From: Burkholderia lata
GTDB taxonomy: Bacteria > Pseudomonadota > Gammaproteobacteria > Burkholderiales > Burkholderiaceae
Assembly (NCBI RefSeq): GCF_000012945.1
Contig: NC_007510.1
Coordinates: 682,001 to 746,000, forward strand
Reading direction: 5' to 3'
Length of the DNA: 64,000 bases
A model generated the notes under the pieces. The model was not told the DNA's origin. It was given only the letters and a program-made list of their open reading frames with translations, and searched no databases. Positions 1-64,000 of this stretch are shown piece by piece. Position 1 is the stretch's first letter. Each line of letters starts with the position of its first letter. The position numbers and the translations under genes were made by a program.

Positions 1-1107
1 AACGAGACGCGCGTGGCCGCGACGCCGGAAACCGTGAAGAAATACGCGGCGGCCGGGCATCGGGTCAGTATCGCGAAAGGGGCCGGCATCGCCGCGAGTT
101 ATCCGGACGAAGCCTACGCGGCCGCCGGTGCCGAACTGACGGGCCAGTCAGCTGCTTTCGATGTCGACATCGTGCTGAAAGTGCAGGCGCCCACCGACGC
201 CGAACTGCCGTTGCTCAAGCGCGGCGCCGTGCTGGTCGGCATGCTCGACCCGTTCAACGGCGAACAGGCGGCGCAGCTCGCCGCGGCCGGCGTGACGGCC
301 TTCGCGCTCGAAGCCGCGCCGCGCACGACGCGTGCGCAGAGCCTCGACGTGCTGTCGTCGCAGGCGAACATCGCGGGCTACAAGGCCGTGCTGGTGGCCG
401 CGGCGCTGTATCCGCGCTTCTTTCCGATGCTGATGACGGCCGCGGGCACCGTGAAGGCCGCGCGCGTGCTGATTCTCGGCGCGGGCGTCGCGGGCCTGCA
501 GGCGATCGCGACCGCGAAGCGCCTCGGCGCGGTGATCGAGGCGTCCGACGTGCGGCCGGCCGTGAAGGAGCAGATCGAGTCGCTCGGCGCGAAATTCCTC
601 GACGTCCCGTACGAAACCGACGAAGAGCGCGACGCTGCGCAGGGCGTGGGCGGCTATGCGCGCCCGATGCCGCCGTCGTGGCTCGGCCGCCAGGCCGCGC
701 TCGTGCACGAGCGCGCGAAGCAGGCCGACATCGTGATCACCACCGCGCTGATTCCCGGGCGCCCGGCGCCGACCCTGATCTCGGTCGAGACTGTGCAGTC
801 GATGAAGCCGGGCTCGGTGCTCGTCGATCTCGCGGCCGGCCGCGGCCCGGAATTCGACGGCCGCAAGAGCGGCAACTGCCCGCTGACGGTCGCCGACCAG
901 GTGATCGTGCACGACGGCGTGACGATCGCCGGCTACACGAATCTCGCGTCGATGGTCGCAGCGGACGCGTCGGCGCTGTATGCACGCAACCTGCTCGACT
1001 TCATGAAGCTGATCGTCACGAAGGACGGCACGCTGAACATCGACCTGACCGACGACATCGTCGCCGCGACGCTCCTGTGCCGCGACGGCGAAGTCGCGCG
1101 CAAGTAG
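1..1107 (+). CDS. pntAA: NAD(P) transhydrogenase subunit alpha, part 1 (5' end cut by window)
   Basis: This is the NAD(H)-binding domain I of the proton-translocating transhydrogenase, which transfers hydride between NADH and NADP+ at the inner membrane. The reading frame is open from base 1 and begins N-E-T-R-V-A-A-T-P-E-T-V, the sequence that normally follows a short N-terminal stretch in this family. The true start therefore lies a few codons upstream of the window. A Rossmann motif (ILGAGVAGLQA) lies near residue 160, followed by ASDVRPAVKEQ. The alpha subunit is split into a soluble part and a small membrane part encoded by the next gene, as in many proteobacteria. The gene is followed after 18 bp by pntAB in one operon. 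Confidence 0.95.
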   Translation, partial: NETRVAATPETVKKYAAAGHRVSIAKGAGIAASYPDEAYAAAGAELTGQSAAFDVDIVLKVQAPTDAELPLLKRGAVLVGMLDPFNGEQAAQLAAAGVTAFALEAAPRTTRAQSLDVLSSQANIAGYKAVLVAAALYPRFFPMLMTAAGTVKAARVLILGAGVAGLQAIATAKRLGAVIEASDVRPAVKEQIESLGAKFLDVPYETDEERDAAQGVGGYARPMPPSWLGRQAALVHERAKQADIVITTALIPGRPAPTLISVETVQSMKPGSVLVDLAAGRGPEFDGRKSGNCPLTVADQVIVHDGVTIAGYTNLASMVAADASALYARNLLDFMKLIVTKDGTLNIDLTDDIVAATLLCRDGEVARK

Positions 1108-1125
1108 CCGGGAGAGGAGGCGACC

Positions 1126-1452
1126 ATGGAAGTCATCAATCACACGGTGATCAACGTGATCATCTTCGTGCTGGCGGTGTACGTCGGCTACCACGTGGTG
1201 TGGAACGTCACGCCGGCGCTGCATACGCCGCTGATGGCCGTGACCAACGCGATCTCGGCGATCGTGATCGTCGGCGCGATGCTGGCGGCGGCGCTGACCG
1301 TCGGCGCGACCGGCAAGGTGTTCGGCACGCTCGCGGTCGCGCTCGCGGCCGTCAACGTGTTCGGCGGGTTCCTCGTGACGAGGCGCATGCTCGAGATGTT
1401 CCGCAAGAAGGCGCCCAGGCAGGCCGAGGGCGGCAAGGAGGGCGCGCGATGA
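1126..1452 (+). CDS. pntAB: NAD(P) transhydrogenase subunit alpha, part 2 (membrane)
   Basis: This 108-residue protein is the small membrane subunit of the split transhydrogenase alpha chain. It has three hydrophobic stretches (about residues 8-25, 35-60 and 63-82) that form part of the proton channel domain II. A GGAG-type ribosome site precedes the ATG. The stop codon overlaps the ATG of pntB in an ATGA arrangement, which indicates translational coupling. Its position between the soluble alpha part and the beta subunit fits the standard three-gene order. Confidence 0.93.
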
Positions 1453-2903
1453 GCATGAACGTCGTCACGCTGCTGTACCTCGTCGCATCGGTGTGCTTCA
1501 TCCAGGCGCTGAAAGGCCTGTCGAACCCGAAGAGCGCGCGGCGCGGCAACCTGTTCGGGATGGCCGGGATGGCCATCGCGATCCTCACGACGATCGCGCT
1601 GATCGTCAAGCAGGCCGAGTGGCTCGGCGCGAACCTGCCGCTCGGCATCGCGCTGGTGCTCGGCGCGCTGATCGTCGGCGGCGGCGTGGGGGCGTTCGTC
1701 GCCGCGCGCGTCGAGATGACGAAGATGCCGGAGCTCGTCGCGGCGATGCATTCGCTGATCGGTCTCGCGGCCGTGTGCATCGCGTATGCGGTGGTGTCGG
1801 AGCCGGAAGCGTTCGGGCTCGTGCCGCAGGACGCGGTGTCGTCGGACTTCATCCCGTACGGCAACCGTGTCGAGCTGTTCATCGGCACGGTCGTCGGCGC
1901 AATCACGTTCTCCGGGTCGGTGATCGCGTTCGGCAAGCTGTCTGGCAAATACAGGTTCCGGCTGTTCCAGGGCGCGCCGGTCGTGTATGCGGGCCAGCAC
2001 CTGCTCAACCTGATGCTCGCGCTCGCGATGCTCGGCTTCGGCATCCTGTTCTTCGTCACGCAGTCGTGGCTGCCGTTCATCATCATGACGGCGATCGCGT
2101 TCGCGCTCGGCGTGCTGATCATCATCCCGATCGGCGGCGCGGACATGCCGGTGGTCGTATCGATGCTGAACTCGTACTCGGGGTGGGCGGCGGCCGGCAT
2201 CGGCTTCTCGCTGAACAACGCGATGCTGATCATCGCCGGTTCGCTCGTCGGCTCGTCGGGCGCGATCCTGTCGTACATCATGTGCCACGCGATGAACCGC
2301 TCGTTCTTCAACGTGATCCTCGGTGGCTTCGGCGGTGAGGCGGCCGCCGGTGGCGCGGCAGGTGCGAAGGAGCAGCGGCCGGTGAAGTCGGGCTCGGCCG
2401 AAGACGCGTCGTTCATGCTCGGCAACGCGGAAACGGTCGTGATCGTGCCGGGATACGGGCTGGCCGTGGCCCGTGCGCAGCACGCGCTGAAGGAACTGAC
2501 CGACAAGCTGGTCGAGAAGGGCATCGACGTGAAGTACGCGATCCATCCGGTCGCGGGGCGGATGCCGGGGCACATGAACGTGCTGCTCGCGGAAGCGGAA
2601 GTGCCGTACGAGATCGTGCACGAGATGGAGGACATCAACGGCGAATTCGGCCTGGTCGACGTGGTGCTCGTGCTCGGCGCGAACGATGTCGTGAACCCGG
2701 CCGCAAAGAACGATCCGGCGTCGCCGATCGCGGGGATGCCGATTATCGAGGCGTACAAGGCGCGCACGGTGATCGTCAACAAGCGCTCGATGGCGGCCGG
2801 CTACGCGGGGCTCGACAACGATCTCTTCTACATGGACAAGACGATGATGGTGTTCGGCGATGCGAAGAAGGTCATCGAGGACATGGTGAAGTCGGTCGAA
2901 TGA
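1449..2903 (+). CDS. pntB: NAD(P) transhydrogenase subunit beta
   Basis: This is the 484-residue beta subunit, which carries most of the membrane domain and the NADP(H)-binding domain III. The N-terminal two thirds are strongly hydrophobic with many helices. The C-terminal part has the domain III signature ([16 protein letters not shown] near residue 335) and [12 protein letters not shown]. The ATG at 1449 is chosen because it overlaps the pntAB stop by four bases and begins M-S-M-N-V-V-T. The enzyme uses the proton gradient to make NADPH, so the operon supplies reducing power. An intrinsic terminator follows about 70 bp after the stop. Confidence 0.95.
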
Positions 2904-2974
2904 GGCACGCACGCTCGCACGCACGAGCGACGCGGCTGCCTGCTTCGACTTCCGGGCAGCCTGTGACCGGACAG

Positions 2975-3006
2975 GCCCGACCGGCGCAAGCCGGCCGGGT
3001 CTTTTT
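2975..3006 (+). terminator. Rho-independent terminator after pntB
   Basis: An 11-bp stem with one mismatch (GCCCGACCGGC / GCCGGCCGGGT) around a GCAA loop is followed by CTTTTTC. It ends the pnt operon just before the convergent LysR gene. Confidence 0.85.
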
Positions 3007-3926
3007 CATGGTGCGACCAGATTCGCGACGCACGCGGCGATCGTGTCGCGGACGCGCACGATCGCCGGGTCGCGCTGCGTGCTCGTGCGCCAGCCGATTT
3101 CCACCGGGTAGTGCGGCAAGTCGACCGGGCAGGCGAGCGCGCGCAACGGGGTGGATTGCGCGATTGCGCGTGCCGCGTGCGCGGGAATCGTCGCGACCGC
3201 GTCGGAGCCGGCGAGCAGGTACGGCAACGCGGCGAAATGCGTGGTCGACGCCGCGACGCGCCGCTTGTGGCCGAGCGGGGCCAGCGCCTCGTCGACGATC
3301 CCGATCACGCCGCCCGACGACACGAGCAGGTGGTCGCGCCGCAGGAAATCGGCGAGCGTCAGCGTGCGCGGCGCCCGCTCGCGGGCGGCCGGGTCGATCA
3401 GGCACGCATAGCCGCCCGTCGCGACCGCGCGCCGGCTGAGCCCGTTCGCCGAGAAGCCGCCGGATGCGATCGCGAGGTCGACGCCGTGGCGCAGCAACGC
3501 GTCGCCGGCGATGCCGCTGTGCGTCTGCCGGAAGATCAACCGGATGCCGCCGGCTTCCCGCGCGACGGCGTCGATCAGCGCGCGGCCGAGCGCGATCTCG
3601 AAGTCGTCCGACAGCCCGATCGAGATCGTGCGGCCGATGCGGTCGCCGCCGTCGGCCGCGATCGCGAGGCTTTCGCGGCAACGGTCGAGCGCGTCGGACA
3701 GGATCGGCTTCAGTTCGTCCGCGCGCGGCGTCGGCGCGAGCCCGCGGCCGGTGCGCACGAACAGCGGATCGGCATAGATCACGCGCAGCCGCGCCAGCGC
3801 CGCGCTCACCGCCGACTGCGTGAGACCGAGCCGCAGCGCCGCGCGGCTCGCGCCGCCTTCCTCGTACAGCGCCTCGAACACTTTCAGCAGGTTCAGGTCG
3901 AGGCCGGCGATATCATCTGCATTCAT
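3006..3926 (-). CDS. LysR-family transcriptional regulator
   Basis: This 306-residue protein has the LysR layout. An N-terminal winged helix-turn-helix covers about residues 10-68 (LDLNLLKVFEALYEEGG, LTQSAVSAALARLR), and a substrate-binding domain follows. The subtype with 'DPLFVRTGRGLAPTPRA' resembles NodD/LeuO-type members. It is transcribed divergently from the nitrilase gene at 4007 with about 80 bp between the starts. That arrangement suggests it controls the nitrilase gene and itself. The inducer cannot be deduced. Confidence 0.9.
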   Translation of the reverse strand: MNADDIAGLDLNLLKVFEALYEEGGASRAALRLGLTQSAVSAALARLRVIYADPLFVRTGRGLAPTPRADELKPILSDALDRCRESLAIAADGGDRIGRTISIGLSDDFEIALGRALIDAVAREAGGIRLIFRQTHSGIAGDALLRHGVDLAIASGGFSANGLSRRAVATGGYACLIDPAARERAPRTLTLADFLRRDHLLVSSGGVIGIVDEALAPLGHKRRVAASTTHFAALPYLLAGSDAVATIPAHAARAIAQSTPLRALACPVDLPHYPVEIGWRTSTQRDPAIVRVRDTIAACVANLVAP

Positions 3927-3940
3927 GACACTTATCGTTC

Positions 3941-3971
3941 TATCGATTTGATCGATGACATCATATCGATA
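3941..3971. promoter_or_regulatory. Candidate LysR operator between lysR and nitrilase genes
   Basis: Three copies of ATCGAT lie at 3942-3947, 3951-3956 and 3965-3970. The outer two are extended to TATCGAT and ATCGATA, which makes an inverted repeat. The AT content is high for this genome, and the site lies between the divergent starts. Binding by the adjacent regulator is inferred. Confidence 0.5.
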
Positions 3972-4006
3972 AAGATGGCGTTACCCCATTCACCGGAGAC
4001 GCCTCC

Positions 4007-4930
4007 ATGTCCATGTCAGTCATCGCCGCGCTGCAGATCGGCGCATCGCCCGCCGGCACGCGCGCCACGCTCGACACGATCCTCGGCTACGAAACCGCGA
4101 TCCGCGACAGCGGCGCGTCGCTCGTCGTGCTGCCCGAGGCCGTGCTCGGCGGCTATCCGAAAGGCGAGATCTTCGGCACGCGGCTCGGCTACCGGCTGCC
4201 CGAAGGCCGCGACGCGTATGCGCGCTACGCCGCGCAGGCGATCGACGTGCCGGGGCCGGAAACCGACGAGCTGGCCGCGCTGTCGCAGCGCACCGGTGCG
4301 AGCCTCGTGGTCGGCGTGATCGAGCGCGGCGGCAGCACGCTGTACTGCACGGCGCTGTTCTTCGATCCGCGCGACGGGCTCGTCGCGAAGCACCGCAAGC
4401 TGATGCCGACCGGCACCGAGCGGCTGATCTGGGGGCAGGGCGACGGCTCGACGCTGCCCGTCGTCGATACGGCGGCGGGCCGCGCGGGCGCCGCGATCTG
4501 CTGGGAAAACCACATGCCGCTGCTGCGCTGCGCGATGTATGCGAAGGGCGTGCAGATCTGGTGCGCGCCGACCGTCGACGAGCGCGACGTCTGGCAGAGC
4601 TCGATGCGGCATATCGCGCACGAAGGGCGCTGCTTCGTCGTCAGCGCGTGCCAGGTGCAGCCGTCGCCGCGCGCGCTCGGCATCGACGTGCCGGGCTGGG
4701 ATCCGGAGCGGCCGCTGATCCGCGGCGGCAGCGTGATCGTCGGGCCGCTCGGCGACCTGCTGACGGAGCCGCTGATCGGCGAAGCCGGGCTCGTGACCGC
4801 GCGTATTGATACCGACGAACTCGTGCGGGCACGCTACGACTTCGACGTGGTCGGGCATTACGCGCGCCCCGACGTGTTCTCGCTGCACGTCGACGAGCGG
4901 GCGAAGCGGACGGTGGTGTTCGGCGAGTAG
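4007..4930 (+). CDS. Nitrilase (carbon-nitrogen hydrolase family)
   Basis: This 307-residue enzyme belongs to the nitrilase branch of the CN-hydrolase superfamily, which converts organic nitriles to carboxylic acids and ammonia. The Glu-Lys-Cys triad is visible: E44 in [14 protein letters not shown]131 in [15 protein letters not shown] and C165 in CWENHMPL. The CWEN motif and the GGYPKG loop are typical of true nitrilases rather than amidases. Substrate preference cannot be read from the sequence. The divergent LysR gene is its probable regulator. The start [10 protein letters not shown] follows a short AT-rich promoter region. A cyanide-related hydrolase is possible but less likely, given the length and lack of a C-terminal extension. 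Confidence 0.88.
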
Positions 4931-5017
4931 GGAACGATGGGCCGGGCGCCGCACGGCGGCCCGGAACATGAACGGCGGCGGCGCGCAACGCGCACGCCGT
5001 CGTGCCGCGTCAGCGCG

Positions 5018-5704
5018 TCAGCGCATCGGTGCTTCCGCGATCCGCATGTAGTCGGCGATCCGCCGTCCTTCCATGTCCGGAAACTGCTCGTGCACGATGA
5101 TGTCGCCCATCCGCGCGATGTCGAAGGTGCGGAAATCGCCGCGCAGCTCGCACCACGCGCCGATCGTCCAGCGCCCGCCCCAGTAGACGAGCCCGAGCGG
5201 CCACACGCGGCGTTGCGAATGCGCGCCGAGCCGGTCGCGGTAGTCGAAGCTGACGACGTGGTGCGTGTCGATGGCCTGATGGATCGCGTCGACCTTCGCG
5301 CAAAACGTCTCGTCGATGTGGAACGACGGCGCGAACACCGGCAGGCGGTCGAGCGCCGTGCGCTTGTCGGCCGGCATCGCCGACGCGATCTTCGCGAGGG
5401 CCGAACGCGCGCCGCTTGCGAAGCGCGCACCGCCCCAGGTTTCGAGCATGCGTGCGCCGGTGGCGAGCGCGGCGAGCTCCTCGGCCGTGAACGTGAGCGG
5501 CGGCAGGCTCGCGTTGCGGTTCAGCCGGTAGCCGATGCCGGCTTCGCCTTCGATCGGCACCCCTGACAGTTGCAGGTCGCGCACGTCGCGATAGACCGTG
5601 CGCGGCGACACCGACAGCCAGTCGGCCAGCTGCTGCGCGGTCGTGAGACGACGCCCGCGCAGCAGCTCGGCGATCTGGAACAGGCGGTCGGCACGGCGCG
5701 TCAT
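5018..5704 (-). CDS. YafY-type HTH/WYL transcriptional regulator
   Basis: This 228-residue protein has an N-terminal DeoR-like helix-turn-helix (RRADRLFQIAELLRGRR, LADWLSVSPRTVYRDVRDL) and a C-terminal WYL ligand-sensing domain (WPLGLVYWGGRWTIGAWCELRGDFRTF). Proteins of this family bind DNA and respond to nucleotides or other small ligands. It lies 73 bp downstream of the VOC-family gene on the same strand, so the two are probably co-transcribed. The target is unknown, but the neighbouring VOC gene is a reasonable guess. Confidence 0.85.
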   Translation of the reverse strand: MTRRADRLFQIAELLRGRRLTTAQQLADWLSVSPRTVYRDVRDLQLSGVPIEGEAGIGYRLNRNASLPPLTFTAEELAALATGARMLETWGGARFASGARSALAKIASAMPADKRTALDRLPVFAPSFHIDETFCAKVDAIHQAIDTHHVVSFDYRDRLGAHSQRRVWPLGLVYWGGRWTIGAWCELRGDFRTFDIARMGDIIVHEQFPDMEGRRIADYMRIAEAPMR

Positions 5705-5777
5705 GACGGCACCTCGATTCCAACGGCAGTGGGGACTTCGCGATGATAGCGCCGCGCGCGCCCGATGGCCGCTGCGC

Positions 5778-6188
5778 TCAGTGGCATTTCGGCGCGTGCA
5801 GGCCGACGCGGTTGCCTTCCGTGTCGATCAGGTAGCCGACGTAGCCGTAGTTGTTCGGCAGCTCGACGACCGAGCCCTGCACGACGCCGCCCGCGCGCTT
5901 CGCGCGTTCGAGCGCCGCGACGACCGATTCGCCGGCGTTCAGGTAGACGAGCACGCCGTTCGCGCTCGGCTTCAGCTGCTGCGGATCGAACACGATGCTG
6001 CCGCCCGTGCTCGATGCGTCGCGGTCGAACGTGGCCATCGGCACGCCGCCGATGACTGCGCGCTGCAGCGTCGTCTGCAGCACGGATTCGTAAAAGCGGA
6101 TCGCCCGGTCGAAATCGAGGGACGGAATGTCGAACCACGCGATCGCGCGCTCGAGGGTGGGGGTGGCAGTGGCCGTTGCGGATGTCAT
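5778..6188 (-). CDS. VOC-family (glyoxalase/dioxygenase fold) protein
   Basis: This 136-residue protein has the vicinal oxygen chelate fold. An N-terminal AIAWFDIPSLDFDRAIRFYESVL is followed by a second beta-alpha module ending in YVGYLIDTEGNRVGLHAP. The ligand or reaction cannot be assigned, because many VOC proteins are glyoxalase-like, antibiotic-binding or of unknown function. It starts divergently from the ArsR gene and precedes the WYL regulator. Confidence 0.8.
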   Translation of the reverse strand: MTSATATATPTLERAIAWFDIPSLDFDRAIRFYESVLQTTLQRAVIGGVPMATFDRDASSTGGSIVFDPQQLKPSANGVLVYLNAGESVVAALERAKRAGGVVQGSVVELPNNYGYVGYLIDTEGNRVGLHAPKCH

Positions 6189-6310
6189 GACGCGCTCCTA
6201 GTTGCGTGGTTTGTTGTTCGGGTTCGGTGCGGAAACCAGCCTTGCATTGCGCCGGGATTGCAGTGTGATCGCGGGCTGCTGACACCGTATTGTCAGTAGA
6301 GTTGTCACCC

Positions 6311-6338
6311 TTGACATGCAACCGTATGGTTGCATAAT
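6311..6338 (+). promoter_or_regulatory. Promoter with embedded ArsR-type operator
   Basis: A -35 TTGACA (6311-6316) and a -10 CATAAT (6333-6338) are spaced by 16 bp. A perfect inverted repeat, ATGCAACC-GTAT-GGTTGCAT (6316-6335), fills the spacer. A repressor bound here would block RNA polymerase. The site lies 24 bp before the ArsR start, so autorepression of the ArsR-SRPBCC operon is inferred. The divergent VOC gene could share the control. Confidence 0.8.
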
Positions 6339-6361
6339 ACGGTCATTGACCCGGGAGTGGC

Positions 6362-6694
6362 ATGGATCTCGTTTTCAAGGCGCTGGCCGATGCCACGCGC
6401 CGCCAGTTGCTTGATTTGCTGCACGCGAAAAGCGGGCAGACCCTGTCCGAGCTGTGCGACGGGCTCGCGATGAGCCGGCAGGCCGTGAGCAAGCATCTCG
6501 CGTTGCTCGAGGCCGCGAATCTCGTCGCGACGACGTGGCGCGGCAGGGAGAAGCTGCATTACCTGAATCCGGTGCCGATCCACGACATCGCGGAACGCTG
6601 GATCGGCAAGTTCGAGCGTCAGCGCCTGCAGGCGCTGGCGGATCTCAAGCGCGGGCTGGAAGCGGCCGGCGATCCTGGAGACAACGATGAGTAA
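6362..6694 (+). CDS. ArsR-family transcriptional regulator
   Basis: This 110-residue winged-helix protein is of the ArsR/SmtB type, with MDLVFKALADATRRQLLDLL at the N-terminus and a recognition helix MSRQAVSKHLALLEAANLV. It belongs to the subgroup paired with SRPBCC proteins and lacks the metal-binding cysteine cluster of ArsR proper. Its stop overlaps the next start by eight bases, so the two are co-translated. The palindrome at 6316-6335 is its likely operator. Confidence 0.9.
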   Translation: MDLVFKALADATRRQLLDLLHAKSGQTLSELCDGLAMSRQAVSKHLALLEAANLVATTWRGREKLHYLNPVPIHDIAERWIGKFERQRLQALADLKRGLEAAGDPGDNDE

Positions 6695-7151
6695 TCCCGC
6701 CTTTGTGTACGTGACGTTCATCGCATCGACGCCCGAGCGCGTGTTCGATGCGCTCACCAACGCCGAGCTGACGAAGGACTACTGGGTGCGGCACCGCAAC
6801 GCGTCGCCCGACTGGCGGCCGGGCTCGCGCTGGGAGCATCAGGACTACGACGATCCGTCGCGGGTCGACATCGTCGGCGAAGTGGTCGAGCACGATCCGC
6901 CACGCAAGTTGGTCGTCACGTGGCGCACGCCGACGGGGGAGGGTGAGGAGTCGCGTGTGACCTATCTCGTCGAGCCGCACGAGGGCGTCGTGAAGCTGAC
7001 CGTCACGCACGACGGGCTGGTGCCGGGCTCGGAGATGGATCGCGGGATTCGCGGTGGCTGGCCGGTCGTGCTGTCGAGCCTCAAGACGCTGCTCGAGACG
7101 GGGCAGGCGCTGCCGTTCACGATGGGGCGCTGGGAGTGCTCGAAGCACTGA
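6687..7151 (+). CDS. SRPBCC (AHSA1-like) domain protein
   Basis: This 154-residue protein has the Bet v 1/START-like fold of the AHSA1 group (FVYVTFIASTPERVFDALTNAEL, YLVEPHEGVVKLTVTHD). Members bind hydrophobic ligands. Those coupled to ArsR regulators are common, but their ligands are mostly unknown. It overlaps the ArsR gene by eight bases and is followed by a strong hairpin. Confidence 0.87.
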   Translation: MSNPAFVYVTFIASTPERVFDALTNAELTKDYWVRHRNASPDWRPGSRWEHQDYDDPSRVDIVGEVVEHDPPRKLVVTWRTPTGEGEESRVTYLVEPHEGVVKLTVTHDGLVPGSEMDRGIRGGWPVVLSSLKTLLETGQALPFTMGRWECSKH

Positions 7152-7156
7152 AACGA

Positions 7157-7194
7157 AACGCCGCCGTTGCCGCGGGTGCGGTAACGGCGGCGTT
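7157..7194. terminator. Bidirectional hairpin between convergent genes
   Basis: Two 15-nt arms (7157-7171 and 7180-7194) pair with a single mismatch around an 8-nt loop. No U tract follows on the plus strand. The minus strand reads GTTTCGTTTC after the stem. The position between convergent genes supports termination. Confidence 0.55.
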
Positions 7195-7247
7195 CCGGTT
7201 GCCGCGGAGGGGGCGCACCAGCGGCCCCATCGCGACCATGACGCAGG

Positions 7248-8549
7248 TTACGCGTCGCCTTCCGGCGTGGCCGGGCGCGCCTTCACGCTGCCGGCGATCA
7301 GGTCGAAGCGGAACAGCCGGCATTCGAGCGCGCCGTTGAACAGCGGCGTCTTCGCCGATTCGCGCAGCCGCAGCTGGCCCGGCAGCGATCGGTCGGACGT
7401 CAGCAGGAACGCCTGCCAGCCCGTGAAGCGCTGCTTCAGCGCATCGCCGAGCGCGTTGAAGAACTCGCTGTCCGGCGCGTCGGTGTGGGTGCGGCGGAAT
7501 GCATCGTCGTTGCCGCGGTTGCGGCCCGTCTCGCGCACCTCGCCGCGCGCGCTGCGGCCGCGCACTTCGATCCGCTCGCCGTACGGCGGGTTCGCGAGGA
7601 TGATGCCCGGGCCGTCGCACGGCGGCGTCATCCCGCGTGCGTCGACCTGCTTGAGCCATACCGACGGCACGCCTGCGCGGTCGAGGTTCGCGCGCGCCTT
7701 CTCGAGCATGTCGCCGGAGATGTCGCTGCCGTATACGCCGAGTGCGTCGCCGCGTTTGCCGCGCGCCGCGCGCTTCGCGTCCAGCGCCGGGACCTTCAGC
7801 CCCTGCCACGCGGTGATGTCGTATTGCTTGAGTTTCTCGAAGCCGAACCGGCGCTCGACACCCGGCGCCACGCCGAGCGCGATCTGCGCGGCTTCCGCGA
7901 GGAACGTGCCGCTGCCGCACATCGGGTCGTACAGTGCCGTGCCGGGCGTCCAGCCCGTCAGGCGCAGGATGCCGGCCGCGAGGTTCTCGCGCAGCGGCGC
8001 CGCGCCCTTGTCGAGACGCCAGCCGCGCTTGAACAGCGGCTCGCCCGACGTGTCGAGGTACAGCGTGCATTCGCCCGCCGTCAGGAAGGCGAACACGCGC
8101 ACGTCCGGCGCACCGGTGTCGATGCTCGGGCGCGCGCCGGTCTTGTCGCGCATCCGGTCGCAGATCGCGTCCTTCACGCGCAACGTCGCGAATTCGAGGC
8201 TCTTCAGCGGCGACTTGATCGCGGTGATGTCGACGCGCAGCGTCTGCGTGGCCGCGAACCAGCGCTCCCACGGCTGCTCGAGCGCGAGCGCGTAGACGTC
8301 CTGCTCGTTGCGGTACGCGCGGTGCGCGATCTTCAGCAGGACCCGGCTCGCGATCCGCGAATGGAGGTTCGCGGCCATGCCGGCGGCCCAGCCGCCGCTG
8401 AAGTGGACGCCGCCCGGCACCTGCGCGCCCGCGGTGAACGGCGCGCCGTTCAGGTGGCGGCCGGCGATTTCGGCCAGCTCGGCGGCAAGCGCCGCTTCGA
8501 GGCCGCGCGGGCAGGGGGCGAAGAATTCGTACAGGGTGGGCGAGGACAT
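7248..8549 (-). CDS. THUMP-domain RNA methyltransferase (RlmL-like, 23S rRNA m2G)
   Basis: This 433-residue protein has an N-terminal THUMP-type RNA-binding region and a C-terminal Rossmann methyltransferase domain. The SAM-binding motif DPMCGSGTFLAEAA and the catalytic NPPY motif (ILANPPYGER) are present. It matches the RlmL half of the E. coli RlmKL fusion, which methylates G2445 of 23S rRNA. The RlmK half is absent. The start at 8549 (MSSPTLYEFFAPCPRG) is chosen because the upstream extension is low-complexity Arg/Ala. A charged insertion of about 30 residues follows the NPPY motif. Confidence 0.87.
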   Translation of the reverse strand: MSSPTLYEFFAPCPRGLEAALAAELAEIAGRHLNGAPFTAGAQVPGGVHFSGGWAAGMAANLHSRIASRVLLKIAHRAYRNEQDVYALALEQPWERWFAATQTLRVDITAIKSPLKSLEFATLRVKDAICDRMRDKTGARPSIDTGAPDVRVFAFLTAGECTLYLDTSGEPLFKRGWRLDKGAAPLRENLAAGILRLTGWTPGTALYDPMCGSGTFLAEAAQIALGVAPGVERRFGFEKLKQYDITAWQGLKVPALDAKRAARGKRGDALGVYGSDISGDMLEKARANLDRAGVPSVWLKQVDARGMTPPCDGPGIILANPPYGERIEVRGRSARGEVRETGRNRGNDDAFRRTHTDAPDSEFFNALGDALKQRFTGWQAFLLTSDRSLPGQLRLRESAKTPLFNGALECRLFRFDLIAGSVKARPATPEGDA

Positions 8550-8714
8550 AAGGCGGGTGAGGACGTGCAAAAGTCCACTATTGTACGCGGCGCGGGCGGC
8601 CGGGGCCGGCGTTGCGTCGCGTTTCGATGCTGCGGCGCGGGCCCGGGCGCCGCGCAGGCGTGCCCGGAGGCCGCGCGGCGGCGCCCGGGCGGGCACCGCC
8701 ATACTGCCGCAGGG

Positions 8715-10838
8715 TCAGTGCGAGCCCGTCTGGCCGGCGCGCGCGGCCGGGCCGCTGCCCGGCCAGAACAGCGCGAGCGGGTTCGACAGCACCGTGCGGA
8801 CGATCGCGACGATGAGCGCGCGCACCTTGGTCCGGCGCAGGCTGCGCGAGCGCACGGCCATCGTAAACGCGAGCGCGAAGCTCACGAGCACGTTGAGGAT
8901 CGCCATGCTGAGCACGCCGGCGCCGGCCCACCACAGCTCGGGCGTGCCGAGCGCGTCCTTGCCCAGCACGCCGAGCGCGATGCCGATCGACCCGGCCGAC
9001 AGCGTCACGTGCCGCACCTCGAACGGGAACATGAACACGGTGACGATCGCCGGAATGAGGCCGAGCATCAGGCCGAGGCCGACGTTCGCGACCACGCCGG
9101 CCACATTCGACCGGCAGAAGTGCGCGAGCTTCGCGGCGCCGGCCGCGCCGAGCGTGAGGCGCAGCCGGCGGTTGTACGTGAGCGCGTCGCCGACCCGGTG
9201 CAGCACGAACCAGTTGTCGGCCCAGCCCGCGATCAGGCTCGACGCCCACAGCAGCACGCCGGTCAGCGCCGCGTAGAGCGGCGTCGGGCCGAGCAGCGAG
9301 AACGAGTGCAGTGTCACGTGCGCCTTTTCCGGCGAGATCAGGTTCGCGTGCAGCACGTTGCCCGCGAACAGCTGCACCAGCAGGCACACGGGCAGCACGA
9401 CGAGCACGTTGCCGGAAATCGCGGCGGCCTGCGTGCGGATCAGCGCGATCACCGACGACACGAACGCCTTCACGCCTTCCTCGTGGCCGGTGTCGTCGAG
9501 CTCGCGCGCGAGCGTCGGTGCGGTCATCGCGGGCTGCTTGGTCGCGAGCGTGAAGTGCAGGAAGTGCATCAGCATGAAGCTGGCCGCGTAGTTGACGCCC
9601 GCGAGCAGCCCTTCGAACATCGATTGCAGGTGCGCGCCCGTGATCGCGAATTTCACGCACACGGTCACGACCGTGACGAGGCCGCCGCCCGCGGCCATCC
9701 GCAACATCTTCAGGTACTCGGCGCGGCCGCGCGAGATGTAGTGCTCGCCGGTGTCCGCGTTGGTTTCGACGAGCTTGCGCGCGAACAGCGAGAAGTTGCT
9801 GCGCACGAGGTGCGACACGCTCTGGCTGTTGTGGTTCGCGTCGACGAGCTCGGCCGTCAGGTGCGCCATGCCGTGCAGGTCGTCGCGCGCCATCCACGCG
9901 TTCAGCAGCATCTCGGCGCGCAGGATGCGCATGCGCATCCGCTCGACCTGGAACACGATGTCGACCGACACGCCGTTGCGGTACAGGTGCGAGAACACGT
10001 CGTCGACGGCGATCCGGCATTCGTCGAGCAGCACGCGCAGGTAGTTCACCTCGTGCAGCAGCTTGCTCGGGTCGCCGCCGTCCTCGACGGCCGCGTGCGC
10101 AGTCTCGACCGCGAGCATCGCGCGCATGAGGCGGTAGAACGGCTGCGTTTCGAGCGGCTTGCGTGCGTCGTCGTCGGAAAGCCGGCTGCGCACCGTCTGC
10201 GACAGCCCGGTCGAGCTGATCTGGCAGGTCAGGTTGTGCAGTGCGGCCAGCAGGTCGCGCGAGAACGAGCCCGGTTCATGGCGCTCTTCGTCGGTGACGT
10301 CGAACGAGATCAGCTCGGCGAGGCGCGCGAGGAGATCGTCGGGCAGCGTGTCGATCCATTGCGCGTCTTCCGGCGTCGGGAACATCAGCGTGAACAGCGC
10401 CGACAGCTCGCGGCGGTTCGGCGCGGGCGGGATCAGCGACGAGTCGATCCGCTCGAACAGCGCGCCGAAGAAGCCCGAGTGCACGGGCATGCCGGCGTCG
10501 CACAGGAGCGAGATGCCGTCGCACTCGCGCAGGATGCCGCGCAGGATGCGCGCGGCGTGGGTTTTCCACGCGGGATTGCGATCGAGCACGTGGAACAGGT
10601 AGCGCAACCGCGCATGGGCCGGATACGCGCGCGCATCGGCGTCGCGATCGGCCGGCGTGTCCTGCGCGGCCTGCATCGTGCCGGTGCGGCGCAGCCAGTG
10701 CGCGAGCTCGATCAGCCATTCGCTGCGCTCGGCGTACGACGCATCGGCGTCGGCGTGCGCGAGCAGCGCATCGAGCTGGTGACCGGCATTGCGCGACGCG
10801 CGCCACTTCTTGATCAGGGTCGTCAGGGAACGAAACAT
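8715..10838 (-). CDS. Large membrane protein of the 'site-specific recombinase' family (Pfam SpecificRecomb)
   Basis: This 707-residue protein has a soluble N-terminal half and a C-terminal half with several hydrophobic segments. Examples are GGLVTVVTVCVKFAITGAHL, NVLVVLPVCLLVQLFAG and ANVGLGLMLGLIPAIVTVF. Homologues carry the name 'site-specific recombinase', but no integrase catalytic residues are visible and the protein looks like an inner-membrane protein. The name should therefore be treated with caution. The start at 10838 (MFRSLTTLIKKW) was chosen because the open frame upstream is Arg/Pro-rich and not conserved-looking. Confidence 0.75.
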   Translation of the reverse strand: MFRSLTTLIKKWRASRNAGHQLDALLAHADADASYAERSEWLIELAHWLRRTGTMQAAQDTPADRDADARAYPAHARLRYLFHVLDRNPAWKTHAARILRGILRECDGISLLCDAGMPVHSGFFGALFERIDSSLIPPAPNRRELSALFTLMFPTPEDAQWIDTLPDDLLARLAELISFDVTDEERHEPGSFSRDLLAALHNLTCQISSTGLSQTVRSRLSDDDARKPLETQPFYRLMRAMLAVETAHAAVEDGGDPSKLLHEVNYLRVLLDECRIAVDDVFSHLYRNGVSVDIVFQVERMRMRILRAEMLLNAWMARDDLHGMAHLTAELVDANHNSQSVSHLVRSNFSLFARKLVETNADTGEHYISRGRAEYLKMLRMAAGGGLVTVVTVCVKFAITGAHLQSMFEGLLAGVNYAASFMLMHFLHFTLATKQPAMTAPTLARELDDTGHEEGVKAFVSSVIALIRTQAAAISGNVLVVLPVCLLVQLFAGNVLHANLISPEKAHVTLHSFSLLGPTPLYAALTGVLLWASSLIAGWADNWFVLHRVGDALTYNRRLRLTLGAAGAAKLAHFCRSNVAGVVANVGLGLMLGLIPAIVTVFMFPFEVRHVTLSAGSIGIALGVLGKDALGTPELWWAGAGVLSMAILNVLVSFALAFTMAVRSRSLRRTKVRALIVAIVRTVLSNPLALFWPGSGPAARAGQTGSH

Positions 10839-11194
10839 AAACGGAATAGCGAAAGCCCTCGGCGGGCGGGTTCGGGATGCCGGCCGGGGAAACGGCGCGG
10901 CGCCGGGGAGAACGGGTGAGACGGGGCCGGTTGCCGGACGAGGCGCGACGACCCGCGATGCGGCTGCCCCGCTGCGGTGCACGCCGATCGCGTGCGGGCG
11001 CCGGGAGGCACGGCGGTCGGGCCGAACGCGGCCCGGCGCCGCTGGCTGGCGCGCACGACGAGCGGCGCGAGCCGGAAAGTGCGTAGGATCGTCAATCGGG
11101 CCGGAAAACGCAAGCCGACCGTATGGCATGGCGCCGGTTCCGGCCGACTTTGACAAACAATGCAAGGCGGCCGTTTGGCCGATGCATCGCGATG
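10839..11194. other. Intergenic region, no recognisable gene
   Basis: This GC-rich stretch separates the membrane protein start from the pqi operon end. Open frames here are Arg/Ala/Pro-rich and look like composition artefacts. The promoter of the membrane protein gene should lie in it, but no clear boxes were found. Confidence 0.5.
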
Positions 11195-11299
11195 CGAGGC
11201 GGGCTGCGGCGCGGCAACGCCGATGGCAGTCATCGCCTCGTCGACGATCCCGATCACGCCGTCAGAAACCGCGCAGGCGAGCACGCCGTCGAGCGTTCG
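11195..11299 (-). pseudogene. Possible remnant of a LysR-type regulator gene
   Basis: On the minus strand this segment encodes SDGVIGIVDEAMTAIG. That closely resembles SSGGVIGIVDEALAPLG in the substrate-binding domain of the LysR protein at 3006-3926. A 27-nt block (11235-11261) is identical to 3286-3312 of that gene. A weaker match (RTLDGVLACAV) lies just upstream. No helix-turn-helix region or full-length frame is present. Either a decayed paralogue or chance similarity between GC-rich coding biases could explain it. Confidence 0.35.
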
Positions 11300-11315
11300 C
11301 CTGCGCGCTGCCTGC

Positions 11316-12038
11316 TTACGCGCCAGGCTTGCCCGTCACGCTGGCGTCGCCGCCGGAAATCGGGTTGGCCGGGCACGGCACGACCGGTGCGGCAGCCGTC
11401 TTGCCGGCGGCGGATGCCGTCGAAGCCGGTGTGCCACGGCGCGCGGCCATCGCGCGTACGCCGGCCGCGGCCTGCGTGGCAATCACGTCGAGCGCGCGCC
11501 GGTGGCCGGCGACGAGCGCGTCGTAGCCGTCGGCGACCGGTTCCGCGACGCTCGTGCGGCAGGTCATCACCGCCTGCGTGGCGAGCGAGCGCACGCTCCA
11601 CACGGCGTCGACCGCCGCGCGCTTGGCCGGCCACGATTCGAAGCGCTGCACGTTCACGCTGATCCGGTACACGGGCACGCCGGGCGGGTACGCGGAATTC
11701 GCGACGTCGATCGTGCCGAGCTGCGCGGCGAGATCCTCCGACAGCGCGCGGCGGATCTCGTCGGCGGGCGGCGACGCCCAGCGTTCCTGCTCGAGCACGT
11801 CGACCTGCGCGGCGTTCTTCTGCACGACCAGCTGGTTCTTCGCGACCTGCTCGGGCACGCCGACGGACGGCACCTCGATCAGGAACGCCGGGTTGGCCGG
11901 CACGGTGCGCAGCGGCGCTGCGGCGTCGGCCGGGCTGAGCGTGTAGAACCGCGCGGGCGGCGAGCTGCACGCGGCGAGCGCGAGGGCGGCGACAGCCGCC
12001 GCCGCGCCGCTCGCGAAACCGTTCACGCGTGTCGTCAT
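11316..12038 (-). CDS. pqiC: PqiC-type outer-membrane lipoprotein of the MCE transport system
   Basis: This 240-residue protein has a lipoprotein signal peptide with lipobox LAAC (modified Cys24) followed by ARFYTLSP, which is typical of the PqiC/ABC-transport auxiliary family. It would sit in the outer membrane and work with PqiA and PqiB in lipid transport across the envelope. Its ATG overlaps the pqiB stop by four bases, so it is the last gene of the operon. The C-terminus is extended and rich in Ala and Thr. Confidence 0.87.
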   Translation of the reverse strand: MTTRVNGFASGAAAAVAALALAACSSPPARFYTLSPADAAAPLRTVPANPAFLIEVPSVGVPEQVAKNQLVVQKNAAQVDVLEQERWASPPADEIRRALSEDLAAQLGTIDVANSAYPPGVPVYRISVNVQRFESWPAKRAAVDAVWSVRSLATQAVMTCRTSVAEPVADGYDALVAGHRRALDVIATQAAAGVRAMAARRGTPASTASAAGKTAAAPVVPCPANPISGGDASVTGKPGA

Positions 12039-13654
12039 TGTTGATCTCCTGGCTTGCCCTTGAGCAGCGATTCGGGGTGACGCTCGAGGTAGTCGGCGAG
12101 CGCGTTCAGCGACTGCAGCGTGCGCGTGAGCTCCTTCAGCGCGCCGCGCACGTCGGACTGCAGCGGCGAATCCTGCTGCAGCGTCGCTTCGGCGGTCGAG
12201 AAGGTCTGCTTCGCGGCCGACAGCGTGTCGCGCGCTTCCGGCGCGACCTGCGTGTCGAGCTGCTTGAACAGCTTGTCGGCGTTCGACAGTGCGCTGTTCA
12301 GGTTCGCGCCGATCTGGTCGAACGGCACCTTGTCGAGCTTCTTCGCGATGTCGGCGACTTGCAACTGAAGCTCGTCGAGCGTGTTCGGCACGGTCGGCAG
12401 CTCGAGCGGCTGGCGCGCCGTGTCGATCTTCACGGCCGGCGCCTTCGGGAAGAAGTCGAGCGCGACGTACAACTGGCTCGTCAGCAGGTTGCCGGTGCGC
12501 AGCTGGCCGCGCAGCCCGTGCTGGACGAGCCGCTCGACGATCTCGCGGCGGGCCGGTTCGCCCTTGCTCTCGATCGTTTCGCGGAAGCGGCGGCCGAGGC
12601 GCTCCGGATACACGTTCATCGTCACCGGCATCAGGAAGTTCTTCGTCTTCGGATCGAAGTCGATGCCGATGTTCGTCACTTCGCCGAGCACGATGCCGCG
12701 GAAGTCGACCGTCGCGCCGACGGCGAGCCCGCGCAGCGACTGGTTGAAGTTCATCACGACCTGCAGCGGCTGGCCGTCCGGGTCGCGCATCGCGTCGCCT
12801 TCGTCGGACGCGAGGCGGAACGTCGTGTTGTTCGGCGCCGTCGTGCCGGAGCCCTGGTTGGGCGGCGTCTGGAACGCGATGCCGCCGAGGATCACCGTCG
12901 CGAGCGACTGCGTGTTCAGCTTCAGGCCGCTGGAGTCGAGCCGCAGGTCGACGCCGCTTGCCTGCCACCAGCGCGAGTTCACGCCGACGTACTGGTCGTA
13001 CGGCGCATTGACGAACACGTTGAACGTGACGCCCGTGCCGTCCTTGTCGAGCGAGAAGCCGACCACCTGGCCGACCTGCACGCGACGGTAGTAGACGGGC
13101 GAGCCGATGTCGACCGAACCGAGCGAATCGCCGCGCAGCACGTATTGCGTGCCTTTCTGGTCGCCCGTGACGGCGGGCGGCGTCTCGAGGCCCGTGAAGT
13201 CGGTCAGCGTATCGTCCGAGCGCCCGGCGTCGACGCCGATGTACGCACCGGACAGCAGCGTGCCGAGCCCCGACACGCCGGTCGCGCCGACGCGCGGCCG
13301 CACGATCCAGAAGCGCGAGCCCTTGACCGCGAAGTCCTCCGCTTCCTTCTTGAGCTGCACCTGGACGAGCACGCGCGACAGGTCTTTCGACAGCTTGATC
13401 GTCTTGACCATGCCGATCTCGACGTCCTTGTACTTGACCTGGGTCTTGCCGGGCTCGAGCCCTTCGGCGCTGTGGAAGCTGATCGTGATTTCGGGGCCGC
13501 GCTCGCGCACGGACTTGATCACGAGGCCGATGCCGATCAGCGCGGCGATCAACGGCACGAGCCAGACGAGCGACGGCAGCCAGCCGCTTTTCGTCGAGAT
13601 CGTCGGATCGGGCGGCCGGGGCGCGTCGTGCTGCGGGCCTTGTGGACTATTCAT
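12035..13654 (-). CDS. pqiB: Intermembrane transport protein PqiB (MCE domains)
   Basis: This 539-residue protein has one N-terminal transmembrane helix (about residues 25-48) and repeated MCE domains in the periplasm. The first begins near PEITISFHSAEGLEPGKTQV. Later copies include QYVLRGDSLGSVDIGSPVYYR and LAVGATVDFRGIVLGEV. A coiled-coil-like tail follows (LDELQLQVADIAKKLDKV). E. coli PqiB is about the same length and forms a needle that bridges the two membranes. The gene overlaps its neighbours by 8 bp upstream and 4 bp downstream, so translation is coupled. Confidence 0.93.
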   Translation of the reverse strand: MNSPQGPQHDAPRPPDPTISTKSGWLPSLVWLVPLIAALIGIGLVIKSVRERGPEITISFHSAEGLEPGKTQVKYKDVEIGMVKTIKLSKDLSRVLVQVQLKKEAEDFAVKGSRFWIVRPRVGATGVSGLGTLLSGAYIGVDAGRSDDTLTDFTGLETPPAVTGDQKGTQYVLRGDSLGSVDIGSPVYYRRVQVGQVVGFSLDKDGTGVTFNVFVNAPYDQYVGVNSRWWQASGVDLRLDSSGLKLNTQSLATVILGGIAFQTPPNQGSGTTAPNNTTFRLASDEGDAMRDPDGQPLQVVMNFNQSLRGLAVGATVDFRGIVLGEVTNIGIDFDPKTKNFLMPVTMNVYPERLGRRFRETIESKGEPARREIVERLVQHGLRGQLRTGNLLTSQLYVALDFFPKAPAVKIDTARQPLELPTVPNTLDELQLQVADIAKKLDKVPFDQIGANLNSALSNADKLFKQLDTQVAPEARDTLSAAKQTFSTAEATLQQDSPLQSDVRGALKELTRTLQSLNALADYLERHPESLLKGKPGDQQ

Positions 13655-14276
13655 GGTGATTCCCTGAGGTTTCGACTGGATCCCAGATCAGGCGGGGATC
13701 GAACTGCATCGATGCGAGCATCGTCAGGATCACGACGGAACCGAACGCGAGCGCGCCGGGGCCGGCCGTGATGATGGCGAGCGAACGAAAATGGACGAGC
13801 GCGACGGTCAGCGTCACGACGAAGATGTCGAGCATCGACCAGCGGCCGATGCGCTCGACGATCCGGAACAGGCGCGTGCGCTGCAGCGGCCGCCAGGCGG
13901 TGCGGCGCTGCGCGCTGATCACGAGGATCAGCAGCACGCCGAGCTTGAGCATCGGCACGAGGATGCTCGCGACGAACACGACGACGGCAAGCGGCCAGTC
14001 GCCGGAGACCCAGAAATAGATGACGCCGCTCATGATCGTGTCTTCCTGCGAGCCGACGATCGACGCCGTGCGCATGATCGGCAGCAGGTTCGCGGGAATG
14101 TACAGGATCGCGGCGGCGAGCAGCAGTGCCCACGTGCGCATCAGGCTGTTCGGCGTCCTGAAATGGAGCGTGGCGCCGCAGCGCGCGCAGTGTGCATGCG
14201 GATGGTCGAGCGTCTGCACGAGCCCGCAGGTGTGGCAACTGACATAGCCCTCGCGGGCGGCGGTCGGGATCGTCAT
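13647..14276 (-). CDS. pqiA: PqiA-family membrane protein, second half
   Basis: This 209-residue protein begins with a zinc-ribbon (CHTCGLVQ...CARCGATL) followed by four hydrophobic segments. These include LLLAAAILYIPANLLPIM and AVVVFVASILVPMLKLGVLL. E. coli PqiA is about twice as long and contains two such modules. Here they are encoded by two overlapping genes. The start at 14276 overlaps the previous gene's stop by four bases. Confidence 0.88.
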   Translation of the reverse strand: MTIPTAAREGYVSCHTCGLVQTLDHPHAHCARCGATLHFRTPNSLMRTWALLLAAAILYIPANLLPIMRTASIVGSQEDTIMSGVIYFWVSGDWPLAVVVFVASILVPMLKLGVLLILVISAQRRTAWRPLQRTRLFRIVERIGRWSMLDIFVVTLTVALVHFRSLAIITAGPGALAFGSVVILTMLASMQFDPRLIWDPVETSGNHHE

Positions 14277-14938
14277 CGGCGGGCGGCTTCCGGCAGCGGG
14301 GCGGCATCGTCGGGCTGCCCGGGCGCGCGACCGGCGCGCAGGTCGTCGGCGATGTCCCACAGCGTGCGCGGATCGAACATCAGCACGACGGCGATCATCA
14401 GCGTGAGCGCGGCGAATGCGAACAGCGCGGCATCGGGAACGACACGCGCGAGGCTGACCATCTTCACGATGGTCACGAGGATCCCGAGCATGAACACCTC
14501 GATCATGCCCCACGGCCGCACGAGCTCGATCGCGCGCAGCACCAGGTTGAAGCCGGGCGGGACGAGGCCGCGCCGGATCGGCAGCAGCAGGTACAGCAGC
14601 GCGGCCATCTCGATGAGCGGGAACAGCACGGTCGAGCAGAACACCATCACGCCGACGATCGCCATGTCCTGGTGCCACAATGAATCGATCGCACCGATCA
14701 GCGTGGTCTGCACGCGGTTGCCGTTCACGTCCATTTCGAGGATCGGGAACACCTGCGCGATCGTGAACGTGATCAGCGCCGCGAGCGCGAGCGCGCAGAT
14801 CCGCTCGATCTGCGCGGCGCTGTTGCGATAGAGCAGCGCGTCGCAGCGCGGGCAGCGCGCGGATTCACGTCCGCTCAGGCGCGGTTTGTGCAACAGTGCG
14901 TCGCACTCGTGACAGGCAATCAGGTCGTTTCGTTGCAT
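14273..14938 (-). CDS. PqiA-family membrane protein, first half
   Basis: This 221-residue protein has an N-terminal zinc-ribbon (CHECDALL...CPRCDALL, about residues 9-37) and four transmembrane segments. These include LALAALITFTIAQVFPILEMD and MIEVFMLGILVTIVKMVSL. It is the first gene of the pqi operon. The ATG at 14938 sits directly before the ribbon, and the frame upstream looks non-coding. With the next gene it corresponds to one complete PqiA. In E. coli the operon is induced by paraquat through SoxRS. No SoxS-like site is evident here. Confidence 0.87.
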   Translation of the reverse strand: MQRNDLIACHECDALLHKPRLSGRESARCPRCDALLYRNSAAQIERICALALAALITFTIAQVFPILEMDVNGNRVQTTLIGAIDSLWHQDMAIVGVMVFCSTVLFPLIEMAALLYLLLPIRRGLVPPGFNLVLRAIELVRPWGMIEVFMLGILVTIVKMVSLARVVPDAALFAFAALTLMIAVVLMFDPRTLWDIADDLRAGRAPGQPDDAAPLPEAARR

Positions 14939-15061
14939 GGAAAAAGCAGTTGTGCGACGGCTGGGGAGACGCGTCGACGGGGCCGGAACCCGCGCCAATC
15001 TTACCAAAAGGCCTTTTTCGGCGTGTCAACGATCGCGGGTTCGGTGACTGATCGGTAACAT

Positions 15062-15095
15062 GACAGGAAACCGTCAGCCGGCTGACGTGCCTGTC
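15062..15095. promoter_or_regulatory. Nested palindrome between pqi operon and cytochrome b561 operon
   Basis: A perfect 16-bp palindrome, CGTCAGCCGGCTGACG (15072-15087), is flanked by outer arms GACAGG (15062-15067) and CCTGTC (15090-15095). It lies between two divergent redox-related operons, 102 bp before the cytochrome b561 start. It could be an operator or an RNA hairpin. The binding protein is unknown. Confidence 0.5.
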
Positions 15096-15196
15096 TTCAG
15101 AGTCCGCGCGTGTCAAAAGGTTGCGGTAGCATGGCGCCCTTGACAAGCGTCGGACCAGTTGCCGGCGCGGCCGTTCGCTGAACTGAGGAATCCAAG

Positions 15197-15757
15197 ATGG
15201 CATCGAAATCGCTGCTGGCCAGGCCGGTACGCTATACGCAGACGGCGATCGCGCTGCACTGGCTGATCGCGCTGCTGATCGTCTGCGCGTTCGCGCTGGG
15301 CTGGGTGATGACCGACATCCCCGGCTTCACGCCGACCAAGCTGAAGTACTTCTCGTGGCACAAGTGGATGGGCGTGACGGTATTTGCGTTGGCCGTCATC
15401 CGCGTGCTGTGGCGTGCAACCCACGTGCCGCCGTCGCTGCCGGGCGGTACGCCCGCGTGGCAGCGTGCGGCGTCGCATGGCGTGCACATCCTGCTGTACG
15501 TGCTGATGATCGTGATTCCGGTGACGGGCTACCTGTACAGCTCGGCGTCGAACATCCCGGTCGTCTATCTCGGCATCGTGCCGCTGCCGCGGCTGATCGA
15601 TCCCGATCCGGTGCTGAAGGAAACCTTCAAGACGCTTCACGTGTCATTGAATTACATTCTGCTTGCGCTCGTTTCGCTGCACGTGGTCGCGGCGCTCAAG
15701 CACCAGTTGTTGGACCGCGACGGCCTGCTGTCGCGGATGCTCCCCTTTGCCAAATGA
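15197..15757 (+). CDS. Cytochrome b561-family protein
   Basis: This 186-residue protein has four transmembrane helices and the conserved haem-ligating histidines of the bacterial b561 family (ALHWLIALLIVC, SWHKWMGVTVFALAVIR, GVHILLYVLMIVIPVTGY, LVSLHVVAALKHQLL). It would move electrons in the inner membrane, possibly from quinol to periplasmic acceptors. The yceJ-yceI pair of E. coli has the same order. The YceI gene starts 8 bp downstream. Confidence 0.9.
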   Translation: MASKSLLARPVRYTQTAIALHWLIALLIVCAFALGWVMTDIPGFTPTKLKYFSWHKWMGVTVFALAVIRVLWRATHVPPSLPGGTPAWQRAASHGVHILLYVLMIVIPVTGYLYSSASNIPVVYLGIVPLPRLIDPDPVLKETFKTLHVSLNYILLALVSLHVVAALKHQLLDRDGLLSRMLPFAK

Positions 15758-15765
15758 AGGATCCC

Positions 15766-16326
15766 ATGAAAGTGTCTTTCTCCCGCTCCATGCTGACCGC
15801 GTTCGCCGCGGTGTCACTTGTCGCGTCGGGCGCGGCGCTCGCCGATGTCGATCTCGCGAAGAGCAAGGTGTCCGCCGTGTCGAAGCAGATGAACGTGCCG
15901 ACCGAAGGCGCGTTCAAGAAGTTTTCCGCGCAGGTGAAGTTCGATCCGGCGAAAGCCGCGCAGGGCAGTGCCCAGATGACGATCGACGTCGCGAGCTATG
16001 ACCTCGGCGACAAGATGTACAACGACCAGGTTGCCGGCAAGGACTGGTTCGACGCGAAGGCGTATCCGCAGGCCACGTTCGTATCGTCGGCGATCGCGCC
16101 GGCGGGCGGCAACAAGTACAACGTGACCGGCAAGCTGACGATCAAGGGCAAGTCCGAGAACGTCACGGTGCCCGTCACGGTCACGCAGAGCGGCGCGACG
16201 CAGACCTTCGACGGCGTGCTGCCAATCAAGCGTTCGGCCTTCAACGTCGGCACCGGCGAATGGAAGGACACGTCGGTCGTCGCGGACGAAGTGCAGATCA
16301 AGTTCCACCTCGTCGCCACCAAGTAA
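15766..16326 (+). CDS. YceI-family periplasmic lipid-binding protein (copy 1)
   Basis: This 186-residue protein has a signal peptide (cleavage expected after ALA, about residue 26) and a YceI lipocalin-like domain. Members bind isoprenoid or polyprenyl lipids in the periplasm. An AAGGA ribosome site precedes the ATG at 15766. An in-frame ATG at 15754 overlaps the previous stop but lacks a good ribosome site, so 15766 is preferred. It is co-transcribed with cytochrome b561 and a second YceI gene. Confidence 0.88.
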
Positions 16327-16391
16327 GCGGCGGGCTGTTGCCTCACCCGAACGCCGCGCGAGGGCGCGGCGCCGTTCCAAGGAGAAAGAGT

Positions 16392-16973
16392 TTGAAAAAG
16401 CAACTGATCATCGCCGCGGGCGCGCTGGCAGCGTCGCTGTCGTTCTCGGCCTTTGCCGAAAGCGTCACGTACCAGTTCGACCCGAGCCACACGTACCCGA
16501 GCTTCGAGGCTGACCACATGGGCGGCCTGTCGGTCTGGCGCGGCAAGTTCGACAAGTCGAGCGGCTCCGTGACGCTCGACCGCGCGGCGAAGACGGGTAC
16601 CGTCGACGTGACGACCGACATCGCGTCGATCCACACCGGCAGCGCGAAGCTCGACGAGCATCTGCAGACGGCCGAATTCTTCGACGTCGCCAAGTTCCCG
16701 CAGGCGAACTACAAGGGCGCGATCAAGTTCGACGGCGACAAGCCGGTGTCGGTGGTCGGCAACCTGACGCTGCATGGCGTCACGAAGCCGGTCACGCTGA
16801 AGATCGATTCGTTCAAGTGCATGCCGCACCCGATGCTCAAGCGTGAAGTGTGCGGTGTCGACGCCGTCGGCGAATTCGACCGCAGCGATTTCGGCCTCGA
16901 CTACGGCAAGCAGTACGGCTTCAAGATGAAGACGAAGCTGCTGATCACGGCCGAAGCGCTCAAGCAGCAGTAA
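16392..16973 (+). CDS. YceI-family periplasmic lipid-binding protein (copy 2)
   Basis: This 193-residue protein has a signal peptide ([21 protein letters not shown]) and a YceI domain ([34 protein letters not shown]). The start is a TTG at 16392, nine bases after an AAGGAG ribosome site. No in-frame ATG fits, so the upstream open frame is rejected. It is closer to E. coli YceI than copy 1. The two copies may bind different lipids or act in sequence with the b561 protein. Confidence 0.9.
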
Positions 16974-17018
16974 GCCCGCCGGCCGGGCCGGCCTTCGCGC
17001 CGGCCCGCTGCGAGCCCG

Positions 17019-17055
17019 CCGCCGCGTTCCCGTCAGGGGGCGCGGCGGTTTTTAT
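17019..17055 (+). terminator. Rho-independent terminator after the b561-yceI operon
   Basis: Eight-bp arms CCGCCGCG (17019-17026) and CGCGGCGG (17041-17048) are followed by TTTTTATTT. Confidence 0.82.
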
Positions 17056-17158
17056 TTGCGCGCCTATAATCGCCCGAGCGCCGTACCCGGCGCCGGGCAG
17101 GCCGACGGCGCGCGAGCGGCCGCCTCGAACAGAACGTACAACGACAAGGAGATCGCCG

Positions 17159-18436
17159 ATGCATGCCGTCACGCAGTCCCGTTCCATTGCCTCGTCGCCG
17201 CGCGTGTGGCGCGCGGTGGTCGCCGCATCGATCGGCAACGCGCTCGAGTGGTTCGATCTCGTCGTCTACGGCTTCTTCGCGGTGACGATTTCCAAGCTGT
17301 TCTTCCCGGCCGGCAACGACACCGTGTCGCTGCTGCTCACGCTCGGCACGTTCGGCGTGTCGTTCTTCATGCGTCCGCTCGGCGCGATCGTGCTCGGTGC
17401 ATATGCCGACCGCGAGGGCCGCAAGGCCGCGCTCACGCTGTCGATCCTGCTGATGATGGGCGGCACGCTGATCATCGCGGTGCTGCCGACCTACGAGACG
17501 ATCGGCGTCGCGGCGCCGGTGATCCTCGTCGCCGCACGGCTGATGCAGGGCTTCTCGGCCGGCGGCGAGTTCGGCAGCGCGACCGCGTTCCTCGCCGAGC
17601 ACGTGCCGGGCCGGCGCGGCTTCTTCGCGAGCTGGCAGGTCGCGAGCCAGGGGCTCACGACGCTGCTCGCCGCCGGCTTCGGCACCGTGCTGAACGCGCA
17701 GCTCACGGCCGCGCAGATGGCGTCATGGGGCTGGCGCGTGCCGTTCTTCTTCGGCCTGCTGCTCGGGCCGGTCGCGTACTACATCCGCACGAAGGTCGAC
17801 GAGACCCCCGAATTCCTCGCGGCGGAAGGCACCGCGAACCCGCTGCGCGACACGTTCGCGTCGCACAAGGCGCGCCTCGTTGCTGCAATGGGCGTGGTCG
17901 TGCTCGGCACCGTCGCGACCTATCTCGTGCTGTTCATGCCGACCTACGGCGTGAAGCAGCTTGGCCTCGCGCCGTCGGCTGCGTTCGCGGCGATCCTCGT
18001 CGTCGGCGTGATCCAGATGGCGTTCGCGCCGCTCGTCGGCCACTGGTCGGACACTTACGGCCGCGTGCGCGTGATGATCGCGCCGGCCATCGGCATCCTC
18101 GTGCTGATCTATCCGGCATTCGCGTACCTGGTCGCCCATCCGGGCTTCGGCACGCTGATCGCGCTGCAGGTGCTGCTCGCGTTCCTGATGACGGGCTATT
18201 TCGCGGCGCTGCCGGGTTTGCTGTCCGAAGTGTTTCCGGTGCAGACGCGCACGACCGGGATGTCGCTCGCCTATAACGTCGCGGTGACGATCTTCGGCGG
18301 CTTCGGGCCGTTCATCATCGCGTGGCTGATCAAGGCGACCGGGATGAAGACAGCGCCGAGCTTCTACCTGATGTTCGCGGCCGTACTGAGCCTCGTGGCG
18401 CTGGTCGTGCTGCGCAAGCGGTTCGGGTTCCGGTAA
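17159..18436 (+). CDS. MFS transporter, metabolite:H+ symporter type
   Basis: This 425-residue integral membrane protein has twelve predicted helices. Signatures of the MHS subfamily are present (GNALEWFDLVVYGFFAV, FGVSFFMRPLGAIVLGAYADREGRKAA, LMQGFSAGGEFG). Relatives carry citrate, alpha-ketoglutarate, proline/betaine or shikimate in symport with protons. The substrate is not evident here. An AAGGAG site precedes the ATG at 17159. It is a single-gene unit bounded by an upstream terminator and the convergent protease gene. Confidence 0.88.
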   Translation: MHAVTQSRSIASSPRVWRAVVAASIGNALEWFDLVVYGFFAVTISKLFFPAGNDTVSLLLTLGTFGVSFFMRPLGAIVLGAYADREGRKAALTLSILLMMGGTLIIAVLPTYETIGVAAPVILVAARLMQGFSAGGEFGSATAFLAEHVPGRRGFFASWQVASQGLTTLLAAGFGTVLNAQLTAAQMASWGWRVPFFFGLLLGPVAYYIRTKVDETPEFLAAEGTANPLRDTFASHKARLVAAMGVVVLGTVATYLVLFMPTYGVKQLGLAPSAAFAAILVVGVIQMAFAPLVGHWSDTYGRVRVMIAPAIGILVLIYPAFAYLVAHPGFGTLIALQVLLAFLMTGYFAALPGLLSEVFPVQTRTTGMSLAYNVAVTIFGGFGPFIIAWLIKATGMKTAPSFYLMFAAVLSLVALVVLRKRFGFR

Positions 18437-18460
18437 CCGGGCGGTGCGGCGCGGGGCGCG

Positions 18461-19990
18461 TCAGTTGCCGGCGCGCTCGCATACGGGCCGTGCCGGCATC
18501 AGTTGCGGTTTGGCTTCGATGGTCCGCACCGGGCGCCCGGCGAGCGCGGCAAGCGCCTGCCTGAGTTGCCAGTCGGTTGCCGTGCCGAACTCGCGCTGCG
18601 GCAGCGCCGCGCTCTTCGCCGTATCGATCTTCGCGAGCGCACGTTGCTCGCGCAGCTTCTGCCGTTCCTTGCGCACCTTCGCGAACGGATCGGGCGCCAG
18701 CCGGTCCGCATACGGCGCACGGGGGAGATCGGCTTCCCGGTACCACAGCAGCACGCCGTCGACGTCCGAGTCGCGGCGCGGTGGCACGAGCCAGTCCGGC
18801 ACGACGCCGTAGCCGTCCATCGGGCAGCCGTTCGGCCGCAGGTTGCGCGCGTACGTGAAATTCAGGCGGGTGCCGTCGATCAGGTCGACGCCCGTCTGCG
18901 CGAGCCCCTTCCCGTAAGTCGGCATGCCGAGCAGCTTCGCGCGGCCGAGATCCTTCAGCGCTGCCGCGGTCGCCTCGGCGGCCGACGCGCTCTGTCCGTC
19001 GACGAGCACGACGAGCGGCACGGTACGCCACCAGACGTCCGTCTGCAGCGTCGCGAGCGGGTCCTGGCCGTGCATGACCGGCAATTCGTAATCGGGCCAG
19101 TTGGTCGTGTAGCGGCGGCGGTTGGCATCGCCGCGCTCGACCGTCACCATCGCGGTGCGGTCGCGACCCGTGAACAGCGCGGTGATGCCGATCGCCGCAT
19201 TGAGCGCGCCGCCGCCGTTGATGCGCAGGTCGAGAATCAGGCCTTTCACCGGCGGGCCCGCGCGGCGCGCGGCCTGCACCGCGTCGATGTAGTCGCCGAC
19301 CGCCGGTTCGGGGAAGCTCGACAGCCGCGTGTACAGGATGTCGCCGTCGAGCCGTTTCGCGGTCGCGGGATGCGGCTTGAGGATCGTCCGCACGGGCGCG
19401 AAGTTCAGCACCGTGTGCGACGGGCCGCGCTGGACCGTGAGTTTCAGCGGTACGCCCGCGTCGCCCTTGGAGAGTTTGGCCAGGTCGGCGGGGTCGATGC
19501 CGACGACGCTCGTATCGTTCATCGCGACGACCAGATCGTCGGGACGCACGCCGGCTTTTTCCGCGGGCGCGTCGGGAATCACGTCGACGATGTGCAGCCC
19601 GTCGGGCCGCGTCTCGAACACGATGCCGATGCCGGGCGTGCCGTCGCGCGCGCGCCGTTCGTCGTCGCGCCGCTCCTGCTCCTCCTTCGCGTCGAAGAAA
19701 CGCGCGTACGGCAGTGTCTTGATTCCCGCGTGGGTCGTTGCGTCGAGCAGCGCGCCGATGTCGATGTCGGTCAGGTGCTGTTTCTTGAGCACTTCGACAG
19801 CCGCCTTGAGCTCGCAGATCTGCGGTTCCCAGTCGGGCGGGCAGGGCGATGGCGGTTGAGCGGCGGGTGCAGAAGCGGGCGGGGCGGACGCCGGCTGTTG
19901 CGCACGGACGGATGACGCACACGGCAGGAGCGCGGCCGTGACGGCTGCGCAAACGGCAAGGCGAAGAACGACACGCGTGGGAGGCATCAT
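18461..19990 (-). CDS. S41-family carboxy-terminal processing protease
   Basis: This 509-residue periplasmic protease has a signal peptide ending near AQA at residue 30 and a Pro/Ala-rich linker. A PDZ domain follows (about 118-200, GIGIVFETRPDGLHIVDVIPD), then the S41 catalytic domain. The Ser-Lys dyad is visible as S336 in GQSASAAEA and K361 in TYGKGLAQT. Relatives cleave periplasmic proteins or peptidoglycan enzymes at their C-termini. The C-terminal tail is charged and specific to this lineage. Two adjacent ATGs (19990 and 19987) are possible starts. Confidence 0.88.
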   Translation of the reverse strand: MMPPTRVVLRLAVCAAVTAALLPCASSVRAQQPASAPPASAPAAQPPSPCPPDWEPQICELKAAVEVLKKQHLTDIDIGALLDATTHAGIKTLPYARFFDAKEEQERRDDERRARDGTPGIGIVFETRPDGLHIVDVIPDAPAEKAGVRPDDLVVAMNDTSVVGIDPADLAKLSKGDAGVPLKLTVQRGPSHTVLNFAPVRTILKPHPATAKRLDGDILYTRLSSFPEPAVGDYIDAVQAARRAGPPVKGLILDLRINGGGALNAAIGITALFTGRDRTAMVTVERGDANRRRYTTNWPDYELPVMHGQDPLATLQTDVWWRTVPLVVLVDGQSASAAEATAAALKDLGRAKLLGMPTYGKGLAQTGVDLIDGTRLNFTYARNLRPNGCPMDGYGVVPDWLVPPRRDSDVDGVLLWYREADLPRAPYADRLAPDPFAKVRKERQKLREQRALAKIDTAKSAALPQREFGTATDWQLRQALAALAGRPVRTIEAKPQLMPARPVCERAGN

Positions 19991-20141
19991 CGGGACCGCA
20001 CGTTTGAACGGAGGGCGAAGGTGCTGTCCTGCCGACGCACAGCCGGCGGGCGGCGCGGCGGGACGGTCACGATTGTAGCCGACGCGCGCGACGGGGCAGG
20101 GCGAGCGGGGGGGGGCGCGATGTACGTCGGGTGGCGCAGGC

Positions 20142-20174
20142 AAAAAAAAGCCGGCCCAACCGGGCCGGCTTTTC
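20142..20174 (-). terminator. Rho-independent terminator after secF (possibly bidirectional)
   Basis: On the minus strand, a GCCGGCCC...GGGCCGGC stem is followed by a run of eight T residues. The plus strand also has a short T run (CTTTTC). Confidence 0.88.
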
Positions 20175-20198
20175 GTCTGTGCCGAAGCAGCGTGACGC

Positions 20199-21149
20199 TT
20201 AAACCTGCGCGCCTGCGTTCGGATCGTCCGGATCGTGCGCGGACTTCTTTTCCTTGATCAGGTCTTCGCGCTTGATGCCGAGCCACATCGCGAGCGAGCC
20301 CGCGACGAACACCGACGAGTAGATGCCGAACATGATGCCGACCGTCAGCGCGAGTGCGAAGTAGTGCAGCGTCGGGCCGCCGAAGAAGAACATCGACAGC
20401 ACCATCATTTCGGTCGACGTGTGCGTGATGATCGTACGCGACATCGTGGTCGTGATCGCGTGGTTGATCACTTCCTGCACGCTCATCTTGCGTTCGCGGC
20501 GGAACGTTTCGCGGATCCGGTCGAAGATGACGACCGACTCGTTGACCGAGTAGCCGAGCACCGCGAGGATGGCCGCGAGCACCGCCAGCGAGAACTCCCA
20601 CTGGAAGAACGCGAAGAAGCCGAGAATGATCACGATGTCGTGCAGGTTGGCGATGATGCCGGCCACTGCGTACTTCCACTCGAAGCGGAACGACAGGTAG
20701 ATCACGATGCCGATCACGACGCACGCGAGCGCGAGCAGGCCGTCGGTCGCGAGCTCCCGGCCGACCTGCGGGCCGACGAACTCGACGCGCTGCAGCGTGA
20801 CGTCCGGGCTCTGCGCCTTCAGCGCGCCCATCACCTGGTCGCTCTGCTGCGCGGACGTGAGGCCTTCCTTCAGTTGCAGGCGGATCAGCACGTTGCGCGA
20901 TGTGCCGAAGTTCTGCACCTGCGCGTCGGCGTAGCCGAGCTTGCCGAGCGTCGCGCGCACGGGTTCGAGTTCAGCGGCCTGCTGGTACTGCACCTCGATC
21001 ACCGTCCCGCCGGTGAATTCGACGGACAGGTGCAGCCCGCGGTGGAACAGGAAGAACACGGCGGCGAGGAACGTGACCAGCGAGATCACGTTGAACACCA
21101 GCGCGTGCCGCATGAACGGAATGTCTTTACGGATGCGGAAAAATTCCAT
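20199..21149 (-). CDS. secF: Protein translocase subunit SecF
   Basis: This 316-residue inner-membrane protein forms the SecDF accessory complex, which uses the proton gradient to pull secreted proteins out of the SecYEG channel. The six-helix RND-like layout is visible. The first helix follows MEFFRIRKDIPFMRHALVFN, and the motif GYSVNESVVIFDRIRE lies in helix four. The start at 21149 lies 17 bp after the secD stop. The frame upstream belongs to other reading frames of secD. Confidence 0.95.
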   Translation of the reverse strand: MEFFRIRKDIPFMRHALVFNVISLVTFLAAVFFLFHRGLHLSVEFTGGTVIEVQYQQAAELEPVRATLGKLGYADAQVQNFGTSRNVLIRLQLKEGLTSAQQSDQVMGALKAQSPDVTLQRVEFVGPQVGRELATDGLLALACVVIGIVIYLSFRFEWKYAVAGIIANLHDIVIILGFFAFFQWEFSLAVLAAILAVLGYSVNESVVIFDRIRETFRRERKMSVQEVINHAITTTMSRTIITHTSTEMMVLSMFFFGGPTLHYFALALTVGIMFGIYSSVFVAGSLAMWLGIKREDLIKEKKSAHDPDDPNAGAQV

Positions 21150-21165
21150 GGTCTTCTCCGGGGCC

Positions 21166-23190
21166 TTATTGGGTCGAGCCCGGTTTCTTCGGCGACACGC
21201 CTTGCTGCGCGCGGTTGCGCAGCTGCGGCTTGCCGGCGGCGCGCGGCGCGTTGCCCTTGGCGGGCGCGGCGAGCTTCGCGGCACGTGCGGTGTCGGTCGA
21301 TTCGTCTGCGTCGGAGAACGATGCGGCGGCAGCGGCGCCTTCCGGCTTCCACACCTGGCCGATCGCGAGCGACTTCAGCTTCTTGCGGCCGCCGTACCAG
21401 AGGTTGACGATCCCGCGCGAGAAGAACACCGCGGAGAACATCGACGTCAGGATACCGAGGCAGTGCACGATCGCGAACGCGCGAACCGGGCCCGAGCCGA
21501 ACGCGAGCAGCGCGAGGCCGGCGATCAGCGTCGTGACGTTCGAGTCGAGAATCGTCGCCCAGGCATGCGCGTAGCCGGCCTGGATCGCGGTCTGCGGCGG
21601 CTGGCCGGCGCGCAGTTCTTCACGCACGCGCTCGTTGATCAGCACGTTCGCGTCGATCGCCATACCGAGCGCGAGCGCGATAGCGGCGATACCGGGCAGC
21701 GTCAGCGTCGCCTGCATCAGCGACAGCACGGCGACGAGCAGCAGCAGGTTCACCGACAGGCCGATCACCGACACCACGCCGAACAGCATGTAGTACGCGA
21801 TCATGAACACGGCGATCGCGCAGAAGCCCCAGATCACCGAGTGGACGCCCATCTTGATGTTGTCGGCGCCGAGGCTCGGGCCGATCGTGCGTTCCTCGAT
21901 GATGTCCATCGGAGCCGCGAGCGAACCGGCGCGCAGCAGCAGCGCGAGGTCGGCCGCAGCCTGCGGCGTCGGCTGGCCCGTGATCTGGAAGCGGTCGCCG
22001 AGTTCCGACTGGATCGTCGCGACCGTCAGCACTTCGCCCTTGCCCTTCTCGAACAGCACCATCGCCATCGGCTTGCCGATGTTCTCGCGCGACACCGCGC
22101 GCACCGAGCGGCCACCCGCCGAATCGAGGCGGATGTTGACCGACGGACGCTGGTGATCGTCGAAGCCGGCCGATGCATCGATGATGCGGTCGCCCGTGAA
22201 GATCACTTCCTTCTTCAGCAGCACCGGCGCCTGGTTGCCCTGCGTGAACAGCTCTTCACCCGGCGGCACCGGATCGTTCGGGTTCGGGTGCGTGTTGATC
22301 GGGTCGGCGAGGCGCGCTTCGAGCGTCGCGGTGCGGCCGATGATGTCCTTCGCCTTCGCGGTGTCCTGCACGCCCGGCAGCTCGACGACGATGCGGTCGC
22401 TACCTTGCTGCTGCAGGATCGGCTCGGACACGCCGAGTTCGTTCACGCGGTTGTGGAGCGTCGTCAGGTTCTGCTTGAGCGCGGCGTCCTCGACGGACTT
22501 CTGCACGGCCGGCGTGAACGTGCCGACGACTTGCGTACCGCCACCGCCGGGCTGGGTCGCCCATTGCAGTTCGGTGATCGACAGCGCGAGCACCTTGCGG
22601 GCGTCTTCCGCCGTCTGCGCATCGCTGAAGTTGACGACCACGGACTGGTCGACGCGGCTCACGCCGCCGTCGCGGATGTTCTTGTCGCGCAGCAGCGTGC
22701 GCGCGTCGGACGCGTCGGAATCGAGCTTCTTCGTCAGCGCGCCCGTCATGTCGACCTGGAGCAGGAAGTGGACGCCGCCACGCAGGTCGAGGCCGAGATA
22801 CATCGGCAGCGCATGCAGGGCAGTCAGCCAGCGCGGCGACGCGCTCTGCAGGTTCAGGGCGACGACGTACTGCGGATCGTTCGGGTCGGCGTTCAGCGAC
22901 TTCTGCAGCAGGTCCTTGACGCGCAGCTGCGTATCGGTGTCCTTCAGGCGCACGCGGATGTTCGCGTTGGTCGCCGTGTTCTCGAAGGTGACGTCGTCCG
23001 GCGTGATCTGCGCGGAGGCGAGCGCCGATTCGACCTGGGTCAGCGTGGTCGAGTCGAGCTTGACCGTGGCCTTGCCGCTCGACACCTGCACCGCCGGCGA
23101 TTCGCCGAAGAAGTTGGGCAATGTGTACAGAAGGCCGATGGCGAGCGCCACGACCATCACGACATATTTCCAGAGTGGATAACGATTCAT
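21166..23190 (-). CDS. secD: Protein translocase subunit SecD
   Basis: This 674-residue membrane protein has one N-terminal helix, a large periplasmic domain and five C-terminal helices. The signatures GLDLRGGVHFLLQVD and ALGMAIDANVLINERVREE are present. It partners SecF. The C-terminal tail of about 55 residues is polar and Ala/Lys-rich. The gene lies between yajC and secF in the conserved queA-tgt-yajC-secDF operon. Confidence 0.96.
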   Translation of the reverse strand: MNRYPLWKYVVMVVALAIGLLYTLPNFFGESPAVQVSSGKATVKLDSTTLTQVESALASAQITPDDVTFENTATNANIRVRLKDTDTQLRVKDLLQKSLNADPNDPQYVVALNLQSASPRWLTALHALPMYLGLDLRGGVHFLLQVDMTGALTKKLDSDASDARTLLRDKNIRDGGVSRVDQSVVVNFSDAQTAEDARKVLALSITELQWATQPGGGGTQVVGTFTPAVQKSVEDAALKQNLTTLHNRVNELGVSEPILQQQGSDRIVVELPGVQDTAKAKDIIGRTATLEARLADPINTHPNPNDPVPPGEELFTQGNQAPVLLKKEVIFTGDRIIDASAGFDDHQRPSVNIRLDSAGGRSVRAVSRENIGKPMAMVLFEKGKGEVLTVATIQSELGDRFQITGQPTPQAAADLALLLRAGSLAAPMDIIEERTIGPSLGADNIKMGVHSVIWGFCAIAVFMIAYYMLFGVVSVIGLSVNLLLLVAVLSLMQATLTLPGIAAIALALGMAIDANVLINERVREELRAGQPPQTAIQAGYAHAWATILDSNVTTLIAGLALLAFGSGPVRAFAIVHCLGILTSMFSAVFFSRGIVNLWYGGRKKLKSLAIGQVWKPEGAAAAASFSDADESTDTARAAKLAAPAKGNAPRAAGKPQLRNRAQQGVSPKKPGSTQ

Positions 23191-23296
23191 GAGGGAGCCG
23201 AACGGGTGGTTGGCGTGAAAGCGTCGCGTCCGGCGCCGCGGCGGCCCGCTCTCTCAGGCGGGCACGGCGCGGGGAGCCGGACGCTCGGTGAAGGGC

Positions 23297-23620
23297 TTAC
23301 AGCGACTTGATCGTGCCCTTCGGCAGAATGGTCGTGACCGCAGCCTTCTGCACGGTGATTTCGGTGCCTTCGGCGATCTCGACGCCGATGTAGCCTTCGG
23401 TGACCTTCGTCACCTTGCCCACGAGGCCGCCGCTCGTGACGACTTCGTCGCCCTTGGCCATGGCCGCGAGCATGTTGCGGTGCTCCTTCTGACGCTTCAT
23501 CTGCGGACGGATCATGATGAAGTAGAGCACGGCAAACATCAGGATGAGCGGCAGGAAGCTCATCAGGCTCGATTCGGCGCCACCGGCACCTTGGGCGAAC
23601 GCGTTGGAAATGAACGGCAC
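23297..23620 (-). CDS. yajC: Sec translocon accessory subunit YajC
   Basis: This 107-residue protein has a single transmembrane helix (about residues 18-38, SFLPLILMFAVLYFIMIRP) and a small cytoplasmic domain (GDEVVTSGGLVGKV). It associates with SecDF. A GGAGA ribosome site precedes the start. The 245-bp gap upstream is AT-rich, with sequence such as TAGAATAAC on the minus strand, and could hold a separate promoter for yajC-secDF. Confidence 0.95.
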   Translation of the reverse strand: MPFISNAFAQGAGGAESSLMSFLPLILMFAVLYFIMIRPQMKRQKEHRNMLAAMAKGDEVVTSGGLVGKVTKVTEGYIGVEIAEGTEITVQKAAVTTILPKGTIKSL

Positions 23621-23865
23621 GTTGGTCTCTCCGTAGGGGAAGATCGAAAAATAAGCCGGTTATTCTACCACCGGCCCCATGCGCAAACGGATCGGCAAAT
23701 GCGCTTTCGGATCAAGCTGTTAAAGCGCGAACCGGTACCGTTGCGACTTGTTTGGAAAGGTAATTGTAATATTTGGCAGTCGGGTTCGACAGTCGGGACG
23801 CTTTATTTAGTACACGTCCCATGTGACGGGCCGCCCATCGGGCCGCCCGTGCGCCTGCCGGCCCG

Positions 23866-26282
<2,417 letters not shown>

Positions 26283-26449
26283 GCGGGCTGGTTCGAAGCG
26301 GCCGGCGGGCGTCGCCGGCAGGGCGGAAACGCGTAAATGGGGCGCGCGAGCCGCTATGATGACGGGATGCGCGGCCTGGCCGGCGTCGTTCGTTCGGACG
26401 ACGTGAAAGCCGCTATTGTACTTGCCTTGCGAAGCACCCAGACGATCCG

Positions 26450-28783
26450 ATGCCTGTGTCACCACGCCGTTCCCCCGCTGCCGTTGCCGATTCCGCCGAT
26501 CCGTTCGACGCGGAGGATGTCGCGCTACCCGCGCAAAGCGCGGGGGAGCGTGGTTCCGCGGAGCGTGCCGCACCGCGCCGCGCCGGCCCGAAGCGTGGCG
26601 CCGACGGCAGGCTCGCGCAGCCGGCCGCTGCAGCGCCCGATGCCGATGCCGATGACGTCGCGAGCGACGCAGCAGGTGCGGCCGGTGCGAAGCGCAAGAA
26701 GAAGCCGGCTGCCGACAAACCGGTGAAGACCGTCGACAAGCTCGCGAAGCTCGGCCTCACGCGCTCGATCGATCTCGTGCTGCATCTGCCGATGCGCTAC
26801 GAGGACGAAACCACGCTCACGCCGATCGGCGAGCTGCTGCCGGGCGGCATCGCGCAAGCCGAAGGCGTCGTGTTCGACAACGAGGTCGCGTACCGGCCGC
26901 GCCGCCAGCTGGTCGTGAAGATCCAGGACGACGACGGCGAGCACCTCGTGCTGCGCTTCCTGAATTTCTACGGCTCGCAGGTCAAGCAGATGGCTGTCGG
27001 CCAGCGCCTGCGCGTGCGCGGCGACGTGCGCGGCGGCTTCTTCGGGATGGAGATGGTGCATCCGGCGGTGCGCGTCGTCGAAGCCGATGCGCCGCTGCCG
27101 CAGGTGCTCACGCCCGTCTATCCGAGCACGGCCGGCGTGTCGCAGGCCTATCTGCGCAAGGCGATCGAGAACGCGGTCGAGCGCACGCCACTGCCCGAGC
27201 TGCTGCCGCCCGAGATCCAGCGTGACTACCTGAAGCCGCTCGACGTGCCGACGCTCGAGCAGGCAGTGCGCATCCTGCACCACCCGCGTGTCGATTCCGA
27301 CGAAGCTGCGCTGATGGACGGCTCGCATCCGGCGTGGACGCGCATCAAGTTCGAGGAATTGCTCGCGCAGCAGCTGTCGCTCAAGCGCGCGCACGAGGAG
27401 CGCCGCACACGCGCGGCGCCTGCGATGCCGCGCCGCACCGCGACCGATGCCGATTCACTGACGACGCGGCTCTATGGCGCGCTGCCGTTCACGCTGACGG
27501 GCGCGCAGGCACGGGTCGTCGACGAAATCGCAAATGACCTCACGCTCGCGCACCCGATGCAGCGCCTGCTGCAGGGTGATGTCGGCAGCGGCAAGACCGT
27601 CGTCGCGGCACTGGCCGCCACGCAGGCGATCGACGCCGGCTACCAGGCCGCGCTGATGGCGCCCACCGAAATCCTCGCGGAACAGCACGCGCGCAAGCTG
27701 CGCGCGTGGCTCGAGCCGCTCGGCGTCACGGTCGCGTGGCTCGCGGGCAGCCTGAAGGCGAAGGAGAAGCGCGCGGCGATCGAGGCGGCCGCGCTCGGCA
27801 CCGCGCAGCTCGTGATCGGCACGCACGCGATCATCCAGGACACGGTTGAATTCGCGCGGCTCGGCCTCGTGATCGTCGACGAGCAGCACCGCTTCGGCGT
27901 CGAGCAGCGCCTCGCGCTGCGTGCGAAGGCCGCGAATGCGGCCAACGGCGCGCGCGACTTCCAGCCGCACCAGTTGATGATGTCGGCCACGCCGATTCCG
28001 CGCACGCTCGCGATGACGTATTACGCCGATCTCGAAGTCTCGACGATCGACGAGCTGCCGCCGGGCCGCACGCCCGTGCTGACACGCCTCGTCGGCGATG
28101 CGCGGCGCGAGGAGGTGATCGCCCGCGTGCGCGAGGCCGCGCTGACCGGGCGCCAGGTGTACTGGGTGTGCCCGCTGATCGAGGAGAGCGAGACGCTGCA
28201 GTTGCAGACGGCCGTCGAAACCTACGAGACGCTGGCCACCGCGCTCCCGGAGCTGAAGGTCGGGCTGGTGCACGGCCGGCTGTCGCCGGCCGACAAGGCG
28301 GCCGTGATGGAAGCGTTCACGCGCAACGACGTGCAGCTGCTCGTCGCGACGACGGTGATCGAGGTCGGCGTCGACGTGCCGAACGCGTCGCTGATGGTGA
28401 TCGAGCACGCGGAGCGTTTCGGCCTCGCACAGCTGCACCAGTTGCGCGGCCGGGTCGGGCGCGGCACCGCGGCGTCGGTGTGCGTGCTGCTGTACACGGG
28501 GCCGCTGTCGCTCACGGGCCGCGAGCGGCTGAAGACGATGCGCGAGACGACCGACGGCTTCGAGATCGCACGGCGCGATCTCGAGATCCGCGGCCCCGGC
28601 GAATTCCTCGGCGCCCGCCAGTCGGGCGCGGCGATGCTGCGCTTCGCGAACCTCGAGACTGACGGCTGGCTGATCGATCCGGCCCGCGACGCCGCGACGC
28701 GGCTGATTGCCGCGTATCCCGAGATCGTCACGCAGCATCTCGCGCGCTGGCTCGGCGCGCGGGAGCAGTATCTGAAGGCCTGA
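26450..28783 (+). CDS. recG: ATP-dependent DNA helicase RecG
   Basis: This 777-residue helicase remodels stalled replication forks and recombination branches. The N-terminal wedge domain lies around residues 95-220. Walker A (GDVGSGKT) is near residue 377 and the DEQH box ([12 protein letters not shown]) near 477. Helicase C motifs follow ([33 protein letters not shown]). The first 90 residues are Ala/Pro/Asp-rich and absent from E. coli RecG. A later start is possible but none has an obvious ribosome site. It is divergent from queA. Confidence 0.94.
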
Positions 28784-28908
28784 TCCGCGGGTCGGGGCCG
28801 GATTTAAAACCGCCGTTTGAAGCATTCCGATGCAGAGAAACTTGGCGAACCGGTGTCACAGGGTGTATAAATTAAACCTATCGCTTGTATATCTCTGATT
28901 GACCCACA

Positions 28909-29868
28909 ATGACGCTGACTGAATTGAAATACATCGTCGCGGTCGCGCGCGAACGGCATTTCGGCCGCGCGGCCGAAGCATGCTTCGTGAGCCAGCCGAC
29001 GCTGTCGGTGGCGATCAAGAAGCTCGAAGACGAGCTCAACGTGCAGATTTTCGAGCGCGGCGCGAGTGAAGTGAGCGTGACGCCGATCGGTGACCAGATC
29101 GTCACGCAGGCGCAGCGCGTGCTCGAGCAGACCTTCGCGATCAAGGAGATCGCGAAGCAGGGCAAGGATCCGCTGGTCGGCCCGTTCCGCCTTGGCGTGA
29201 TCTACACGATCGGGCCCTATCTGCTGCCGACGCTCGTCAAGCAGATGATCCAGCGCGTCCCGCAGATGCCGCTGATGCTGCAGGAAAACTACACGCTGAA
29301 GCTGCTCGAACTGCTGAAGCAGGGCGAGATCGACGCCGCGATCATGGCGCTGCCGTTTCCGGAAACCGGCCTGATGGTGCGCCCGCTGTACGACGAACCG
29401 TTCGTCGTCGCGCTGCCTGCCGGCCATCCGTGGGAGAAGCGCGAGGAAATCGACGCCGAGGATCTCAAGCAGGAAACCATGCTGCTGCTCGGCAACGGCC
29501 ACTGCTTCCGCGATCACGTGCTCGGCGTGTGCCCGGAGCTGATGCGCTTCTCGCAGACCGCCGACGGCATCCAGAAGACCTTCGAGGGCTCGTCGCTCGA
29601 GACGATCCGCCACATGGTTGCAAGCGGCGTCGGCATCACCGTGCTGCCGCGCATGTCGGTCGCCGAGGTCGGCCCGCGCGCGAACGGCCCCGACGCCGAA
29701 CTCCTGTCGTACGTGCCGTTCAACGAGCCGGTGCCCGACCGCCGCGTGGTGCTCGTGTGGCGCAAGAGCTTCACGCGGATGCCCGCGATCGACGCGATCA
29801 GCGACGCGATTGCCGCGTGCGAACTGCCGGGCGTCGCGAAGCTCGACATGCCGGCGACGATGAACTGA
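28909..29868 (+). CDS. oxyR: Hydrogen peroxide-inducible activator OxyR
   Basis: This 319-residue LysR-type regulator is identified by the redox pair C199 and C208 in GHCFRDHVLGVCPE, at the same positions as in E. coli OxyR. The N-terminal helix-turn-helix is FGRAAEACFVSQPTLSVAIKKLE. Peroxide forms a disulfide between the two cysteines and turns it into an activator. Its neighbour katG is a classical target, and a dps remnant lies further downstream. The AT-rich 5' region probably carries its promoter and autoregulatory site. Confidence 0.95.
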   Translation: MTLTELKYIVAVARERHFGRAAEACFVSQPTLSVAIKKLEDELNVQIFERGASEVSVTPIGDQIVTQAQRVLEQTFAIKEIAKQGKDPLVGPFRLGVIYTIGPYLLPTLVKQMIQRVPQMPLMLQENYTLKLLELLKQGEIDAAIMALPFPETGLMVRPLYDEPFVVALPAGHPWEKREEIDAEDLKQETMLLLGNGHCFRDHVLGVCPELMRFSQTADGIQKTFEGSSLETIRHMVASGVGITVLPRMSVAEVGPRANGPDAELLSYVPFNEPVPDRRVVLVWRKSFTRMPAIDAISDAIAACELPGVAKLDMPATMN

Positions 29869-29902
29869 GCACGCAGCAGCATGCGCGTGTGGCAGCACGA
29901 TG

Positions 29903-29934
29903 AACGGGGTCTTGCGACCCCGTTTATTTTTCTC
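29903..29934 (+). terminator. Rho-independent terminator after oxyR
   Basis: Perfect 9-bp arms AACGGGGTC and GACCCCGTT enclose a TTGC loop and are followed by TATTTTTCT. Confidence 0.9.
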
Positions 29935-29995
29935 TATCGCATAGATGAAATTAATCAAATTTAAATAAACGATAGCTGAATATAGAATCTTCTAC
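29935..29995. promoter_or_regulatory. AT-rich island upstream of katG, candidate OxyR control region
   Basis: This is one of the most AT-rich stretches in the window. It holds ATAG/CTAT-type elements (CTATCGCATAG, CGATAG, ATATAG) that resemble OxyR tetranucleotides, but the spacing does not match the canonical ATAG-N7-CTAT pattern. Its place between oxyR and katG suggests a promoter. OxyR binding is inferred only. Confidence 0.4.
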
Positions 29996-30058
29996 ATGGA
30001 TCGGCGTCGTGTCGACGACGGGTCCGCATGTCGAATGCAAGCGCCAAAGGAGGATGTC

Positions 30059-30196
30059 ATGATGCGGTCGGTATTGCAGCACGCGCAGCGGAACATCCCG
30101 TCGCGCGACGCGGTCGTACATCGCGCCAGGGCGGCGGTTCGCAGCCTGCGTCCGATTGCGTTCGCGTACCTGGCGGACCGTGTGTATGGTGGCTGA
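30059..30196 (+). CDS. Possible small protein (45 residues) between oxyR and katG
   Basis: A strong ribosome site AAAGGAGG (30047-30054) lies four bases before ATG-ATG at 30059. The frame encodes a basic 45-residue peptide (MMRSVLQHAQRN...LADRVYGG) with no recognised domain. It sits downstream of the AT-rich island that may drive katG, so it might be the first gene of a peroxide-induced transcript. Only the ribosome site supports it. Homology was not tested. Confidence 0.45.
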   Translation: MMRSVLQHAQRNIPSRDAVVHRARAAVRSLRPIAFAYLADRVYGG

Positions 30197-30432
30197 ACGC
30201 CGCCGCGCGCCGGTTCAGTGTTCCCCCGATTCACCTGCCGTCAAGCCATGAGGGAGCATCGCATGTCTGAAAGCTGGAATACCGCCCGCAGCGCCGGCAC
30301 GACGCCTGCCGGCAGCCGGTTCCCCGAGCGCCCCGCCTGCGGCACATCGCAGCGGGCGCGCGCGCCACAGGTCTCGCACGACATCCCGTAGTACGACAGG
30401 AGGACCAACCTGTTCCGTTTCCCATCCCCGCA

Positions 30433-32698
<2,266 letters not shown>

Positions 32699-32735
32699 GC
32701 ATCGCCGTGCAGTAGGGCAGTGAGGCAGTAACGGG

Positions 32736-32766
32736 AAACGGCCGGTCGCCCGACCGGCCGTTTCTT
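32736..32766 (+). terminator. Perfect inverted repeat after katG, probable terminator
   Basis: Thirteen-bp arms (32736-32748 and 32751-32763) pair perfectly around CC. The T tract is short (GTTTCTTCC), so termination may be partial and let transcription into the small gene at 32801. Confidence 0.75.
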
Positions 32767-32800
32767 CCAGACCCTGAGTTTCGTTGAAGGAGTGACGATC

Positions 32801-32941
32801 ATGACGCAAATGATGCTGAACATGCGCGCCGTACTGGCGTCGCCGGCCGAGATCGCGCGGTACGCAGTCGGATTCGCGATCGTCATCGGCGGTGCGGCCG
32901 AACTGGCGTCGCAGGCGGTGCACGCGATCGCGGCTGCCTGA
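32801..32941 (+). CDS. Small hydrophobic protein (46 residues) downstream of katG
   Basis: A good ribosome site (GAAGGAG at 32786-32792) precedes the ATG. The peptide starts [21 protein letters not shown] and continues with a hydrophobic segment ([20 protein letters not shown]) that could span or associate with the membrane. No known family was recognised. It lies between the katG terminator and the broken dps gene, so it may belong to the peroxide-response transcript. Confidence 0.6.
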
Positions 32942-33070
32942 GCGCGGCGTTTCACGCGCCACGTATCGTGGCGAGCCGTGCGTGCGGGTGGTGCGGTAAC
33001 TGTGGTATCTGTAGGCAGGTAGTCCGATTCGCTTTCATTGCTCTGGCTCATTGAATAAGGAGTCCGGAAT

Positions 33071-33184
33071 ATGTCCGGGAAGACTCACGCGGCCCGGATC
33101 AATATCGGCATCAGCGACAAGGCCCGCAAGAAGATCGCGGAAGGCCGGCTGACGCCTGCGCATGCCGACTCCGGCCCTGATTGA
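33071..33184 (+). pseudogene. dps: Truncated dps (DNA-protecting ferritin-like protein)
   Basis: With an AAGGAG site 6 bp upstream, ATG at 33071 opens a frame reading [25 protein letters not shown]. This matches the start of Burkholderia-type Dps proteins (INIGISDK-R-KIAEG) as remembered. After residue 25 the match stops and the frame ends at residue 37 (RLTPAHADSGPD). Dps is about 160 residues long, and the ferroxidase helices are missing. No further Dps sequence was found before ubiA, so a deletion probably fused codon 25 to downstream intergenic DNA. The position after oxyR-katG is the expected one for dps. Confidence 0.75.
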
Positions 33185-33400
33185 TCCGCACGCATCGGGC
33201 CGCACCCAGGCCGATCCGCCAGACGGATCCGCGCGTGTGTCGGCTCTGTCCCTTGATTGGTGCGATTCGCGGCTCGGCCAGGTGCGGCGAGCGCTGGCAG
33301 CGCGCCGGCGTTCGGCTGCTACCGCCCGCGAGCCGCGCCGACATGACGCGAAGCACCGCTCGGCTCTAAAATGCCGGGGTTATCTTCCCGGTGCTTCGCC

Positions 33401-34264
33401 ATGCTTGCCCGCTTTCCCCTGTATCTGCGGCTCGTCCGGATGGACAAGCCGATCGGCAGCCTGCTGCTGCTGTGGCCGACGCTCAACGCGCTGTGGATTG
33501 CGTCCGACGGCCACCCGCGCTGGCCGCTGCTCGTGATCTTCTCGCTCGGCACGCTGCTGATGCGTTCGGCCGGCTGCGCGATGAACGACTACGCCGACCG
33601 CGATTTCGACCGCCACGTGAAGCGCACAGCCGACCGGCCGCTGACGTCGGGCAAGATCCGCGCGTGGGAAGCCATCGCGATCGCGGTCGGGCTCGCATTC
33701 GTCTCGTTCCTGCTGATCCTGCCGCTCAACACGCTGACGAAGCAGCTGTCCGTCGTCGCACTGTTCGTCGCGGGATCGTATCCGTTCATGAAGCGCTTCT
33801 TCGCGATTCCGCAGGCGTATCTGGGCATCGCGTTCGGCTTCGGCATCCCGATGGCGTTCGCGGCCGTGCAGGACACGGTGCCGACGATCGCGTGGGTGAT
33901 GCTGATCGCGAACATTTTCTGGTCGGTCGCGTACGACACCGAATACGCGATGGTCGATCGCGACGACGATATCAAGATCGGCATCCGTACGTCCGCGCTG
34001 ACGTTCGGCCGCTTCGACGTCGCGGCCGTCATGCTGTGCTACGCGGTGACGCTCGGCATCTACGTATGGATCGGCGTGACGCTCGGTTTCGGCCTCGCGT
34101 ACTGGGCCGGCTGGGCGGCGGCGGTCGGCTGCGCGCTGTATCACTACACACTGATCAAGGACCGCGAGCGGATGCCGTGTTTCGCGGCATTCCGGCACAA
34201 CAACTGGCTCGGCGGCGTGCTGTTCGCGGGGATTGCCGCGCATTACCTGCTGGCTGGGAGCTGA
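33401..34264 (+). CDS. ubiA: 4-hydroxybenzoate octaprenyltransferase
   Basis: This 287-residue membrane enzyme attaches the polyprenyl tail to 4-hydroxybenzoate in ubiquinone synthesis. Both Asp-rich motifs that bind prenyl diphosphate through magnesium are present ([20 protein letters not shown] and [12 protein letters not shown]). Eight or more hydrophobic helices are visible. The start at 33401 ([17 protein letters not shown]) fits the family, and the in-frame ATG ten codons upstream does not. A TAAAAT -10-like box lies at 33367-33372. It converges on proC across a terminator. Confidence 0.95.
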
Positions 34265-34311
34265 GCGTCCCGATCTGTCCGCCGGCGTCATGTCGTGCGG
34301 ATCGCGGCAAC

Positions 34312-34339
34312 AAAAAAAGCGGCCTGGGCCGCTTTTTTT
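34312..34339. terminator. Bidirectional terminator between ubiA and proC
   Basis: A-run, GCGGCC-TG-GGCCGC and T-run form a symmetrical stem with U tracts in both directions, between convergent genes. Confidence 0.92.
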
Positions 34340-34411
34340 GTTGGTTGAGCAAGGCAAAGGGGGCGGCCCGTGCGGCGCAGAGCGCACCGGGCCGGCACCG
34401 CCCCGGCGCGC

Positions 34412-35224
34412 TTACGCGCGGCCGAGCTCGTCGCCCATTTCCTTCGCGCGTGCCTCGGCTGCAAGCGCGCCGCGCACGATCGCATCCTTCACGCCTTGCG
34501 CGTCGAACGACGCGAGCGCGGCGGCCGTCGTGCCGCCCTTCGACGTCACGCGTTCGCGCAGCACGCTCGCGGGCTCGCCCGATTGCGCGGCGAGTTGTGC
34601 GGCGCCCGTGAACGTCGCGACCGCGAGTGCGCGCCCCTGTTCGTCGTTCATGCCGAGCTGGCGCGCGGCTTCCTGCAGCGCTTCGATGAAATAGAACACG
34701 TACGCGGGGCCGCTGCCCGAGATCGCGGTGACGGCGTCGAGCTTCGACTCGTCGTCGAACCACACGATCTCGCCGACCGCGCCGAGCACGTTCGATGCGA
34801 GTTCGCGGCCCGCCGCGTCGACGCCCGGCAGCGCGGTGAGGCCCGTCACGCCCATGCCGACGAGCGCGGGCGTGTTCGGCATCGTGCGCACGATGCGGTC
34901 GTAGCCGCCGAGCCAGCGCGCGAGGTCCGTGCCGCGAATGCCGGCCGCGATGCTGATCACGAGCTGCGACTTCAGGTGCGGCGCGAGCGCCTGCGCGACG
35001 TCCTTCAGCACCTGCGGCTTCACCGCGAGCACGACCGCGTCGTAGTCGGCGAGCGTCGCGTCGATGGCCGCGCCGGTGTGCACGCCGAACTGCTGGGCGG
35101 CGCGCGCGCGCACCTCTTCGTTGACGTCGATGGCATACAGGCCGTCAGCGGCAACGCCGCGCTTGATCAGGCCGCCGATCAGGGCCGCGGCCATGTTGCC
35201 GCCGCCGATGAATGCGATTTTCAT
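34412..35224 (-). CDS. proC: Pyrroline-5-carboxylate reductase
   Basis: This 270-residue enzyme makes the last step of proline synthesis with NAD(P)H. The N-terminal Rossmann motif is FIGGGNMAAALIGGL. The C-terminal dimer domain contains DAVTAISGSGPAYVFYFIEAL, the substrate-binding signature. The gene lies 51 bp downstream of yggS on the same strand, a widespread pairing. Confidence 0.95.
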   Translation of the reverse strand: MKIAFIGGGNMAAALIGGLIKRGVAADGLYAIDVNEEVRARAAQQFGVHTGAAIDATLADYDAVVLAVKPQVLKDVAQALAPHLKSQLVISIAAGIRGTDLARWLGGYDRIVRTMPNTPALVGMGVTGLTALPGVDAAGRELASNVLGAVGEIVWFDDESKLDAVTAISGSGPAYVFYFIEALQEAARQLGMNDEQGRALAVATFTGAAQLAAQSGEPASVLRERVTSKGGTTAAALASFDAQGVKDAIVRGALAAEARAKEMGDELGRA

Positions 35225-35275
35225 GATGTCCGAATGAGCGAGTGAGTGAACGGTAGGGCGTAAGGGAGGCGGCGT

Positions 35276-35974
35276 TTAGTGCGAGTAATCGCGCGCGCCG
35301 AAGATCGCGGTGCCGACGCGCACGATCGTCGCGCCTTCGAGCACCGCCGCGTCGAGATCGGCGGACATGCCCATCGACAATGTGTCGAGCGGCAGGCCGT
35401 CGGCGCGCAACGTGTCGAACAGCGCGCGCAGCGCACGATGCGGTGCGCGTTGCGCTTCGGTGTCGCCGGCCGGTTCGGGAATCGCCATCAGGCCGCGCAG
35501 CCGCAGCGACGGCAGCGCGGCGACCGCGCGCGCAACCTCGGCCACGTCGCCCGGTGCAACGCCGCTCTTCGACGCCTCGCCGCTGATGTTCACCTGCACG
35601 CACACATTGAGCGGCGGCAGGTGCGCGGGGCGCTGTTCCGACAGGCGTTGCGCGATCTTCAGCCGGTCGACCGAATGGACCCAGTCGAAGCGTTCGGCAA
35701 CCGGGCGCGTCTTGTTCGATTGCAGCGGCCCGATGAAATGCCATTCGAGGTCCGCGCGCAGGTCGGCGAGCGCATCGATCTTGTCGATCGATTCCTGCAC
35801 GTAGTTTTCGCCGAAGGCACGCTGCCCGGCCGCATGCGCGGCGCGCACGTCGTCGGCGGGAAACGTTTTGGACACGGCGAGCAGCGACACGGTGGCGGGA
35901 TCGCGGCCGGCCGCACGGGCGGCGTCGGCGATGCGCTGATGAACGGATTCGAGACGGGCGGCGAGATCGGACAT
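35276..35974 (-). CDS. yggS: YggS-family PLP homeostasis protein
   Basis: This 232-residue single-domain PLP-binding protein is of the YggS/PROSC family, which buffers pyridoxal phosphate and affects amino acid pools. The PLP lysine is K36 in [13 protein letters not shown]. The core [13 protein letters not shown] and [12 protein letters not shown] are conserved. An alternative ATG at 36007 would add 11 residues (MPASVPASVPV) encoded by a tandem 12-bp repeat. Neither start has a clear ribosome site, so the shorter form is preferred. Confidence 0.9.
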
Positions 35975-35978
35975 GACG

Positions 35979-36002
35979 GGCACGGAAGCAGGCACGGAAG
36001 CA
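35979..36002. repeat. Tandem 12-bp repeat at the yggS 5' end
   Basis: GGCACGGAAGCA occurs twice in tandem, followed by a partial third copy (GGCATGG) that includes the alternative yggS start. The unit length keeps the frame and would encode Pro-Ala-Ser-Val repeats. Confidence 0.7.
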
Positions 36003-36105
36003 GGCATGGTGTGGATGCGCCGCGGCACGCGACGCATCGATCCGCCCATTATACGGACGCCGCGCGCGAGGCCCGGCGCCCATCCGTCATTCGCATGAAC
36101 CGGCC

Positions 36106-37332
36106 CTAGCCGTACAGCAGATGCTCGACGAGCTGGATCCAGTGGGCGACCGGAATCTGCGTGCCGCTCTGCAGGTGCGCGATGCAGCCGACGTTGCCGG
36201 AGACGATCATCTGCGGTTCGAGCGCCTGCAGCTTCAGCAGCTTCTGCTTGCGCAACCGGTACGACAGCGACGGCTGCGTCAGCGAATAGGTGCCGGCCGA
36301 CCCGCAGCACAGATGGCTGTCGGCCGGCAGCCGCACGTCGATGCCGAGCGTCTCCAGCAGGCGTTCGACCTTGCCGCGCGACTGCTGGCCGTGTTGCAGC
36401 GTGCACGGCGGGTGGTACGCGACCGTATGGATCGCACGGCGCCGCGCGAGCGTCGCGAGTTCGGCCTCGAACGCGAGCAGCACGTCGGAGATGTCGCGCG
36501 TGAGCGACACGATGCGCTGCGCCTTCTCCGCGTAGGCCGGGTCGTCGCGCAGCAGGTGCGCGTATTCGAGCACCGTGGCGCCACAGCCCGACGCGTTCAT
36601 CACGATCGCCTCGACGCCCTGTTCGACATGGGGCCACCATGCGTCGATGTTGCGGCGCGCGTCGTCGAGCGCTTCGTCGTGATAGTTCAGGTGCAGGCGG
36701 ATCGCGCCGCAGCAGCCCGCGTCGGGCGAGACGACCGTCTCGATGCCGAGCGCGTCCAGCACGCGCGCGGTCGCGATGTTGATGTTCGGCAGCATCGAAG
36801 GCTGCACGCAGCCGCCGAGCATCAACATCTTGCGCGTATGGGTGAGGTGCGGCCATTCGAGCAGCCGCGTGCGCGGCGGCACCTTGTCGCGCAGCCGCTT
36901 CGGCAGCAGCGGCCGCACGTGCTGGCCGAGCCGCATCACCGGCGAGAACAGCGCCTCGTTCGGCACGAGGCTCGCGAGCAGGCGGCGCACGAGACGCTGC
37001 TGCACCGGGCGCTGCACCTGCGCCTCGACATGCTTGCGGCCGATCTCCACGAGCCGGCCGTACTGGACGCCGGACGGGCAGGTCGTCTCGCAGCTGCGGC
37101 ACGTGAGGCAGCGGTCGAGGTGCTGCTGCGTGCTGCGCGTGACGGGCGCGCCTTCGACCATCTGCTTGATCAGGTAGATACGGCCGCGCGGGCCGTCGAG
37201 TTCGTCGCCGAGCAACTGGTAGGTCGGGCAGGTCGCGGTACAAAACCCGCAATGCACGCACTTGCGCAATATCGCGTCGGCCTCGTCGCCGTCGGGCGTA
37301 TTGCGGATGAAATCGGCGAGGTTCGTTTGCAT
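36106..37332 (-). CDS. glcF: Glycolate oxidase iron-sulfur subunit
   Basis: This 408-residue protein carries two [4Fe-4S] motifs: C25, C28, C31, C35 (CVHCGFCTATCP) and C76, C79, C82, C86 (CLTCRSCETTCP). Two CCG domains follow (CGATVLEYAHLL and HLCCGSAGTYSL). It passes electrons from the FAD subunits GlcD and GlcE to the quinone pool. It starts 7 bp after the glcE stop, so the two are co-transcribed. Confidence 0.94.
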   Translation of the reverse strand: MQTNLADFIRNTPDGDEADAILRKCVHCGFCTATCPTYQLLGDELDGPRGRIYLIKQMVEGAPVTRSTQQHLDRCLTCRSCETTCPSGVQYGRLVEIGRKHVEAQVQRPVQQRLVRRLLASLVPNEALFSPVMRLGQHVRPLLPKRLRDKVPPRTRLLEWPHLTHTRKMLMLGGCVQPSMLPNINIATARVLDALGIETVVSPDAGCCGAIRLHLNYHDEALDDARRNIDAWWPHVEQGVEAIVMNASGCGATVLEYAHLLRDDPAYAEKAQRIVSLTRDISDVLLAFEAELATLARRRAIHTVAYHPPCTLQHGQQSRGKVERLLETLGIDVRLPADSHLCCGSAGTYSLTQPSLSYRLRKQKLLKLQALEPQMIVSGNVGCIAHLQSGTQIPVAHWIQLVEHLLYG

Positions 37333-37339
37333 CGAGCCC

Positions 37340-38428
37340 TCAGAGATCGGGGTAGAGCCGGCCGCGGTTGAAGATGCGCGCGGGATCGAACGCGGCCTTC
37401 AGCCCGCGGTGGATTTTCATCATCGGGGCGGGGAGCGGCGTGAACACGCCCGCGCTGCGGTCGTATGCGTCGCCCGAGCGGAACAGCGTCGCGTGGCCGC
37501 CGGCCTGCTTCGCGCTCATTCGCACGGTCTGCGCGTCGGCGTCGGTGATCCACCAGCGCTGCGCGCCACCCCATTCCATCAGCTGGGTGCCGGGCAGGTG
37601 CATCGGTTCGGTGATCGACGGCAGCGCGAGACGCCAAAGCGCATAGCCGGGCGGGATGCCGTTGAAGAACGGGTCGGTATGCTCGCGCAGGCCTGCCCAG
37701 AAGCGCTCGGCCTCGACCGCGTCGACGACTTCGCCGCCGAGCAGCGTCTTCGCGGATTTCACGGCCGCTTCGGCACCCGACAGGCGCAGCACGAGCGTGC
37801 CGTTGCGCCACCCGCTCGCGCTGACGGGCAGCGGATGGCCGCCCCATTCGTTGAGCTTGCGCACCGCGTCGGTCGCGGTCATCTCGAACTTCAGCGTGAC
37901 TTCGGCGACGGGCATCGGCAGGACCTTGATCGACAGGTCGAGCATCAGCCCGAGCGTGCCGAGCGCGCCGGCCATCAGGCGCGACACGTCGTATCCCGCG
38001 ACGTTCTTCACGACCTGCCCGCCGAAACGCAGCATTTCGCCGCGGCCGTTCATCAGTGTGACGCCGAGCACGAAATCGCGCGGTGCGCCGCAGGTGGCAC
38101 GCCGCGGGCCCGCGAGGCCGGCCGCGACGCAGCCGCCGACGGTGGCCGAGCGGCCGAAGTGCGGCGGCTCGAACGGCAGCATCTGGCCGCACTCGGCGAG
38201 GACGGTTTCAAGCTGCGCGAGCGGCGTGCCCGCGCGGACCGTGACGACGAGTTCGGCCGGGTCGTACGACACGACGCCCTGAAACGCGCGTGTGTCGAGT
38301 ATTTCGCCCTCGAGCGCCTGGCCGTACCAGTCCTTGGTGCCGCCGCCGCGAATCCGCAGCGGCCGGCCGTCGGCACTGGCGGCGCGAATGCGCTCGGCCC
38401 ATCCGGCGACGATGTCGTCCTCTTCCAT
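37340..38428 (-). CDS. glcE: Glycolate oxidase FAD-binding subunit
   Basis: This 362-residue protein has a PCMH-type FAD domain, shorter than GlcD (RIRGGGTKDWYGQA, GTPLAQLETVLAECGQMLPFEPP, ATVGGCVAAGLAGPRRATCG). It is the second flavin subunit of glycolate oxidase. It lies between glcD and glcF with a 185-bp gap after glcD, so an internal promoter is possible. Confidence 0.93.
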   Translation of the reverse strand: MEEDDIVAGWAERIRAASADGRPLRIRGGGTKDWYGQALEGEILDTRAFQGVVSYDPAELVVTVRAGTPLAQLETVLAECGQMLPFEPPHFGRSATVGGCVAAGLAGPRRATCGAPRDFVLGVTLMNGRGEMLRFGGQVVKNVAGYDVSRLMAGALGTLGLMLDLSIKVLPMPVAEVTLKFEMTATDAVRKLNEWGGHPLPVSASGWRNGTLVLRLSGAEAAVKSAKTLLGGEVVDAVEAERFWAGLREHTDPFFNGIPPGYALWRLALPSITEPMHLPGTQLMEWGGAQRWWITDADAQTVRMSAKQAGGHATLFRSGDAYDRSAGVFTPLPAPMMKIHRGLKAAFDPARIFNRGRLYPDL

Positions 38429-38613
38429 GTTCTGTTGCTGCCTCGACTTGTTGTTCGGTCGATTGTACCGGGGTGGCGCGATTCCACATCGCGACTATCC
38501 CTAAGCCCGGTATTGCAGGCCGCATGCCTGAGCCTTCGCGCGAACGGGCCACTCGGGCGCGGCCGTCCACCGCGACCCGGCTGCCGGCACGGGCCGCGTA
38601 CCGCGCGCGACGC

Positions 38614-40107
38614 TCAGAAACGCGGCAGGTCGGGGTGCGGCAGCAGCCCGCCGCGCACGTGCTGGCGACCGTACTCGGCGCAGCGCGCACGGGTCGGGAT
38701 GCCCTTGTCCGGGTTCAGCAGCCCCGCCGGATCGAACGCGCGCTTGACCGCGAAGAACGCATCGCGCTCCTGCGGCGAGAACTGTACGCACATCGAATTG
38801 AGCTTCTCGATGCCGACGCCGTGCTCGCCCGTCACGCTGCCGCCGAATTCCACGCAGCATTCGAGGATCTCCGCGCCGAACTGCTCGGCGCGGTGCAGTT
38901 CGTCCGGATCGTTCGCGTTGTACAGGATCAGCGGATGCATGTTGCCGTCGCCCGCGTGGAACACGTTGATGCAGCGCAGCCCGTAGCGCGTTTCGAGCTG
39001 TTCGATGCGCGCGAGCAGCGGGCCGATCGCGCGGCGCGGCACGGTGCCGTCCATGCAGTAGTAGTCGGCGGAAATCCGGCCGGCGGCCGGGAACGCATTC
39101 TTGCGGCCCGACCAGAAGCGAAGCCGCTCGTGTTCGTTGCGCGATACCTGGATGCGTGTCGCGCCATGCTCGCGCAGCACGGCCGTCATCCGCACGATCT
39201 CTTCCGCGACTTCTTCCGGCGTACCGTCCGATTCGCACAGCAGGATCGCCTTCGCCTCGAGGTCGTAGCCCGCGTGCGTGAACGCCTCGACGGCCTGCGT
39301 GGCCGGCTTGTCCATCATTTCGAGCCCGGCCGGGATGATCCCCGACGCGATGATCGCCGCGACGGCCTCGCCGCCCTTGACGACGTCGTCGAAGCTCGCC
39401 ATCACGAGCTGGGCCGTTTGCGGTTTCGGGATCAGTTTCACCGTGACTTCGGTGACGATCGCGAACATCCCTTCGCTGCCGATCATCACGGCGAGCAGGT
39501 CGAGGCCCGGCATGTCGAGCGCGAGCGAGCCGAATTCGACGATCTCGCCGTCGATCGTCACCGCGCGCACGCGCATCACGTTGTGCACGGTCAGCCCGTA
39601 TTTCAGGCAGTGGACGCCGCCGGAATTTTCCGCGACGTTGCCGCCGATCGTGCACGCGATCTGCGACGACGGATCGGGTGCGTAATACAGGCCGTACGGC
39701 GCGGCGGCTTCCGAGATCGCGAGGTTGCGCACGCCGGGCTGCACGGTCGCCGTGCGCGCGTAAGGATCGACTTCGACGATGCGCGTGAAGCGCGCCAGCG
39801 ACAGCACGACGCCGAGCGCGATCGGCAACGCACCGCCCGACAGGCTCGTGCCCGCGCCGCGCGGCACGATCGGCACTTCCATGCGGCGGCAGATCTGCAC
39901 GATCCGCTGTACCTGCGATTCCGTTTCGGGCAGCGCGACCGCGAGCGGCAGGCGGCGGTACGCGGACAGGCCGTCGCATTCGTACGGCGCCGTGTCTTCG
40001 TCGCGGTACAGCAGGCAGTGCGTCGGCAGCACGGCCATCAGCGCCTGCACGACTTCACGCTGGCGCTGCGCGCGTGCCGCGCTCGACAGTTCGACGGGAG
40101 CGTTCAT
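38614..40107 (-). CDS. glcD: Glycolate oxidase subunit GlcD
   Basis: This 497-residue flavoprotein oxidises glycolate (and D-lactate) to glyoxylate. The FAD pyrophosphate loop VPIVPRGAGTSLSGGALP is near residue 80. The C-terminal substrate domain ends with HAGDGNMHPLILY and GEHGVGIEKLN. The start at 40107 (MNAPVELSSAARAQ) follows a GGAG-type site (TGCAGGAGACCCA). It is encoded 41 bp downstream of a related FAD oxidase. Confidence 0.94.
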   Translation of the reverse strand: MNAPVELSSAARAQRQREVVQALMAVLPTHCLLYRDEDTAPYECDGLSAYRRLPLAVALPETESQVQRIVQICRRMEVPIVPRGAGTSLSGGALPIALGVVLSLARFTRIVEVDPYARTATVQPGVRNLAISEAAAPYGLYYAPDPSSQIACTIGGNVAENSGGVHCLKYGLTVHNVMRVRAVTIDGEIVEFGSLALDMPGLDLLAVMIGSEGMFAIVTEVTVKLIPKPQTAQLVMASFDDVVKGGEAVAAIIASGIIPAGLEMMDKPATQAVEAFTHAGYDLEAKAILLCESDGTPEEVAEEIVRMTAVLREHGATRIQVSRNEHERLRFWSGRKNAFPAAGRISADYYCMDGTVPRRAIGPLLARIEQLETRYGLRCINVFHAGDGNMHPLILYNANDPDELHRAEQFGAEILECCVEFGGSVTGEHGVGIEKLNSMCVQFSPQERDAFFAVKRAFDPAGLLNPDKGIPTRARCAEYGRQHVRGGLLPHPDLPRF

Positions 40108-40148
40108 TGGGTCTCCTGCAGCAGGCGGCGCGACGTCGCGCCGCCGTG

Positions 40149-41558
40149 TCAGCACGTGAAAATCTTGCCCGGATTCATCAGGTTGCGCGGATCGAGCGCG
40201 AGCTTGATCGCACGCATCGTATCGATCGCGTTGTCGCCGTGCTCCTTCGGCAGGAAGCGCATCTTGTGCAGCCCGACGCCGTGCTCGCCCGTGCAGGTGC
40301 CGCCGAGGCGCAGCGCGCGCTCGACGATCCGGTCGTTGATGTGCTCGGCTTCGGCGATTTCTTCCGGCTTGTCGGGGTCGATCAGGATCGCGACGTGGAA
40401 GTTGCCGTCGCCGACGTGGCCGACGATCGGGCAGGGCAGCGACGACGCGCGCAGGTCGACTTCGGTTTCCTCGACGCACGCGGCGAGCTGCGAGATCGGC
40501 ACGCACACGTCGGTCGTCACCGCGCGGCAGCCGGGTTTCAACTGCAGCATCGCGAAATACGCGTTGTGGCGGGCGGCCCAGAGCCGGCTGCGATCCTCGG
40601 GGCGGGTCGCCCATTCGAAGCCCTGGCCGTTGTTCTGGCCGGCGAGCGCCTGCACGAGCTCGGCCTGTTCCTTCACGCCGGCCTCGGTGCCGTGGAATTC
40701 GAAGAACAGCGTCGGCGCTTCGGTCAGCGTCAGGTTCGAATGGCGGTTGATCGAACGCACCGCGAGCGCATCGACGAATTCGACGCGCGCGATCGGCACG
40801 CCGATCTGGATCGTCTCGATCACGGTGCGCACCGCGTCGCCCATCGACGGGAACGTGCAGATCGCGGCGGATACGGCTTCGGGCAGCGGATGCAGGCGCA
40901 GCGTGATTTCCGTGATCACGCCGAGCGTGCCTTCGGAGCCGACGAACAGGCGCGTGAGGTCGTAGCCGGCCGACGACTTGCGGGCGCGCGAGCCGGTTTT
41001 CACCACGCGGCCGTCGGCGAGCACGGCGGTCAGGCCGAGCACGTTCTCGCGCATCGTGCCGTAGCGCACGGCGTTGGTGCCCGATGCGCGCGTTGCGGTC
41101 ATCCCGCCGATGCTCGCGTCGGCGCCCGGGTCGATCGGGAAGAACAGGCCGGTGTCGCGCAATGCTTCGTTGAGCGCCTTGCGCGTGATGCCCGGCTCGA
41201 CCGTCACGGTCAGGTCTTCCGCGTTGATCGACAGCACGCGGTTCATTTCCGACAGGTCGAGCGAGACACCGCCGCGTACCGCGAGCAGATGGCCTTCGAG
41301 CGACGAGCCGGCGCCGTACGGGATCAGCGGGACGCTGTACAGCGAGCATAGCGACACGACTTCGCGCACGTCGTCCGCGCTGTGTGCGAACACGACGGCG
41401 TCGGGCAGTTGCGGGTCGAACGGCGATTCGTCGCGGCCGTGGTGGGCGCGGACGGCTTCAGCAGTCGACACGCGCTCGCCGAAGGCGGCGCGCAGCGCAT
41501 CGAGCATGGCGGGGGGAAGGGGGCGGCGCGTGGCGGCCGGCTGGGCAGGGTGATTCAC
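40149..41558 (-). CDS. FAD-linked oxidase, D-lactate dehydrogenase-like
   Basis: This 469-residue protein is a second member of the GlcD/D-lactate dehydrogenase (cytochrome) family. The FAD loop is VPLIPYGAGSSLEGHL, and the C-terminal motifs are VGHVGDGNFHVAIL and GEHGVGLHKM. The start is a GTG at 41558, placed 7 bp after an AAGGAG ribosome site. The N-terminal extension in the open frame upstream is unlikely to be translated. It could oxidise D-lactate or another 2-hydroxyacid and feed electrons to quinone. It is upstream of and likely co-transcribed with glcD. Confidence 0.87.
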   Translation of the reverse strand: MNHPAQPAATRRPLPPAMLDALRAAFGERVSTAEAVRAHHGRDESPFDPQLPDAVVFAHSADDVREVVSLCSLYSVPLIPYGAGSSLEGHLLAVRGGVSLDLSEMNRVLSINAEDLTVTVEPGITRKALNEALRDTGLFFPIDPGADASIGGMTATRASGTNAVRYGTMRENVLGLTAVLADGRVVKTGSRARKSSAGYDLTRLFVGSEGTLGVITEITLRLHPLPEAVSAAICTFPSMGDAVRTVIETIQIGVPIARVEFVDALAVRSINRHSNLTLTEAPTLFFEFHGTEAGVKEQAELVQALAGQNNGQGFEWATRPEDRSRLWAARHNAYFAMLQLKPGCRAVTTDVCVPISQLAACVEETEVDLRASSLPCPIVGHVGDGNFHVAILIDPDKPEEIAEAEHINDRIVERALRLGGTCTGEHGVGLHKMRFLPKEHGDNAIDTMRAIKLALDPRNLMNPGKIFTC

Positions 41559-41731
41559 GTACGTCTCCTTGTCGATCCCGGTGAGCGCGTTGGCGCCGGC
41601 CCGGCTCCCGTGCTGCAGGGTTTCGGCCCATTCTACGCTGTAACGCCCGCTGCGCCCGCCTCCGCGGGCTGCGATAATCGCGGTCGAACACAACCGGGCC
41701 GCGTCGCGGCCGCGCACGAGAGGACATTCGC

Positions 41732-42283
41732 ATGGGCAACCGCTTGAGCAAGATCGCCACGCGCACGGGCGACGATGGCACCACCGGACTCGGCGACGGC
41801 CGGCGCATCGGCAAGGACGACACGCGGATCGCCGCGATCGGCGACGTCGACGAACTGAACTCGAACCTCGGCGTGCTGCTCGCCGAAACGTTGCCGGACG
41901 AGATCCGCTCGGCGCTCGTGACGATCCAGCACGACCTGTTCGATCTCGGCGGCGAATTGTGCATTCCCGGCCATACCGTGCTCGACGACACGCATCTCGC
42001 GCGTCTCGACCGGTGGCTCGCCGACTACAACGCGACGCTGCCGCCGCTGAAGGAATTCATCCTGCCGGCCGGCTCGCGCGCGGCGTCGCTCGCGCACGTG
42101 TGTCGAACCGTGTGCCGCCGCGCGGAGCGCTCGATCGTCGCGCTCGGGCGCACCGAGACACTCAACGATGCGCCGCGGCGCTACGTGAACCGGCTGTCGG
42201 ACCTGCTGTTCGTGCTGGCGCGCGTGCTGAACCGCACCGACGGCGGCTCGGACGTGCTGTGGGAGCGCGGCCGGGTCCGCTGA
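41732..42283 (+). CDS. Cob(I)alamin adenosyltransferase, PduO type
   Basis: This 183-residue enzyme makes adenosylcobalamin from cob(I)alamin and ATP. The N-terminal signature is ATRTGDDGTTGLGDGRRIGK (with one substitution), followed by AAIGDVDELNSNLG. The C-terminal VCRRAERSIVALG and YVNRLSDLLFVLAR are also typical. It is divergent from the FAD oxidase. A GAGAGGA ribosome site precedes the ATG. Confidence 0.93.
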   Translation: MGNRLSKIATRTGDDGTTGLGDGRRIGKDDTRIAAIGDVDELNSNLGVLLAETLPDEIRSALVTIQHDLFDLGGELCIPGHTVLDDTHLARLDRWLADYNATLPPLKEFILPAGSRAASLAHVCRTVCRRAERSIVALGRTETLNDAPRRYVNRLSDLLFVLARVLNRTDGGSDVLWERGRVR

Positions 42284-42337
42284 CGTTTTGCCCCTTTTCC
42301 GCACTGCGACAATTTGCCCAAGGGGCATCCATTTTTA

Positions 42338-42360
42338 AAGATGTATCGTATGTGCATGTT
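42338..42360 (+). promoter_or_regulatory. Candidate NsrR operator upstream of hmp
   Basis: AAGATGTAT and ATGTGCATGTT form an imperfect 23-bp dyad (AA-ATG-A...T-CAT-TT) 16 bp before the hmp start. The dyad resembles the ATGNAT-type sites of the nitric oxide sensor NsrR, a known repressor of hmp. Binding is inferred. Confidence 0.5.
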
Positions 42361-42375
42361 TAACGGAGAACGAAC

Positions 42376-43584
42376 ATGACCCACATCACCGCTGACCAGA
42401 TGGCTCGCGTGAAGGCCACTGCCCCTGTCCTCGCCGTGCACGGCGCGACGATCACGAAGCACTTCTACCAGCGCATGTTCGCGCGCCATCCGGAACTGAA
42501 GAACCTGTTCAACCAGACGCACCAGAAGACGGGCAGCCAGCCGGAAACGCTCGCGAAGGCCGTCTACGCGTATGCGGCGAACATCGACAATCTCGGCGCG
42601 CTGGGCGGCGCAGTGACCAAGATCGCGCACAAGCACGCGAGCCTGAACATCCGCCCCGAGCATTACCCGATCGTCGGCGAGAACCTGCTCGCGTCGATCG
42701 TCGAAGTGCTGGGCGACGCGGTCGATGCAGAAACGCTCGAGGCCTGGCGCGTCGCGTACGGCCAGCTCGCGCAGATCCTGATCGGCGTCGAGGCCGACCT
42801 GTACGCGGGCGCCGCGTGGAGCGGGTTCCGCCCGTTCAAGGTCGAGCGCAAGGTGCGCGAAAGCGACGAGATCACGTCGTTCTACCTGACGCCGGCCGAC
42901 GGCGGCGCGGCGCCGACGTTCGAGCCCGGCCAGTACATCACGGTGAAGCGCTTCGTCGGTGATCTCGGCGTCGACCAGCCGCGCCAGTACAGCCTGTCCG
43001 ACGCGCCGCACGGCAAGTGGCTGCGCATCTCGGTGAAGCGCGAGGCCGGCAAGCCGGAAGTCATTCCGGCCGGCAAGGTGTCGACGCTGATGCACGACGG
43101 TGTGGAGGAGGGGGCGATCGTCGAGGTGACCGCGCCGATGGGCGAATTCTCGCTGAAGCGTGGCGTCGAGACGCCGGTGGTGCTGATCTCCGGCGGTGTC
43201 GGCATCACGCCGATGATGTCGATGGCGTCGACGTTGATCGCCGAGGGCAGCCAGCGCGAAGTGCGGTTCGTCCACGCGTGCCGCTCGGGCGCGGTGCATG
43301 CGTTCCGCGACTGGCTGAACGATACGGTGCGCGACCATGCGAACGTCAAGCGCACGGTGCTGTACGAACTGGTCGGCCCGAACGATCGCGCCGGCATCGA
43401 CTACGACCTGGAAGGGCGCCTCACGCCGGAACGCGTGCAGCAATACGCGCTGGTGCCGGATGCCGATTACTACATCTGCGGCCCGATCGGGTTCATGAAG
43501 GCGCAGCGTGACGCGCTCGTCGCACTCGGCGTCGCGCCGGAACGCGTGAACACCGAAATCTTTGGTTCGGGCGCGCTCGAGTGA
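42376..43584 (+). CDS. hmp: Flavohaemoprotein, nitric oxide dioxygenase
   Basis: This 402-residue protein detoxifies nitric oxide to nitrate using O2 and NADPH. The globin domain spans about 1-140 with the proximal haem ligand H85 (TKIAHKHASL). The FAD domain has the RQYSLS motif, and the NAD domain has GGVGITPMMSM and YICGPIGFM. All three parts are complete. The upstream dyad suggests NsrR control. A strong terminator follows. Confidence 0.96.
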   Translation: MTHITADQMARVKATAPVLAVHGATITKHFYQRMFARHPELKNLFNQTHQKTGSQPETLAKAVYAYAANIDNLGALGGAVTKIAHKHASLNIRPEHYPIVGENLLASIVEVLGDAVDAETLEAWRVAYGQLAQILIGVEADLYAGAAWSGFRPFKVERKVRESDEITSFYLTPADGGAAPTFEPGQYITVKRFVGDLGVDQPRQYSLSDAPHGKWLRISVKREAGKPEVIPAGKVSTLMHDGVEEGAIVEVTAPMGEFSLKRGVETPVVLISGGVGITPMMSMASTLIAEGSQREVRFVHACRSGAVHAFRDWLNDTVRDHANVKRTVLYELVGPNDRAGIDYDLEGRLTPERVQQYALVPDADYYICGPIGFMKAQRDALVALGVAPERVNTEIFGSGALE

Positions 43585-43612
43585 TGCACGGGAGGATTGC
43601 CTCCGGCCAATG

Positions 43613-43642
43613 AAAAAGCCCGGCGTGAGCCGGGCTTTTTTG
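43613..43642. terminator. Rho-independent terminator between hmp and vapC (bidirectional)
   Basis: AAAAAGCCCGGC-GTGA-GCCGGGCTTTTTT forms a perfect stem with a T run on the plus strand and an A run that serves the opposite strand. Confidence 0.92.
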
Positions 43643-43658
43643 TTGCGTGCATACGGCG

Positions 43659-44048
43659 TCAGGCGCGCAGCATCAGCGTGGCATGATAGCGCCACACTTT
43701 CGGATCGGCGCTGACGAGCGGCATGCCTTCATGGAGCGCCTGCGCGACCATCACGCGGTCGAACGGATCGGCATGATCCGGAAAATCGGGCAACGCAGCG
43801 ACGCCTTCGACGTGATCGCTGCTGATCGGCAACTCGGCAAAACCTGCGAGCCGGAACGCCGAGCGTGCATCGCGCGGATGAACGGGCAGATTGCCTTTGC
43901 GGTATTTGATCGCAATTTCCCAGATGGATGCGGCGCTGACGTACAGCGTGTTTTCGGGATGCTCGATCAACGCGGCCGCGGTCGCCGAAAGTTGAGGCGC
44001 GCCTTCAGCCGCCCATAGCGCGATGTGAGTATCGAGCAGAAGCTTCAC
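43659..44048 (-). CDS. VapC-type PIN-domain toxin
   Basis: This 129-residue protein has the PIN ribonuclease fold. The acidic residues expected to bind magnesium are D6 (LLLDTHIALW), E44 (SIWEIAIKYRKG), D94 in DHADPFDRVM and D115 (LVSADPKVW). The group with LDTHIALW and WEIAIK cleaves RNA and is neutralised by a Phd-type partner. Its ATG overlaps the stop of the antitoxin gene by four bases. The toxin appears intact. Confidence 0.9.
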   Translation of the reverse strand: MKLLLDTHIALWAAEGAPQLSATAAALIEHPENTLYVSAASIWEIAIKYRKGNLPVHPRDARSAFRLAGFAELPISSDHVEGVAALPDFPDHADPFDRVMVAQALHEGMPLVSADPKVWRYHATLMLRA

Positions 44049-44320
44049 GGTGCGAGCCCCTGTTCCGAACTGGCGTCGAAGTCGGTGGCGATCGATTCGT
44101 CACCGGCATTGAACGCCTCGATGGTTGTCGGGATGTTCAGCCCGGCAAGCAACTGACGCGCGGCGCCGATCCGCTTCGGCGCCGCGTAAGGAACGATTCG
44201 CGCAACCGGATGACCATTGCGGGCGATCACGACTTCCGACTCGCGCCCCAATTCAAGCGCTTCGACGAGGCTTGAGAGCCGCGACTTGGCATCGTGCATG
44301 TTGACGGTCGGCATCGTCAC
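44045..44320 (-). CDS. Phd/YefM-family antitoxin
   Basis: This 91-residue protein has the Phd N-terminal DNA-binding region (TVNMHDAKSRLSSLVEALE, EVVIARNGHPVARIVPY) and an acidic C-terminal tail that should wrap the toxin. It precedes and overlaps the toxin gene, as usual. An ATG two codons downstream is an alternative start. The repeats just upstream are probable autoregulatory sites. Confidence 0.9.
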   Translation of the reverse strand: MTMPTVNMHDAKSRLSSLVEALELGRESEVVIARNGHPVARIVPYAAPKRIGAARQLLAGLNIPTTIEAFNAGDESIATDFDASSEQGLAP

Positions 44321-44327
44321 TCCGATG

Positions 44328-44356
44328 GTTAGCTAGATAACGTTAGCTAGTCTAGC
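44328..44356. promoter_or_regulatory. Candidate toxin-antitoxin operator
   Basis: GTTAGCTAG occurs twice as direct repeats (44328-44336 and 44342-44350), and GCTAG-T-CTAGC (44346-44356) forms an inverted repeat. They lie 8 bp upstream of the antitoxin start, where Phd-type proteins autorepress. The local AT content is raised. Confidence 0.6.
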
Positions 44357-44435
44357 AGAGCGAGATGACGACCGCACGCTGGCCGCATGGCCAACCCGCC
44401 GGCAGGCGGGGCATGCGGCCAGCCCGTTTGCTCCG

Positions 44436-45509
44436 TCAGTTCCCGCTGCCGCGTGTGACGCGGCGCGCCTTCACCGATTCCGCGAGGCCTTCGAGCACCT
44501 TCACGCTGTCGTCCCACGCGATGCACGCATCGGTGATGCTCTGGCCGTAGATCAGCTCGCAGCCTTCCTTCAGGTCCTGGCGCCCCTCGACGAGATGCGA
44601 TTCGATCATCACGCCGACGATGCGGGCGTCGCCGGCCGCGATCTGGCGGCCGATGTCGGCGCAGACGGGGATCTGGTTCTCGTGCTTCTTCGAGCTGTTC
44701 GCGTGGCTCGCGTCGATCATCAGGCGCGCGGCGAGGCCGGCCTTGCCGATGTCCGCGCACGCGGCGTTCACGCTGTCCGCGTCGTAGTTCGGTGCCTTGC
44801 CGCCGCGCAGGATCACGTGGCAGTCCTCGTTGCCGGCCGTCGACACGATCGCCGAATGGCCGCCCTTCGTCACCGACAGGAAATGGTGCGGCTGCGATGC
44901 GGCCTTGATCGCGTCGACCGCGATCTTCACGTTGCCGTCGGTGCCGTTCTTGAAGCCGACCGGGCACGACAGCCCCGACGCGAGCTCGCGGTGCACCTGC
45001 GATTCCGTCGTACGCGCGCCGATCGCGCCCCACGAGATCAGGTCGGCGATGTACTGCGGGCTGATCATGTCGAGGTATTCGGTCGCGGCCGGCAGGCCCA
45101 TCTCGTTGATCTGCAGCAGCAACTCGCGCGCGGTGCGCAGCCCCTCGTTGATCTTGAAGCTGTTGTCGAGGTGCGGATCGTTGATGAGGCCCTTCCAGCC
45201 AACCGTCGTGCGTGGCTTCTCGAAGTACACGCGCATCACGATTTCCAGTTCGCCCTTGAAGCGCTCGCGCTCCTTCACCAGCCGGCCCGCGTACTCGATC
45301 GCCGCCTTCGTGTCATGGATCGAGCACGGCCCGACCACGACGATCAGCCGGTCGTCCATCCCGTGCAGGATGCGGTGCATCGACTGGCGCGAGTTGTAGA
45401 TCAGCTCGGACGCGGCTTCGGAGCACGCGAATTCGCGGATCAGGTGGGCGGGCGGCGTCAGTTCCTTGAGTTCGCGAATGCGGACGTCGTCGGTGTTGTG
45501 CGGGGGCAT
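44436..45509 (-). CDS. aroG: 3-deoxy-7-phosphoheptulonate synthase (class I DAHP synthase)
   Basis: This 357-residue enzyme condenses phosphoenolpyruvate and erythrose-4-phosphate, the first step to Phe, Tyr and Trp. It has the microbial class I layout of AroG/AroF/AroH (VVGPCSIHDTKAAIEYAGRL, MRVYFEKPRTTVGWKGLINDP, GARTTESQVHRELASGLSCPVGFKNGTDG). An AAGGAG site lies 5 bp before the ATG. Upstream lie a promoter, an aromatic-rich leader peptide and a terminator (45644-45837), which suggest transcription attenuation by aromatic amino acid supply. Confidence 0.95.
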   Translation of the reverse strand: MPPHNTDDVRIRELKELTPPAHLIREFACSEAASELIYNSRQSMHRILHGMDDRLIVVVGPCSIHDTKAAIEYAGRLVKERERFKGELEIVMRVYFEKPRTTVGWKGLINDPHLDNSFKINEGLRTARELLLQINEMGLPAATEYLDMISPQYIADLISWGAIGARTTESQVHRELASGLSCPVGFKNGTDGNVKIAVDAIKAASQPHHFLSVTKGGHSAIVSTAGNEDCHVILRGGKAPNYDADSVNAACADIGKAGLAARLMIDASHANSSKKHENQIPVCADIGRQIAAGDARIVGVMIESHLVEGRQDLKEGCELIYGQSITDACIAWDDSVKVLEGLAESVKARRVTRGSGN

Positions 45510-45643
45510 GCTGTTTCTCCTTGGTTCCGGGCGCCGTTCGGTCAGTGCGAGTGGGCGTGCGGCAGATTCATCAATTCAAGCGATTCAGTGGTTTCGGTCG
45601 GGGCCGCGGGACCGCAGCGGCGGCGACCGGGTGGCGAAGGGCG
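45510..45643. other. aroG 5' untranslated region downstream of the attenuator
   Basis: There are 134 bp between the terminator T run and the aroG start. Apart from the aroG ribosome site, no feature was recognised. A second promoter here cannot be excluded. Confidence 0.5.
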
Positions 45644-45676
45644 AAAAAAAACCGCCGGGTTCGCCGGCGGTTTTTT
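45644..45676 (-). terminator. Attenuator terminator (segments 3:4) of the aroG leader
   Basis: On the minus strand, AAAAAACCGCCGG (segment 3) and CCGGCGGTTTTTTTT (segment 4) form a stem of about 13 bp with a CGAAC loop and a T tract. It lies 29 nt after the leader peptide stop and 134 nt before aroG. Segment 3 can instead pair with segment 2 (45720-45728) in the leader peptide coding region. Confidence 0.88.
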
Positions 45677-45705
45677 CGGGAATTTCGGTTGCGCTTTACG
45701 CGCCA

Positions 45706-45771
45706 TCAACCCTCTCGATCCGCCAGCGGTCTGAGATACCAAAAAAAGTAAAAGTAAAACTTGGCGGACAT
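45706..45771 (-). CDS. aroG leader peptide, aromatic-rich (21 residues)
   Basis: The peptide starts MSAK and continues with eight aromatic residues in a row (FYFYFFWY), then LRPLADREG and TGA. Such a run is very unlikely by chance in a genome of this composition, where TTT codons are rare. Segment 1 (CCGCCA, 45762-45767) can pair with segment 2 (CGCTGGCGG, 45720-45728), and segment 2 can pair over 9 bp with CCGCCGGCG of the terminator (45662-45670). A ribosome stalled on aromatic codons would free segment 2 and prevent termination. The ribosome site is poor. An in-frame TTG at 45792 is an alternative start. Confidence 0.8.
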   Translation of the reverse strand: MSAKFYFYFFWYLRPLADREG

Positions 45772-45808
45772 GACGGAGATTCGGTTCGTCAAAAAAGTTG
45801 ATTCGGAA

Positions 45809-45837
45809 TTTATACCCCGTCGCCGGGCGGCTGGCAA
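45809..45837 (-). promoter_or_regulatory. Promoter of the aroG leader transcript
   Basis: On the minus strand, TTGCCA (45832-45837), a 17-bp spacer and TATAAA (45809-45814) match sigma-70 boxes at 5/6 each. Transcription would start near 45802, about 30 nt before the leader peptide ATG. Confidence 0.75.
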
Positions 45838-45855
45838 CCGGGAAACGTCGAAAAT

Positions 45856-45899
45856 GCGGACATTCCGCGCGTTTTCTTCAAAATGCGCGGAATGTCTGC
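45856..45899 (-). terminator. Hairpin after tldD, probable terminator
   Basis: Fifteen-nt arms (45856-45870 and 45885-45899) pair with one G-U-type mismatch around 14 nt. On the minus strand the stem is followed by ATTTTC. It lies 12 nt after the tldD stop and before the aroG leader promoter, so it separates the two units. Confidence 0.65.
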
Positions 45900-45911
45900 G
45901 CCGAGATGCGG

Positions 45912-47378
45912 TTATGCCGTACCGCCGACCGTCATCCTGTCGATCCGCAGGGTCGGCTGGCCGACGCCGACCGGCACGCTCTGGCCTTCCTTGCCGCACA
46001 CGCCGACGCCCGAGTCGAGCGACATGTCATTGCCGATCATGCTCACGTCCTTCAGCGATTCGGGGCCGCTGCCGATCAGCGTCGCGCCCTTCACCGGGTA
46101 GGTGACCTTGCCGTTCTCGATCATGTACGCCTCGGACGCCGAGAACACGAACTTGCCGTTCGTGATGTCGACCTGGCCGCCGCCGAAGTTCACCGCGTAC
46201 AGGCCGTTCTTCACCGATGCGATGATTTCCTGCGGATCCTTGTCGCCGTTCAGCATGTAGGTGTTGGTCATGCGCGGCATCGGCAGTGCCGCGTACGACT
46301 CGCGCCGTGCGTTGCCCGTGACCGGCATCTTCATCAGGCGCGCATTCAGCGTGTCCTGGATGTAGCCCTTCAGGATGCCGTCCTCGATCAGCGTCGTGCA
46401 CTGCGTCGGGTTGCCTTCGTCGTCGATGTTCAGCGAGCCGCGGCGGTTCGGCAGCGTGCCGTCGTCAACGACGGTCACGCCCTTCGCGGCGACCCGCTCG
46501 CCGATCCGGCCCGCGAATGCCGACGAGCCCTTGCGGTTGAAGTCGCCCTCGAGGCCGTGGCCGATCGCTTCGTGCAGCAGCACGCCCGGCCAGCCCGGCC
46601 CGAGCACGACCGTCATCGCGCCGGCCGGCGCGGGGCGGGCGTCGAGGTTGACGAGCGCCGCATGCACGGCGTCGTCGACGTAGCGCGACAGCACGTCGTC
46701 GGTGAAGTAGCCATAGTCGAAGCGGCCACCGCCGCCGCCGGAGCCGATCTCGCGACGGCCGTTCTGCTCGGCGATCACCGTGACCGACACGCGCACGAGC
46801 GGGCGGATGTCGGCCGCGAGCGCGCCGTCGCTGCGTGCGACCAGCACGACGTCGTACTCGCCGGCGAGGCCTGCCATCACCTGCGTGATGCGCGGGTCGC
46901 GGCCGCGTGCCATCTGCTCGATGCGCTCGAGCAGCTTGACCTTGGCCGTCGCGTCGAGCGATGCGAGCGGATCGGACGGCAGGTACAGGTCGCGGCCCGA
47001 GATGCCTTTCAGCGACGTCGCCGCCTTGATCTTCTGGCGGCCGCCGCCGGCTGCTGCGATCGCCTTGGTGGCCGCAGCGGCTTGCGCGATCGCTTCCGGC
47101 GACAGGTCGTCGGAATACGCGAACGCGGTGCGGTCGCCCGCGACCGCGCGCACGCCGACGCCCTGGTCGATGCTGAAGCTGCCCGATTTGACGATGCCTT
47201 CCTCGAGGCTCCACGCTTCGCTGCGGGTCGCCTGGAAGTACAGGTCCGCATAGTCGACGCGATGCGTGAAGATGTCGGCGATCGTGCGCGTGAGCAGGCT
47301 TTCGTCGAGGCCGTACGGCGTGAGCAGGATGTCCTTCGCCAGCGCGAGGTTGCGGATGCCGGGTTCGATGATGTTCAT
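45912..47378 (-). CDS. tldD: Metalloprotease TldD
   Basis: This 488-residue protein is the TldD subunit of the TldD/TldE (PmbA) zinc protease, which matures modified peptides and degrades others. The metal site is HEAIGHGLEGD, within GWPGVLLHEAIGHG. The C-terminal TGSGPESLKDV-type region is present as IGSGPESLKDVSMIGND. The start at 47378 (MNIIEPGIRNLALAKD) fits the family, and the longer open frame upstream is rejected. pmbA is not in the window. Confidence 0.94.
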   Translation of the reverse strand: MNIIEPGIRNLALAKDILLTPYGLDESLLTRTIADIFTHRVDYADLYFQATRSEAWSLEEGIVKSGSFSIDQGVGVRAVAGDRTAFAYSDDLSPEAIAQAAAATKAIAAAGGGRQKIKAATSLKGISGRDLYLPSDPLASLDATAKVKLLERIEQMARGRDPRITQVMAGLAGEYDVVLVARSDGALAADIRPLVRVSVTVIAEQNGRREIGSGGGGGRFDYGYFTDDVLSRYVDDAVHAALVNLDARPAPAGAMTVVLGPGWPGVLLHEAIGHGLEGDFNRKGSSAFAGRIGERVAAKGVTVVDDGTLPNRRGSLNIDDEGNPTQCTTLIEDGILKGYIQDTLNARLMKMPVTGNARRESYAALPMPRMTNTYMLNGDKDPQEIIASVKNGLYAVNFGGGQVDITNGKFVFSASEAYMIENGKVTYPVKGATLIGSGPESLKDVSMIGNDMSLDSGVGVCGKEGQSVPVGVGQPTLRIDRMTVGGTA

Positions 47379-47464
47379 GCGGATATCGGGGTTTCTCAAA
47401 AAGTTGTCGGGTGCTTCTGGGCAGATGGGTTGGCCGCGCGGCGTTTCAAGCGGCGCGGCCGGAA

Positions 47465-48292
47465 TCAGGTGAGCACGCGGTGCCGCCACGCGGGCAGGCT
47501 CTGGCGCACGTCGGCGATGCGCTGCGGATCGATCGCGCCGAGCACGACGCTGGCGCCCACGTCGCGGACCGCGACTATCTCGCCCCACGGGTCGATCAGC
47601 ATGCTGTGGCCCCAGGTGCGCCGGCCGTTCTCGTGCTTGCCGCCTTGCGCGGCCGCGAGCACGTAACACTGGTTCTCGACGGCCCGCGCGCGCAACAGCG
47701 TTTCCCAGTGCGCGCGGCCCGTCGTATACGTAAACGCCGACGGGACGACGATCAGCGCGCAGTCACCCAGCCTGCGATACAGCTCCGGAAAGCGGAGATC
47801 GTAACAGACCGACAGGCCGACCCGCCCGAACGGCGCGTCGAACGCGACGACCGTATCGCCCGCGCGAATCGTGCGCGCCTCGTCGAACGACTCGTCGCCT
47901 TTCTCGAAGTTGAACAGGTGGATCTTGTCGTAGCGCGCGGCTTCGTTGCCGGACGGATCGAACACGAGCGTCGTGTTGAGCACGCGATCGGGCTCCGGCG
48001 CCTTCAACGGTAGCGTGCCGCCGATCACCCAGATGCCGTGGCGACGTGCGGCGTCCGCGAGGAAGTGCTGGATCGGGCCGTCCTGGTAGGGTTCGGCGAG
48101 CGCGAGCTTGTCGGTGTCGCGGTGGCCCATGAAGCAGAAATACTCGGGCAGCAGCACGAGCTGCGCGCCTTCGCCGGCGGCTTCCGCGATCAGGCGGCGG
48201 GCTTCGGCGAGATTGCGCGCGACGTCCGGCGTGCTCACCATCTGCAGCGCGGCGACCTGGAAGGGCGTGGCGGAACGGGTGTGGTCGGTCAT
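47465..48292 (-). CDS. Nitrilase-family carbon-nitrogen hydrolase (Nit1/YbeM-like)
   Basis: This 275-residue enzyme has the full Glu-Lys-Cys triad: E50 (LVLLPEYFCFMG), K123 (YDKIHLFNFE) and C163 (LSVCYDLRFPELYR). The motifs DKIHLFNF and CYDLRFPE place it near Nit1/YbeM-type deaminated glutathione or omega-amidases, unlike the CWEN nitrilase at 4007. Repair of deaminated glutathione is therefore a likely role but is not proven. It lies 86 bp upstream of tldD in the same direction. Confidence 0.88.
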   Translation of the reverse strand: MTDHTRSATPFQVAALQMVSTPDVARNLAEARRLIAEAAGEGAQLVLLPEYFCFMGHRDTDKLALAEPYQDGPIQHFLADAARRHGIWVIGGTLPLKAPEPDRVLNTTLVFDPSGNEAARYDKIHLFNFEKGDESFDEARTIRAGDTVVAFDAPFGRVGLSVCYDLRFPELYRRLGDCALIVVPSAFTYTTGRAHWETLLRARAVENQCYVLAAAQGGKHENGRRTWGHSMLIDPWGEIVAVRDVGASVVLGAIDPQRIADVRQSLPAWRHRVLT

Positions 48293-48355
48293 CGCGGGAT
48301 CGGTTGCGTCATAAATGGGGTGCGGCCCGGCACCGTGCGCGGTTCGGCATGTGGC

Positions 48356-51300
48356 TCAATGGTTCGCCGCATCGGCCGGACCGTGATTCATCTTACCCTG
48401 ATCGCCCCGCACCCGCTCAATGTGCGGGTGTGCCCACGAGCCGGTGATCGCGTAGTCGAGCGCGAACGCGCGCGACAGCGTCTCCGACAGCGCGTAGTTC
48501 GCGGCCAGCACGCCGACGCCGAGCAGCGGGTTGATGATAGCCGCCCCGATCGCGGCGGCACCCGCGCTGATTTTCGGCGCGACGTGCGCGTGCAGGTCCT
48601 GCGTTTCGGTGCCGAGATCGACCGCACCGCGCACGGTGACATTCGCGGGCCCCGTCATCATCGAGAAGTCGTCGGTGCGGGCGATCCCGTTCGAGATCTG
48701 GCCGGTGCCGGTGATCTTGTCGAACGGCAGCCCCTTGCCGATCACGTCGCGGAAATTCAGCGTCAGGAAGCGCGCGAGGCTCTGCAGGCTCAGCACGCCG
48801 AGCAGCTTTGCCGCGCCCGGATCGACCTTCAGGATCTGGCCGTGTTCGAGATCGAGCGCGATCTGGCCGCCGAGCGACGGGAAGTCGAGCGCGGTCGGGC
48901 CGCCGCGCCAGCCGACCTTGCCGGTAACCGAACCATGGCCGTCCGCCAGCGTGCGCGGCAGGCCGACGCGGTCGAGCAGTGCGCCCGCGTTGCCGATGTC
49001 GAGCTTGAAGTCGAACACGGTGCGGCGCGGTGCGTCGTTCTCGTCGGTGCCGCGGGCGAGCGCGCGGCGCGACGTGCGCCAGTTGCCGGTCGCCGTCAGC
49101 TTCGCGTCCGGGTTCGACAGCTCCAGCTTGTCGAGTTGCCAGACCGGCGTGCCGGCTTCGTCGATATTGCGCGCGTTGACGACGAGGCGGCCGATGTCGT
49201 GGTTGCGTGCGACGACCTGGTCGACGATCAGGTCGATCGACGGCATCGGGCGGTCGGTCGGCGTCGGCAGGTTCATCGCGCGGCCGACGAGATCGTGCTG
49301 CGCGCTGTCCGGGATCACGAGCTTCGCGAGCCGCGCGTTCAGCACGCCCGCACCGTTGTGGCCGCCGCCCGGCGCCCACGACAGGTAGCCCGATACCTGG
49401 TTCGATGCGATGTTCGCCTGCCACAGCTCGTCGATGTGCGACGCGCCGACGATCACGTTTTCCCAGTTGCGCTTGAGCAGCTTCAGCGTGCCGAAATGGA
49501 ACGCGAAGCGCTTCGGCGCGAAACTGGCGAAATCGACGCGCGGCGCGCCCTGCGGCTCCTGCGCGCGCGGCGTCTCGGACTTCAGCGTATGGGCAAGTGC
49601 GAGCCACGCATCGGCGTCCAGTTCGTTCACGTCGACGGCCGCGCTCACGCCGTCTTGCGGCATGTCGGGCATCCGGTGGATGCCCATCGCGCCGCGCACC
49701 GCGCGCAGCGGCTGGCCGCGCGTTGCGTCGAGCAGGTAGGTCGCGGACACGGGGCCGAGCGTCAGGTCGGCGTGCTCAAGGCGCTTGCCGTCCGCCTGCG
49801 GCGCCGGCTGCAGCGTGAAGCTGAACGGCATCGGCGTGCCGGCCGCTTTCGCGAACGGCGCAGGGAAATTCAGCGCGACGCCGGTCAGGTCGGAATGCGC
49901 GCTGATATCGGGCAGGCGGCCCGGCGCGCCGCGCACGGCGACCTTGTATGGTGCGTCGCCAACCACGTGCTCGAGCAGCGCGGCGGCCGGGCCGTGCAGG
50001 TTCAGGCCGCGCGCGGCGTCGAGCGCGAGCCGGCCGTCGACGTCCACCGTGTACGGCCCGTGCGACTGGAAGTTGCCGTTCGCGCGCACCGGGCCGCCGA
50101 GGAAGCGCCCCGACAGGTCGTGCAGCGACGCGCCGGCCTCGGTGAACCGGACACTGCCGCGCAGTGCGGACAGCGGCGGCACGCCGTTGGTCGTCAGCGT
50201 GTTGCCGCCGAACGCGAGCGCGCCTTCGATGTGCGTATGCGGATGCGCGACGTGCTGCGGAATCGTGATCTTGAGCGCAAGCGACGCGGGCCCCTGCGCA
50301 TCGATCCGCTGGCCGATATGCCCGCTCATCGTACCGAGCGAGCTGTTGTCCGCGTAGTCGATCAGGTCGGCCAGCGGGCCCTGCGCATGGCCGTCGATGA
50401 TGAGCGGCGAGTGGGTCGGATTGCCGAGATCGTCGATGCGGCCGGCGACCTTCGTCAGCGCGACGCGCTTGTAGTGCGCGCGGTGGATGTCGAAACGCAG
50501 CTTGTTCTGCGCGAGTTCGAACACGCCGTCGATCCCATCGAGCGCCGGCCAGACGCTCGGCGTGCCGTTCGCGAGCTTGCGCGGCGGGTACGGCGTCGGT
50601 TCGAAGCGGCCGCCGGTGAACGGCGCGACGATGTGGAACACGCCGGCGTCCGGCTCGTGTTCGAACGGGAATTTCTCGAGCGGGCCGCGGGCGACGATCG
50701 ACGCGCCCTTGGTCACCTGGCCGTCCTGCAGCGCGTGGCCGAGATAGTCGCGCAGGTGTTCGGACATCCCGGTCGGCAGGTAGCGCGGAATGCGGGCCAC
50801 CGACGCCCGGGCGAAATCGGCGCGCAGGTCGAGCGAGCCGCGCCCGTGGCCGGGGTTCGTGTACGAGCCGGACACTGCGATTTCGGCGTCGGGGTTCGAG
50901 ACGAGCAGGTCGGGCAGCGAGACGTCGACGCGCGCGTGCTTGTCGCCGGGCTCGGGCGTGATCGTCCATTTCGCATTGCCGCGCAGCCGGTCGAACGTCA
51001 GGCGCGGCTCGTCGAATTCGCCGGGCACCGTGACGGCTGCATTGACCGTGTCGAAATGCGCGGAGCCGCCCGTCTCGTTCGCATCGACACGGCCCCACAG
51101 GTTCTCGACGCCCGGCCAGCCGGCGCGCGGGTGACCGCGCGGCGAGAGCCCGGGAGGCGGTTCCTGCGCGGCGAAGCTGATGCCTTGCAGATCGCCGAGG
51201 AAGCGGTAGCGAACGATCGGCGCGGCGCCCGTGCGCCGCTCCTCGTCGGCGAGATCGGCATGCGCGGGTTTCGCGCGCTCGACCTCGATGTGATAGTTCG

Positions 51301-52555
51301 ACACCATCCCGCGCGGGTCGATCTTGATCAGCTCGTTGCGCAGGCGTGCCGGTAGCGGCAGCCCGCGAATGAACTCGCTGAGGATGCCGAGATCGACGCG
51401 GTCGCCGACGACGCTCAACAACTGCCCCTGGCTCACGGTCGGCACGCGGTAACGGGCCGTCAGCGTCGACAGCGCAAGCGAGCGGGCAAGCGGCGTGCCG
51501 TCCGGCAGCGGCGGCTGGCCGAGCTCCGCGTTGAAGCGCGTCAGGTGCAGCGTGTAGTCGTGGCCGGCGTCGAGCTGCATGTCCCACCCGAAGCCGACCG
51601 TCGGCACGTCGAGCCGCGGCTGCGTCGGGCGCACGCGCAGTGCGACGTCCGCGCCCTGCAGGTCGCCGCCCGCCGAGTGCAGGTGGCCGTCGCTGAAAGT
51701 GGCCCAGATCGCGTTGTCGATCCGGCCCGCGTGGATCGTGAGCGGCACGTCGAGGTAGCGCGCCAGCGTCTGCAGGTCCACCGGGCCCGTCGACAGGTAC
51801 GCGTCGCCCGCCCAGTTCGACGGCTTGCCGACCGGCGCGAGCGGCTTGTGCCTGAAGCGTGCGCGGAAATCGAGCGGGCCGAGCAGCAGCGTGCCGTTGG
51901 CAGGCGCCTGCAGCGCGGCCTTGTGCACGCGGCCGTTGTTGAGCACCGCAAGCCGGATGCCCGACAGCACGAGCTCCGGTGCGTCATGCTGCGCGTCGCG
52001 CCAGCGCAGCGTGCCGCCGCGCAGCACGATCGCCTCCTGCTTCAGCAGCCAGGTGCCGAACGTGTCGTTGCCGCCGTGGGTGGTTGCCACGCCGACGCCC
52101 GCGATGCTCAGCGAGCCGTCGGCCGCCCGAGCGACGACGAGGTCGGGTTGGTCGACGATCAGGCTCGACAGCGCGGGCGACAGCCGCAGCAGCGACATCC
52201 ACGACAGCGCGGCCGTCGCATGCGGCACCGACAGCGCGACCTTGCCGTCATGGCCGCGGATCGTCAGGTTCGTGAGTTCGACGCCCGGCTGCATGCCGGA
52301 CCAGTTCGGGGAAAGCTTGCCGATCGAAAGCTGCGCGTGGAGCTTGTCGGACACCGCGCGCTCGATGCGCGGGCGGAATTCGTCGATGCGGGGCAGCAGA
52401 ACGTAGCGCAGCCCGAGGAGCGCGCCGGACGCGACGAAGTAGGTGCCGATCCCGACTGCCAGCGTCACCCTGAACACGCGACGCAAGACCGGATGATCGT
52501 GCTTCGGAGGTCCCGCTTCGGGCGCAGCTACGGCGGATTCCTGACGGTCGGACAT
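48356..52555 (-). CDS. yhdP: YhdP-family AsmA-like envelope protein
   Basis: This very long protein (1399 residues) has one N-terminal transmembrane helix (about 28-50, VFRVTLAVGIGTYFVASGAL) and a large periplasmic part rich in beta structure. The C-terminal AsmA-like region contains HGQILKVDPGAAKLLGVLSLQSL and FRDVIGKGLPFDKITGTGQI. YhdP-type proteins are thought to form lipid-transfer bridges between the membranes. The length is near that of E. coli YhdP. It is divergent from glnE and followed by the nitrilase-tldD genes. Confidence 0.9.
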   Translation of the reverse strand: MSDRQESAVAAPEAGPPKHDHPVLRRVFRVTLAVGIGTYFVASGALLGLRYVLLPRIDEFRPRIERAVSDKLHAQLSIGKLSPNWSGMQPGVELTNLTIRGHDGKVALSVPHATAALSWMSLLRLSPALSSLIVDQPDLVVARAADGSLSIAGVGVATTHGGNDTFGTWLLKQEAIVLRGGTLRWRDAQHDAPELVLSGIRLAVLNNGRVHKAALQAPANGTLLLGPLDFRARFRHKPLAPVGKPSNWAGDAYLSTGPVDLQTLARYLDVPLTIHAGRIDNAIWATFSDGHLHSAGGDLQGADVALRVRPTQPRLDVPTVGFGWDMQLDAGHDYTLHLTRFNAELGQPPLPDGTPLARSLALSTLTARYRVPTVSQGQLLSVVGDRVDLGILSEFIRGLPLPARLRNELIKIDPRGMVSNYHIEVERAKPAHADLADEERRTGAAPIVRYRFLGDLQGISFAAQEPPPGLSPRGHPRAGWPGVENLWGRVDANETGGSAHFDTVNAAVTVPGEFDEPRLTFDRLRGNAKWTITPEPGDKHARVDVSLPDLLVSNPDAEIAVSGSYTNPGHGRGSLDLRADFARASVARIPRYLPTGMSEHLRDYLGHALQDGQVTKGASIVARGPLEKFPFEHEPDAGVFHIVAPFTGGRFEPTPYPPRKLANGTPSVWPALDGIDGVFELAQNKLRFDIHRAHYKRVALTKVAGRIDDLGNPTHSPLIIDGHAQGPLADLIDYADNSSLGTMSGHIGQRIDAQGPASLALKITIPQHVAHPHTHIEGALAFGGNTLTTNGVPPLSALRGSVRFTEAGASLHDLSGRFLGGPVRANGNFQSHGPYTVDVDGRLALDAARGLNLHGPAAALLEHVVGDAPYKVAVRGAPGRLPDISAHSDLTGVALNFPAPFAKAAGTPMPFSFTLQPAPQADGKRLEHADLTLGPVSATYLLDATRGQPLRAVRGAMGIHRMPDMPQDGVSAAVDVNELDADAWLALAHTLKSETPRAQEPQGAPRVDFASFAPKRFAFHFGTLKLLKRNWENVIVGASHIDELWQANIASNQVSGYLSWAPGGGHNGAGVLNARLAKLVIPDSAQHDLVGRAMNLPTPTDRPMPSIDLIVDQVVARNHDIGRLVVNARNIDEAGTPVWQLDKLELSNPDAKLTATGNWRTSRRALARGTDENDAPRRTVFDFKLDIGNAGALLDRVGLPRTLADGHGSVTGKVGWRGGPTALDFPSLGGQIALDLEHGQILKVDPGAAKLLGVLSLQSLARFLTLNFRDVIGKGLPFDKITGTGQISNGIARTDDFSMMTGPANVTVRGAVDLGTETQDLHAHVAPKISAGAAAIGAAIINPLLGVGVLAANYALSETLSRAFALDYAITGSWAHPHIERVRGDQGKMNHGPADAANH

Positions 52556-52782
52556 GCGGCGGACGGGCGGCGATATGGTAGTTTTGCAGACTGACGTTGA
52601 AATGTATCACACGGGTTCGTGCCGGCGGCCGTTGCGGCAGCGCGGCACGGGCTTTCCGGCGCGCGGTTTCGCGACGGGCGCACCTGCCCCGCGATGCCGC
52701 GCCGAGTCTACAGGGCCGGTCGGGAGCGGGGCGCGCATGCGTTTCCCGGGCCGGCCGGCCTTTCCGCCAGGCCCGCTTCTCG

Positions 52783-55584
52783 ATGACCGACGCTTCCGCC
52801 CTGATCTGCACGTCCTATTCCCGTTACCTGGCCCGCGCGGCCGCCGCGCGACCCGCGCTCGCCGACCAAGTCGCCGCGTGGGCTGCCGCGCCGCTCGGTC
52901 GCGCGCAGCTCGACGCGCGCCTCACCGAACTGCTGGCAACGCCGGCCGGCACCGCCGCGCCGACCGAGGACCAACTGAAGCGCGCACTGCGGCAACTGCG
53001 CGCCGAGGCATTCGGCGCGGTGGCGGAGCGCGACCTGCGCGGGCTGGCGGACGTCACCGAGGTGACGGGTGCGATGACCGATCTCGCGGAAGTGGCCGTG
53101 CAGCGCTCGCTCGCGCTGCTGTCGGCCGAGCTCGAGGCGCTCTACGGCGAGCCGCGCAGCGCCGACGGCCAGCGCGTCGTGCTTGGCGTGGTCGGGATGG
53201 GCAAGCTCGGCGGCCGCGAGCTGAATGTATCGTCGGACATCGACCTGATCTTCGTCTACGAGGACGACGGCGAGACGACCGGCGGCGCGCGTTCGCCGCT
53301 GTCCACGCAGGAATACTTCACGCGGCTCGGCCGGCGGCTGATCGGCGTGTTGTCGGAAGTCACCGCCGACGGCTACGTGTTTCGTGTCGACATGCGACTG
53401 CGTCCGAACGGCGATTCGGGGCCGCTCGTCTGCAGCCTCGGCATGCTCGAAGAGTATTTCTACGTACAGGGCCGCGAGTGGGAGCGCTATGCGTGGATCA
53501 AGGGGCGGCTCGTGTCGGAAGGCGACAGCGACGCGGCGCAGCGGCTGGAATCGCAGCTCGAGTCGATCGTCAAGCCGTTCGTGTACCGCCGCTATCTCGA
53601 CTTCGGCGTGATCGGCGCGATCCGCTCGCTGCACCAGCAGATCCGGCAGGAAGCCGCGCGCCGCGCGTCGATGCGGCCCGACAAGGCCGACGACATCAAG
53701 CTCGGGCGCGGCGGGATCCGCGAGATTGAGTTCAGTGCGCAGGTGTTCCAGTTGATCCGCGGCGGTCAGGATGCGGAATTCCGCGTGCGGCCGACGCTCG
53801 CGGTGCTGCGTCATGCGCAGGCGCGCGGGCTGATCGGCGAGGATGTGCGCGCGCGCCTGACCGACGCCTATAACTTCCTGCGCACGCTCGAGCACCGGCT
53901 GCAGTACCGCAACGACGCGCAGACGCACGCGATGCCGGTCGAGCCGGACGAACGCGCGGCGCTGGCCGCATCGCTCGGCTTTGCCGACTACGCGGCGCTG
54001 ATGACGGTGCTGGACGGCCATCGCACGTTCGTCGAAGCGCAATTCCACGAGATTTTTGCCGACAAGGTGGGCGGCGGCTCGTGTGCGGCGGGCGACGATA
54101 CCGCGGCCGCGTGGATCTGGAGCGGCGCGCTGGCCGACGACGGCGAGGACGACGCACTGGTCGCGCGTCTCGACGGCCTCGGCTTTACCGATCCGGCCGC
54201 GGTGCTCACCCGGCTGCGCGCGATCTGGCAGTCGTCCCGCTACACGGGCCTGCCGGAAAAGAGCCGGCAGCGCTTCGACAGCGTCGCGCAGCGTGCGCTC
54301 GAGGCCGCGCCGAAGATCGATGCCGCGCGCCGCGACGATACGGTCGTGCGCCTGTTCGACCTGCTCGAGACGGTCAGCCGGCGCGGTGTCTATCTCGCGT
54401 TGCTGACCGAATATCCGGCCGCGCTCGATCGCGTGCTGTCGGTGCTCGGCGCGACGCGCTGGGGCGGCGGCTACCTGATCCGCCACCCGCAACTGCTCGA
54501 CGAACTGCTCGACGACGAGGCGATCGCGAGCCCGTTCGACTGGCCCGCGTTCAAGGACGCATTGCGTGCGCGCCTCGCCGCGGCCGACGGCCCCGAGCAA
54601 CAGATGGACCTGCTGCGGCACGCACAGCACGCGGAGGTGTTCCGGATCCTGCTGATCGATCTGGCCGGGCAACTGTCGGTCGAGCACGTGAGCGACCGGC
54701 TGTCCGAGCTGGCCGACGCGGTACTCGACGTGACGATCGAAGTCGTCTGGTCGCAGCTCGCGAAGCGCCATCGCGACGTGCCGAAGTTCGCGGTGATCGC
54801 GTACGGCAAGCTGGGCGGCAAGGAGCTCGGCTACGCATCGGATCTCGACCTGATCTTCCTGTACGACGACGCGGACGAGCGCTCGGCCGACGTCTACACG
54901 ACCTTCACGCGGCGCCTGATCACGTGGCTCACCACCGCGACCGGGGCGGGCGCGCTGTTCGACATCGACCTGCGGCTGCGGCCGAACGGCGAGGCCGGGC
55001 TGCTCGTCACCGATCTCGACGCGTTCCGCCGCTACCAGTTGCGCGAGGGCGATGCCGCGAATACCGCGTGGGTCTGGGAGCACCAGGCGCTGACGCGTGC
55101 CCGCTACAGCGCGGGCGACGCGCAGATCGGTACGGACTTCGAGGCGATCCGCCAGCAGGTGCTGACGACGCCGCGCGACGGCGGCGTGCTCGCGAAGGAA
55201 ATCGTCGACATGCGCGGCAAGGTGTTCGCCGGCCACCCGAACCAGACCGAGCTGTTCGACCTGAAGCACGATCGCGGCGGAATGGTCGACATCGAGTTCA
55301 TCGTCCAGTACTGGGTGCTGCTGCACGCGTCGAGCGACGCCGAGCTGATCCGCAATACGGGCAATATCGCGCTGCTGCGCGAGGTTGCGCGCTTCGGGCT
55401 GATGGGCGAGGACGAGGCCGAGCGGGTCGGGGCGGCGTACCGCAAGTACCGGAAGCTGCAGCACAAGCTGCGGCTCGACGGGATGGAGAAGGCACGGGTC
55501 GATCCGGCCGTGGTGGCCGACGAGCGCGCGGCCGTGACGGCGCTGTGGACGCGCGTGTTCGGGGCGGTTGAAACGGATAGTTGA
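52783..55584 (+). CDS. glnE: Bifunctional glutamine synthetase adenylyltransferase/deadenylase
   Basis: This 933-residue enzyme switches glutamine synthetase off and on by AMP addition and removal, under control of PII. Two nucleotidyltransferase domains are visible: GMGKLGGRELNVSSDIDLIF near residue 138 and AYGKLGGKELGYASDLDLIF near 673. A GlnD-like helical region follows each. The start at 52783 (MTDASALICTSYSRY) is chosen by family fit, as the upstream open frame is Arg-rich. It is divergent from yhdP. Confidence 0.93.
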   Translation: MTDASALICTSYSRYLARAAAARPALADQVAAWAAAPLGRAQLDARLTELLATPAGTAAPTEDQLKRALRQLRAEAFGAVAERDLRGLADVTEVTGAMTDLAEVAVQRSLALLSAELEALYGEPRSADGQRVVLGVVGMGKLGGRELNVSSDIDLIFVYEDDGETTGGARSPLSTQEYFTRLGRRLIGVLSEVTADGYVFRVDMRLRPNGDSGPLVCSLGMLEEYFYVQGREWERYAWIKGRLVSEGDSDAAQRLESQLESIVKPFVYRRYLDFGVIGAIRSLHQQIRQEAARRASMRPDKADDIKLGRGGIREIEFSAQVFQLIRGGQDAEFRVRPTLAVLRHAQARGLIGEDVRARLTDAYNFLRTLEHRLQYRNDAQTHAMPVEPDERAALAASLGFADYAALMTVLDGHRTFVEAQFHEIFADKVGGGSCAAGDDTAAAWIWSGALADDGEDDALVARLDGLGFTDPAAVLTRLRAIWQSSRYTGLPEKSRQRFDSVAQRALEAAPKIDAARRDDTVVRLFDLLETVSRRGVYLALLTEYPAALDRVLSVLGATRWGGGYLIRHPQLLDELLDDEAIASPFDWPAFKDALRARLAAADGPEQQMDLLRHAQHAEVFRILLIDLAGQLSVEHVSDRLSELADAVLDVTIEVVWSQLAKRHRDVPKFAVIAYGKLGGKELGYASDLDLIFLYDDADERSADVYTTFTRRLITWLTTATGAGALFDIDLRLRPNGEAGLLVTDLDAFRRYQLREGDAANTAWVWEHQALTRARYSAGDAQIGTDFEAIRQQVLTTPRDGGVLAKEIVDMRGKVFAGHPNQTELFDLKHDRGGMVDIEFIVQYWVLLHASSDAELIRNTGNIALLREVARFGLMGEDEAERVGAAYRKYRKLQHKLRLDGMEKARVDPAVVADERAAVTALWTRVFGAVETDS

Positions 55585-55643
55585 AACGGCCGTTCGATGC
55601 GGTGCGGCAGGGCGGACGCGATTGTGCCGCCGTGCCCCCCAAC

Positions 55644-55671
55644 AAAAGACCGGCGCGTGCGCCGGTCTTTT
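55644..55671. terminator. Bidirectional terminator between glnE and recN
   Basis: AAAAGACCGGCGC-GT-GCGCCGGTCTTTT is a perfect 13-bp stem with A and T runs, between convergent genes. Confidence 0.93.
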
Positions 55672-55710
55672 GCATTCGACGAACGGATAACGGATAACGG
55701 ATGGCCGGCG

Positions 55711-57360
55711 TCAGGCCGCCAGCATTTCCTTCGCGTGCTTGCGCGTCGTGGCCGTGATCTCGAGCCCGCCGAGCATTCGCGCGACTTCCTCGATCCGGTT
55801 GGCGCGGTCGAGCGCGATGACCGTCGACACCGTGCCGCCGCGGTCGTCGGCGCCTTTTGTGACCTGGAAGTGGTGGTCGCCGCGCGCGGCGACCTGCGGC
55901 AGGTGCGTCACGCACAGCACCTGGCGATCGCGCCCGAGCTGGTGCAGCAGGCGGCCGACCACTTCGGCGACGCCGCCGCCGATCCCCGTATCGACTTCGT
56001 CGAAGATCAACGTTGGTGTCGGGCTGGCCGCGCTGGCGATCACCGCGAGCGCGAGGCTGATCCGCGCGAGCTCGCCGCCCGACGCAACCTTCGCGAGCGG
56101 CCGCAGCGGCACGCCGGGGTGCCCGGCGACCCGGAATTCGACCTGCTCGAGCCCGTGCGGGCCGCCGTCGGCGAGCGGCACGAGCGCGACCTCGAAGCTC
56201 CCGCCCGCCATCGACAGTTCCTGCATGCCGGCCGTGACGGCCGTGCCGAGCGTCCTGGCGGCCTGGGTGCGCGCCTTGGACAGGTGTTTGGCGTCGGCGA
56301 GATAGGCTTCCCGCGCCTTGGCCTGCACCGCTTCGAGCGCGCCGAGATCGGCGGCCGCATCGAGTGCGGCGAGCTGGGCGCGGCGGGCCGCGTGTTCTTC
56401 GTGCAGCGTGTCGGGCGGCAAGCGGAACTTGCGGGCGGTCGAGTGCAGCGCATCGAGGCGCGTCTCGACCTGCGCGAGCCGCTCGGGATCGAGATCGACG
56501 CGCTGCGCATAGTGGGACAGCGAATAGACGGCTTCCTGCAGCTGGATCTCGGCCGGTTCGAGCGACGCGAGCGCGTCGCCGAGCGTGGTGTCGTAATCGG
56601 CGAGGCTGCGCAGCTTCGACACGATCGCGCCAAGCTGCGCAAGCATCGCGTCGTCGGACTCGGACAACGCGTTGAGTGCGCCGCGCACGCCTTCGATCAG
56701 GTTCGCCGAATGCGACAGGCGCTTGTGCTCGTTGCTGACTTCGTCCCATTCGCCGGGCTGCGGCGCGAGCTTGTCGAGCTCGGCGAGCTGCCAGGCGAGC
56801 TTTTCGCGTTCGAGCTGCAGCTCGCGCTCGTGCGCTTTTGCCGCCTCGATCGCCTGCGTCGCATCGCGCCACACGCGCCACGCGCGCGCGACGTTCGCGG
56901 CATCGGCGACGAGCCCGGCGTGCGTGTCGAACAGCTCGCGCTGCGCGTCGGGCCGCATCAGCAACTGGTGCGCATGCTGGCCGTGGATGTCGACGAGCAT
57001 TTCGCCGAGCTCGCGCAGCTGCGCGAGCGTCGCGCTGGTGCCGTTGATGAACGCGCGCGACCGGCCGTTCGCATCGATCACGCGGCGCAGCATCACGGTG
57101 TCCTCGGTGTCGAACGCGTGTTCGTCGAGCCAGCGCGCGACGCGGTCGTGCTGCGTGAATTCGGCGGTGATGTCGGCGCGGCCGCAGCCGATGCGCACGA
57201 CGCTTGCGTCGGCGCGTTCGCCGAGCGCGAGGGCAAGGGCGTCGATCAGGATCGATTTCCCGGCGCCGGTTTCGCCGGAAAAGACGGAAAAGCCGCTGTC
57301 GAATTCGAGATCGAGCGCGGCGACGATGACGAAGTCGCGGATCGAGAGGTGGCGGAGCAT
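55711..57360 (-). CDS. recN: DNA repair protein RecN
   Basis: This 549-residue SMC-like ATPase acts in double-strand break repair. Walker A is GETGAGKS at residues 29-36 after LRHLSIRDFVIVAALDLEF. A long coiled-coil region occupies the middle. The C-terminal signature VASGGELARISLAL and Walker B TLIFDEVDTGIGG complete the ATPase head. It lies 19 bp downstream of nadK, so the two are co-transcribed. Confidence 0.95.
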   Translation of the reverse strand: MLRHLSIRDFVIVAALDLEFDSGFSVFSGETGAGKSILIDALALALGERADASVVRIGCGRADITAEFTQHDRVARWLDEHAFDTEDTVMLRRVIDANGRSRAFINGTSATLAQLRELGEMLVDIHGQHAHQLLMRPDAQRELFDTHAGLVADAANVARAWRVWRDATQAIEAAKAHERELQLEREKLAWQLAELDKLAPQPGEWDEVSNEHKRLSHSANLIEGVRGALNALSESDDAMLAQLGAIVSKLRSLADYDTTLGDALASLEPAEIQLQEAVYSLSHYAQRVDLDPERLAQVETRLDALHSTARKFRLPPDTLHEEHAARRAQLAALDAAADLGALEAVQAKAREAYLADAKHLSKARTQAARTLGTAVTAGMQELSMAGGSFEVALVPLADGGPHGLEQVEFRVAGHPGVPLRPLAKVASGGELARISLALAVIASAASPTPTLIFDEVDTGIGGGVAEVVGRLLHQLGRDRQVLCVTHLPQVAARGDHHFQVTKGADDRGGTVSTVIALDRANRIEEVARMLGGLEITATTRKHAKEMLAA

Positions 57361-57379
57361 GGTGTCGGGCGGAGCGGCG

Positions 57380-58282
57380 TCAGGACGCCTTGTCGTCTTC
57401 GTTCGAGGCGTGTTCGTTCCAGTGCAGCTTCTTGCGCAGCGTCGCGTAGTAGCTGTAGCCGATCGGGTGCAGGAACGGCACCGTGTGCTTCGAGCGGCGC
57501 ACCTCGATCGTGTCGTTCAGTTCGAGCGCGGTAAACGACTGCATGTCGAAGTTCACGTTGACGTCGCGCCCGCCGACGATCTGGATCGCAATTTTTGAAT
57601 CGTCGGGCAGCACGATCGGCCGGTTCGACAACGCATGAGGCGCGATCGGCACAAGCACGATGCCCGCCAGCTGCGGATGGAGGATCGGGCCGGCCGACGA
57701 CAGCGCGTAAGCAGTCGAGCCGGTCGGCGTGGCGACGATCAGGCCGTCCGAACGTTGGTTGTACATGTACCGGCCGTCGACCGATGCGCGCAGTTCGACC
57801 ATCCCGGAGAAGCCGCTGCGGTTCACGACGACGTCGTTGAAGGCGATCGCGTGGTAGATCGGTTCGCCGTCGCGCATGATCCGGGCTTCGAGCAGCGCGC
57901 GCTCCTCGCGCTCGAACTTGCCCGACAGGATCACCGGGACGAGCGCCTGCATGTCGGCCGCTGCGATATCGGTGATGAAGCCGAGCCGCCCGTGGTTGAT
58001 CCCGATCAGCGGTGTCTTGTACGGCGCGAGCTGACGGCCGATGCCGAGCATCGTCCCGTCGCCGCCCAGCACGACCGCCACGTCGGCGCGCGCCCCGATT
58101 TCGGCCGGGGTCAGCGCCGGGTAGCCGGTGATGCCGATCTCGCGCGCGGTCTCGGCTTCGAAGACGACCTCGAAGCCCCGCTTGGCGACGCAGGCGGCCA
58201 GCGTGGCGAGCGGCTCGGCGATGTTGGGCGTGTTGCTCCGGCCGACGAGCGCGACAGTGTTGAACTGATTACCGGTTTTCAT
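57380..58282 (-). CDS. nadK: NAD kinase
   Basis: This 300-residue enzyme phosphorylates NAD to NADP. The catalytic motif [11 protein letters not shown] and [12 protein letters not shown] are present, as are NDVVVNR and [14 protein letters not shown]. The start at 58282 ([14 protein letters not shown]) is the family start, and the longer frame upstream is not. Divergent from hrcA across about 130 bp. It precedes recN, a frequent arrangement. Confidence 0.95.
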
Positions 58283-58413
58283 GCCGGCATTACACCATAG
58301 CTCGTTGACGAAAAGAACCGGCTGTGCGCAGGCGGGGCCGGATCGGGCCGGCCCGCGCAACGGTAGCCGACGCCACTCGCCGCGGTCGCGCGGTTGCGCT
58401 AAAATTTTCCACC

Positions 58414-59347
58414 ATGCTAGATCCTCGCGCACGAACCCTCCTGAAAACCCTGATCGAACGGTATATCGCCGACGGTCAGCCAGTCGGATCGCGCACGTTG
58501 TCCCGTTACTCCGGGCTCGAGCTGAGCCCGGCGACGATCCGCAACGTGATGTCCGACCTGGAGGAGCTCGGCCTCGTGTCGAGCCCGCATACGTCGGCCG
58601 GCCGCGTGCCGACGCCGCGCGGCTACCGGCTGTTCGTCGACACGATGCTGACGGTCGAGGCGCCGATCGACGCCGAAGCCGTCGCGCGGCAGGTGCAGAA
58701 CACGCTGCAGGCCGGCGAGCCGCAGCAGCGGGTCGTGGCGGCCGCCGCGAGCGTGCTGTCGAACCTGTCGCAGTTCGCGGGCGTCGTGCTGACGCCGCGC
58801 CGCAGCCACGTGTTCAAGCAGATCGAGTTCATGCGCCTGTCGGACAAGCGCATCCTGCTGATCATCGTCACGCCCGAGGGCGACGTGCAGAACCGGATGC
58901 TCGCGACGCCGCCTGCGCGACGAGATCGACCAGTTGCGCGGCGACATGACGGCGCTGATGCATCTGGCCGTGACGGCCAGCACCGAGGTGCCCGATACCG
59001 AGGACACCGTGCTGATTTCCGGCGAGCGCAACCTGCTCGAGGTGGCGGACCTTTCTTCCGACATGGCGCGGCTGCGCAAGCTGTTCGACGTATTCGACCA
59101 AAAGACGGGCCTCCTGCAACTGCTCGACGTGTCGAGCCACGCCCAGGGCGTGCAGATCTTCATTGGCGGCGAATCGACGCTCGTGCCGATCGAGGAAATG
59201 AGCGTCGTCACCGCGCCTTACGAGGTGAACGGGCAGATCGTCGGCACGCTCGGCGTGATCGGCCCGACCCGCATGGCGTACAACCGCGTGATACCGATCG
59301 TCGACATCACTGCGCGCCTGCTGTCGCTCACGCTGAGCCAGCAGTAG
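58414..59347 (+). pseudogene. hrcA: hrcA (heat-inducible transcription repressor) with internal out-of-frame deletion
   Basis: The first 166 codons (58414-58911, [17 protein letters not shown] to NRMLATP) and the last 144 codons (58913-59347, [10 protein letters not shown] to LSLTLSQQ) match HrcA in two different frames. The frames are joined by a single base. The intact family protein is about 340 residues, so about 30 codons (90 nt) are missing where only one nucleotide remains. The estimated deletion is 89 bp and shifts the frame. The junction lies in a CGCCGC-type repeat, which suggests slippage or microhomology-mediated loss. Translation would run out of frame to 59400 and lose the dimerisation core. 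HrcA represses groESL/dnaK-type genes through CIRCE. Confidence 0.85.
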
Positions 59348-59494
59348 CCCGCCAGCGCCAGCCCGATCCCGCCCCGTCATCGTGCCGCGGCACTGCGTAA
59401 GCAGGCAGTCGGCCGAACGGCCAGCCGACCGGTGCGGGGCGGCCCGCTATAATTGAGAGCCGTCCGGTCCCGTGCCCCGAGCACGTAATTGCCC

Positions 59495-60559
59495 ATGCGT
59501 TTCGATCTTGAGCCGCCTTCGAGCACCGCGGCTGCCCATCGCATCGGTGTGCTGCTGATCAATCTCGGCACGCCCGACGCCCCTACGCCGCGCGCGGTGC
59601 GGCGCTACCTGGCCGAATTCCTGTCGGATCCGCGGGTCGTCGAGATTCCGCAGGCCGTCTGGCAGGTGCTGCTGCGCACGCTGATCCTGCCGCTGCGCGG
59701 CCGCGCGTCCGCAAAGAAATACGCAGCCGTCTGGATGCCCGAGGGCTCGCCGCTGCGTGTGTACACGGAGCGCCAGACGGACAGCGTGCGGCATCTGCTC
59801 ACGTCGAACGGCTATCACGTGATGGTCGATTACGCGATGCGCTACGGCAGCCCGAACATTTCGCACGCGCTCGCGCAGTTCAAGCGTGCGGGCGTCGAGC
59901 GCGTGCTGCTGATGCCGATGTATCCGCAATACTCGGCGTCGACCACGGCCACCGCCTTCGACGCCGCTTTCGACGCGCTCGCGCGCATGCGCAACCAGCC
60001 CGAGGTACGCACGGTGCGGCACTACGCCGACCATCCGGCCTATATCCATGCGCTGGCCGAGCAGGTGCGCCAGTATTGGGCGCAGCACGGCCGGCCCGAT
60101 TTCGCGGCCGGCGACAAGCTCGTGCTGAGCTTTCACGGCGTGCCGAAGCGCACGCTCGACCTCGGCGACCCCTATCACGACCAGTGCCAGCAGACGGGTG
60201 CGCTGCTGACGGCCGCGCTCGGGCTGTCGACGACCGAGTGCCGCGTCACGTTCCAGTCGCGTTTCGGCAAGGCCGAATGGCTGCAGCCTTACACCGCGCC
60301 GACGCTGCGCGAGTTCGGCGAGGCCGGCGTGCGGCGCGCCGACGTGTTCTGTCCCGGTTTCACGGCCGACTGCCTGGAGACGATCGAGGAGATCGGCATG
60401 GAAGTGCGCGACGAGTTCCTCGCCGGCGGCGGCAAGGCGTTCCACCGCATTCCGTGCCTGAACGGTGCGCCCGCGTGGATCGGCGCGCTCGGCGAGATCG
60501 TCGCCGAGAATCTGCAGGGCTGGCCGGTCAGGGCCGCGCAGCCCGAAACGGTGAGCTGA
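59495..60559 (+). CDS. hemH: Ferrochelatase
   Basis: This 354-residue enzyme inserts iron into protoporphyrin IX, the last step of haem synthesis. Core motifs include [49 protein letters not shown] (catalytic His) and [17 protein letters not shown]. The start ATG at 59495 is preferred over a TTG two codons upstream. A TATAAT box at 59448-59453 is the probable -10. hslR follows across a repeat element. Confidence 0.95.
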
Positions 60560-60562
60560 GAT

Positions 60563-60641
60563 GAAACGACCCCCACGCTCACTTCGTTCACTGCCCCCCG
60601 AGGGGGCGGTCAGCCTCCTTGGGGCGGCCCGGCGGAGGCTG
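60563..60641 (+). repeat. Dispersed intergenic repeat with two hairpins, supplying the hslR ribosome site
   Basis: The segment contains CCCCC-CGA-GGGGG and the inverted pair CAGCCTCC (60611-60618) / GGAGGCTG (60634-60641). From memory, close variants of the CCCCCACGCTCACTTCGTTC...GGCGGAGGCTG block occur upstream of many genes in Burkholderia and related betaproteobacteria. The right arm contains GGAGG, which serves as the ribosome site of hslR. Copy number could not be tested here. Confidence 0.65.
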
Positions 60642-60643
60642 CG

Positions 60644-61051
60644 ATGAATTACAAGATTTCGACCGAACCGGGCGCGAAGCTGCGCATCGACAAATGGCTG
60701 TGGGCGGCCCGGTTCTTCAAGACGCGCTCGCTTGCGACCGATGCGGTCGACAAGGGGCACGTGAAGATCGGCGGCGCGGCGGTCAAGCCGGCGAAGGAAG
60801 TGCGCGTGGGCGACGAGGTCGAGATTGCGATCGACGGCATCGTCTGGCACATTGCCGTGCTCGGCGTGTGCGACGTGCGCGGGCCGGCGAGCGTCGCGCA
60901 GACGCTTTACGCGGAAACGGAAGCGGGGCGGGCCGCACGGCTCGCCGAACTGGAGCGGCGCCGCACGTATCGCGAGCCGGCAGCGGAATTGCACGGCCGG
61001 CCGACGAAGCGCGACCGGCGCATCATCGACAGATTTTCTGGTGGGAGCTGA
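60644..61051 (+). CDS. hslR: Hsp15-type S4-domain RNA-binding protein
   Basis: This 135-residue protein has an N-terminal S4 domain (LRIDKWLWAARFFKTRSLATDAVDKGHVKIGG) and a basic C-terminal tail (RRRTYREPAAELHGRPTKRDRRIIDRF). E. coli Hsp15 is heat-induced and rescues stalled 50S subunits that carry nascent chains. The start lies at ATG 60644, after GGAGG in the repeat. Placement before grpE-dnaK fits a heat-shock context. Confidence 0.9.
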   Translation: MNYKISTEPGAKLRIDKWLWAARFFKTRSLATDAVDKGHVKIGGAAVKPAKEVRVGDEVEIAIDGIVWHIAVLGVCDVRGPASVAQTLYAETEAGRAARLAELERRRTYREPAAELHGRPTKRDRRIIDRFSGGS

Positions 61052-61184
61052 ACATCTGGTCGAACGTCGCCCGCGCGCTCCCGTATTCGGTCGTGCGGTC
61101 GGTAACGGCTCCGGACAGGCAGATGGTGGTGGTGCCGGCAATGAGTACCAGCGCGACCACCGAGATCGCAAAGGTCAGTTTCAC
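61023..61184 (-). CDS. Possible small exported protein (53 residues)
   Basis: The minus strand has GAGGGGAG (61189-61196), then a GTG at 61184. The frame begins with a hydrophobic, signal-like stretch (KLTFAISVVALVLIAGTTT) and a Cys at residue 22. It ends SSHQKICR. It overlaps the hslR 3' end by 29 bp on the other strand. No family was recognised. A good ribosome site and signal-like N-terminus support it. Confidence 0.5.
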   Translation of the reverse strand: MKLTFAISVVALVLIAGTTTICLSGAVTDRTTEYGSARATFDQMFSSHQKICR

Positions 61185-61430
61185 GGTACTCCCCTCGAGA
61201 AGAAGGGTGAAAACGGCGCCAGGTGGATGTCAGGCGGCGGTCAGCTAGGGGTAAACACGCTTTTCCGACGCTTGAGTGCAGTGTAGTGCAGCGGGCCTGT
61301 GCCAAGCTAGTACTTGCCAGGTAAGCGTTGTTACAGCCCGTTTCGCCCGTAATGGCGGACTATGCGGGCAATGTCCCGGCGTGACGCCCGGTTGTTTCGC
61401 GGCATTGGAGAATGCCGGCGAATAACCCTC
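61185..61430. other. Intergenic region upstream of grpE
   Basis: There is no gene here. The stretch holds the promoter side of the small minus-strand gene and, further on, the grpE heat-shock promoter. No CIRCE element (TTAGCACTC-N9-GAGTGCTAA) was seen. Confidence 0.55.
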
Positions 61431-61458
61431 TTGAAATCGTAGTTTTCACCCTTATTTG
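61431..61458 (+). promoter_or_regulatory. Candidate sigma-32 promoter of grpE
   Basis: CTTGAAA (61431-61437) is followed after 12 bp by CCCTTATTT, close to the heat-shock consensus CTTGAAA-N13-17-CCCATNT. It lies about 80 bp before grpE. Confidence 0.6.
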
Positions 61459-61539
61459 CACCAGCAATGTGCGGTGCCATCGGATATACGGTCCGGCGGT
61501 TGCCGATTTGGCTTCAACCTCTAATCGACTTTCAGCGAC

Positions 61540-62085
61540 ATGGAAAACACGCAAGAGAACCCGGCTACCCAATCGGCCGAAGATATCGGCAGCGAGAAGC
61601 AGGCGGCGCAAGGCGCTGCTCCCGCCGCCGAAGCAGCCGACGCGGCGCTCGCGGAGGCTCAAGCCAAGGTCGCCGAGCTGCAGGAGAGCTACCTGCGGGC
61701 GAAGGCCGAGACCGAGAACGTCCGCCGCCGCGCGCAGGACGACGTCTCGAAGGCGCACAAGTTCGCGATCGAGGGTTTCGCGGAGCACCTGCTGCCGGTG
61801 CTGGACAGCCTGGAAGCGGCCGTCAACGATACATCTGGCGATATCACGAAGGTACGCGAAGGCGTCGAGCTGACGCTGCGCCAGCTGACGAACGCACTCG
61901 AGAAGGGCCGTGTCGTCGCGCTGAACCCGGTCGGCGAGAAGTTCGATCCGCACCAGCACCAGGCGATTTCGATGGTGCCGGCCGAGCAGGAGCCGAACAC
62001 CGTCGTCACCGTGCTGCAAAAGGGCTACACGATCGCCGACCGCGTGCTGCGTCCGGCGCTCGTCACCGTCGCGCAGCCGAAGTAA
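61540..62085 (+). CDS. grpE: Nucleotide exchange factor GrpE
   Basis: This 181-residue cochaperone releases ADP from DnaK. It has an acidic, Ala/Glu-rich N-terminal helix (about 1-70) and the conserved core [19 protein letters not shown]. The head domain has [10 protein letters not shown] and [15 protein letters not shown], ending ITVAQPK-like. It is intact, unlike the nearby hrcA, and the sigma-32-type promoter upstream should make it heat-inducible. Confidence 0.95.
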
Positions 62086-62095
62086 GGCCGTCGCG

Positions 62096-62521
62096 ATGCT
62101 GCCCGCCGGCGTCGATCCGGCCGCGTTCAACACGTTCGACATGCAGGCGCTGGACGCCGGCACGTTCGACGCGGCGATCGACGGTGCGGGCGACGCGCTC
62201 GCGGTGGTGTTCTTCTGGGGCGTCGACTGCTTCAACTGCGAGATCGCGAAGAAGGCGATGCTCGCCCAGCCCGACGCGATCCGCGCGCTGGACCTGAAGT
62301 GGTTCCATTGCAACGTGTACGAACACCATCAGCTGGGGCGCCGCTTCGGGCTGCACGGCGTGCCGACGTGGTTCTTCTTCCACCGCGGCAAGCGGCTGGG
62401 TCGTGCGACGGGCTGGCATGGCCTCGCGCAGTTCCAGGCAGCGGTTTCGGCGGCACGCGCGAAAATCGCCGCGTCGGGCGGCGATCCGTCGGACGGCGAT
62501 CCGCTAGCCGGAGGCGATTGA
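62096..62521 (+). CDS. Thioredoxin-like protein between grpE and dnaK
   Basis: This 141-residue protein has a thioredoxin fold with the redox motif C45-F-N-C48 (WGVDCFNCEIAKKA) and the cis-Pro loop GVPTWFFFHRGKRLG. No signal peptide is seen, so it should act in the cytoplasm. It begins 11 bp after the grpE stop, so the two are co-transcribed. A role in keeping chaperones or clients reduced during heat or oxidative stress is an inference from this position. Confidence 0.88.
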   Translation: MLPAGVDPAAFNTFDMQALDAGTFDAAIDGAGDALAVVFFWGVDCFNCEIAKKAMLAQPDAIRALDLKWFHCNVYEHHQLGRRFGLHGVPTWFFFHRGKRLGRATGWHGLAQFQAAVSAARAKIAASGGDPSDGDPLAGGD

Positions 62522-62552
62522 AAAAATTTAATATCCGCATCGCTCGTCGGGT

Positions 62553-62580
62553 CTTGAAAACGGATCGGACGGACGCATTT
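62553..62580 (+). promoter_or_regulatory. Candidate sigma-32 promoter of dnaK
   Basis: CTTGAAA (62553-62559) is followed after 14 bp by CGCATTT. The spacing and boxes fit a heat-shock promoter, about 90 bp before dnaK. Confidence 0.55.
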
Positions 62581-62603
62581 CGGGAACAGAGTTGAATTCT
62601 GGC

Positions 62604-62637
62604 GCGCAAAACCGCCCCAAAACGCGGGGTTTTGCGC
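62604..62637 (+). other. Hairpin in the dnaK leader
   Basis: GCGCAAAACC (62604-62613) pairs with GGTTTTGCGC (62628-62637). It lies 33 bp before the dnaK start. It could terminate the thioredoxin transcript in part or structure the dnaK 5' end. No U tract follows. Confidence 0.5.
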
Positions 62638-62669
62638 AGCAAACAAGCATTTCTGGAGATTAGGAAAAA

Positions 62670-64000
62670 ATGGGAAAGATCATCGGTATTGACCTCGGCA
62701 CCACGAACTCGTGCGTCGCCATCATGGAAGGCAACCAGGTCAAGGTCATCGAGAACTCGGAAGGCACGCGCACCACGCCGTCGATCATTGCCTACATGGA
62801 CGACAACGAAGTGCTCGTCGGCGCGCCGGCCAAGCGTCAGTCGGTGACCAACCCGAAGAACACGCTGTTCGCGGTGAAGCGCCTGATCGGCCGCCGCTTC
62901 GAAGAGAAGGAAGTCCAGAAGGACATCGGCCTGATGCCGTACACCATCGTCAAGGCCGACAACGGCGACGCATGGGTTGAAGCACACGGCGAAAAGCTGG
63001 CGCCGCCGCAGGTTTCGGCGGAAGTGCTGCGCAAGATGAAGAAGACGGCCGAAGACTACCTCGGCGAGCCGGTCACGGAAGCCGTGATCACGGTGCCGGC
63101 GTACTTCAACGACAGCCAGCGCCAGGCAACCAAGGACGCCGGCCGCATCGCGGGCCTCGAAGTCAAGCGGATCATCAACGAGCCGACCGCAGCCGCGCTC
63201 GCGTTCGGCCTCGACAAGGTCGAGAAGGGCGACCGCAAGATCGCCGTGTATGACCTCGGCGGCGGTACGTTCGACGTGTCGATCATCGAAATCGCGGACG
63301 TCGACGGCGAAATGCAGTTCGAAGTGCTGTCGACCAACGGCGACACGTTCCTCGGCGGCGAAGACTTCGACCAGCGCATCATCGATTACATCATCGGCGA
63401 GTTCAAGAAGGAGCAGGGCGTCGACCTGTCGAAGGACGTGCTCGCGCTGCAGCGCCTGAAGGAAGCCGCTGAAAAGGCGAAGATCGAGCTGTCGTCGAGC
63501 CAGCAGACCGAAATCAACCTGCCGTACATCACGGCAGACGCGTCGGGCCCGAAGCACTTGAACCTGAAGATCACCCGCGCGAAGCTGGAAGCGCTGGTGG
63601 AAGACCTCGTCGAGCGCACGATCGAACCGTGCCGCATCGCGATCAAGGACGCAGGCGTCAAGGTGTCGGACATCGACGACGTGATCCTGGTCGGCGGCCA
63701 GACGCGCATGCCGAAGGTGCTGGAGAAGGTGAAGGAATTCTTCGGCAAGGATCCGCGTCGTGACGTGAACCCGGACGAAGCTGTCGCAGTCGGCGCGGCG
63801 ATCCAGGGCCAGGTCCTGTCGGGCGACCGCAAGGACGTGCTGCTGCTCGACGTGACCCCGCTGTCGCTCGGCATCGAGACGCTCGGCGGCGTGATGACGA
63901 AGATGATCAGCAAGAACACGACGATCCCGACGAAGCACGCTCAGGTGTACTCGACGGCGGACGACAACCAGGGCGCCGTGACGATCAAGGTGTTCCAGGG
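62670..64000 (+). CDS. dnaK: Chaperone DnaK (Hsp70), 3' end cut by window
   Basis: The visible part covers about 443 of roughly 650 residues: the whole ATPase domain and the start of the substrate-binding domain. Motifs are [51 protein letters not shown] and [18 protein letters not shown], then [24 protein letters not shown]-type site precedes the ATG. It works with GrpE and DnaJ in protein folding. No frameshift is seen in the visible part. Confidence 0.96.

What the first reader, a model, noticed from the sequence alone, without database searches (positions are those of the whole stretch)
45644..45837. Complete transcription attenuator upstream of aroG with an FYFYFFWY leader peptide
On the minus strand a promoter (TTGCCA-N17-TATAAA), a 21-codon ORF with eight consecutive Phe, Tyr and Trp codons, and a strong U-tract terminator precede aroG. 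Segments fit the classical model. Segment 1 (CCGCCA, 45762-45767) pairs with segment 2 (45720-45728). Segment 2 pairs over 9 bp with the terminator's 5' arm (45662-45670). Segments 3 and 4 form the terminator. Attenuation by aromatic amino acids is well known for trp, pheA and pheST leaders. I do not recall a DAHP synthase attenuator that uses all three aromatic residues in Burkholderia. The weak ribosome site is the main doubt.
Basis: partly seen in the sequence, partly recalled or inferred. Interest (0 to 1): 0.92.

Follow-up and report, generated by a model that had tools for sequence, protein, structure and literature searches.

The report
Aromatic amino acid attenuator before aroG
In front of the gene for the first enzyme of aromatic amino acid synthesis lies a short RNA switch that should let the gene be read only when the cell's protein-making machinery stalls for lack of phenylalanine, tyrosine or perhaps tryptophan, and the same switch sits before the same gene in many related bacteria.

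Summary
A covariance model matches 248 of 299 family genomes; behind all 52 hit loci inspected lies aroG, in beta-, Xanthomonadaceae-like and alphaproteobacterial lineages. The core pairs GGCGG/CCGCC stand in 131 of 147 leaders. With a model ribosome, 2:3 can form while aromatic codons wait and not just after; the switch falls within one codon of the last aromatic codon in 106 of 122 leaders. Best reading: classical ribosome-mediated attenuation by shortage of charged Phe or Tyr tRNA, perhaps Trp. Missing ribosome sites are the rule: 2 of 130 leaders have one. The kind is known (trp, pheA, C. glutamicum aroR-aroF); I found no Rfam family and, in nine searches of open papers, no report of this one. 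Equilibrium folding favours the terminator, so control would have to be kinetic. There are no expression data; the regulation is inferred.

The parts
45809..45837 (-). sigma-70-like promoter TTGCCA-N17-TATAAA; expected transcription start near 45802 (inferred)
   Evidence: sequence; of 20 same-genus leaders fetched, 18 have TTGCCA and 19 TATAAA upstream (read by eye); not flagged by the strict consensus scan
45772..45802 (-). about 31-nt 5' UTR without Shine-Dalgarno sequence, U-rich
   Evidence: start site inferred
45706..45771 (-). leader ORF MSAKFYFYFFWYLRPLADREG with eight consecutive aromatic codons (45759-45736)
   Evidence: codon variation among 21 same-genus sequences, the window included
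45762..45769 (-). segment 1, pairs with segment 2 (protector, 1:2)
   Evidence: fold; weakly kept at the aligned columns of other lineages
45720..45728 (-). segment 2, antiterminator 5' strand CGCTGGCGG, inside the ORF
   Evidence: 9 bp with segment 3; pairing counts; core GGCGG/CCGCC in 131 of 147 leaders
45662..45670 (-). segment 3, shared by antiterminator (2:3) and terminator (3:4)
45644..45658 (-). segment 4 and U-tract of the intrinsic terminator
   Evidence: 96.5% of pair cells paired, with covariation
44436..45509 (-). aroG, type I 3-deoxy-7-phosphoheptulonate (DAHP) synthase, the regulated gene, with its own SD (AAGGAG)

Best explanation
A ribosome-mediated transcription attenuator that ties aroG to the supply of charged aromatic tRNAs. 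RNA polymerase starts near 45802 and a ribosome starts the SD-less leader ORF. If Phe- or Tyr-tRNA (perhaps Trp-tRNA) is short, the ribosome stops in the FYFYFFWY run; it covers segment 1 but its front edge ends just before segment 2, so segment 2 pairs with segment 3 as soon as that is made, the terminator cannot form in time and aroG is read. If all are supplied, the ribosome runs on over segment 2 to the stop codon, segment 3 pairs with segment 4, and transcription ends at the U-tract. Without translation 1:2 and 3:4 form and transcription also ends. Shown here: the anatomy, its conservation, the pairing, the geometry. Inferred: start site, translation, termination, the response and its dependence on each of the three amino acids.
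For: Element before aroG: model match in 248 of 299 family genomes at E<=1e-3 (246 have E below 1e-5, and the 150 places listed are all full-length), 42 of 200 order genomes and 44 of 398 phylum genomes (both E<=1e-5, overlapping samples, all listed places full-length). aroG is present in 52 of 52 hit loci inspected, 18-136 nt behind the hit in the 51 measured; the model holds no aroG sequence, though it was trained on leaders of aroG loci. Pairing: 3:4 covariation 0.156 against 0.074 shuffled; 2:3 0.098 against 0.057; in one lineage segments 2, 3 and 4 change together (L036 GGCGG/CCGCU/AGCGG, L108 AGCGG/CCGCU/AGCGG). Translation: among 21 same-genus ORFs codons 5 and 6 vary synonymously while Y6 F7 Y8 F9 W11 never change residue. 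Geometry: the last aromatic codon ends 11, 14 or 17 nt before GGCGG or a like core in 118 of 136 leaders; model switch within one codon of it in 106 of 122, with on average 91% of aromatic codons but 1.6% of codons 2-6 past the run permitting 2:3. Phe is TTT in 141 of 184 leader codons but 61 of 309 aroG codons of the same 47 loci.
Against: No expression, ribosome or start-site data. In the finished leader RNA the terminator form is more stable than the antiterminator form by about 7-12 kcal/mol with no ribosome or with one at codon 5, 8 or 11; in the full-length fold 2:3 is absent at every ribosome position, so antitermination must be kinetic. In 10 of 16 species tested the model lets 2:3 re-form once the ribosome sits at the stop codon, which would spoil termination unless polymerase has already passed; in the window it does not. 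Two of the 16 (L005, L018) show no clean switch, and 16 of 122 leaders switch more than one codon away or never. The 2:3 core is so conserved that most of its pairs carry little covariation, and its count of pairs changed on both sides is reached by 141 of 500 shuffles. 35 or 36 of the 80 named aroG loci lack leader plus terminator (L065 had only 55 nt upstream).
Confidence: 0.88

Rival explanations
1. Arrest-peptide attenuator: the nascent FYFYFFWY chain itself stalls the ribosome in response to a small molecule, rather than empty aromatic codons doing so.
For: The run is nearly invariant at residue level within the genus.
Against: Across lineages F, Y and W swap places, the N- and C-terminal residues differ, and the first aromatic codon moves between positions 4 and 13 while the distance to segment 2 stays nearly fixed; that suits codon sensing, not a fixed stalling motif.
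Confidence: 0.05
2. The terminated leader is mainly a trans-acting small RNA or small mRNA, as rnTrpL/peTrpL of Sinorhizobium meliloti, and attenuation is secondary.
For: A discrete RNA of about 160 nt is predicted; S. meliloti trpL starts at the AUG and its RNA and peptide act in trans (PMC7298713, passages); many leaders here also look leaderless.
Against: Conservation is concentrated on what cis-attenuation needs and aroG lay in all 52 hit loci inspected. The two do not exclude each other.
Confidence: 0.05
3. The hairpin is only a terminator of upstream tldD and the ORF is chance.
For: tldD lies upstream on the same strand in the window.
Against: A separate inverted repeat with a T-run follows tldD before the promoter (45894-45851, by eye); the core pairs persist in 131 of 147 leaders and the spacing in 118 of 136; an aromatic run of this length is not expected by chance.
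Confidence: 0.01

Closest known systems
Corynebacterium glutamicum aroR-aroF attenuator (PMC4046766 and PMC11802643, passages seen; the original Neshat et al. 2014 not seen)
   Same: Leader peptide with aromatic codons (Phe-Tyr-Phe) before a DAHP synthase gene; reported to respond to Phe limitation but not to Tyr.
   Different: Another phylum, three aromatic codons, no Trp named; I did not compare the sequences.
Enterobacterial trp, pheA and pheST attenuators (PMC11802643, passages)
   Same: Leader-peptide attenuation with aromatic control codons.
   Different: Different genes, one amino acid each. The Rfam scan of 44000-47500 gave no amino acid leader family even at E<=5.
Sinorhizobium meliloti trpL (PMC7298713, PMC10117765, passages)
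   Same: Attenuator leader translated from a leaderless RNA.
   Different: Trp only, before trpE; the Burkholderia type here has a short 5' UTR.
uORFC-13-1 motif of Acholeplasma (PMC8632094, passage)
   Same: Candidate Phe-containing uORF with terminator before aroF, a DAHP synthase gene.
   Different: Mollicutes, has an RBS; a U-run coding at least one Phe.

Membership tests
Ribosome-mediated (leader peptide) transcription attenuators | short leader ORF rich in codons for an end product of the regulated pathway | tested here: met
   8 of 21 codons Phe/Tyr/Trp before the first enzyme of their pathway; 106 of 106 distinct peptides contain Phe and Tyr (they were picked for aromatic content, not for having both)
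Ribosome-mediated (leader peptide) transcription attenuators | intrinsic terminator between ORF and gene | tested here: met
   covariation; the scan did not flag it
Ribosome-mediated (leader peptide) transcription attenuators | antiterminator that shares the terminator's 5' arm and is blocked by a ribosome past the control codons | tested here: met
   (computation only, on RNA cut before segment 4)
Ribosome-mediated (leader peptide) transcription attenuators | protector stem 1:2 | tested here: inconclusive
   present in the window; weakly kept at the aligned columns of other lineages
Ribosome-mediated (leader peptide) transcription attenuators | readthrough rises on starvation for the coded amino acid and needs leader translation | not testable with these tools
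   needs a reporter experiment
Any of the 4227 Rfam families, the amino acid leaders among them | score at or above the family's gathering score | tested here: not met
   best match over the element 25.8 bits against a gathering score of 48, an unrelated sRNA
C. glutamicum aroR-type attenuator | sequence homology to aroR | not tested
   aroR sequence not fetched

The most novel reading that the evidence does not exclude
One homologous attenuator-aroG cassette, older than Burkholderiaceae and passed between classes together with aroG, works as a general aromatic sensor (an OR gate for Phe, Tyr and often Trp) started by SD-less or leaderless translation. In Burkholderiales, Xanthomonadaceae and some alphaproteobacteria it would be the main transcriptional control over entry into the shikimate pathway, the role that TyrR and TrpR repression has in enterics, and its terminated RNA may also act in trans.
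Probability: 0.4. Interest if true: 0.72.

Novelty: new member of a known kind. Interest (0 to 1): 0.55.

Why it matters
If true, a large group of bacteria controls the entry of carbon into the shikimate pathway by a translating ribosome rather than by a repressor. The leaders collected here (106 distinct peptides) are natural variants in which the aromatic-sensing logic, the position of the ribosome's front edge and the SD-less start of leader translation could be measured. It would also give annotation pipelines an RNA family that Rfam 15 lacks, and a possible biosensor for aromatic amino acids.

Tried and rejected
Rfam: only sub-threshold chance matches. The consensus promoter/terminator scan missed both elements. 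Secondary matches of the model in ten genomes (25 matches, 10 of them full-length) begin at model position 49 or later, mostly the terminator alone; I do not count them as attenuators. Two near matches of the codon pattern elsewhere in the own genome read, in frame, FYFYF in a 95-codon and FHFYFIW in a 438-codon open frame; they are not in short ORFs and I did not pursue them. Second type I aroG copies (L002, L115-L120) have no leader, 7 of 7 examined; five further second copies were not examined. A first tree labelled seven leader-bearing loci as lacking it; relabelled, the label needs 12 changes against 39.5 shuffled. Forced-helix energies for ribosome positions past codon 11 clash with the mask and are not used. 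Rows dropped: L004 (near copy) from the alignment; L031, L054 and L075 (aromatic ORF but no recognised terminator) from several counts, though L031 and L054 stand in the 136, the 147 and the 47. Looking for a published Burkholderia leader RNA: section 13 of PMC4603805 names no such RNA in its tables and the word aroG is not in its main text; its supplements could not be read. Literature searches; Vitreschak et al. 2004 (known to me by recall and from reference lists) is not held and may contain related predictions.

Full report
WHAT IS THERE. Between tldD and aroG on the minus strand the sequence holds, in order, TTGCCA-N17-TATAAA (45837-45809), a stretch without a Shine-Dalgarno sequence, the ORF MSAKFYFYFFWYLRPLADREG (45771-45706), a small hairpin, and a GC-rich stem with eight U (45670-45644), then 134 nt to the aroG start. 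aroG is a type I DAHP synthase. The own genome (8.68 Mb, three contigs) has two more DAHP synthases, a second type I copy (61% identical) and a type II enzyme. I looked upstream only of the second type I copy, and it has no such leader. An eight-codon aromatic run is unique in the window and not reached by shuffles.

CONSERVATION. I fetched 80 named aroG loci (the scan had more candidates than it kept). An aromatic leader plus terminator stands before aroG in 44 of 80 (with L017 added by hand), 45 if L063 with only four aromatic codons in eight is counted. Positives include Burkholderia, Paraburkholderia, Caballeronia, Trinickia, Cupriavidus, Noviherbaspirillum, Janthinobacterium, Rugamonas, Massilia, Bordetella, Xanthomonas, a Stenotrophomonas MAG, Dyella and Devosia. 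Negatives include Pantoea, Dickeya, Erwinia, Enterovibrio, Photobacterium, Methylotenera, Azoarcus, Thauera and Rhodocyclus. A covariance model from 43 leaders has one strong match in the own genome, before aroG. It matches 248 of 299 genomes of the family at E<=1e-3; two of these (G086, G264) have E above 1e-5, where terminator-only matches also occur. The matching genomes include 41 of the same genus, the own among them; none of the 20 non-matching genomes shown is of that genus, and 31 more are not listed. In the order it matches 42 of 200, in the phylum 44 of 398, both at E<=1e-5. All 52 loci of full-length hits that I checked hold aroG, 18-136 nt behind the hit in the 51 measured. Of eight family genomes without a model match that I examined (of 51), three lack aroG, four have aroG without a leader, and one (G021, L108) has a leader that the model missed, with stems that have changed together.

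STRUCTURE. On the 43-row alignment the terminator pairs in 96.5% of cells, four pairs show changes on both sides, and the covariation score is 0.156 against 0.074 in shuffles. The antiterminator 2:3 pairs in 85.7% of cells (22.5-59.2% when slid by 1-3 columns), score 0.098 against 0.057; three pairs are changed on both sides, a count that 141 of 500 shuffles reach. The core GGCGG/CCGCC is kept in 131 of 147 leaders; of the 16 others two have no recognised terminator and 14 still give a duplex. In the L036/L108 lineage segment 3 has U for C and segment 4 A for G, and in L108 segment 2 has A for G as well. Stem 1:2 of the window is weakly kept elsewhere.

TRANSLATION AND GEOMETRY. Among 21 same-genus leaders, codons 5 and 6 vary synonymously (TTT/TTC, TAC/TAT); residue changes are F5 to L once, F10 to Y once, Y12 to H in seven, G21 to E once. 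The last aromatic codon ends 11 nt before the GGCGG-like core in 69, 14 nt in 33 and 17 nt in 16 of 136 leaders. It is 11 nt in all 11 Xanthomonadaceae-type leaders and most alphaproteobacterial ones, but 16 nt in three Devosia-type leaders, and 11 or 17 nt in most Oxalobacteraceae. The first aromatic codon lies anywhere from codon 4 to 13. I folded the RNA made up to just before segment 4, with 12 nt before the P codon to 10 nt after the A codon blocked by a ribosome. In the window 2:3 has probability 0.85-1.00 for codons 2-11 and at most 0.08 from codon 12 on. Over 122 parsed leaders of 125 distinct ones, the last permissive codon lies within one codon of the last aromatic codon in 106 (51 exactly); 15 lie further off and one never forms 2:3. 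The rows are related, so they are not 122 independent trials. The edge moves by about one codon if the assumed cover is 7 or 11-13 nt instead of 8-10. [quoted passage not shown] Phe in the leaders is TTT in 141 of 184 codons against 61 of 309 in aroG of the same 47 loci; slow control codons, or a need for an unfolded U-rich stretch, would give this.

START OF TRANSLATION. Only 2 of 130 distinct leaders have GGAG, AGGA or GAGG at -18 to -4, against 39 of 44 aroG genes under a lenient choice of start. In Xanthomonadaceae-type (11 of 11) and alphaproteobacterial leaders (15 of 17) a -10-like hexamer ends 12 nt or less before the ATG, usually 4-9, so those leaders look leaderless. Elsewhere this holds for 2 of 3 Bordetella-type, 12 of 21 mixed, 1 of 16 Oxalobacteraceae and 2 of 62 Burkholderiaceae leaders. 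In 39 of 62 Burkholderiaceae leaders the hexamer ends 36-39 nt before the ATG, and in 18 none lies in the 45 nt scanned. The hexamer test is loose (TA plus four of six matches), so single cases prove nothing. S. meliloti trpL is an attenuator ORF reported as leaderless (PMC7298713 and PMC10117765, passages). So SD-free initiation looks like a rule of this element, not a flaw in the window.

EVOLUTION. In a quick AroG tree of 149 rows the leader label needs 12 changes against 39.5 in shuffles; starred branches force at least 5. Alphaproteobacterial AroG proteins form one group (support 94) and join the Xanthomonadaceae-type rows plus L081 on a branch with support 97, inside the mainly betaproteobacterial, leader-bearing part; L072, a Lysobacterales MAG with leader, lies elsewhere. 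Transfer of aroG with its leader is the simplest reading; rooting was at the midpoint only, so this is inference.

KNOWN OR NEW. The mechanism class is textbook. DAHP synthase attenuators are in print for C. glutamicum aroF (passages) and as a candidate in Acholeplasma (passage). Attenuation of E. coli aroF-tyrA was hypothesised (passages), and a 2005 survey lists putative attenuators before DAHP synthase operons in Vibrio and others (passages). Nothing on a proteobacterial aroG leader of this kind turned up in nine searches of the held open-access papers nor in Rfam 15. Subscription papers, notably Vitreschak et al. 2004, were not readable, so priority is uncertain. I file it as a new member of a known kind.

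WHAT IS NOT SHOWN. Start site, translation, termination in vivo, and response to each amino acid. In C. glutamicum the aroR leader holds a Tyr codon, yet Tyr supply is reported not to matter (PMC11802643 passage), so a codon is not proof of a response; in the window Trp11 and Tyr12 sit at the edge where the model is most sensitive.

Noticed in passing
44320-43659 (minus): A Phd/YefM-type antitoxin (PF02604) and a PIN-domain protein (PF01850), overlapping by a few bases, lie just downstream of aroG: a likely type II toxin-antitoxin pair.
   Followed up: partly
45894-45851 (minus): Inverted repeat CATTCCGCGC...GCGCGGAATG followed by a short T-run after tldD, perhaps tldD's own terminator, which would insulate the aroG promoter (by eye).
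   Followed up: no
L014:1326-1458: In Candidatus Burkholderia humilis (a leaf-nodule symbiont, by recall) the leader ORF is frameshifted in the aromatic run while the stem core is kept, as expected if control is decaying.
   Followed up: no
45736-45738 (codon 12): Tyr12 is His in 7 of 21 same-genus leaders and in several Caballeronia; it is also the first codon at which the model ribosome blocks the antiterminator.
   Followed up: partly
L173-L186, L045, L057, L063, L078: Alphaproteobacterial type I aroG genes carry the same kind of leader and group with Xanthomonadaceae-type AroG, suggesting transfer of gene and switch together.
   Followed up: partly
L227 (G000:C3:1784432-1785748) and L002: The genome has two further DAHP synthases, one type II and one type I. 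The type I copy has no leader; upstream of the type II gene was not examined.
   Followed up: partly
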